32,698 bases of DNA from positions 1-32,698 of the forward strand of contig CANHQR010000040.1 of assembly GCA_947462815.1 (NCBI GenBank), read 5' to 3'. Under the pieces are notes generated by a model. The model saw only the letters and a list, made by a program, of their open reading frames with translations, was not told the DNA's origin and searched no databases. Of the stretch, positions 1 to 32,698 are shown in pieces (positions within the stretch are counted from its first letter, which is position 1; each line of letters begins with the position of its first letter). The position numbers and the translations under genes are program-made. The stretch comes from Pseudobdellovibrionaceae bacterium (GTDB lineage: Bacteria > Bdellovibrionota > Bdellovibrionia > Bdellovibrionales > JAMPXM01).

Positions 1-52
1 CCGTTCGCAATTGCTGGATGATTTCTTCGGCCTTAAAATGCTTTCGTCCCAT
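1..52 (-). CDS. IS3-family transposase OrfA, N-terminal fragment (cut by window edge)
   Basis: The ATG at 52-50 opens MGRKHFKAEEIIQQLRT and then leaves the window. This matches the opening of many IS3-family OrfA proteins, which begin with a short basic stretch, an A/PEEII.KLR motif and then a helix-turn-helix that binds the IS ends. OrfA is normally about 90-100 aa and is fused to the DDE transposase OrfB by programmed -1 frameshifting; neither can be checked here. Only 17 residues are visible, so assignment rests on this short motif plus the IS-like tip at 118. Confidence 0.65.
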   Translation of the reverse strand, partial: MGRKHFKAEEIIQQLRT

Positions 53-118
53 ATTCTGAACCTGCCTTCCGGGCCCAGATTAACATTTCATCTGGACCAA
101 TTTAAGCCGGCCAGGTCA
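1..118 (-). mobile_element. IS3-family insertion sequence, left end only
   Basis: The sequence read leftward from 118 starts TGACCTGGCCGGCTTAAATT, a plausible IS3-family tip (these elements end in TG...CA). About 66 bases further in, the start of an IS3-type OrfA is encoded. The element runs off the window, so its right inverted repeat, orfB and target duplication cannot be seen. The junction at 118/119 falls inside a small coding region, and the first three bases of the tip (TGA) stop that reading frame. The boundary is inferred from the abrupt end of the flanking gene and the TG dinucleotide, not from two paired inverted repeats. Confidence 0.7.
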
Positions 119-301
119 ATTGGGATCGCCCATTCTTCGAATCACTTCAGTCTGTAGGTCATCCTTATTTTTGATGACACTTGAAAATGTGTCACCCAGC
201 TCATCCATATGAGTCTGAATTTCCTTTTCAATTTCTGAATGCGCCTCTTTGAAGCGGACATTCTTCAGAATATTTTCGATGTAAGCTTTCGAATCCTTCA
301 C
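116..301 (-). pseudogene. HAAS/permease-prefix-like small protein truncated by the IS3 element
   Basis: GTG start at 301 with GGAGG about 4 bases upstream, only 14 bases after the padR stop, so it was co-transcribed with padR. The 61 aa begin MKDSKAYIENILKNVRFKEA and end ...VIRRMGDPN. The pattern of helical N-terminus, EIEKEIQTHMDEL and RRMGDP resembles the N-terminal segment of HAAS / 'permease prefix domain' proteins, which commonly sit beside PadR regulators and continue into a membrane domain after the GDP motif. Here the frame stops right after GDPN, at a TGA supplied by the IS tip. I infer an interrupted gene whose membrane part lies beyond the IS or is lost. Confidence 0.65.
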
Positions 302-315
302 CTGGCCTCCTTGCC

Positions 316-642
316 TTATCCGAGAACGACTTTATCAACCATCGTTCTAAACTGAATCCATTCTTGTTTTTTTTCTTTCAGGTGCGCGCGACCTGTTTTT
401 GTAATGAGATAATACTTCCGCTGACGAGTGCCCTCGTCGCCAACCCACTTAGATTCTACAAAACTCGATTCTTCGAGAGCGTGCAGAATGGGATAAAGTG
501 TTCCTTCCTTCATTTCGAAGGTGCCGGCTGAAATCAGCTCAAGTTCTTTGATAATCTCGTAGCCATACATTTGCTTTCGCGCCAAAAGAGTCAGAACTAA
601 AGTTCCGGTGCTTCCCTTGAGGAGTTCCTTATTAATCGACAT
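316..642 (-). CDS. PadR-family transcriptional regulator
   Basis: 108 aa, full length for the short (PadR-s1/subfamily-2) type. The N-terminal winged helix is clear: LLKGSTGTLVLTLLARKQMYGYEI (about residues 8-31), then EMKEGTLYPILHALE (the recognition helix and the conserved 'GTLYP.L..LE' motif, about 43-57), then the wing GTRQRKYYLITKTGRAHL. PadR proteins are dimeric repressors that often sense small hydrophobic compounds, and they usually control a neighbouring membrane or efflux gene. The downstream partner here is the HAAS-like fragment now broken by an IS, so the regulator may be orphaned. ATG at 642 is preceded by CGGGGTAAG, a weak ribosome site. Several palindromes lie just upstream and may be its operator. 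Confidence 0.93.
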   Translation of the reverse strand: MSINKELLKGSTGTLVLTLLARKQMYGYEIIKELELISAGTFEMKEGTLYPILHALEESSFVESKWVGDEGTRQRKYYLITKTGRAHLKEKKQEWIQFRTMVDKVVLG

Positions 643-657
643 GGCTTACCCCGTTCA

Positions 658-710
658 TCTATGCATAGAGATTCGATGTATCGTTACACGAGTTATATAA
701 CCTTGCAAGG
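658..710 (-). promoter_or_regulatory. Palindrome-rich padR upstream region, candidate operator/promoter
   Basis: Four dyads lie within 53 bases upstream of padR: TCTATGCATAGA (658-669, perfect), TGTA-N4-TACA (677-688), GTTATATAAC (692-701, perfect) and CCTTGCAAGG (701-710, perfect). PadR-family operators are AT-rich dyads with ATGT/ACAT half sites, and the 676-688 element comes close to this. Autoregulation is inferred from position. A clear -35/-10 pair was not assigned. Confidence 0.4.
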
Positions 711-951
711 TCCAGAATTAATTTTGACGCAGCTGCGACGAGCATATGTAATCAACTCACCTATCGGTGAACTCGCTCTGAAGCGTATGTCACCCACTAG
801 TACCCATATATGAGAGGTCGAAGAAATCGCTAATCGGAAATGGGGAACTAGAATGGTGAAAAGGTTCTTGAGCTGGCTCAGAGGGAAAATCTCAAAGCTC
901 TCTAAGTGACTCCTCAATTGCCTATCGGCGATCCGTGCGCTATATGGGGCT
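711..951. other. Non-coding stretch between padR and the 270-aa gene
   Basis: This AT-rich stretch holds only fragmentary open frames on both strands, without a ribosome binding site or recognisable protein. It presumably contains the promoter of the gene starting at 952. I see no further repeat or RNA signature. Confidence 0.4.
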
Positions 952-1764
952 ATGGCAAAAGTTATCAACTTTCCCACAGGTGGGCGTGTTCAAGTCATAC
1001 CATTAGGCACGATTAACGCGTCCGACCCTTCTGACATTATTGCTGTCAAAACACGAATTCGTTCGGTCCCCATCGTTAAGCAGGCTCTTTTTTTCTTGAG
1101 TCATGCCGGAACGGAAAAAGGAATCAAGATTACCGAGAAGGGCTTCCTCGGGCGAAACTTTGTTCAGATATTCTGGGATGAGCACTTGAGCACGCCGGAG
1201 GATTTACGATTTCGACCGACGCGAGAATTTGAGTGTCCTGAAGTCACGCGAATTCACAGCTTACTTGCTGAATCGAAGTATGTGCGAAAATTCAAAGGCA
1301 CCATTCAGCTAACGCCAAAAGGTCGCACGTCGCTCGAAAGTGATTCTTGCCACGAGCTTTATCGGGATCTATTCGAAATGGGAATGTTTCGGTGGAACTG
1401 GGGATTTGAAGATCGGTATCCCGATTTTGATTTCATTCAAGGATCGGCACCCCATCTGATTGAGCGGTTGATGTACTGGCCGACTTCGACAGTTACGGCG
1501 AAGCAGCTTTTCGAAAGTGTGTTCGGGGAACAGAAAGCATCGGCTCCAGAATCAAAACCCAATGACGAGTCCTTGGATTCATACTTCGATTTGGGTGAAC
1601 AGATGGTGCGATGTTTGAACGTTCGCTTCCTCGAACGATTCTGTGTGCCATTTGGAATTCTTCGAGATCTATCGGAACGTCGGCTCATCGGTGAACCGAC
1701 CGACCCCTTCGAGAAGACAGAGTTTTTCATTTCTGACTTCTCGAAGGTTCTGTCAGGCGTCTAA
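952..1764 (+). CDS. Conserved-looking hypothetical protein (270 aa), unrecognised
   Basis: The family is not recognised. The ATG at 952 follows TGGGGCT, a weak ribosome site. The protein is soluble, with no signal peptide or membrane segment. Residues about 45-120 contain a run of short helices with two 'I(K/Q)LT.KG' turns (IKITEKGFLGRNFV and IQLTPKGRTSL), a pattern typical of winged-helix wings, so a DNA-binding or adaptor fold is possible. The middle section is aromatic and acidic (MFRWNWGFEDRYPDFDF). Base composition is more AT-rich than in the genes to the right. It stands alone, convergent with a 66-aa gene only 5 bases away, in a region bounded by an IS and a tRNA; transfer is likely. 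Function unknown. Confidence 0.72.
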   Translation: MAKVINFPTGGRVQVIPLGTINASDPSDIIAVKTRIRSVPIVKQALFFLSHAGTEKGIKITEKGFLGRNFVQIFWDEHLSTPEDLRFRPTREFECPEVTRIHSLLAESKYVRKFKGTIQLTPKGRTSLESDSCHELYRDLFEMGMFRWNWGFEDRYPDFDFIQGSAPHLIERLMYWPTSTVTAKQLFESVFGEQKASAPESKPNDESLDSYFDLGEQMVRCLNVRFLERFCVPFGILRDLSERRLIGEPTDPFEKTEFFISDFSKVLSGV

Positions 1765-1769
1765 TCGTT

Positions 1770-1970
1770 TTATTTGGCCGGCTGCCTGAATCTTACAGCC
1801 TCCTTCGGGAAAACCGAAATCGGCCGCCAATCAATCCGTAACACCTTCTGCGATGCCCGCTGAAGCTCACTCCAACAAACACGGGACGAACAATCGCCGA
1901 TCTTGGAAACGGAAATCCCAAGTTCCAGCAGCGATGCCACGACGATGAGTTTAATCAAAACATTATACAT
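1770..1970 (-). CDS. Small exported-looking peptide (66 aa), unknown function
   Basis: The case for a real gene rests on translation signals: a very strong Shine-Dalgarno GGAGGAGG (1976-1983) 5 bases before the ATG. The N-terminus MYNVLIKLIVVASLLELGIS is hydrophobic with one early Lys, consistent with a signal peptide or membrane anchor. The remainder has two cysteines spaced CSSRVC that could form a disulphide, then a basic segment ending in LRIDWRPISVFPKEA. No family is recognised. A short perfect hairpin overlaps the first bases of the ribosome site. It is convergent with the 270-aa gene. Confidence 0.55.
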   Translation of the reverse strand: MYNVLIKLIVVASLLELGISVSKIGDCSSRVCWSELQRASQKVLRIDWRPISVFPKEAVRFRQPAK

Positions 1971-1975
1971 ATAAG

Positions 1976-1999
1976 CCTCCTCCAGCCGTGTCGGCTGGA
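1976..1999 (-). promoter_or_regulatory. Ribosome binding site adjoining an 8-bp hairpin upstream of the 66-aa gene
   Basis: TCCAGCCG (1981-1988) and CGGCTGGA (1992-1999) form a perfect 8-bp stem with a 3-base loop. On the minus strand its 3' arm runs into GGAGGAGG, so the stem would bury the first bases of the Shine-Dalgarno but leave its core open. There is no T-run, so it is not a terminator. A role in translation control or mRNA stability is inference. Confidence 0.4.
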
Positions 2000-2056
2000 A
2001 TAGTAGAAATAGACTTCTGTGGGCTTACTTTTGAGAGGGGTTAGGTCACGTTTGGC

Positions 2057-2087
2057 GTGCTACCAACGTGCTACCACCATGCTACCA
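2057..2087 (+). repeat. Three direct repeats [G/A]TGCTACCA at exact 11-bp spacing
   Basis: Copies start at 2057, 2068 and 2079: GTGCTACCA, GTGCTACCA and ATGCTACCA. The spacing is exactly 11 bp, close to one helical turn, so all copies present the same DNA face. They lie 120-150 bases beyond the 3' end of tRNA-Gln, on the side of the AT-rich accessory region. Such arrays resemble arm-type binding sites of tyrosine recombinases that integrate at tRNA 3' ends. No integrase gene is visible in the window, so the role is inferred. Confidence 0.6.
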
Positions 2088-2207
2088 AAATCGGAAATGC
2101 ACCGACATTCAGGGAAATGCAGGCTGCATTCACTTTCTCTAATCAAATTAACCAGGTATCTGGTTTTACTTTTGTTTTTTTAGGTGCTGATTTTTCGGAA
2201 GGAAAAT

Positions 2208-2282
2208 TGGATGGGGTGGCAGGATTCGAACCTGCGGATGACAGAATCAAAATCTGTTGTCTTGCCGCTTGACGACACCCCA
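2208..2282 (-). tRNA. tRNA-Gln (anticodon TTG)
   Basis: On the minus strand the 7-bp acceptor stem TGGGGTG/CACCCCA closes the molecule. The anticodon stem-loop ACAGA-TTTTGAT-TCTGT gives anticodon TTG, and the T arm is GCAGG-TTCGAAT-CCTGC. A T occupies the discriminator position, followed by an encoded CCA (2208-2210). The T:A first acceptor pair is typical of bacterial tRNA-Gln; E. coli tRNA-Gln has a G discriminator, so T is slightly unusual. It reads CAA codons. It stands alone, with its 3' end facing the AT-rich accessory region. Confidence 0.96.
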
Positions 2283-2302
2283 ACCGGGAAAACGAAGACC
2301 TA

Positions 2303-2332
2303 TTTTTACGGCATGAGGGCGACCTCAGGCAA
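2303..2332 (-). promoter_or_regulatory. Candidate sigma-70 promoter of tRNA-Gln
   Basis: On the minus strand TTGCCT (2332-2327) and TAAAAA (2308-2303) are 18 bases apart, and the -10 ends about 20 bases before the tRNA 5' end. Both boxes depart from consensus. Confidence 0.35.
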
Positions 2333-2465
2333 GTAGAACCGCAGGCTCGGGCAGAGTGAGGCTGCCCCAGCTTAATCTAAAGGCATACTGGCGGTTTCGA
2401 GGCCACTAACGCAGGGCGGGGTTCGACGGTGAATCAAGAAGAGGGAGGCCCCGTGGGCCTCGGGC

Positions 2466-2514
2466 AAAAAAAGGGGCGGCGAGGGCTTCGGCCAAGTCCC
2501 GAAGTTCGCCGCCC
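2466..2514 (-). terminator. Rho-independent terminator of spoVG
   Basis: GGGCGGCGA (2474-2482) and TCGCCGCCC (2506-2514) form a perfect 9-bp GC stem, with an inner stem CTTCGG/CCGAAG (2486-2491/2499-2504). On the minus strand the hairpin is followed at once by C and seven T (2472-2466), the classic intrinsic terminator layout, about 75 bases after the spoVG stop. The remaining gene-free bases between tRNA-Gln and spoVG show only minor GC hairpins. Confidence 0.88.
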
Positions 2515-2589
2515 GGGCTTCGCAGGCCGTTGTCTGCGGATGACCAGGGCAGGTCGTCCACAGTGGCTTGCGAGGCGTAAATCTGAGTT

Positions 2590-2895
2590 CTAGCGTTCGT
2601 CGTCGTAGCGCCGCGGAATTTGGCCGAGAGTGCTCGACATGTTCTTCAGTTCGGCCTCGTAGGCCTCAAAGACTTTCCGCTCAATGTGATCCCGCGTTTC
2701 CTGATTCAAGGGATGAGCGATGTCTTTGAACTGACCGTCTTTGCGTTTTTTCGAAGGCATGGCGACAAAGAGGCCGCCTGTGCCCTCGATGATTTTCAAA
2801 TCGCGAATGACAAAGCAGTTGTCGATGGTGATCGACACATAAGCTTTGAGTCGATCTTCGTTCACGGGGAAGACCTTCACTTCGGTGATTTGCAT
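2590..2895 (-). CDS. spoVG: SpoVG family nucleic-acid-binding regulator
   Basis: 101 aa, the usual length for the family. The opening [20 protein letters not shown] matches the SpoVG core fold, followed by the diagnostic '[20 protein letters not shown]' block (about residues 29-51) and 'DIAHPLN.ETR..IE..VF..YE' (about 58-80). SpoVG was named in Bacillus for sporulation but is widespread in non-sporulating bacteria, where it binds RNA and DNA and acts as a global regulator. The basic run PSKKRKDG is the expected nucleic-acid-binding part. ATG at 2895 follows TTGGAGG with 5 bases spacing. It is probably monocistronic, with its own terminator downstream and a 188-base gap upstream. Confidence 0.95.
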
Positions 2896-3083
2896 GTGGC
2901 CTCCAAGCTGTGGATCTTCATGTTGTCGCTCCGGAAAACTCGAGATGTGGCTCGACGTGAGTCTAGAGATCTTTACGGCACTTTGGTCGGGGAACTTGAG
3001 CCGTCTCGGATTGAGGCGAAGTGAGCTCTCAGGTCTCGCGTCGGCGGGCTGCGAGTTGTGTCTCGACGTGGGAGGGGCGGCGC

Positions 3084-3818
3084 TCAGGATGCGCGAGACT
3101 TCTCATCGAGACCTGGCACTTCGAGGAGGCGATAGACGCTGGGGTCGCGTGGGAAGACCAGAAAATTAACATGCTGCAGATCCGGCGGGGGTGCTTCGGC
3201 GAGTGGATCGCTCTCAAGTCGTCGTAAACGGCCATCGTCATCGACCCATTCGGCGATGATGACGTGGGCGCGCTCCTCGGTAAAGGGCGACTCGAGTTGG
3301 CGAATGTCCACCACTTTGGCTCGTACCCGGCGACCGGCTTGCGCGAGGGCGGCTTCAATCGAAGTTTGGCGGATGAATCTGAGTAGAGATCCCGCTCCGG
3401 CGAGTGAGAGAAGTGCGCCGAGTGCCAGTAAAGCGCTGGGTAGGAGCCAAAGGCTGCGAAAGCTATCAATGCGTGCCTCTTGGGCGGACGGGTTTTGCGT
3501 TTCCGCGTGAGCTGCGAGCGAGCTGGGTGTGTACAACACGCGTACGCGCTCATTGATGTGGTAGAGCGGAGGTGATGTGGCAATGGGTGAAGTGAAATCG
3601 CGACGATCGCCCTTCGTGTTATAGGCGTAGCGAATGATCGGGGCATAGGCGATCTCAGAGCCCCGGCGCACTTCCTCGTGGCCTATAACGAGTCCCTCAG
3701 CGCTCTGCGCTTGGGCGACGAAGCTTTGCGTGCTGACCAGAAAGTGCAGGCCCGTGCCGCAGCCCATGGCTCCGGCACCGAGTAAGACTGTGGCTAGGGC
3801 GAGAACTCGACGCTTCAT
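3084..3818 (-). CDS. DUF3592 membrane protein
   Basis: 244 aa. A hydrophobic N-terminal segment (residues about 5-20, with a poor lipobox-like AMGC) is followed by an extracytoplasmic DUF3592-type beta domain. That domain shows '[21 protein letters not shown]', then '[20 protein letters not shown]', then '[13 protein letters not shown]' leading into a second membrane segment (about 125-148). These are the usual DUF3592 landmarks. The C-terminal ~95 aa, '[13 protein letters not shown]...[22 protein letters not shown]', look like a second, cytoplasmic repeat of the same fold. Function of the family is unknown. It lies 101 bases downstream of htrA on the same strand, separated by a strong hairpin, so co-expression is possible but attenuated. 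Confidence 0.8.
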
Positions 3819-3880
3819 CTCATCAGTCTTATCGGCAGATCGCCGACGAAGGTCGAGCGTCTCGGGCGTCGAACAAGGTT

Positions 3881-3918
3881 TTGAAGGGAGAGCGTCTCAA
3901 GTCGAGACGCTCTTCAAA
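3881..3918 (-). terminator. Strong stem-loop after htrA, possible terminator or attenuator
   Basis: AGAGCGTCTC (3889-3898) and GAGACGCTCT (3904-3913) form a perfect 10-bp stem with a 5-base loop, flanked by TTGAA/TTCAA that can extend it after a short bulge. It begins directly after the htrA stop. No proper T-run follows on either strand, so it may protect the mRNA end or attenuate read-through into the DUF3592 gene. Confidence 0.5.
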
Positions 3919-3919
3919 C

Positions 3920-5437
3920 TTAGAGAACGACGATCACGATGGCATCGCCGCGAGCGACGCGAATCATATTGCGATCCGGCCGAAGCAGGCGACTCACGTC
4001 GGCGGCTGACTTGATCGCCTGGCGATTCACGTCGAGGATCACGTCACCGGCGCGAAGGCCCACACGGGCGGCGCGACTCGAAGCCTCCACCTCGATGATC
4101 AGCGGACCTCGAACTTCATTGGCGACACCATAGCGCTTGCGCAACTCAGCTGTTTCATCAGCGACCTTGAAGCCCAAATCATGAGGCGCGGCCTTGCCTT
4201 TCGTGGGCGGTGCTTGGCGCTGCTGATCTCTTTGGACCATCGCTTGATCTTCCGGATTGGCGGCAATCGTCAGTTCCAGATTGAGTGTGCTGCGGCGGCG
4301 GTTGCTGTCAAAGCGCAGAACTTTGAGTTTCACGCGAGCGCCCACCTCCGAGTCTTGCACGGCGAGCTGCAGGTCTTCCGGTGTTTCGATCTTTCGGCCG
4401 TTGAATTCGATGATGATGTCGTAAGGCTGGGCCCCCGCTTTGCCGGCCGGGCCGCCACGCACGACTTGCGGGATGATGACGCCGGCGGCCTCTTCGAGGC
4501 CCAGTTGTTCGGCGATGGGCGGTGTTACGGGCGCGAGTCCGACGCCGATGTAGCCTCGCTGAACCGAGCCTCCGGACTTTTCCATCTGTGCGATCACGCG
4601 TTTCACATCGTCGATGGGAATGGAAAAGCCGATGCCTTGCGCGCGCGCATCGATGGCCGAGTTCACCCCGATCACTTGTCCGCGCATGTTCACGAGGGGG
4701 CCGCCGGAGTTACCGGGGTTGATGCTCGCGTCGGTTTGAATGAAGGCGAGACGATTGAGCTGCGGGATCTCGCGGCCGATCGCTGAGACGATGCCTTTGG
4801 TGAGCGTGTGCGCGTGGCCGTAGGGATTGCCGAAAGCCGCGACCCACTCGCCGACTTGCAAATCTTTGGATGTGCCCAATTGAGCCACGGGGAGTGAGCG
4901 TTTGGCGTCGATTTTGATGAGTGCAATGTCGGAGCGCTGATCGCGACCGAGGATCTGAGCTTCGAAGAAGTTCTTCTCGTCGGCGTCGAGCTGCACCTTG
5001 ATGATGTCGGCTTGCGAAACAACATGCGCATTGGTGATGATCAGGCCATCGTCACGAACGATGAAGCCCGTGCCGAGGCCCGTCGCACGGCGACTGGGAG
5101 GCTGAAAGCCTCGCGGCCCAAAAAAGAAAAAGTCTTCCAGCGGATTCGCGCCGCGCACCACCTGCTCGGTGAAGATGGAGACCACGGTCGGATTGATCAC
5201 TTTTGCAAGCTCCACGAAAATATTCGACGGCAAAGGCGCGTTCAGCTTGCGAGCGTCGAGTGGGGCCTCACTCTTGGGAGCGGGGAGTTGGAAGTTGGTG
5301 CGTTTGGCTTGCGATATGGCTTGTGTGGTCCATACCAGCGTGGCGCCGATCGACGCAGCGAGAAGTCCAAAGACGAGAGGGCGCGCGACAAGAGGACGGA
5401 GCGAGTTGCGAACGGGGCTCGAGTTCGTTTGTGACAT
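3920..5437 (-). CDS. htrA: HtrA/DegP-type periplasmic serine protease with two PDZ domains
   Basis: 505 aa from the ATG at 5437, which is preceded by AGAGGTG; a longer frame back to 5515 overlaps the upstream gene and is unlikely. The N-terminal hydrophobic segment (about 18-38) is a signal anchor or signal peptide. The trypsin-like domain shows the full catalytic triad: His138 in TNAHVV, Asp170 in RSDIALIKI and Ser244 in INPGNSGGPLV. PDZ1 follows at about 295-385 (RGYIGVGLAPV) and PDZ2 at about 420-505, ending VIVVL. HtrA proteases degrade or refold damaged envelope proteins. It lies 61 bases downstream of a DUF1844 gene, probably in one operon. The phenylalanine-rich EDFFFFGPRGF stretch before the triad is the LA loop common in the family. 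Confidence 0.96.
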   Translation of the reverse strand: MSQTNSSPVRNSLRPLVARPLVFGLLAASIGATLVWTTQAISQAKRTNFQLPAPKSEAPLDARKLNAPLPSNIFVELAKVINPTVVSIFTEQVVRGANPLEDFFFFGPRGFQPPSRRATGLGTGFIVRDDGLIITNAHVVSQADIIKVQLDADEKNFFEAQILGRDQRSDIALIKIDAKRSLPVAQLGTSKDLQVGEWVAAFGNPYGHAHTLTKGIVSAIGREIPQLNRLAFIQTDASINPGNSGGPLVNMRGQVIGVNSAIDARAQGIGFSIPIDDVKRVIAQMEKSGGSVQRGYIGVGLAPVTPPIAEQLGLEEAAGVIIPQVVRGGPAGKAGAQPYDIIIEFNGRKIETPEDLQLAVQDSEVGARVKLKVLRFDSNRRRSTLNLELTIAANPEDQAMVQRDQQRQAPPTKGKAAPHDLGFKVADETAELRKRYGVANEVRGPLIIEVEASSRAARVGLRAGDVILDVNRQAIKSAADVSRLLRPDRNMIRVARGDAIVIVVL

Positions 5438-5498
5438 GTTCACCTCTGTTTCTTTTTGATCGTCGGTGCAAGAGCGTTTGGAGGTCGCGAGGGCAATT

Positions 5499-5807
5499 TT
5501 AATTCGCTTGGACAAACTTCATGCGCAGATCATGAATCAGCGCGCTCATGAACTTCTCCTCTTCCGGCGAAAGATTGCCCTTCGTCTTCTCTTGAAGCAT
5601 CGATAGCAAGTCGATGTTGAATCGGGCGAGCTGTAAATCCTTTTCAATTTTTCCGGTCGCAGGATTCGGCGCAAGACCCATGGCCATGATGCAGGTCGAA
5701 CCGATCGACAGCATCAAGGTCGACAGCGAGGGTGCCAAGTTTTCAGTGGCGGGATGGCCGGAGGTGGAGGGACCTGTTGGGTGGGGGCTCGATCCGGGCT
5801 TTGTCAT
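5499..5807 (-). CDS. DUF1844 family protein
   Basis: 102 aa. Residues about 25-100 match the DUF1844 pattern: 'PSLSTLMLSIGSTCIMAMGLAPNPATGKIEKDLQLARFNIDLLSMLQEKTKGNLSPEEEKFM...LIHDLRMKFV', broken here only for description. The family is small, helical, of unknown function, and common in Deltaproteobacteria, Bdellovibrionota and Acidobacteria. The first 20 residues are low-complexity Ser/Pro/Gly. Start ATG at 5807 follows AAAGGAAG with about 6 bases spacing. It is the first gene of a probable DUF1844-htrA transcription unit. A four-copy 15-bp tandem repeat sits immediately upstream. Confidence 0.9.
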   Translation of the reverse strand: MTKPGSSPHPTGPSTSGHPATENLAPSLSTLMLSIGSTCIMAMGLAPNPATGKIEKDLQLARFNIDLLSMLQEKTKGNLSPEEEKFMSALIHDLRMKFVQAN

Positions 5808-5825
5808 GCAAACTTCCTTTTTTTT

Positions 5826-5885
5826 AAAACCGCACTGTTGAATACCGCAAATATGAAAACCGCAATTTTTAGAACCGCGTGATTT
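5826..5885 (-). repeat. Four tandem 15-bp repeats upstream of the DUF1844-htrA unit
   Basis: The core ACCGC starts at 5829, 5844, 5859 and 5874, exactly 15 bp apart. The unit is about AAAACCGCAANTNTG, with the fourth copy most divergent. An inverted copy, GGCGGTTTTT, lies at 5891-5900. The array begins 19 bases upstream of the DUF1844 ATG (5807), where promoter or operator DNA is expected. It could be a multi-site operator or simply a minisatellite. Confidence 0.75.
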
Positions 5886-6078
5886 CTTGTGGCGGTTTTT
5901 GTGGGCCGTCCTGGCTCCTCATTTGTCTAAGTCAGCTCGACGAAGTCAAACGAGGAAGCGGGTGTTCAAAAACCTCTGCGCCAACACCTCGCCGACGGCT
6001 ACGTTTGCAATTGCAAACCAAGATGAGGCGCCGCTGATTTTCGTCAAGCTCGGTCGCCGAGCCGAAGCCAAGATTAGC

Positions 6079-6124
6079 CAGAAATCCAAACCAGAAATCC
6101 AAACCAGAGTGCCAAACCAGAGTG
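6079..6124 (+). repeat. 13-bp tandem repeat, about 3.5 copies
   Basis: CAGAAATCCAAAC occurs at 6079-6091 and again at 6092-6104, then CAGAGTGCCAAAC at 6105-6117, then CAGAGTG. It lies 44-90 bases beyond the 3' end of the HtpX-like gene, in the 361-base gene-free stretch 5808-6168. Apart from this repeat and the 15-bp array, that stretch shows only short open frames without ribosome sites. Confidence 0.75.
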
Positions 6125-6168
6125 AACGATCTTCGGGCTTCAATACCAGGTCTTTGATCGCCCGGTTT

Positions 6169-7365
6169 TTAAGGTGGAAACTGATCTGTGAGTGCCAAAA
6201 TACGGCGCTTGGTCGCGGGTACGGCTTGCAATACGGTTAAACCTTGTAAGTCTTGTGAGCGTCCAAGCCGTGTGCTGGTGTGCACGCTCTCCAGCGCAAG
6301 ATCGGACGCGCTGACATCCCATCGAGGCCGGGCTGCAAACATCGCGTCGAGATTCCAGAGCGCTTGCGACCAAGTCCGGCGGCCCAACACATTCTGCGCC
6401 AACCATTGATCTATGTCGTAAACACCGCTCGCGGGTGCGATCCAGGCTGAGAACCTTAAAATGAGGGGTGCGGCCGCATTGCGAAAGCGACGTGAGGGGC
6501 GCGAGGCGGTCACGCGGCGGCCTCGCCTTCGGGCCTGCAGAGATCGTCGCCTGGCCTCGAAGCTTAGGGTTCGCCAAACAAAGTCCAACACGCGGAGTGG
6601 GGCTTCGATCAAAGTGCTGAGAGCTCGCGCACCGGTGGCCAGAGCTGTTTGTCCGGTTGCAATTCGCGTCATTTCGTAGGCGATGAGGCCGAGCTTTTCT
6701 TCGTAGCTGAGGCCCTCGATCAGAGACTGAGAGATGACGATGTGGGAGTGCGAGAGCGTGTAGCCCGTACTGAAGCAAAACAACTCATCCGAATCGACGA
6801 CCCAAAGCCGCGGCGAACACCAACGAACACCCGGTGCAATCGCTCGGGACAGCTGGAGCCGTTCGAGCTGATTGAGAAAATCTTCGCTGGCCTCGCGAAG
6901 TCGCCAAGGGTCTAGGCCTTCCAGCTCGTGAGGGCTTGCGATGTGACCTAAGCGATCTCGTCCCGCTCGGGCGCGCGAGAGGCGAGGGCTCAAAAGGAAG
7001 ACCCAGGTGTGAAAGATGAGGGTCGCGCCAAAGCCTGCCACCAGGCCGAAGCGACCGCCGAGAGCGGCGCCACCGAGAAGCAAGATCACCGAAATCACGA
7101 TCAAGAGCATCCACAATCGCCAGAGCGGTGAACGGTCGAGTAAGCGATCCGATATTGAGGCCGCGGATTGAGGTGCAGAAAAAGGCGGTGTCCATGGGCC
7201 GCGCGTGGGCCGATCTGTTGATGTTTCTGATGTTGTTTCTGACGACGCGTCGGGGAGAGGACGTTGAGGCGACGACCGAAAGTTTGAGCGGAAACTCAAC
7301 CAGAAGGTCGACCAGTAGTGACGTAAAACTTGTTTGAACCCGACGGGAGCTGATGGATCTGACAT
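6169..7365 (-). CDS. HtpX-like M48 family membrane protein with lost zinc ligands (pseudo-protease)
   Basis: 398 aa. A Pro/Ser/Thr-rich N-terminus is followed by two membrane segments (about 83-102 and 106-126). Then comes the M48 layout: 'PRLWVVDSDELFCFSTGYTL', like the HtpX 'p.vyvid...NAFAtG', and 'HIVISQSLIEGLSYEEKLGLIAYEMTR'. In active M48 enzymes that last block ends HELsH; here HExxH is YEMTR (230-234), so both zinc histidines are gone although Glu231 remains. The later E-x-x-A-D ligand site reads VYDID (315-319), so the third ligand is also gone. The following 'SQALWNLDAM' still matches the family. I infer a catalytically dead homologue, perhaps regulatory or structural. It is divergent from moxR. 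No clear ribosome site precedes the ATG. Confidence 0.75.
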   Translation of the reverse strand: MSDPSAPVGFKQVLRHYWSTFWLSFRSNFRSSPQRPLPDASSETTSETSTDRPTRGPWTPPFSAPQSAASISDRLLDRSPLWRLWMLLIVISVILLLGGAALGGRFGLVAGFGATLIFHTWVFLLSPRLSRARAGRDRLGHIASPHELEGLDPWRLREASEDFLNQLERLQLSRAIAPGVRWCSPRLWVVDSDELFCFSTGYTLSHSHIVISQSLIEGLSYEEKLGLIAYEMTRIATGQTALATGARALSTLIEAPLRVLDFVWRTLSFEARRRSLQARRRGRRVTASRPSRRFRNAAAPLILRFSAWIAPASGVYDIDQWLAQNVLGRRTWSQALWNLDAMFAARPRWDVSASDLALESVHTSTRLGRSQDLQGLTVLQAVPATKRRILALTDQFPP

Positions 7366-7555
7366 TACGACTATGGTCGAGATTAACGCGACGCAAGCGC
7401 AAGTGAATCGATGAGAGTCTGGCTCTTCTTCTCAAGATGGGTGCTGTTTGCCTCTCGTAGCCAGGGAGAGCAACATGGAGAGGTGTCGTCGGTGGCTGGA
7501 TTTTGAGTCGGGTTCATCGAGGAAATGGATTTCAAAGGGCCGAGGAGGGTCGCAA

Positions 7556-8584
7556 GTGTCCAATACATTCGGAAGTGGTGGGGGCTCGGCACCTCAGCAA
7601 GTTGATGTGATGGCGCTCAACGCCGCCGTGAAACAAGAAGCTCAGTTTGTGGATCGCATGCTCAGCGAGATCGGCAAAGTGGTCGTCGGACAGCGCGAGA
7701 TGGTCGAAGGTATTCTGATGGGCTTGATGACAGGTGGCCATGTGCTTCTCGAGGGAGTGCCCGGGCTCGCGAAGACGCTGACGATCTCCTCCGTTGCAAA
7801 GTCGATCTCGCTGGATTTTGGACGCATCCAGTTCACACCGGACCTTCTCCCTTCAGATCTTATTGGCACGATGATCTTCAATCCAAAGTCCGGTGAGTTC
7901 ACACCGAAAAAGGGCCCGATCTTTACGAACATTGTCCTTGCGGATGAGATCAACCGCGCGCCGGCGAAGGTGCAATCGGCTCTTCTGGAAGCTATGGCTG
8001 AAAAGCAAGTGACCATCGGCGATTCCACTTACAAGTTGGAGCAGCCGTTTCTGGTGTTGGCGACGCAAAACCCCCTCGAGCAAGAAGGAACCTACCCGCT
8101 TCCTGAAGCGCAGATGGATCGCTTCATGTTCAAAATTCATGTCAACTACCCGAGCAAGAATGAAGAGTTCGAAATCATGAATCGAATGGGCCAGGACAAG
8201 CAGCCCGAGATTCAACCTGTGATCGGCAAAGAGGATCTGATGCGGGCTCGATCGCGCGTGGATCAAATCTACGTCGACGACAAGATTCGTCACTATATTG
8301 TCGAGCTCGTCATGGCGACGCGTGAGCCGACCAAATACGGTCTCAGTAATCTCGCCTCCCTGGTGCGAGTGGGGGCAAGTCCACGTGCAACCATCTCATT
8401 GATTCGAGCCGCCAAAGCGCATGCCTTTTTGCGCGCGCGCGGCTATGTGACGGCCGACGACGTGAAAGCCGTTGCGACGATGGTTCTTCGTCATCGCCTA
8501 CTCTTGTCCTTCGAGGCTGAGGCTGAAGAAATCAAGGCTGACCAAGTTGTTAAAGACTTGGTCAGCCATGTGGAAGTGCCTTGA
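7556..8584 (+). CDS. moxR: MoxR-family AAA+ ATPase, first gene of the Bat operon
   Basis: 342 aa from the GTG at 7556, chosen because GGAGGG (7544-7549) lies 6 bases upstream; an ATG at 7448 in the same frame would add 36 non-conserved residues. Walker A is GVPGLAKT (about 67-74), Walker B IVLADE (about 126-131), followed by the family's 'INRAPAKVQSALLEAMAEKQVT' block, sensor 1 'LVLATQNPLEQEGTYPLPEAQMDRF', and a helical lid domain. MoxR ATPases act as chaperones that work with VWA-domain partners to mature or insert protein complexes. The genes that follow encode exactly such partners. The intergenic space shared with the HtpX-like gene (7366-7555) should hold both promoters. Confidence 0.95.
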   Translation: MSNTFGSGGGSAPQQVDVMALNAAVKQEAQFVDRMLSEIGKVVVGQREMVEGILMGLMTGGHVLLEGVPGLAKTLTISSVAKSISLDFGRIQFTPDLLPSDLIGTMIFNPKSGEFTPKKGPIFTNIVLADEINRAPAKVQSALLEAMAEKQVTIGDSTYKLEQPFLVLATQNPLEQEGTYPLPEAQMDRFMFKIHVNYPSKNEEFEIMNRMGQDKQPEIQPVIGKEDLMRARSRVDQIYVDDKIRHYIVELVMATREPTKYGLSNLASLVRVGASPRATISLIRAAKAHAFLRARGYVTADDVKAVATMVLRHRLLLSFEAEAEEIKADQVVKDLVSHVEVP

Positions 8585-8622
8585 GGGCGGGCTCCCGATT
8601 CAGTTGAACCCGAGGTACGTCG

Positions 8623-9507
8623 ATGTCCTTGCCGTCGGAGATCAGAAAGAAAGTTCGATTGCTGGAGATTTCCACCCGGCGCATGGTGAACTCTTTGTTC
8701 GCGGGCTCCTATCATTCTGCTTTCAAAGGGCAAGGAATGACCTTTGCGGAGTTTCGCGAGTATGTCCCGGGCGACGACGTGCGAGCGATCTCTTGGCCAC
8801 TGACGGCTCGTACCGGCAAAGTCTTCATCAAAAAGTTCGATGAGGAACGCGAGCTCACCTTGGTTCTTGCGGTTGATGTGAGCGGATCTTTAGACTTTGG
8901 ATCTTCGGAATACTTCAAGGGCGAAGTGGCGACGCACTTGTCGGCCCTCCTCGGGTTTGCGGCTGCCAAAAACAACGATCATGTCGGACTCTTGCTCTTT
9001 AGCGACCAAGTTGAGCATTTTGTGCCGCCCAAAAAAGGTCGCGGGCATGTCAACCGCATCTTGCGCGATCTCTACTATCAAAAACCTCGGCATTCGCGAA
9101 CGCGCTTAGGCTCGGCCCTCGAATATCTACGGGGGGTTCTGAAGAAACGCTCGATCGTGTTTGTGATCTCGGACTTTCAAGACTCCCAGTATGCAGACGC
9201 CTTAAAGGCGATGAGCAAAAAGCATGATGTCTGTGCTGTGGTGGTGGCGGATCGCTTTGAAGAAAACTTTCCAGATTTGGGTCTCATCGACGTGCATGAT
9301 CCGGAAACTGGGGAAACTCTGACGATTGACTCCTCCAGTCGCCGCTTTCGCGAAACCTACGCCGAGGAGCAGAAGCGACGCAAAGAAACGCGCGATCGGG
9401 AACTTCGTCGTGCCGGCGTGGATCGCGTCGATGTCGGCACCAGTGGTGACTTCGTGGCGCCGCTGGCGACCTACTTCCGAAGTCGTTCGGCCCGAGGTGG
9501 TCGATGA
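8623..9507 (+). CDS. DUF58 domain protein (VWA-like), Bat operon
   Basis: 294 aa, starting ATG at 8623, 38 bases after moxR. The DUF58 signature 'FREYVPGDDVRAISWPLTARTG' lies at about residues 44-65. It is followed by a VWA-like core with a MIDAS-type DVSGS motif (85-89), 'FSDQVEHFVPP' and 'RSIVFVISDFQDSQY'. DUF58 proteins accompany MoxR ATPases in nearly all Bat-type operons and are thought to be cytoplasmic adaptors; there is no membrane segment here. The stop codon TGA overlaps the next start in an ATGA arrangement, indicating translational coupling. The C-terminus is rich in Arg/Glu. Confidence 0.93.
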   Translation: MSLPSEIRKKVRLLEISTRRMVNSLFAGSYHSAFKGQGMTFAEFREYVPGDDVRAISWPLTARTGKVFIKKFDEERELTLVLAVDVSGSLDFGSSEYFKGEVATHLSALLGFAAAKNNDHVGLLLFSDQVEHFVPPKKGRGHVNRILRDLYYQKPRHSRTRLGSALEYLRGVLKKRSIVFVISDFQDSQYADALKAMSKKHDVCAVVVADRFEENFPDLGLIDVHDPETGETLTIDSSSRRFRETYAEEQKRRKETRDRELRRAGVDRVDVGTSGDFVAPLATYFRSRSARGGR

Positions 9508-10406
9508 GTTCAATTTGGTTGTGCCGAAGGACCGACGTGGCGGAGGATGCGAGTCCCGAAGCCAGAGTGCTCACCGTGGGTCAAGAGTTCAACCTCAAGT
9601 GCTCCGGGTCTGGCACGCCGTTACTGAAGGCCGACGCCTTACGTATGGATTTGCCTGCCGAACAAAAGTACGCGCTGAAGGTATTAAAGACTCTGTCACT
9701 GGAAGCGTCCGGGGCCGAGTTTGTGGTGACGAGCTATCAAACCGGCGCCGTCGCTCTTCAAGATGCGAAAATCAGTGACGGTGAGCAGAGTATTGCTCTC
9801 ACGGGAATTGAGTTTCAGGTCGCCAGCGTCCTCCAAGTCGAGCCCGACAAGACTCCTGAGCCCTTTCCAGCATGGCCCTCAGTTTGGATGTGGTGGCCGG
9901 TGCACGTCTGGTTAATACTGGCCATTTTGCTCACGGCCTCATTGTTGGTGCTCACGCTCATTCTTCGGGCCGCCGCGCGCCAGAGAAAATTCCTAAGTCA
10001 ACTGAACGAGCGCGGTACACATTTGTCGCCGGCTGATCAGCTCAATAAAGATCTTCGTAACCTGGCCAAGCTGGCCGACGTCGATGAGCGCCGTCGGCAG
10101 CTCGAAGAGTCGGTGCGTTGGTATCTGGCTCTCAAGCTACGAGTCAATGTTTTAGATCAGCGAGATCCGCGACCGCAGCGGCGCGCGCGGGCCGTGGCAA
10201 AAGCCATCATGAAGTCATCAAACCTCAAAATGGATCCGAACCTTCGCTCTGAGCTGAGTCAAGAGGTGGAAGCTTTCTTCCGCGAAGTCGGCGTCGTGGC
10301 TTCGGGTACGGCGACGATGTCCTCACATTGGGAAAGTATCGAGCAGCTGGCGCGACGAGTGATCAACATCACCGAGCGAGCCGTGCGCGAGAAGGTTGGG
10401 CTATGA
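9504..10406 (+). CDS. Bat-operon single-pass membrane protein (DUF4381/BatD-like position)
   Basis: 300 aa. The N-terminal ~115 residues look like an extracytoplasmic beta domain, but no signal peptide precedes it: the start MSSIWLCRRTDVAEDASPEA is coupled to the DUF58 stop by ATGA. One strong membrane segment, VHVWLILAILLTASLLVLTLIL (about 134-155), is followed by a cytoplasmic helical, charged domain of about 145 aa. In comparable operons the gene between DUF58 and batA encodes a small membrane protein of this plan, often DUF4381. Assignment is by position and topology; no catalytic motif is visible. The stop overlaps the batA start. Confidence 0.8.
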   Translation: MSSIWLCRRTDVAEDASPEARVLTVGQEFNLKCSGSGTPLLKADALRMDLPAEQKYALKVLKTLSLEASGAEFVVTSYQTGAVALQDAKISDGEQSIALTGIEFQVASVLQVEPDKTPEPFPAWPSVWMWWPVHVWLILAILLTASLLVLTLILRAAARQRKFLSQLNERGTHLSPADQLNKDLRNLAKLADVDERRRQLEESVRWYLALKLRVNVLDQRDPRPQRRARAVAKAIMKSSNLKMDPNLRSELSQEVEAFFREVGVVASGTATMSSHWESIEQLARRVINITERAVREKVGL

Positions 10407-11416
10407 TGGAGTGGCAAAACCCTTGGGCCTTCGCGCTCTTGATCCCGGTGATCGCCATCTTGGCATGGGCCTACTGGCGCGATCGCCGTCGGTCCCCTAC
10501 CTTGCAAGTGTCGTCGGTGGCGGCTTTGTCGGGCCCCAAGATTCATCGTGGTTGGCGCAGCTATTGGCTTTGGTTACCTCCGGCGTTGGCCGGACTAGGT
10601 TTGATTTTGCTCGTTGTCGCTCTGGCGAGGCCTCAGCGCGCCGACACCAAGGTTCGACGCAATGTGGAGGGCATCGACATCATGCTGGTGTTGGATGTCT
10701 CCGACTCCATGTTGATCGAAGATATGACCCCGAATCGTCTCGAAGCCTCGAAAACGATTTTGAAAGATTTTATCGAGAAGCGCACGACAGATCGCGTAGG
10801 GCTCGTGGTGTTTTCTGGCGAAAGCTACACACGGGTGCCGCTGACTTTGGACTACAAGGTCCTTCTGCAGTCTTTGGCGGAAGTGAAGATCAGTCGCAAC
10901 ATAAAGATGGGCACGGCCATCGGTGTGGCTCTGGCGAATGGTGTGGCTCGCCTTCGCGACTCGACAGCCAAATCGCGCGTGCTCGTGTTTTTGACCGACG
11001 GGGAGAACAATTCGGGTACGATCGATCCTGAAACAGCCTTAGAAATGGCCAAGGGCTATGGTCTCAAGATCTACGCCATCGGCGCAGGTCGAGATGGCGA
11101 AGCTCAGCTGCCCGTTGAGACGGTGGATTTGCTTGGACGAAAGACGAAACGCTATCAGCCGATTCACTCCAAGGTGAACGACGAGTTGCTGGGGCGCTTC
11201 GCATCGGAAACCGGCGGCAAATATTATCGCGCCACCGATAATGACTCACTCAAACGCGTTTTTGACGATATCAATCGCATGGAAAAAACTAAAATCGAAG
11301 TCAATCAGTACACGCGCTACCAAGAGCTCTATCAGCAATGGCTTCGTTGGGGTGTGATGGCGCTGTTGACCTCGTGGCTTCTGCAGCTCACCATCTTGCG
11401 GCGAGGTCCCACATGA
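10403..11416 (+). CDS. batA: BatA-type VWA membrane protein
   Basis: 337 aa from ATG 10403 (ATGA overlap with the previous stop; a second ATG follows at 10406). A membrane helix at about 10-25 and another at about 55-76 (ending 'VVALARPQ', a hallmark of Bat proteins) precede the VWA domain. That domain carries a complete MIDAS motif DVSDSM (98-103), then 'MGTAIGVALA' and 'RVLVFLTDGENNSGTIDP'. A C-terminal membrane segment (WGVMALLTSWLLQLTIL) anchors the protein, so the VWA domain lies between anchors in the periplasm. BatA is linked to oxygen tolerance in Bacteroides and envelope integrity in Leptospira. The stop overlaps the next start by ATGA. Confidence 0.93.
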   Translation: MMEWQNPWAFALLIPVIAILAWAYWRDRRRSPTLQVSSVAALSGPKIHRGWRSYWLWLPPALAGLGLILLVVALARPQRADTKVRRNVEGIDIMLVLDVSDSMLIEDMTPNRLEASKTILKDFIEKRTTDRVGLVVFSGESYTRVPLTLDYKVLLQSLAEVKISRNIKMGTAIGVALANGVARLRDSTAKSRVLVFLTDGENNSGTIDPETALEMAKGYGLKIYAIGAGRDGEAQLPVETVDLLGRKTKRYQPIHSKVNDELLGRFASETGGKYYRATDNDSLKRVFDDINRMEKTKIEVNQYTRYQELYQQWLRWGVMALLTSWLLQLTILRRGPT

Positions 11417-13173
11417 GATTCGCCGACCCGCAGTATCTCTCATGGCTTTTGCTCCTACCGTTTTTCCTGCTCGTCGGATTCTGGTCGGCTCGGCAGTCGC
11501 GTCAGCGATTGCAAAGAGCGCTGAGTGCTCGCCTTCTCCCTTTGTTGTCAGCTCAAGCCTCGCCGGGGCGTCGGCGATTCAAAACCCTCCTCAGGATCCT
11601 CGGTTTAGGCTTGGTCATCGTGGCCCTCGCTCGACCGCAGGCGGGTAAAGGTTTATCGGAAATTAAGGTACGTGGGATTGAGATTATGATCGCGGTCGAT
11701 GTGTCGACCTCGATGTTGACGGAAGATATCAAGCCCTCGCGTTTGGAGTTTGTGAAGTCCGAATTGAATCGACTCATCGATCTGACGTCGGGCGATAAGC
11801 TCGGCTTGGTCGCTTTTGCGGGTTCGGCTGTGTTGATGTCACCTCTAACGTCAGATGTGGCCTCGCTTAAGATGTTTGTCGAATCACTCTCTCCATTTGC
11901 TGTAGAGACTCAGGGCACAAACTTCAGCGCCGCCTTACAAGAGGCCGTCGATGCCTTTGATCGTGGTGGCGTGGAAGACGATGAATCGCAGCGAACGTCC
12001 CGAGTAGTGCTCGTGATGAGTGACGGTGAAGATCACGAGACGGGTGCTCTTGAGTTGGCGAAAAAGTTGGCGGCCCAGGGGCATCGAATCTTCAGCGTCG
12101 CGTTCGGAACAGAGAAGGGTGGGCTCATTCCCATTCGCGACGAGCGGGGATACTTGCGTTCCTACAAAAAGGACAAGCAGGGCCGTGAGATTTTGTCGAT
12201 GGTCAAAGGCGATTTTTTGCGAGAACTCGCCAAAGCCGGCGGCGGAAGCTTCCACTTTGCGACCTATGGCGGAGATCAAGCCGGAGCGCTGAAGGCGGAC
12301 TTGGATCAGCTGCAAAAGGCCGAATTCGCTTCCTCTGAGGCCACGCAGTACGATGAGAAATATCTCGGATTTTTGTGGGTGGGCTTCCTGCTACTCTGCG
12401 CGGATCTCCTCATCGGCACAAGACGGGCGCAAACTGCGGTATGGCGCGGGCGCTTTGTCGCAGGACTTCTCGTCGGTTTAGGGTGGGGAATGACCTTCGG
12501 CGCAAGCTCCGCGCAAGCTGATGAGTGGCGAGGCGTTCGCCGCAACAATCAAGGGTACCATGCCTTGGAACAAGGGAGGATCTCGGAGTCTTTGGATAGC
12601 TTCTCACAGAGCCTCATCGACTTACCATTTCGTGCCGAGGTTCACTACAATTTGGGCCGCGCCTTTGAGGCGGCGAAGGAACCGGCTAAAGCGAAGGCGA
12701 GCTATACTTTGGCCCTTAAGTACGGCGCTCGTGATGAGGTCAAATTTCGGACGCTGTTTAATTTGGCAGGTCTCTCGGCGAAAGACTCGAAGATCGATGA
12801 AGCGCTCGATTTGTATCAACAGGCACTGACCATCCGCCCGGACTCGACGGAGACGAAGCACAATATTGAGTTGTTGATTCAGCAAGCTTCTCAGGGCGGC
12901 GGTGGAGAGGGCGACCAGGATCAGCCCCAGGATCCCAATGATCAAAACCAGAATCAAAACCAGAAGCAGGATCAAAAGCCTCAGCCTCAGAACTCGCCGC
13001 CTCCCCAAAAGGGCCCGACACCTAAGCCGACGCCGAAGCCTTTTAAGAGCCAAGAGCTGACTCCCCAAGAGGTCGGCAAAATGTTGGAGGAGATCAAGCG
13101 TCAAGAAAACCAAGTCCGCGAAAAGTTCCAGCGTGAAGACGCCAAGGAGGCCGATCGTGAAAAAGATTGGTGA
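11413..13173 (+). CDS. batB: BatB-type VWA protein fused to a BatC-like TPR and Gln/Pro-rich tail
   Basis: 586 aa from ATG 11413, coupled to batA. Membrane segments at about 8-24 and 58-75 (again ending ALARPQ) precede a VWA domain with MIDAS motif DVSTSM (96-101), 'GTNFSAALQEAVDAF' and 'RVVLVMSDGEDHETGA'. After two further hydrophobic segments (about 317-336 and 349-370) comes a TPR domain (about 372-492) with units like 'EVHYNLGRAFEAAKEPAKAKASYTLALKYG', a Gln/Asn/Asp/Pro low-complexity linker (about 497-550) and a charged coiled C-terminus. In Bacteroides and Leptospira the VWA part (BatB) and the TPR part (BatC) are often separate genes, so this is a natural fusion. The 3' end overlaps batD by 17 bases. 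Confidence 0.93.
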   Translation: MRFADPQYLSWLLLLPFFLLVGFWSARQSRQRLQRALSARLLPLLSAQASPGRRRFKTLLRILGLGLVIVALARPQAGKGLSEIKVRGIEIMIAVDVSTSMLTEDIKPSRLEFVKSELNRLIDLTSGDKLGLVAFAGSAVLMSPLTSDVASLKMFVESLSPFAVETQGTNFSAALQEAVDAFDRGGVEDDESQRTSRVVLVMSDGEDHETGALELAKKLAAQGHRIFSVAFGTEKGGLIPIRDERGYLRSYKKDKQGREILSMVKGDFLRELAKAGGGSFHFATYGGDQAGALKADLDQLQKAEFASSEATQYDEKYLGFLWVGFLLLCADLLIGTRRAQTAVWRGRFVAGLLVGLGWGMTFGASSAQADEWRGVRRNNQGYHALEQGRISESLDSFSQSLIDLPFRAEVHYNLGRAFEAAKEPAKAKASYTLALKYGARDEVKFRTLFNLAGLSAKDSKIDEALDLYQQALTIRPDSTETKHNIELLIQQASQGGGGEGDQDQPQDPNDQNQNQNQKQDQKPQPQNSPPPQKGPTPKPTPKPFKSQELTPQEVGKMLEEIKRQENQVREKFQREDAKEADREKDW

Positions 13174-15166
13174 GTCGAATGCGGTGCATACGGTGAACGT
13201 GCCGACTCAAACTCGGAATCAAACTCAAAGAGGGGTGACCAGGGGGGCGGGATGGGCCGTGGTGTTCTTGCTCTCGGGGGCTCTGAGTCTTCTTGATCTA
13301 CCTTGGTCTTGGACATGGGCGTGGGCGAGCGATGCCAAGGTCCAAGTTTCGGCCGAAGTTGAACCTCCAGCGATTGAACCTTCGGGAACCGTGATGCTCA
13401 ATGTGATCGTCACCTCAGATCGGGGTGTCTCCATTGAACCGCCGAATTTGCCGCCGATGTCAGACTTCGAAGTGATTGGCAATTTTCAAAGCTCCGAAAC
13501 GCGCGCGACTTTGGTGCAAACGCCAACAGGGCCACAGTTCCAGAGCGTGCAGAGAAGCGTGTTTTCATTTCAGCTCAGCCCAAAGCGAATTGGCGCCTTG
13601 AGTATTTTTCCTGTTGAAGTGGTCGTCGATGGTAAAGCCTATCGGACCAAAGCCCTCACGGTGCGCGTCGCCCAGGGCGCAGGACAAGCGGCGCGACCTC
13701 GTCCACAACCGAACTTGGGAATGGATGAAGACGGTGAGGATCTTTTTGATCAACTTCTCAAGCGAGGATTACGTCAGTTACCGCAAGGAGGAACGCGAAC
13801 CTTACCAACGAATCCTAACGAAGCCTTTTTCATTCAGGTTGAAACGGACAAAACCGAAGCCTATGTGGGCGAACAGATCACCGTCAGCTTCTATCTCTAC
13901 ACCACGGGCATCATTCGCGAGTTGGATACCTTGAGGTACCCATCGCTGAAGGGATTTTGGAAAGAGGATATTGAGATTGCGACGCAGTTGAACTTCCAGC
14001 AGGAAGTGATCGATGGAGTGGCCTACAAGAAAGCTCTGCTCGCAAGCTATGCGCTCTTTCCTATCAAAGAGGGCACGAGCACAATTGACTCTTATCAGGT
14101 GCGTTGCTCGGTGATCCCGGGAGCCGATCCGTTTGGCGGCCTGGGTATGGGGCGGCAGTTGCAGCTCACCAAAGCGTCCTTGCCTGTAAAGGTGCAAGTC
14201 AAAGCTCTCCCGACGGAAGCTCGTCCCGCCGACTTCACAGGCGCAGTCGGCGAATTCCAAGTGACGGCTCGCATGGACGAGAAAAATCCCGTCGCGCACC
14301 AACCCTTTCCTGTGAAAATTCGATTTGAAGGGCGAGGCAATGCCAAGATGATCGAGCTTCCTGCCATGCGATTGCCGGAGGGGCTTGAACTCTACGATAC
14401 ACGCAATGAGGCTAAGTTCTTCAATTGGGGAACGAGCTTCAAAGAATTCACATTGCTGATCATTCCTCGTCGCGACGGGGACTTTGAGCTTCCTGCGTTT
14501 TCGGCGTCGATCTTTGATCCGAAGACGAAGAGCTACGTGCGCCGGAGTACGGAGCCGATGCGCTTTCGCGTGCAGGCGAGTGCGGGTCCCCAGGCGCAAA
14601 AAGAGAACTTTCAGAAAAATTCAGCACCTGCAGCGGCTCGACCACTTGGGCCCCAGCTCCCTGAGCCTGTGATGGTTTATCAAGCCTGGTCGCCGCCGGC
14701 CTTACCGATGGGGGCCATGAGCTTGGGTGGATTGGCCCTGTTTTGCTTAGCCGGACTGAGTTTCCAAGCGTTTCGTTTATTTGGAAATTGGGGGCGGCCG
14801 ACTTTGCAGGCGCAACTCAAACAACGCTTGAAAGCTCTGGAGAAAGTGAGTCAGCAGGGTGAGGCCTCCGTGGTTGGCGTGCAGGCCGTGAACGCGATGT
14901 CCTTCGTTCTTGGAGAAATTGTCGGTGACTATTCGGAAACTCGCGAAGTAGCGCGATTGATTCAAGCTCTACCGCCCTCGTTGCGCCAGTCTCAGGGTGA
15001 GGAATTGAACCGACTCTTGGTTGAATTTGAGGCCATGGCTTTTGCGCCGAGTGAGGCTTTAGGGGAATTGGCACGCGTTGAAGCGCGCCGCGAGCGTGTG
15101 GCTTTGCTCAAGAAGGCTTTGCAGCGAGTGGTTGAGCTTTCAGGGTCCGGCGAACGATCGATCTGA
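13157..15166 (+). CDS. batD: BatD family protein
   Basis: 669 aa from GTG 13157, picked because AAGGAGG (13144-13150) is 6 bases upstream inside the end of batB; it overlaps batB in another frame. The hydrophobic segment WAVVFLLSGALSLLDL near residue 36 acts as signal peptide. A long beta-rich extracytoplasmic region with BatD landmarks follows: 'VSAEVEPPAIEPSGTVMLNVIV', 'PPMSDFEVIG', 'NPNEAFFIQVETDKTEAYVGEQITVSFYLYT', 'IPRRDGDFELPAF'. One membrane segment lies at about 514-537, with a ~130-aa cytoplasmic helical tail. BatD is the large periplasmic partner of BatA/B. It ends the operon; its last 59 bases overlap the convergent glycosyltransferase gene and no terminator is visible between them. 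Confidence 0.9.
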   Translation: MKKIGESNAVHTVNVPTQTRNQTQRGVTRGAGWAVVFLLSGALSLLDLPWSWTWAWASDAKVQVSAEVEPPAIEPSGTVMLNVIVTSDRGVSIEPPNLPPMSDFEVIGNFQSSETRATLVQTPTGPQFQSVQRSVFSFQLSPKRIGALSIFPVEVVVDGKAYRTKALTVRVAQGAGQAARPRPQPNLGMDEDGEDLFDQLLKRGLRQLPQGGTRTLPTNPNEAFFIQVETDKTEAYVGEQITVSFYLYTTGIIRELDTLRYPSLKGFWKEDIEIATQLNFQQEVIDGVAYKKALLASYALFPIKEGTSTIDSYQVRCSVIPGADPFGGLGMGRQLQLTKASLPVKVQVKALPTEARPADFTGAVGEFQVTARMDEKNPVAHQPFPVKIRFEGRGNAKMIELPAMRLPEGLELYDTRNEAKFFNWGTSFKEFTLLIIPRRDGDFELPAFSASIFDPKTKSYVRRSTEPMRFRVQASAGPQAQKENFQKNSAPAAARPLGPQLPEPVMVYQAWSPPALPMGAMSLGGLALFCLAGLSFQAFRLFGNWGRPTLQAQLKQRLKALEKVSQQGEASVVGVQAVNAMSFVLGEIVGDYSETREVARLIQALPPSLRQSQGEELNRLLVEFEAMAFAPSEALGELARVEARRERVALLKKALQRVVELSGSGERSI

Positions 15167-15923
15167 TCCGAATCAAGTCCCAGAGCATTTTGAGAGGATC
15201 GATCAAAATGCGAACTTTTGAATCTGGTGAGTTCACCCACTGCACAGGAATGGATTTGATCTTAAATCCCATCTCCTCCGCGAGCATGAGGATCTCGACG
15301 TCGAAAGCAAAGCCATCGAGGGTTTGTCTCTGGAAAATCGGTTCAACGACCTGACGCCGAAAGGCCTTGAATCCACACTGGGTGTCTTCGAGGCCTTGCA
15401 CGCCAAAAACGCGGACAAACTTGTTGAAGGTGCGTCCGAGGCTTTGCCGGAAGAGGCTTTGTCGTTTGATGATCTGACTTTTGGCGTGGGCTCGAGAGCC
15501 GATCAGCACTTGCGCTTGGGGGTCAGCCGCAAACTCAGCCATGAACTTCACGATCTCAGAGAGCGGCGTCGATAAGTCTGCATCCATGAAAAACACAAAC
15601 TCTCCGCGAGCGCGCAGCATGCCGCTTTTCACGGCATAGCCTTTGCCGCGCTGGACTTGATTGTCGATGACTTGCACGTGGGGGTCGCCGCCAGCGGCCT
15701 CGGTCGACTTGACCACAGTCTGGTCCTTTGACTTTTCGATGACGCAAATCAATTCCCAATTCACGCCCAGAACAGGCATGAAGCTGCGGATGTCGCGAAT
15801 CGACAGTGGTAAGCGCCGTTCCTCATTGTACGCGGGCACGACCAAAGTGATCGTCGGGCTTGTTGCCGTCGTCGTGGTGAAGGTCGAACTCGAGGGCGGG
15901 GTGGCTTTGGAATTCTCAGACAT
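15108..15923 (-). CDS. Glycosyltransferase family 2 (dolichyl/polyprenyl-phosphate sugar synthase-like)
   Basis: 271 aa from ATG 15923 (a longer version starts at 15947). After a Thr/Ser-rich lead comes a GT-A fold: 'ITLVVPAYNEERRLPLSI', then 'RGKGYAVKSGMLRARGEFVFFMDADLSTPLSEI' with the DAD metal/sugar-nucleotide motif, then 'LEDTQCGFKAFRR' and 'GFAFDVEILMLAEEMGFKIKSIPVQWVNSP.SKV', all typical of DPM1/GtrB-like enzymes that load a sugar onto a polyprenyl phosphate. No membrane helices are visible, as in the soluble DPM1 type. The start codon shares a CATG with the divergent Agl23-type gene, which is a likely partner because GT-C enzymes use polyprenyl-phosphate sugars. Confidence 0.9.
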   Translation of the reverse strand: MSENSKATPPSSSTFTTTTATSPTITLVVPAYNEERRLPLSIRDIRSFMPVLGVNWELICVIEKSKDQTVVKSTEAAGGDPHVQVIDNQVQRGKGYAVKSGMLRARGEFVFFMDADLSTPLSEIVKFMAEFAADPQAQVLIGSRAHAKSQIIKRQSLFRQSLGRTFNKFVRVFGVQGLEDTQCGFKAFRRQVVEPIFQRQTLDGFAFDVEILMLAEEMGFKIKSIPVQWVNSPDSKVRILIDPLKMLWDLIRIRSIVRRTLKAQPLAAKPS

Positions 15924-17712
15924 GAGTGATACCTTAACCGAAAGCATGAAAAACGGAACGAATTTCCCTCAGGCGACGGCGAAGGATTCGGGGCGGGTCA
16001 GCCGAGCCCGCCCCCCTAAAAAGTCTCGTACGGGTACGGACGCGGGGCGCGATCCTGGGCCTTTGGACTCGCCCGTTTGGAAGTCCGTTGAACTCTGGGC
16101 GTGCCTTTTTGTTGCTGCGAGTTTTCGCTATTTCGAGTTGGGACTCAAGCCGCCACACTTTGACGAAGGCATCAACGGACATTTCGTCATGCAACTCTGG
16201 CAGGTTGGCCGTCATGACTACGATCCGACGAACTTTCACGGTCCACTTTATTTTTATCTTTTGCATTTTGCCGAGGTCATAGGGGGGCGAGGCGTCGAAG
16301 TTTTTCGTTTCATGAATGCGGGCCTGGCGATGCTCCTCGTGATCAGTTTGCGCGGTCTGCATCGCGAAGTCGGTGTTGCGGGTCGATGGGCCGGCTGGGC
16401 GCTTGCGGTGAGTCCCGCCTTCGTTTTCTACGGGCGCTACGCGATTCATGAAACACTCTTCATCCTCGGCCAAGTCTTCTACTGGAAGGGTCGCCTGCAG
16501 TGGCGGCTTTGGTCGCAAAACTTCGTTCCCGAGTCGGGGCCAGGTATGAGTCCCCGGCATGCCACAATGTGGATGGTCCTTGGTGCGTGGATCATGATCT
16601 GCACCAAGGAAACTTTCTTTATTTTTATGGGCACCGTGCTGATTGCAGAATTGATGTGGTCGCCCATGCTGAAGTTGCTGCGACAGTCGCCCGGTTTGAT
16701 CGAAGGTGGTTTGAAGGCCGGGGCGTCGCCGAAGGCCCTGTCTTGGCGTCACTTGAGTGCCGAGCAGAAAAGCGAGCTCGGCGGACTCCTGATTTTGGGA
16801 GTCATGGCCTGGGCTGCGATGTTCACCGGGTTTTTCACGGACTGGTCGGGCTTGGGAAAGTTCTTTGAGGCGTTCAATGTCTGGTCCAAGACGGGGCAGA
16901 GTGGGTCGGGTCACGAAAAGCCGTGGTGGTATTGGCTGGCGGCGCTGTTTGATTATGAGTGGCCGATGCTGGTTGGACTTGTTTTGTCGCCGTGGATCGT
17001 CTTGGCGCGATCCAAGAGTCCTCAGGCGGATTTGTTGCGACTCAGCGTCCTCATAGGTTTTGGGCATTGGCTGGCCTACACACTCATTCCGTATAAAACG
17101 CCCTGGCTGATTATGAACTTCTGGCCACTGCTTTTAGCGTGGCCGCCGCATTTTTTAAATTCGACGAGATTTCCCAAAGCCCCACGCCTCGTCCTCGGAG
17201 TGGCTTCGCTGTTGATCCTCGCTTCCGCAATTTGGTCAGCTCGTTTGAACTTCGCGCACTTTGTTGATCGACGCGAGCGCTACGTCTATGTGCAAACGTC
17301 CATGGATTACCGACGTATGATGACGGCTTTGGAGGAGCTCGTGAAGCGACATCCTCAGCGCCGGTCAGACGCCATTGTCGTGGCGATCAAGGACCCATGG
17401 CCGCTTCCCTATGAATTGAGTCTTTTTCCGAGGATGCGATATGCGTTCGGTGCTGAGATCGGTGATGGGCGTCACAAGGTGGACGACGCCTCCCTCATTC
17501 TGCTCGACGTCAAAGATGCCGCGGCCGCAGAGCTCAAGCTGCGACAATCCGGCCGCGAGATTCGTGTGCTGAGATTTCAAATTCGCGACGCCTACGATGC
17601 TGGCGTTGCGATTGTCGATATGTCACTTTGGGACGCGGATCTCGTGGATCGCTGGGATGAAGAGTTGCGAAGATGGGGACCTTTTGAGACGGGTCGGGAG
17701 TGGTGGCCATGA
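15922..17712 (+). CDS. Agl23-type (TIGR03663-like) polytopic membrane glycosyltransferase-like protein
   Basis: 596 aa from ATG 15922 (ATG 15946 is an alternative; both ribosome sites are weak). A basic disordered lead is followed by many membrane helices. The first periplasmic loop carries 'PPHFDEGINGHF' with Asp81-Glu82, the position of catalytic acids in GT-C enzymes. It continues 'YDPTNFHGPLYFYLLH', 'FYGRYAIHETLF', 'CTKETFFIFMG' and 'YKTPWLIMNFWPLLL', the landmarks of the TIGR03663 'flippase activity-associated protein Agl23' family, best known near archaeal N-glycosylation genes. The soluble C-terminus is about 150 aa. I infer transfer of a lipid-linked sugar at the outer face of the inner membrane. 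It is coupled to the next gene by ATGA. Confidence 0.82.
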   Translation: MSDTLTESMKNGTNFPQATAKDSGRVSRARPPKKSRTGTDAGRDPGPLDSPVWKSVELWACLFVAASFRYFELGLKPPHFDEGINGHFVMQLWQVGRHDYDPTNFHGPLYFYLLHFAEVIGGRGVEVFRFMNAGLAMLLVISLRGLHREVGVAGRWAGWALAVSPAFVFYGRYAIHETLFILGQVFYWKGRLQWRLWSQNFVPESGPGMSPRHATMWMVLGAWIMICTKETFFIFMGTVLIAELMWSPMLKLLRQSPGLIEGGLKAGASPKALSWRHLSAEQKSELGGLLILGVMAWAAMFTGFFTDWSGLGKFFEAFNVWSKTGQSGSGHEKPWWYWLAALFDYEWPMLVGLVLSPWIVLARSKSPQADLLRLSVLIGFGHWLAYTLIPYKTPWLIMNFWPLLLAWPPHFLNSTRFPKAPRLVLGVASLLILASAIWSARLNFAHFVDRRERYVYVQTSMDYRRMMTALEELVKRHPQRRSDAIVVAIKDPWPLPYELSLFPRMRYAFGAEIGDGRHKVDDASLILLDVKDAAAAELKLRQSGREIRVLRFQIRDAYDAGVAIVDMSLWDADLVDRWDEELRRWGPFETGREWWP

Positions 17713-19721
17713 TCTCACCGAGTTGGAACCTTTGGTTCGGTTTCGCTTTTCTTTTGCACAGTGTGCTCGCGGTACTCTTGGCCTGGGGACTGGCCTGGAT
17801 CAATCAAGGGCTTTCAACCTTCACGGCCATATTGGCTTTACTCGTGAGCGCAGGCGTGAGTGTGGCCTGGTATCGACGCCAGCGGCTCGAGGTGAGCCGA
17901 GGTCATGGTGCAAGTCCGGAGTCCGTGCCGGATTGGACGCCTCTGGAGATCGCGCTGACGGCATTTTTATTGTTCGCAGCTTGGCGACATTTCGCTTGGC
18001 TTCTGGCGCCCATCCCGGGCCCTCTGGGTCACGCTTGGCAAACGCTCTCAAAGAACAATTTCGGCGATCTCGCTTTGCACATCAATTATCTGCGTGCTTT
18101 CTCCGAGGGGCTTCCCGCGCCCTTCGTGAACCCCATCTTCGCTAGCGAAACTCTGCGATACCCTTTGGGTGCGGATCTCTACAGCGCGCTCTGGGAAGCT
18201 GTGGGCATTCCGACCTCGGCGCACTTGTTTGTTGTCGGCATGCTTTGTACGTGGTTGGCGATATCTTTCTTGCGAGCCGTCGGTGGAGGAATGGGAATCG
18301 TCGGCTTCTTTTTGGCGGGTGGATCTTTGGGTTGGGGTGTACTTGCCGGAGAGCCAATTCGCGACTTTCAGGCGAGCTTAGAGTGGAAGAATACCTTTCT
18401 GGCGGTATGGATCACGCAACGTGGATTTCTATGGGCCTTGCCGATCGGTCTGCTGTTGTGGATCCGCCTGCGTCGTGCGCGGCAGCGTCGACAACTTTCG
18501 CAAAGTGAAGGCGTGGCTCTTGGCGTGTTGTGGGGCGGGCTTGCCGTTTTTCACTTGCACGCGTTTGTCATCGTGAGTTTGCTGCTCGTCGGTGGAGCTT
18601 TTTTAGATCTTCTACTCGAGGGAATCGAGCTTCGCTCCGCGAAGGTTTCGAGCCCCTGGGTCGGGAAAGATTTCTTAAAAAGTTGGACCTATCCCTTGAT
18701 CGCCGCTCTACCGCTCGGCACAGCTGTGGTTTTTCATAGCACACAAGGCTTTGCGAAAGCCTCGGTGATGGAGTGGGCGCCAGGTTGGACGATGCCCCCG
18801 GAGTTGAGCTGGCTTCAGCAGCTGAAATGGATCGGTTTGAATTTTGGTCCGAGCCTTTTCGTCCTCGCTTGCGGTGTCGTGTTGATTCTGCGTAGCTCGC
18901 GCTTGAGTGTCGCAGCCAGGCGACGCTTTGCCGTCGAGATGAGCTTTCTTGTGAGTCTCTTTTTGTTGTTTACGGCTTGGAAGATGGCGCCGTGGGCTTG
19001 GGATAACATTAAGCTGTTGCTCTGGCCTTGGAGTTTGGGCTTTGCGCTTCTCGGTCTTGCCCTTCGCGAGGCTTTTCCAAGTCGCAACGAGGCGTTGACG
19101 TGGAGTTTCGCGTTGATCGCTGGTGGTTCCGGCCTGATCTCGCTGGGGCATTCGCTACTTTCGCCGAAAGACAATGCGGTGTTGATGTGGAATGCGGTGG
19201 ACGTGGCCGAGGCCGAAGCGGCCGTGCGGGATTTGCCTCGCGACTCGGTCTTCGCGTCGGCCACCGTTCACAATCATGCTTTGGCCTGGCTGGGGCGCAA
19301 TCGCGCGGTCGGTTACGAGGGACATCTCTGGTCGCACGCCATTCGCTATGAGGAGAAGGCCGACGCACTCCAGAAGCTGTTCATGGGCGAAAATCCAGTT
19401 GAACAAGCCCAGCGTCTAGAGGCGACGCATATTTTTTGGGGACCGGAGGAGAAAATGAAGTGGGGCACTTGGGCTTCCAGCTGGCTTTCGAAGTTTGAGC
19501 TTGTCCGACGTGTTGGAAACATCGAAATCTATTCTTTGCGCTCCTTGCGATCGGATGGAACCACGGAGTTGTCGACCAGAGGTGCATCGGGAGATCCATC
19601 CAGGAAACCTCCAAACGACCCGCGCGTGGGTGCAGCCCGGGCAGGCTCGGCCGAGTCGAAGGCCGAACGAAGCGGCAAGAAAAAGTTCAAGCCGCCGGGT
19701 CCTGATCGAGCCGGCCAATGA
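17709..19721 (+). CDS. Polytopic membrane protein, GT-C glycosyltransferase-like
   Basis: 670 aa from ATG 17709, overlapping the previous stop (ATGA) with GGGAG upstream. More than ten hydrophobic segments. The first large loop reads 'NNFGDLALHINYLRAFSEG' (about 115-133) and 'PAPFVNPIFASETLRYPLGADLYSAL', a pattern I associate with uncharacterised GT-C proteins ('DL..H...L..F..G...P...P......L.YP...D..SA'). A soluble domain follows the last helix (about 490-625), then a disordered tail rich in Gly/Pro/Lys/Arg. Donor and acceptor are unknown. It most likely works with the GT2 and Agl23-type neighbours on an envelope glycan or glycoprotein. Confidence 0.75.
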   Translation: MISPSWNLWFGFAFLLHSVLAVLLAWGLAWINQGLSTFTAILALLVSAGVSVAWYRRQRLEVSRGHGASPESVPDWTPLEIALTAFLLFAAWRHFAWLLAPIPGPLGHAWQTLSKNNFGDLALHINYLRAFSEGLPAPFVNPIFASETLRYPLGADLYSALWEAVGIPTSAHLFVVGMLCTWLAISFLRAVGGGMGIVGFFLAGGSLGWGVLAGEPIRDFQASLEWKNTFLAVWITQRGFLWALPIGLLLWIRLRRARQRRQLSQSEGVALGVLWGGLAVFHLHAFVIVSLLLVGGAFLDLLLEGIELRSAKVSSPWVGKDFLKSWTYPLIAALPLGTAVVFHSTQGFAKASVMEWAPGWTMPPELSWLQQLKWIGLNFGPSLFVLACGVVLILRSSRLSVAARRRFAVEMSFLVSLFLLFTAWKMAPWAWDNIKLLLWPWSLGFALLGLALREAFPSRNEALTWSFALIAGGSGLISLGHSLLSPKDNAVLMWNAVDVAEAEAAVRDLPRDSVFASATVHNHALAWLGRNRAVGYEGHLWSHAIRYEEKADALQKLFMGENPVEQAQRLEATHIFWGPEEKMKWGTWASSWLSKFELVRRVGNIEIYSLRSLRSDGTTELSTRGASGDPSRKPPNDPRVGAARAGSAESKAERSGKKKFKPPGPDRAGQ

Positions 19722-19800
19722 AGGCGTGGGTGCGAGCGAGTGGCGGATCTCGTGCGTATCGGCGGATGGCGAAAGACTTGGCTTCTCGAGGAAGGACATT

Positions 19801-22512
19801 GTGAGATCTCCCCAAAACACTTTCCAAATCACCAGTTCTCAAAACGATAATTTCGCCACTTCAAGCTGGTGGCGGCAGCCGATCTCGTCGTCCTGCGCAC
19901 TCAAAATCGCTTTCAAAGTCGTTTTGCAAGGTGGAACGGGATTACGAGTTGCAACGCAGGCAGGAGCCCTTGTTGCGGTTCTCGGCGTGATGGGGTGGTC
20001 CTCTGCGGGTGCGCAAACGCGACCGCAGCGTCCTGCGGTCGCCTCGAATGCTGCGGCCGCCTCCCACTCTGGCTCCGAAACTGGCTCCGCTCCCAACTCC
20101 GTCCTCGATACAAAGAAGTCAGGCTCCAGCGACGTAGGTCCACAGAGTCTGCGTTTGAAGCTCGGCGAAGATTTCACCTCACAGCTCCAGCCACCCAAGG
20201 AATTGCGACAGCTTTATGAGGTCGCTCGCGGTGCCCGAGCGGATGCCAACTCATCGCCCAATTGTGCCTCACTCGCCTCGCAGGCGATCAAGGGCGTGAA
20301 GAGTTTGGAAGGTTGGATTCGTGTCATAGAAATTGAATGTGAATTGAAGACGTTTCAGGAGTCGAATCGTGAGCCGTCTTCGGTGTCTTCGAAAAAGTCG
20401 CGTGATCGCCGTATCGTTGATTCCGCCACGGCTTACACTCGCTTGCAGAAGTTGGCTCGCACGCTCGACACCCGTGCCGAACTTCTCAGTTGGGGACCAT
20501 GGGTGCCGGCGCTTCGTACGCAGCAAGTTAAACTTTGGTTGGTGCTTTTGGAGTTGGATCAAAAGCTTGATCGTCAAAAAGTCTGGGACCGCGTGGCCCG
20601 ATTGAGCCTGATGAGCGATGCTATCGAAAGTAAAGATCGTGCTCGAATGTGGCGGATTGCCGGAGAAGTCGCATTTCTCACACAGCGGACCTCGGCGGCC
20701 GTGGACTTTTTTCGCCGCAGTCTCGCCGAGCAAGATCAGGCCGATCTGCGTGATCGCTTGCGGCAGCTTGCACCGCAAAGTTTAGCAAGTGAGGTGAGCG
20801 CACTTCCCAATGCATCGGGCGTGCTCGCCACTCGTGCTGAGGATGCGCCCGCGGAGGAACTCGAGATCTTTGAACGTCACAATTCGGCGATCAAGCGCGG
20901 CGATGTCGTTGCGGCCGGCGAAGACGCGGTGAAACTCATCAATAAGTATCCAGGCTCGAGTCGTGCGAAAACTGTGAGCCAGAAGCTTTTCGATAATTTG
21001 GTCTCTGCAGCTGAGAAGTCACTCTCGGGGCAAGAGAGATTTCTACCGATTCGTGACGCTTTACTTAAACAGATGGAGCGAGCGGAAAGCGATCATCTCG
21101 CGAATTGGGGGCGACTCGCGTTCAACAAGGGACTGTGGCCTGAAGCGGCTCGCCTTTTGGATCGAGCGTCGCGCGAAATGGGTCCGGCCTCGCGGGCCAC
21201 CAAAACCTTGGTGCTGGCGCTCGAAGCGCAATACGCGGTTGGTAATTGGAAGGCTGTACGCGAGATCGCCGAGATTCTCATCGATCAACATGGTGGAACA
21301 CCGGAGTCTCAAGAGGCCGTGTTCAGATCTGGACTCGCATTCTATCGCCAAGGCGAATACTCACGTGCGGTGATGTCCTTTGAGCGGTTTCTCGCAATTT
21401 CGGCCAGCGAGCCGCTGACCGGAGCCACCTCGCTCCGAATTCCCGGGCTCTACTGGTATTGGCGAAGCCTGCAAAAAATCGAGGGGAAGGCGGACTTCGC
21501 TCGACAAGTTGCGATGGATCTCGCGGCTCTTGCGCCCTTTAGTTACTACGGGCTGCGAGCGAGACTTGAGACCGACGGGCAACTGCCTTGGATGACGAAA
21601 TCCTCAAGCTCGGCATCTCCAACAGCATCGACAACACCCGCTTCTCTCACCACCAGCGCCCAGATCGATATGACCCTTTGGCTGACACGCGAAGAGAAGT
21701 TGGCGTGGGAGAGAGCCATCGTGCTGATTGCCACCGGTCTTTTCGATGAGGCCCAAGCTGAACTCAAGCTATTGCCTCCGCCCCAAGACTCCGAATCGAG
21801 GGCGATTCATGCGACGCTTTGGGCGGCGGCTCGAAATTTCTTGTTGGCATCGCGCTTGGCCAATCAGGCCTGGGATGCGCGCCCGGAACTTCGTCGAGAA
21901 GAGTTGATTCGCGTGGCTTGGCCCGATGAATTCAAGCCCGTGTTTGAGACGGAGGCGAAGGCGAAAGGCTTGGACCCACATTTGACACGTTCGCTGACGA
22001 AACAGGAAAGCGGCTTTTTCACCAAGGCCGTGTCTTCAAGTGGTGCTCTCGGTTTGATGCAAATGATTCCGCCCACGGCGCGTGAGATCGCCGATGACCT
22101 TCGCCTCGGCAAACTGAGTCTACCGGATGACCTTTTTGAGCCCGAGCGAAACATCAAGATGGGGACTCACTACGTTCATAAAATGGTTCAGAGCTTCCGA
22201 GGCCATGTGCCGCTTGCCCTGGCGGCCTACAACGCTGGTCCCACGCGAGTCGAACGTTGGTTGAAGGCTCGGCCTTCGCTTCAGCAGTTGGCCGACACGC
22301 GAAGTTCTTCGCCTGAAAATGAAATTTGGATGGATGAGTTTCCTTACAGCGAAACTTCCTTCTATGTGAAAGCGATCTTGCGGAATGTGATTTTGTTTCG
22401 CTGGATTGAATCCGGTCAGGTTGTGAGCTCAGAGCCTCTATGGAAGGGACTGAGTGAGCGCAGTGATCGCACCCCAGCCCAGGTCTCTGACAAGCGTCAC
22501 ACTCCGAATTGA
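19801..22512 (+). CDS. slt: Soluble lytic murein transglycosylase (Slt70-like)
   Basis: 903 aa from GTG 19801, preceded by AGGAAGG at 5-base spacing; the longer open frame overlaps the previous gene. A late hydrophobic signal segment (TQAGALVAVLGVMGWSSAGAQ, about 54-74) directs export. A Ser/Ala linker and a long alpha-helical superhelical region (about 110-690) follow, as in the doughnut of Slt70. The C-terminal SLT domain has catalytic Glu736 in 'LTKQESGFFTKAVSSSGALGLMQMIPPTA' and 'LALAAYNAGPTRVERWL'. Such enzymes cleave the MurNAc-GlcNAc bond with formation of 1,6-anhydroMurNAc; in predatory bacteria they can also act on prey wall. The protein is longer than E. coli Slt70 (about 645 aa). 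Confidence 0.93.
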   Translation: MRSPQNTFQITSSQNDNFATSSWWRQPISSSCALKIAFKVVLQGGTGLRVATQAGALVAVLGVMGWSSAGAQTRPQRPAVASNAAAASHSGSETGSAPNSVLDTKKSGSSDVGPQSLRLKLGEDFTSQLQPPKELRQLYEVARGARADANSSPNCASLASQAIKGVKSLEGWIRVIEIECELKTFQESNREPSSVSSKKSRDRRIVDSATAYTRLQKLARTLDTRAELLSWGPWVPALRTQQVKLWLVLLELDQKLDRQKVWDRVARLSLMSDAIESKDRARMWRIAGEVAFLTQRTSAAVDFFRRSLAEQDQADLRDRLRQLAPQSLASEVSALPNASGVLATRAEDAPAEELEIFERHNSAIKRGDVVAAGEDAVKLINKYPGSSRAKTVSQKLFDNLVSAAEKSLSGQERFLPIRDALLKQMERAESDHLANWGRLAFNKGLWPEAARLLDRASREMGPASRATKTLVLALEAQYAVGNWKAVREIAEILIDQHGGTPESQEAVFRSGLAFYRQGEYSRAVMSFERFLAISASEPLTGATSLRIPGLYWYWRSLQKIEGKADFARQVAMDLAALAPFSYYGLRARLETDGQLPWMTKSSSSASPTASTTPASLTTSAQIDMTLWLTREEKLAWERAIVLIATGLFDEAQAELKLLPPPQDSESRAIHATLWAAARNFLLASRLANQAWDARPELRREELIRVAWPDEFKPVFETEAKAKGLDPHLTRSLTKQESGFFTKAVSSSGALGLMQMIPPTAREIADDLRLGKLSLPDDLFEPERNIKMGTHYVHKMVQSFRGHVPLALAAYNAGPTRVERWLKARPSLQQLADTRSSSPENEIWMDEFPYSETSFYVKAILRNVILFRWIESGQVVSSEPLWKGLSERSDRTPAQVSDKRHTPN

Positions 22513-22731
22513 GCGGGGATCTCGGGCTCGCCTGCGGATTCGTAGGAGTTGCTGTTCAAGAATCGGGCAATGTCGACCAAGGTCCTGCTGAAAGAGCGAA
22601 GTCTGTGACTCCGTCCACCGATCGATCAGGGCCTGGACATCGACCGAATCAGGGCTGAAGTCTCTAGGGAAAGTCGGTCGAGTCTCGCTCTGATCATGGT
22701 CTTGGGCGCGCGTCACCGCGTCCGAATTCAT
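22438..22731 (-). CDS. Possible small ORF (97 aa) between slt and mltD, doubtful
   Basis: The frame encodes a protein with plausible composition, including an amphipathic part 'DVQALIDRWTESQTSLFQQ' and an Arg-rich part 'LLRIRRRARDPR'. Against it: no ribosome site precedes the ATG, its last 75 bases run antisense to slt, and no family is recognised. Without it the stretch 22513-22826 is a 314-base gap holding only the presumed mltD promoter. Confidence 0.25.
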   Translation of the reverse strand: MNSDAVTRAQDHDQSETRPTFPRDFSPDSVDVQALIDRWTESQTSLFQQDLGRHCPILEQQLLRIRRRARDPRSIRSVTLVRDLGWGAITALTQSLP

Positions 22732-22826
22732 GCTTTATGCTTCGCTTTTGTTTGCGGCATCGAAAGTTCGAGTTTAACTTGAAAAAACGTGTTTCCAACA
22801 ATTCGCTGCGAGGCCGGAATCGAGTG

Positions 22827-24479
22827 ATGATGAAACTGACGCCAAGCTTTAAAAAGCGCTTCATGACGAACTCCGCGACAGGAGTTGACGCCCCCGACGT
22901 TTCGCCATCGCATCGGCTCACCATCGGGTCGATCTGGATGCGCTCTGGTTTGGCCGTATTGTTGAGCATGAGTTTGTCAGCTTGTGCCACGTCATCTGTG
23001 AAGACGGCGGCAAGTGGCACAACGGGCTCTATGGTTGAAGGTGTCGAGTTGGGCAATTCGCCGAATGATCTGTCGGACTCCGGCGCCGATATGTTGGGAA
23101 TTCCCATCGAAGTGAATCGATTGGTGCTGAAGTGGATTGACTACTTTCAAGGATCCGGGCGGCCGCATATGGAGCGCTATCTCTCGCGCAGTACGCGCTA
23201 CGCGCCCATCATGAAAGAGATTTTGCGCAAGGAAGGTCTTCCTGAGGATTTGATCTACATCGCTTTGATTGAATCAGGATTCTCTTCCACAGCTCACTCT
23301 TCGGCCAATGCCGTCGGTTACTGGCAGTTCATTCGTGGAACGGGACTTCGCTACCGTCTGCGAATCGATAACTTCGTCGATGACCGCCGCGACTTCGTCA
23401 AAGCGACTTATGCGGCCGCGGACTACTTCAAGGGACTCTACAATCTGTTTGGAGCGTGGTATTTGGCGATCGCCTCCTACAACGTCGGCGAGAATCGCGT
23501 GAAGAATTTGGTCATGAAAAACAAGACGCGCGACTTCTGGTTGCTGGCTCGTGAAAACCGCTTGCCGCAAGAGACGATCAACTACGTGCCGAAGTTTTTG
23601 GCAGCACGTTTGATCGCCAAAGAACCAGAAAAATATGGCTTCACCGACATCGACTATCAGCCGCCTTTGGACTTTGCCGAAGTGGAATTCAACTCGGCGA
23701 TGGATCTGCGCAAGCTCGCGGCGGAAATGGGACTTGAGTACGATGATCTGCGAGATCTGAACCCGGCCTACAAGCGGGGCATCGCACCGCTCAGCGATCG
23801 CGGTGCCGATCAAGGCAAGTTGGTGTTGCGCGTGCCTCGCGGTACTGAGGCAAAGGCTCTGGCGGCAGCAGAAAGCTCGCGCGCCAGCACGACCGCACGC
23901 TATGTCGCTGAAGATGATTATAGCTACTATCGTGTTCGCTCCGGCGACACCGTGACGGGCATCGCCCGAAAGTTCAACACAACCGTTCGCGAGATTTTGC
24001 GACTGAACCGATTGTCTTTGGGTACGACCTTGTCCGTCGGCCGCCGCTTGCGTGTCCCAGCTGAGAATGTCGCGACACTCGGACCCAAGCGAAGCTCGCG
24101 GAACATGCGTTCGACTGAACAGCGTGAGCCAGCTCAGCACGTCGAGAACCGAGCTTCGAAGTCGAGCATTTTATCGGGCTCGCAGGCTAAAGTGGGATCG
24201 CGCGTCGGGCGCAAAGTCGCTCAGTCCAAAACCGAGGCAACGAACCGACCGACAGTTTCAGCTTCTTCGAAGTCGACTTCGAAGAGCCGAACGAACAAAG
24301 CGGTGGCGGCGGGCAACTCCAAGAAGAATTCACCCAAAGTGCACGTGGTTCGTCGCGGCGAGAATCTCACGCAGATCGCGCGACGCTATAATGTGAGCCT
24401 CGGCGCTCTGATCGACGCCAACGAAGTGAAAAAGAGTCGGCCGCTTTACGTGGGCCGCAAGCTCTCCATTCCGCGCTGA
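22827..24479 (+). CDS. mltD: MltD-like membrane-bound lytic murein transglycosylase with two LysM domains
   Basis: 550 aa from ATG 22827; ATG 22938 is an attractive alternative because it would give a compact lipoprotein signal MRSGLAVLLSMSLSAC. The LSAC lipobox predicts a lipid-anchored Cys at 22983-22985. The SLT domain has 'LPEDLIYIALIESGFSSTAHSSANAVGYWQF' with catalytic Glu149 (22827 numbering) and 'GAWYLAIASYNVGENRV', the family 1D pattern. Two peptidoglycan-binding LysM repeats lie at about 366-412 (YYRVRSGDTV) and 504-549 (VHVVRRGENL), joined by a Ser/Lys-rich linker. It follows slt on the same strand, so two wall-cleaving enzymes are neighbours. Confidence 0.94.
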   Translation: MMKLTPSFKKRFMTNSATGVDAPDVSPSHRLTIGSIWMRSGLAVLLSMSLSACATSSVKTAASGTTGSMVEGVELGNSPNDLSDSGADMLGIPIEVNRLVLKWIDYFQGSGRPHMERYLSRSTRYAPIMKEILRKEGLPEDLIYIALIESGFSSTAHSSANAVGYWQFIRGTGLRYRLRIDNFVDDRRDFVKATYAAADYFKGLYNLFGAWYLAIASYNVGENRVKNLVMKNKTRDFWLLARENRLPQETINYVPKFLAARLIAKEPEKYGFTDIDYQPPLDFAEVEFNSAMDLRKLAAEMGLEYDDLRDLNPAYKRGIAPLSDRGADQGKLVLRVPRGTEAKALAAAESSRASTTARYVAEDDYSYYRVRSGDTVTGIARKFNTTVREILRLNRLSLGTTLSVGRRLRVPAENVATLGPKRSSRNMRSTEQREPAQHVENRASKSSILSGSQAKVGSRVGRKVAQSKTEATNRPTVSASSKSTSKSRTNKAVAAGNSKKNSPKVHVVRRGENLTQIARRYNVSLGALIDANEVKKSRPLYVGRKLSIPR

Positions 24480-24534
24480 GCTTGATCATCCAAAATCACA
24501 TCGGAAATCGGGAAGCTCGCAAATTTGGGTTGTA

Positions 24535-24555
24535 CCGGAACCCCAAGAGTTCCGG
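24535..24555. terminator. Hairpin between convergent mltD and dps
   Basis: CCGGAAC (24535-24541) and GTTCCGG (24549-24555) form a perfect 7-bp stem with a 7-base loop. It lies midway between the two convergent genes, where a shared terminator is expected, but neither strand shows a T-run, so the call is tentative. Confidence 0.35.
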
Positions 24556-24597
24556 CGCCTTGCCCTCAGGAGCATCTTCATCAAATCGAACCGATCG

Positions 24598-25134
24598 TCA
24601 TTCCGCCAAAAGCGAGCGTAGCATCCACGCGGTTTTCTCGTGAACCTGCAGACGCTGTGTGAGCAAGTCCGCCGTGGCCTCATCGACGGCCTGATCCGCA
24701 ATCGGGAATACCGAGCGAGCCGTTCGCAACACGGTTTCGTGAGCCTGGACGAGTCGGGCGATCATCTCTCTCGCGCTGGGTACATCATTGTCTTCTTCGA
24801 TTTTTGAAAGCTTGGCATACGCCGAGTAAGTGCCGGGCGCCACGGACCCCAGCGAGCGAATGCGTTCGGCAATCGCGTCGACGGCGAGCGCGAGCTCGTT
24901 GTACTGCGTTTCGAACATCAGATGCAGAGTCTGAAACATAGGACCGGTGACGTTCCAGTGATAGTAGTGAGTTTTGAGGTAGAGCGTGTAGGTGTCGGCG
25001 AGAAGATGCGAGAGTCCCTCGGCCAAAGTGAGCCGGTCTTTCTCATTGATCCCGATGTTGATTCCGATTTCGGGTTTCGAGACCGATCGAAGGGCAGTTG
25101 CTGAGGTCGATTTGCGAGATGATTTTTTCGCCAT
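24598..25134 (-). CDS. dps: Dps-family ferritin-like DNA-protection protein
   Basis: 178 aa; ATG at 25134 follows CAGGAGAG. A basic Ser/Lys/Arg N-terminus (about 20 aa) is suited to DNA binding. The ferroxidase residues line up with E. coli Dps: His59 in YYHWNVTG, His71 and Glu75 in LHLMFE (Asp in E. coli), Asp86 and Glu90 in AVDAIAERI. Dps dodecamers oxidise and store iron with peroxide and shield DNA in stationary or non-growing cells. The gene is probably monocistronic. A run of six GAGNN pentamers lies 17-46 bases upstream of the start, in the presumed leader. Convergent with mltD. Confidence 0.95.
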
Positions 25135-25150
25135 GGGCTCTCCTGACGCT

Positions 25151-25180
25151 GAGGTGAGATGAGATGAGGTGAGTGGAGCC
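25151..25180 (-). repeat. Six tandem GAGNN pentamers in the dps leader
   Basis: On the plus strand the bases read GAGGT, GAGAT, GAGAT, GAGGT, GAGTG, GAGCC in succession. On the dps (minus) strand this is a pyrimidine-rich tract just upstream of the ribosome binding site. It is a short-sequence repeat in a position where copy-number change could alter expression, but it may be only chance composition. Confidence 0.55.
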
Positions 25181-25394
25181 TAGGCACTCGGTGTTTCGGC
25201 GACAACGCTGGAGACTTCGCGGCACGAGCGACTAAGGTCGGGCTCGACCACGCGAGCGGAGCTCGGTGCCGACGACGTGCTAATCTGAGAAAGTGTGAAC
25301 GGCCTGCTGTGAAAGCGGCCTGGACGTCGACGAGGAAGCATGTCTTGGAGCGGGCCTCGTGAGCGTGGAATCAAGCAAAAGAGGAGCTCAAAAT

Positions 25395-26033
25395 ATGGGA
25401 CTCATTTCCCTCGGCTTTCTGCGAATAAGGTCGTTGGCGACGTTTTCAGCTTTGCTGTTGGCTGGCGGTGTGAGCGCGGTCGGCGTGACTCAAGAGGCGA
25501 TGGCCTCGTCCGCTTTCGCCTTGCTCGGCGACTATGGAAAAGACACGGCCCAGATGCGGGCGCCAGGTCGGCATTCAACGCGCTCGGAGTTGTTTGAGGC
25601 TCCCGGTCCTGCGCGAAACGATGGTTTTGATTTGCTGCGCGGGTCGGAGAGTCGCGTCTTGGCGATTCGCTGTGAGGAAGGATGGGATGGCCCTCGCGTG
25701 TGGCAATACAGGGACGCGATCCTCAGCGAAAAATCGGACGACCAAAGTACGCGTCACTTGCGCTATCAGTTTCAAAATCTCGATGAGTGCTTCAAAGCTC
25801 GGGATGCTTTGAGCTCGACTCGCGAAGCGGGTTGCCGTGTAAGAATTGATTTCATCGGAGGACAACCCAAGGGTACGGCGCGGTTTCGCGGTGTCGAGTG
25901 CGACTCGCAGACGGCGTCGACGTCTTCGGGGGCTCGTGCTGGCGCGTCCGGCTCGACGCCCGGATCTACACCTGGATCAGCACCGAGTCGTGCCCCGGCT
26001 CCGTCGACGCGACCGCCGCGGGTTTCGCGATAA
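25395..26033 (+). CDS. Secreted hypothetical protein (212 aa)
   Basis: No family recognised. ATG at 25395 is preferred to an upstream in-frame GTG (25359) because AGAGGAG precedes it at about 8 bases. A signal peptide is evident (MGLISLGFLRIRSLATFSALLLAGGVSA, with possible cleavage near AMASSA). The mature part has about 125 ordered residues with four cysteines in positions such as 'IRCEEGWDG', 'LDECFKA' and 'GCRVRIDFIG', compatible with periplasmic disulphides. A low-complexity Ser/Gly/Pro/Arg tail closes it. It stands alone between dps (divergent) and the structured non-coding block. Confidence 0.72.
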   Translation: MGLISLGFLRIRSLATFSALLLAGGVSAVGVTQEAMASSAFALLGDYGKDTAQMRAPGRHSTRSELFEAPGPARNDGFDLLRGSESRVLAIRCEEGWDGPRVWQYRDAILSEKSDDQSTRHLRYQFQNLDECFKARDALSSTREAGCRVRIDFIGGQPKGTARFRGVECDSQTASTSSGARAGASGSTPGSTPGSAPSRAPAPSTRPPRVSR

Positions 26034-26046
26034 AGATGTCCTAAGC

Positions 26047-26184
26047 TGGGCCCGTTGATTGTGCTTACGAAGTTAAAATTACTAATGATTTCAGATTTTT
26101 AGTCTGCATTTGGTCGGCTCCGTGATGTGCCTGAGGTCCAGGGATTACGGTGATGGATTCACGGAAGCACAATCAAGTGGCCCA
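26047..26184. repeat. 138-bp element closed by a long inverted repeat
   Basis: TTGATTGTGCTT (26055-26066) and AAGCACAATCAA (26165-26176) are a perfect 12-bp inverted repeat. Outside it TGGGCC (26047-26052) pairs with GGCCCA (26179-26184) across a 2x2 internal loop, giving an 18-bp interrupted stem around about 98 bases. Inside are smaller dyads, such as CAGA..TCTG near 26092-26106 and CCTG..CAGG near 26130. It lies 13 bases after the secreted-protein gene and just past the terminator of the riboswitch-like RNA. It could be an independent RNA, a structured 3' UTR or a small mobile remnant. Confidence 0.6.
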
Positions 26185-26187
26185 CTT

Positions 26188-26221
26188 TAAAATAAAAAAC
26201 CCGCCGTGGGGCTGGCGGGTT
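26188..26221 (-). terminator. Rho-independent terminator of the c-di-GMP-I-like RNA
   Basis: On the minus strand AACCCGCC (26221-26214) and GGCGGGTT (26205-26198) form an 8-bp stem with an 8-base loop, followed by TTTTTTATTTT (26199 leftwards). A second stem GGGGT/ACCCC lies just before it. Confidence 0.92.
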
Positions 26222-26447
26222 CGGGGTTCACGGACCCCGTTACCGATGAATTCCTCCAAGATGCTTGCTCAAGTGCTTCTCGTCCTCTGGCAGCTTGGCT
26301 GGCGTCGTGCACCGATACGTTGGCGGGAGACCGTGCACATTAGCCCCATTAGCTTTGCGTCCCACTCTTTCGAGTGGTTTGCCCTGAGCAAAGGAGGGAT
26401 TCTGTCAGCATATCAATAGAACCTCCTTGTCGAAGTCCGACTGACAG
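26194..26447 (-). ncRNA. Stand-alone c-di-GMP-I (GEMM) riboswitch-like RNA, merRNA-like
   Basis: On the minus strand, 26385 down to about 26348 reads AGGGCAAACC, a hairpin with GAAA tetraloop (ACTC-GAAA-GAGT), then GGGACGCAAAGC. This is the conserved core of class I c-di-GMP riboswitches, including the A and G that stack on and pair with the ligand. The closing helix P1 is TTGCTCA (26391-26385) with TGAGCAA (26271-26265). A second hairpin, GTGCAC/GTGCAC within 26309-26339, is the P3 equivalent, with GGCUAAU resembling a tetraloop receptor. The RNA ends at an intrinsic terminator, and beyond it the next gene is convergent, so no cis target exists. In B. bacteriovorus a similar RNA, merRNA, is massively expressed in attack phase and was proposed to sequester c-di-GMP. 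The 5' end is unknown; 26447 marks the outermost paired element. Confidence 0.85.
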
Positions 26448-26577
26448 TTGAACAGACCTAACCTCTATGTCGTGTTGATCCCCGCTACTCTGGCGGAGGA
26501 TCCGAAATCCTAATGGACCTACTCGGCATCCTTCTTCCCCCTACGGCGCCGCGATATTTGGACCCTCAAGTTTCCCT

Positions 26578-26613
26578 AATCTCTTGAGCGAGGGCTCCAC
26601 GCGAGATTTTTTC
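26578..26613 (+). terminator. Terminator-like hairpin with T-run on the plus strand
   Basis: AATCTC (26578-26583) pairs with GAGATT (26603-26608), with an inner GAGC/GCTC stem, followed by six T (26607-26612). It has intrinsic terminator form for plus-strand transcription, yet the nearest plus-strand gene ends 545 bases upstream. Confidence 0.4.
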
Positions 26614-26755
26614 CTTCCGTGGCTCACCGTGAAACCAGATTATCGCAATGCGTCAAAAGAGTGAAGAAGAAGTCGGCGAGTGTCGCAACATCAAACACTA
26701 GCTCGGCTCAAGCTGAGACGGTCGCGCTCAAAGCGCCGAAAAAAGCACGGCGCTT

Positions 26756-26783
26756 AGATCTCGTTGTGCAGATCTCGTTGTGC
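26756..26783 (+). repeat. Exact 14-bp tandem duplication
   Basis: AGATCTCGTTGTGC occurs twice without a gap (26756-26769 and 26770-26783), between the mrp stop and the 26731-26755 hairpin. Confidence 0.85.
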
Positions 26784-26806
26784 AAAAAAAGAATTTTCAG
26801 CTCGGT

Positions 26807-27589
26807 TTAGATCAGCCGCGAAGCGATTTGTGCGAAAGCCTTGGACTCTTCGCTAGAGGGATCGCTCTCAACGACGGGAATTCCAGCTTCGCCCCCCAAG
26901 CCGACGTTGGGATGAAAGGGGACCTCGCCGAGTTTCATCAACCCGCGCTCTTCGAGCCAGCGGTCGAGCGAGCCCTTCGGGAAAAGTTGCACGCGCTCCG
27001 TGCTGCCGGGAGGTACAAACCAACTCATATTTTCGACCACACCGATCACCGGCACCTGCACACGGGCCCACATGTCGATGGCCTTCTTCACATCCGTGAG
27101 AGCCACATCCTGAGGAGTGCTGACCGCAATGGCGCCAGCGACCGGAACTTTTTGGGCGAGTGAAAGCTGAATGTCGCCTGTGCCTGGCGGCAAATCCACC
27201 AGGAGGACATCCAACTCGCCCCAAGCCACTTCGCGAAGGAATTGATCCATAGCTTTGAACAGCATGGGGCCGCGCCAAACCACGGCGAGATCTTCGTCGA
27301 CAAGGTAGCCGATGCTCATCAGCTTGAGGCCGTAGCGCTCCAGTGGTTGCAGAAGGTTGTTCTCGCCGAGGGCGACCTTTTGCTGCAAGGTTCCCGTCAT
27401 TCGCGGCAGTGAAGGGCCGTAGATGTCCGCGTCGAGCAAGCCCACCTTCAGACCTTTTTTGGCGAGGGCGAGGGCAATATTCGTGGCCACCGTGCTTTTG
27501 CCGACACCACCTTTGCCGGAAGAAACCGCGAGAATTCGCTTCACGCCCGGGATGGGCCGCTGTTGGTCGAAGGGATTCATTTGTGCCAT
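26807..27589 (-). CDS. mrp: Mrp/ApbC-family P-loop ATPase lacking cysteines
   Basis: 260 aa from ATG 27589 with GAGG 6 bases upstream; a GTG at 27610 is a less likely start. The deviant Walker A SGKGGVGKST lies at about residues 24-33, then 'VGLLDADIYGPSLPRM', 'VVWRGPMLFKAMDQFLREV', 'LDVLLVDLPPGTGDIQLSL' and 'VSTPQDVALTDVKKAIDM', all diagnostic of Mrp/ApbC/Nbp35. These proteins carry and transfer Fe-S clusters. The usual CxxC after 'VENMS' is replaced: here the text is 'VENMSWFVPPGSTERVQLFPKG', and the protein has no cysteine at all. The N-terminal DUF59 (MIP18) domain of longer Mrp proteins is also absent. Cluster binding by the classic bridging CxxC is therefore impossible. Divergent from the J-like gene. 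Confidence 0.93.
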   Translation of the reverse strand: MAQMNPFDQQRPIPGVKRILAVSSGKGGVGKSTVATNIALALAKKGLKVGLLDADIYGPSLPRMTGTLQQKVALGENNLLQPLERYGLKLMSIGYLVDEDLAVVWRGPMLFKAMDQFLREVAWGELDVLLVDLPPGTGDIQLSLAQKVPVAGAIAVSTPQDVALTDVKKAIDMWARVQVPVIGVVENMSWFVPPGSTERVQLFPKGSLDRWLEERGLMKLGEVPFHPNVGLGGEAGIPVVESDPSSEESKAFAQIASRLI

Positions 27590-27684
27590 CGTGAGCCTCA
27601 CTTTTTTCAAGCCGATCCCCGAGTTTCCGGGTTCTCGTGTCGAGTTTCGAAACCGCTCAAGCGCCTTGGCGTTCAGTATGTCGC

Positions 27685-27708
27685 CCCTTGCCCTTGCTCT
27701 TGCCCTTG
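27685..27708 (+). repeat. Four tandem hexamers CCCTTG
   Basis: CCCTTG, CCCTTG, CTCTTG and CCCTTG follow each other without gaps. They lie in the 200-base intergenic space between the divergent mrp and J-like genes, about 100 bases from each start, where promoters should be. Confidence 0.7.
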
Positions 27709-27789
27709 TCGCCTGGTTACGGGCTGTCTCAGAATGGGTCGGCAGCCAGGCCTTGAGGCGAGTCGCGGAAATTCCGATAACGCTATACA

Positions 27790-28272
27790 GTGGAGTGGTT
27801 ACTAAATCCAGATAACTTGATGCTGATTCAAGGCCTTGTGTTCTTGATCGTCGTCACCATCATTTGGTTGGGCGGGGCGAGATCGCGTCCGCAGGCCTAC
27901 TTGCGATTTGATGAGGATAACGGCCGCGCCATTCCCTTTGAGGCCGAGGTTGTAACCGAAGAGGCCTCTTCGTCACGATCGGACAACTACGCCAAGGCTC
28001 TTGCGGTCCTTGAAGTGGAAGAGCCCTCGCCACGCCTGAACGGACGAGGTCGCGAGTCCTCCGCGGAGGCCTTTGGCGGCGGTCGATCGTTGAATGTGTT
28101 TTTCAACTGGAACGGTCACACTTGGGATGCGCATGAAGTCCTCGGGCTTCCGGCCGGAGCCTCGCGCGACAAAGTGATTCAGGCCTTCCATGCGGCGCGG
28201 GCCCGCGCGGGCCGCGACAGTCTGCCGTTTTTGCAGGCGGCCGCCGATGCCATCCTCAAACGCAGCGCTTAA
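27790..28272 (+). CDS. Membrane-anchored J-like domain protein without HPD
   Basis: 160 aa from GTG 27790; ATG 27820 is an alternative and neither has a good ribosome site. One N-terminal membrane segment (LMLIQGLVFLIVVTIIWLGG, about 10-29) is followed by an acidic linker, then C-terminal 'HTWDAHEVLGLPAGASRDKVIQAFHAAR...LPFLQAAADAIL'. This matches helices I-II and IV of DnaJ J domains ('D.Y.VLG...A....I..AF...'). The HPD motif needed to stimulate DnaK is missing: the loop reads RARAGRD. It may be a degenerate J domain used for protein contacts rather than a true Hsp70 co-chaperone. Topology would place the J-like domain in the cytoplasm. Confidence 0.72.
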   Translation: MEWLLNPDNLMLIQGLVFLIVVTIIWLGGARSRPQAYLRFDEDNGRAIPFEAEVVTEEASSSRSDNYAKALAVLEVEEPSPRLNGRGRESSAEAFGGGRSLNVFFNWNGHTWDAHEVLGLPAGASRDKVIQAFHAARARAGRDSLPFLQAAADAILKRSA

Positions 28273-28343
28273 TCCCAAGCGCGAATTGACCCACTTTTGC
28301 CCTCGTTGGTAGCGTCGAGCGACCTGAACCTGCGAGGTGCGTC

Positions 28344-29702
28344 GTGAGTGATTCCGTCAAGCGTTTAGCTGATTTGGCCACCATGGTGTCGTTGTGCAAA
28401 CGACGCGGATTTGTGTTTCAGAGCTCTGAGATCTATGGCGGTTTGAACTCGTGCTGGGACTACGGGCCGCTCGGCGCGCAGCTCAAGCAAAACGTGAAGC
28501 GCGCGTGGTGGAACTCGATGACTCGGCGGGATGATGTGGTCGGTTTGGATGCGGCCATCCTCATGCACCCAACGGTGTGGAAGGCCAGCGGTCACGTCGA
28601 CGGTTTCAGCGATCCGCTGGTCGATTGCAAAGACTGTAAGACTCGCTTTCGCGCCGACAACACGGAAAGCTACATCAACGAAAAAAAATGTCCCAACTGC
28701 GGCTCGAAGAATCTCACTGAGGAGCGCAAGTTCAACTTGATGTTCAAGACGCACATGGGGCCCACAGAGGATCAAGGGTCGGTGGTCTACTTGCGTCCTG
28801 AAACCGCGCAGGGCCATTTCGTGAACTACGAAAACATTCAGACCACGTCGCGACGCAAGATTCCGTTTGGCATTGCGGCCATCGGTAAGAGTTTCCGCAA
28901 CGAGATCACGCCCGGAAACTTCATTTTCCGCACGCGCGAGTTCGAGCAGATGGAGATGCAGTACTTCGTGAAGCCCGGTACCGACGCCGAATGGTATGAA
29001 AAGTGGCGCGAAACTCGCTGGCAATTCTATCTTCGCATGGGGATTCGTGCTGAGAATTTGCGTTGGAAGCCGCACGGAGCGGATGAACTCGCGCACTACG
29101 CCAAAGCTGCCGTCGATGTGCAGTATCAGTTCCCGTTTGGCTGGCAGGAGCTCGAGGGTATTCACAATCGCAGCGACTTTGACCTCTCTCAGCACGCTAA
29201 GTTCTCGGGTAAAAAGCTCGAGTATTTCGATGAAGCCGCCAAAGAAAAGTATGTTCCATTTGTCATCGAGACAGCTGTGGGCTGCGATCGCTTGATTCTT
29301 GTGGTGTTGTGCGACGCTTACCGGGAAGAAGTGAGTGTCGACGACGAGTCAGGTAAGCCTGATACACGCGTGGTGCTTGGTTTTCATCCCGATCTGGCGC
29401 CAGTGAAAGTTGCGGTCTTGCCGCTCTCGAAAAAAGTGGAGCTGCAAGGTCCGGCCATGAAACTTCGCGATGCTTTAGCTGAAGAGTTCGACGTGCAGTA
29501 CGATGACTCGCAGTCGATTGGTAAGCGCTATCGTCGCCAGGATGAAATCGGCACGCCCTTTTGCGTGACCTTCGATTTCGATTCGCTCAATGACCAAAAG
29601 GTCACGGTTCGTCACCGCGACACCATGAAGCAGGAACGCGTCGCGATCGATCAAGTGGTTGGTTATGTGGCGGCCGGGCTTAAGAACTTCCAAAACATGT
29701 GA
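28344..29702 (+). CDS. glyS: Glycyl-tRNA synthetase, alpha2 homodimeric type
   Basis: 452 aa, typical for the single-chain bacterial enzyme, with GTG start at 28344 after GCGAGGTG. Class II motifs are present: '[29 protein letters not shown]' at the N-terminus, motif 2 '[33 protein letters not shown]' and motif 3 '[14 protein letters not shown]'. A zinc-type insertion has Cys95-x2-Cys98 and Cys116-x2-Cys119. The C-terminal anticodon-binding domain starts near '[15 protein letters not shown]'. It charges tRNA-Gly with glycine. This is the archaeal/eukaryal-like form, not the alpha2beta2 GlyQ/GlyS form of E. coli. It is followed 9 bases later by ppdK and probably co-transcribed. Confidence 0.97.
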
Positions 29703-29711
29703 GGTGCTGGA

Positions 29712-32402
29712 ATGAAGCGCGTCTATTTCTTCGCGGCCGGTGAGACCGAAGGCAACGCATCGATGCGCAACATTCTGGGCGGTAAAGGCGCGAATCTCGC
29801 CGAAATGACCTCTTTGGGTATTCCTGTACCGCCGGGATTCACAATCTCTACGGAGATGTGTGTGCAATTCTATCACGACGGCGAAAAGCTCTCCGCGGCT
29901 TTGCGCTCCGACGTTGAGGCCGCTCTGGCACGCGTGGAAGCCAAGATCGGTAAGAAATTTGGCGATCCGGCGAATCCTTTGTTGGTGAGTGTGCGCTCCG
30001 GCGCGCGCGCTTCGATGCCGGGGATGATGGACACCATTTTGAACTTGGGTCTCAACGATGTGACGGTCGAAGGTTTGGCGAGCGCCAGTGGCAACGCCCG
30101 GTTTGCGTGGGACTCTTACCGTCGCTTCATTCAGATGTATTCCGACGTCGTGATGGGGATGAACTCCACACTGCTCGACGTGATGATGGAAGATCTCAAG
30201 GATCACAAAGGCTACAAGCAGGACACGGATCTCACGGTCGATGATCTCAAGAGCTTGGTCGTGGCGTTTAAGCGCCAGATCACAGAAACCACAGGGCAGA
30301 AGTTCCCCGCAGATCCGCGTGAGCAGCTTTGGGGTTCGATCTCGGCCGTCTTCCGTTCATGGAACACGCCGCGTGCGGTCGCCTATCGGCAGCTGCACAA
30401 CATCCCTTCGGAGTGGGGCACGGCCGTCAACGTGCAGTCGATGGTGTTTGGTAATCTCGGTGAAGATTCGGCGACAGGTGTGGCGTTTTCGCGAAACCCT
30501 TCGACCGGAGAGCGAGTGTTTTACGGCGAGTACTTAGTGAACGCACAAGGTGAAGACGTGGTCGCTGGCATTCGCACGCCCGTGCCCATTCTCGCAGCGG
30601 AAGCAGCGGCTGCGAAAATGAAGGGTGAATCTCTTCAAGAGCGCATGCCGGAGGCCTTTGGCGCACTGGTCGCAACTTATGAGCGACTTGAAAAGCACTA
30701 CCGCGATATGCAGGACATGGAATTCACCATCGAGCGCGGCAAACTGTGGATGCTGCAAACGCGAACCGGTAAGCGCACGGCAAAGGCCGCGCTGCGGATC
30801 GCTTGCGACATGATGGATGAAGGAATGATCTCGCGCGATGAAGCTCTGCTGCGGATTGATCCCAAATCTTTGGATCAGCTGCTGCATCCGACCCTGGACA
30901 CGAAAGCCAAAAAGACTTTGCTCACAAAGGCATTACCGGCCTCGCCCGGAGGAGCTGTCGGTCGCATCGTGTTTTCGAGCGAAGAAGCTGTCGACGCCAA
31001 GGAGCGCGGTGAGAAAGTCATTTTGGTGCGAGTCGAAACTTCTCCGGAAGACATTCTCGGCATGGTCTCGGCGCAAGGTATTCTGACGTCGCGCGGAGGC
31101 ATGACCTCGCACGCGGCCGTGGTCGCTCGGGGCATGGGAAAGTGTTGTGTGGCCGGCGCGGGCGATGTGACGGTCGACTATCACCGCGAGGAAATGCGTG
31201 TGGCCGGTTATGTTCTGCGTAAGGGTGATGTGATCACCCTCGACGGATCAACAGGCGAAGTTTTCCTTGGCGAAGTGAACATGGTGGAGCCTGAGCTCTC
31301 CGGTGATTTTGCGCGGTTGATGAAGATGGCGGATGAGACACGCGTCTTGCGCGTTCGCGCCAATGCCGACACGCCCAAAGATGCGGAAACGGCACGCGGC
31401 TTTGGCGCCGAAGGCATTGGCCTTTGCCGTACGGAGCACATGTTCTTTGGTGCAGACCGCATCGATGTGGTGCGCGAGATGATTGTTGCGGAATCGCGTG
31501 CGGAGCGCGAAGACGCGCTCGAACGCTTGTTGCCGATGCAGCGTTCCGACTTCATCGCCCTATTTAAAACGATGAAGGGCTATCCGGTGACGATTCGTCT
31601 TTTGGATCCGCCTCTTCACGAGTTTGTTCCGCACACTGAGGCGGAGACGCGCGAATTGGCGGCCAAGCTCGACATGGATTTTGATCGCTTGATGAATCGT
31701 GTTCGTGGTTTGCATGAGTTCAATCCAATGCTGGGGCATCGAGGCTGCCGCCTCGCCATTACGTATCCCGAGATCTACGCCATGCAGGCTCGCGCGATCG
31801 CCGAAGCTGCAGTGGTTGTGGTGAAGGAAGGCCTCGAGCTTGTACCTGAAATCATGATTCCGCTTGTCGGCGTTGAAAAAGAGTTGTCTTTGCTGCGCGA
31901 GTTGGTCGTGCGCGAGGTCGATCGCGTGAAGTCCGAGAGTGGCGTGGCCTTTGACTACTTGGTCGGCACGATGATTGAGTTGCCGCGCGCGGCCCTCGTG
32001 GCCGGGGATATTGCTCGCCAAGCCGACTTCTTTAGCTTTGGTACCAACGACTTGACGCAGACGACGCTGGGGCTTTCGCGGGACGACTCGGCTCGCTTCC
32101 TGGCGACCTACGTGAATGAAGGAATTTTTGCGCAAGATCCCTTTGTCAGCATCGACCAAGAGGGCGTCGGTCAACTGGTGCGCATGGGAGTCGAACGAGG
32201 TCGCGCCATCCGAAGTGGATTGAAGGTCGGTGTTTGCGGCGAACACGGCGGCGATCCCGATTCGATTCACTTTTTCGCTCGGGTCGGTTTGGACTACGTC
32301 AGCTGTTCGCCCTATCGCGTGCCGATTGCGCGTCTCGCAGCCGCCCAAGCTCAGTTGTTGAAGCTGCGTGGCGGTGGTCAGGCGGGGAGTGGAATGCACT
32401 GA
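29712..32402 (+). CDS. ppdK: Pyruvate, phosphate dikinase
   Basis: 896 aa, full length. ATG at 29712 after GAGGTGCTGG. The N-terminal ATP-grasp nucleotide-binding domain has 'GGKGANLAEMTSLGIPVPPGFTIS' and 'SVRSGARASMPGMMDTILNLGLND'. The central swivelling phosphohistidine domain has catalytic His467 in 'RGGMTSHAAVVARGMGK'. The C-terminal PEP/pyruvate TIM barrel has 'GIGLCRTEHMFF', 'FNPMLGHRGCR', 'FSFGTNDLTQTTLG' and catalytic Cys842 in 'VGVCGEHGGDP'. It interconverts pyruvate + ATP + Pi with PEP + AMP + PPi, supporting gluconeogenesis or PPi-linked glycolysis. The adjacency to glyS is seen in other lineages, but no functional link is known to me. Confidence 0.98.
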   Translation: MKRVYFFAAGETEGNASMRNILGGKGANLAEMTSLGIPVPPGFTISTEMCVQFYHDGEKLSAALRSDVEAALARVEAKIGKKFGDPANPLLVSVRSGARASMPGMMDTILNLGLNDVTVEGLASASGNARFAWDSYRRFIQMYSDVVMGMNSTLLDVMMEDLKDHKGYKQDTDLTVDDLKSLVVAFKRQITETTGQKFPADPREQLWGSISAVFRSWNTPRAVAYRQLHNIPSEWGTAVNVQSMVFGNLGEDSATGVAFSRNPSTGERVFYGEYLVNAQGEDVVAGIRTPVPILAAEAAAAKMKGESLQERMPEAFGALVATYERLEKHYRDMQDMEFTIERGKLWMLQTRTGKRTAKAALRIACDMMDEGMISRDEALLRIDPKSLDQLLHPTLDTKAKKTLLTKALPASPGGAVGRIVFSSEEAVDAKERGEKVILVRVETSPEDILGMVSAQGILTSRGGMTSHAAVVARGMGKCCVAGAGDVTVDYHREEMRVAGYVLRKGDVITLDGSTGEVFLGEVNMVEPELSGDFARLMKMADETRVLRVRANADTPKDAETARGFGAEGIGLCRTEHMFFGADRIDVVREMIVAESRAEREDALERLLPMQRSDFIALFKTMKGYPVTIRLLDPPLHEFVPHTEAETRELAAKLDMDFDRLMNRVRGLHEFNPMLGHRGCRLAITYPEIYAMQARAIAEAAVVVVKEGLELVPEIMIPLVGVEKELSLLRELVVREVDRVKSESGVAFDYLVGTMIELPRAALVAGDIARQADFFSFGTNDLTQTTLGLSRDDSARFLATYVNEGIFAQDPFVSIDQEGVGQLVRMGVERGRAIRSGLKVGVCGEHGGDPDSIHFFARVGLDYVSCSPYRVPIARLAAAQAQLLKLRGGGQAGSGMH

Positions 32403-32698
32403 TTGGGAACTGTCGCGCGGTTGTGATCTGCGGTTGTGATGTGCGGGGCGCTGACGCAGAGTGACCCGCGCCAGCGCGGTCAGGCACCTCAGCGCCCACC
32501 CCGCGCCAGCGCGTGCGTGGGCTCGCGTTGGGTGGTGCGTGCAGGTCGCGTGTCCGAAATCCGGACCCGCCTACGGTGTGCCCGGATTATCCTTGACGTG
32601 TTTTTGCCTGTGCCGCGTGCGTGGTGATCTCGCAAATCCCAGCCCCACTCCGCCAGGGCTCAAACACCGCTTGAGGCCCCGCTCGCTGCGCGAAAAAC
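32403..32698. other. Gene-free right edge
   Basis: GC-rich, no credible coding frame, no clear intrinsic terminator for ppdK. A 13-bp tandem repeat, GCGGTTGTGATNT (32417-32429, 32430-32442, with a third GCGG at 32443), lies 15 bases after the stop. The block CCCGCGCCAGCGCG occurs in similar form near 32465-32478 and 32500-32513 and can fold into short GC hairpins. Confidence 0.5.

Follow-up and report, generated by a model that had tools for sequence, protein, structure and literature searches.

The locus described here raises the question of what a riboswitch-type aptamer may serve when no gene stands behind it. The DNA analyzed, referred to below as the window, is a stretch of 32,698 nucleotides from a Pseudobdellovibrionaceae bacterium, and its minus strand encodes an RNA with a class I cyclic di-GMP (c-di-GMP-I) aptamer. 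This RNA shares with the GEMM-I cis riboswitches (RF01051) the aptamer class and the conserved contact segments. They precede a gene, whereas the window RNA terminates and is followed by a convergent gene.

The window was compared with Rfam using cmscan, which gave a match to RF01051 of 71.5 bits (E 2.5e-12; gathering score 35) covering model positions 1-87 of 87. By this match the window RNA is a full-length member of the family, which confirms the class I core recognized on the minus strand in the preliminary description. The same description had judged the 3' half to deviate from the usual pattern and suggested that the ligand site and affinity may be altered. Neither suggestion was borne out, as the model aligns end to end, running through CAGCC..GCUGCC with no non-standard pairs marked; in an alignment of 36 relatives, compensatory changes were found at 11/15 predicted aptamer pairs, and the GGC and CGCAAA segments were unchanged throughout. 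The genome of origin contains five GGDEF matches, which makes it likely that c-di-GMP is produced in this organism; five are also present in genome G004, which we take to be that of Bdellovibrio bacteriovorus HD100. The position deciding between c-di-GMP and cGAMP, which we assume to be correctly placed by the Vc2 numbering, retains GG in 91/91 loci, and GGC is kept in the window aptamer. A G20A mutant of the c-di-GMP-I aptamer accepts cGAMP (PMC7288161). A cGAMP-type aptamer is unlikely here, because the deciding position is still G.

The features of the locus are collected in Table 1. A sequence scan upstream of the window RNA gave no match to a sigma-70 consensus promoter. A GCGnTAnnnT-type motif was present upstream of 55/108 relatives' loci, a modest excess over shuffled sequences (mean 30, maximum 36). 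Judged from the predicted promoter, RNA synthesis would start at ~26630, and the likely transcript would extend from there to ~26190 (minus strand), roughly 440 nt. The extent originally proposed, 26194-26447, represents only the 3' part of this likely transcript. The intrinsic terminator reported shortly after the aptamer was corroborated: it begins 63 nt 3' of the aptamer (loop AGCCCCAC, then TTTATTTT), and terminator-like hairpins within 190 nt of the aptamer were found at 67/88 loci of the order and class that offered sequence of sufficient length, bases being allowed between stem and T-run, compared with 4/88 and 3/88 in control stretches. AAGGAGG-like and pyrimidine elements resembling those of the pre-aptamer hairpin are present in most relatives, and their pairing appears in the single-sequence folds of many of them, not all; the minimum-energy fold of the window RNA does not contain this hairpin.

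Table 1. Features of the RNA locus and its neighbors in the window
Feature	Position	Strand	Remarks
mrp/ApbC gene	26807..27610	-	PF10609, E 7.3e-94; upstream, co-directional, syntenic neighbor of the RNA
Predicted promoter	26637..26665	-	TTCACT (26665-26660), 17 nt, TAATCT (26642-26637), in GCGATAATCT
Shine-Dalgarno-like GGGGG of leader mini-ORF	26537..26541	-	sequence
Leader mini-ORF, ATG..TAG	26485..26529	-	MPSRSIRISDPPPE-stop; pattern in 64/90 leaders, codon-level conservation
Pre-aptamer hairpin	26391..26428	-	AAGGAGG (26428-26422) may pair with CCTCCTT (26397-26391)
c-di-GMP-I aptamer, complete	26393-26286	-	RF01051 match, covariation in relatives
Intrinsic terminator and T-run	26190..26222	-	stem 26222-26197, 9 pairs
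Convergent orphan gene	25359..26033	+	ORF; likely start 25395; probably secreted
Dps-like ferritin gene	25134-24598	-	next co-directional gene, ~1.05 kb past the terminator, between RNA and mltD

The aptamer has a single match in the 3.43-Mb genome of origin and none in 14 control genomes. It was found in 89/141 genomes of the order, 91/144 of the class and 137/369 of the phylum, always in exactly one copy per carrying genome. Genes in the window are arranged in the order ppdK, glyS, mrp, RNA, orphan, dps, mltD, SLT/TPR; a tRNA gene lies at 2282-2211 (minus strand), and the G+C content of positions 1-2000 is 0.47, compared to about 0.56 elsewhere. Within the flanks examined, mrp is located upstream of the RNA and co-directional with it in 45/88 loci, and an mltD-like gene is convergent downstream in 45/84. 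When longer flanks were considered, the glyS-mrp-RNA-mltD block was found to span the window's family and to reach two genomes of a sister order.

The assumption that G004 is strain HD100 agrees with the position of its aptamer match, 1073868-1073951 (minus strand), inside the published merRNA. This RNA occupies 1,073,741-1,074,185 on the reverse strand of HD100 (PMC3627812), and the terminator of G004 with its T-run ends ~10 bases or less from its published 3' end. In the comparison with the HD100 locus, an mrp (66% identity) was also seen directly upstream of merRNA in the presumed HD100 genome. The shared glyS-mrp-RNA-mltD locus argues for an ortholog of merRNA and not an analogue, and by its synteny, single copy, order of parts, terminator and the match within the published interval, all read from sequence, the window RNA is a merRNA ortholog. 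The preliminary description had left open whether it is homologous or analogous to merRNA; its place next to mrp, the single copy and the order of parts uphold the former and not the latter. Like merRNA of HD100 (PMC3627812), it is predicted to be about 440 nt long and carries a single c-di-GMP-I aptamer and a terminator of its own, with no gene in cis. The 2013 merRNA paper did not find conservation outside the Bdellovibrio lineage (PMC3627812); the class-wide aptamer matches go against a merRNA confined to Bdellovibrio.

Upstream of the aptamer, the leader of the window RNA contains a mini-ORF. Leaders of relatives have AGGGGG or AGGAGG at the place of the Shine-Dalgarno-like GGGGG of the window, followed by a short ORF whose last codons mostly specify proline and then K or E (e.g., MSKLPKEWLLDPPPK, MFKVPKERRLDPPPK, MKNRIHDHHDEPPK and MKRIFNHNDKSPK). 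The leader mini-ORF of the presumed HD100 genome, MRTHEHHDDELK, starts near 1,074,121 (minus strand) and lies inside the published transcript. The window RNA and HD100 merRNA thus share, by the present analysis, both the position downstream of mrp and a leader mini-ORF, but the HD100-type peptide ends in DELK and that of the window in DPPPE. A pattern comprising start, Shine-Dalgarno sequence and ending, defined after examples had been viewed and applied to relatives that are not independent of one another, was matched by 64/90 leaders, two of these matches being doubtful since they start with TTG. The same pattern was found in 1/90 antisense leaders, in 0/89 stretches further upstream and 0/87 downstream, and it was matched a mean of 0.3 times (maximum 2) in dinucleotide shuffles. 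Further mini-ORFs, missed by the Shine-Dalgarno rule, are present in the leaders of G051 and G077. Carriers belong to about 25 genera in five families, and about one third of leaders, including those of whole genera and of family f6, are without a recognizable mini-ORF.

The mini-ORF is conserved at the level of codons. Among DPPP-type tails (n=18), the synonymous share of codon differences is 76% in frame, compared with 9% and 2% when either other frame is read; the values for Bdellovibrio-type tails (n=31) are 40% versus 6% and 11%. Bases 1 and 2 of the three proline codons hardly vary, while base 3 can be any of the four letters. A pattern search for DPPP[KE]-stop in the whole genome of origin gave one occurrence, the leader mini-ORF itself. 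The codon-level conservation suggests that selection acts on leader translation, and together the excess of the pattern and the in-frame synonymous changes support translation of the mini-ORF by comparison. The view of this RNA as simply non-coding is therefore incomplete, and it is probably not purely non-coding. A wider genome search gave 10 stretches with the CTTTGC..aptamer form, of which 8 came from Bdellovibrio relatives; the remaining two (L117 and L118) lack a mini-ORF of the leader type. In one leader (L015, genome G140) three mini-ORF endings apparently stand in tandem (..LDPPPE, MAKVKIFRLDPPPE and MKLHSKQWNLFPPPI), and in the leader of G077 (L047) only a few bases separate TATTCT from the ATG of the mini-ORF (..LDSPPK) that follows it, an arrangement like that of leaderless messages.

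The 2013 proposal of a pure non-coding c-di-GMP sponge, in which the leader ORF would not contribute to what the RNA does, has to be weighed against these data. It is favored by the extreme abundance of merRNA in HD100 (~2 million RPKM in attack phase; PMC3627812), by the lack of a gene behind the RNA, and by several genera that keep the aptamer without a mini-ORF. The sponge role was itself presented as a model yet to be validated (PMC3627812), and a 2024 paper reported a lower merRNA level in stator mutants. Since the mini-ORF is conserved at codon level over so many genera, we regard a leader without any role as unlikely.

What the leader peptide may do is suggested by its tail. In systems of the mgtL/mgtA type, a short proline-containing leader peptide is encoded on the same RNA as the sensor, as in the window RNA; unlike the window RNA, which no gene follows, they control a downstream gene. 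Systems of this kind, combining a leader peptide with an RNA sensor, are treated in PMC5021804. Polyproline runs can stall ribosomes (PMC4176338, PMC4140641), but the section consulted of the former does not rank DPPP. Pausing is not a general feature either, since leader mini-ORFs of Bdellovibrio often have no PPP. For both of these reasons, a polyproline-type ribosome arrest, which EF-P would relieve, is only a possibility at the proline tail.

A second alternative is a cis riboswitch, in which ligand binding would decide whether transcription stops at the terminator or continues into a co-directional gene further downstream, dps in the case of the window's family. In the window, however, the place of a controlled gene directly downstream is taken by the terminator and the convergent orphan gene, which intervenes between the RNA and the same-strand Dps-like gene. 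The orphan has no Pfam or NCBIfam match, but it is probably a real gene, as its ATG is preceded by a Shine-Dalgarno sequence and its N-terminus is signal-peptide-like. The observation that there is nothing to control in cis thus stood up, and the window arrangement supports an RNA that stands alone, with no adjacent gene to regulate. In G080 some 240 nt separate the Dps-like gene from the aptamer, and in G082 the gene has a similar place, which is what a cis switch would call for, yet dps behind the RNA was seen only in part of the window's family; G081, G086 and G089, as well as other families, have a convergent gene there instead. The terminator loop AGCCCC (within 26222-26197) is perfectly complementary to GGGGCU of the aptamer in four genomes of the window's family (G000, G081, G082 and G084), a match that is weak evidence for switching because near relatives share the same terminator.

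Also cited in favor of a cis switch may be the aptamers of other classes of the phylum. In most of the loci inspected in families f22 and f25-f27, a single aptamer precedes a queE-like radical-SAM gene, identified by N-terminal sequence. With this gene directly behind it, the aptamer of these families probably controls queuosine-type synthesis in cis. In most of the loci inspected among L093-L107, an upstream GAAGAGG is able to pair with a downstream CCTCTTC. Weak queE-family matches in the genome of origin and the presumed HD100 genome lie away from the RNA, which sets the merRNA locus apart from the queE-linked one. Taking both sides together, we consider control of a downstream gene by the window RNA very unlikely.

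In Bdellovibrionaceae, a second mini-ORF is found 3' of the aptamer, ending in DWFHSP-stop or a variant of it. An in-frame ATG is open in 47/49 loci with a DWFHSP-type motif, whereas the two alternative frames gave 4 and 10 such loci. The distance between ATGGAAG and the motif varies from 25 to 54, yet it is divisible by three in 41/43. The copy in the presumed HD100 genome is MEGTNTYKDWFHSP. The 2013 paper did not find a conserved ORF downstream of the riboswitch (PMC3627812). The second mini-ORF (MEG..DWFHSP-stop) lies ~35 nt 3' of the aptamer, e.g., at L031. The sequence with which it ends, CCCCUUAGC, is almost fully complementary to GCUAAAGGGG of the aptamer and could form an anti-aptamer strand. 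This mini-ORF is absent from the window, in which respect the window RNA differs from HD100 merRNA, and from the window's family and f9. A GGAGG conserved after the aptamer in the window's family was considered as a mini-ORF sign and rejected, as no start codon is in step with it and indels break the frame. That the main role of the RNA is to serve as mRNA for micro-peptides under the control of the aptamer, as the framing and spacing of the second mini-ORF might suggest, is highly improbable given its absence from these groups and the leader ORF lying 5' of the aptamer, an unusual site for aptamer control.

We therefore favor, with fair though not full confidence, an autonomous RNA of ~440 nt that is orthologous to merRNA, keeps an intact aptamer, ends in a terminator of its own, has no neighboring gene to control in cis and contains a leader mini-ORF that is translated, and which would act as a c-di-GMP buffer or in trans. 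The sponge or trans-acting role raised in the preliminary description is compatible with this reading. According to this merRNA-ortholog model, the RNA would be abundant in the free-swimming phase and bind c-di-GMP tightly, serving as a c-di-GMP buffer or a ligand-responsive trans RNA and not as a switch of a neighboring gene. Ribosomes on the mini-ORF might slow as they approach the proline tail and the stop codon, and could then keep Rho and nucleases away from the leader, or gate the folding of the aptamer. Synthesis or stability of the RNA would thereby be tied to translation of the leader. More tentatively, and with the odds against it, merRNA and its relatives may be dual-function RNAs, in which the status of the ribosome at the mini-ORF, such as pausing at the proline tail or termination, sets the amount of RNA or its ligand-binding state.

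We did not find a conserved tiny ORF on this supposedly non-coding, merRNA-type RNA described before; a search of openly accessible papers gave no earlier mention of mini-ORFs in merRNA, also when reports on small ORFs within small RNAs of Bdellovibrio were sought. In 2013, merRNA was reported as a non-coding RNA restricted to Bdellovibrio, with an abundance equal to that of all mRNA combined (PMC3627812). Being class-wide, single-copy and kept at one locus, the RNA is older than the genus Bdellovibrio. The one or two conserved mini-ORFs suggest simple mutants for testing the storage model. If true, the dual function would link c-di-GMP buffering with translation capacity as cells change between free swimming and growth.
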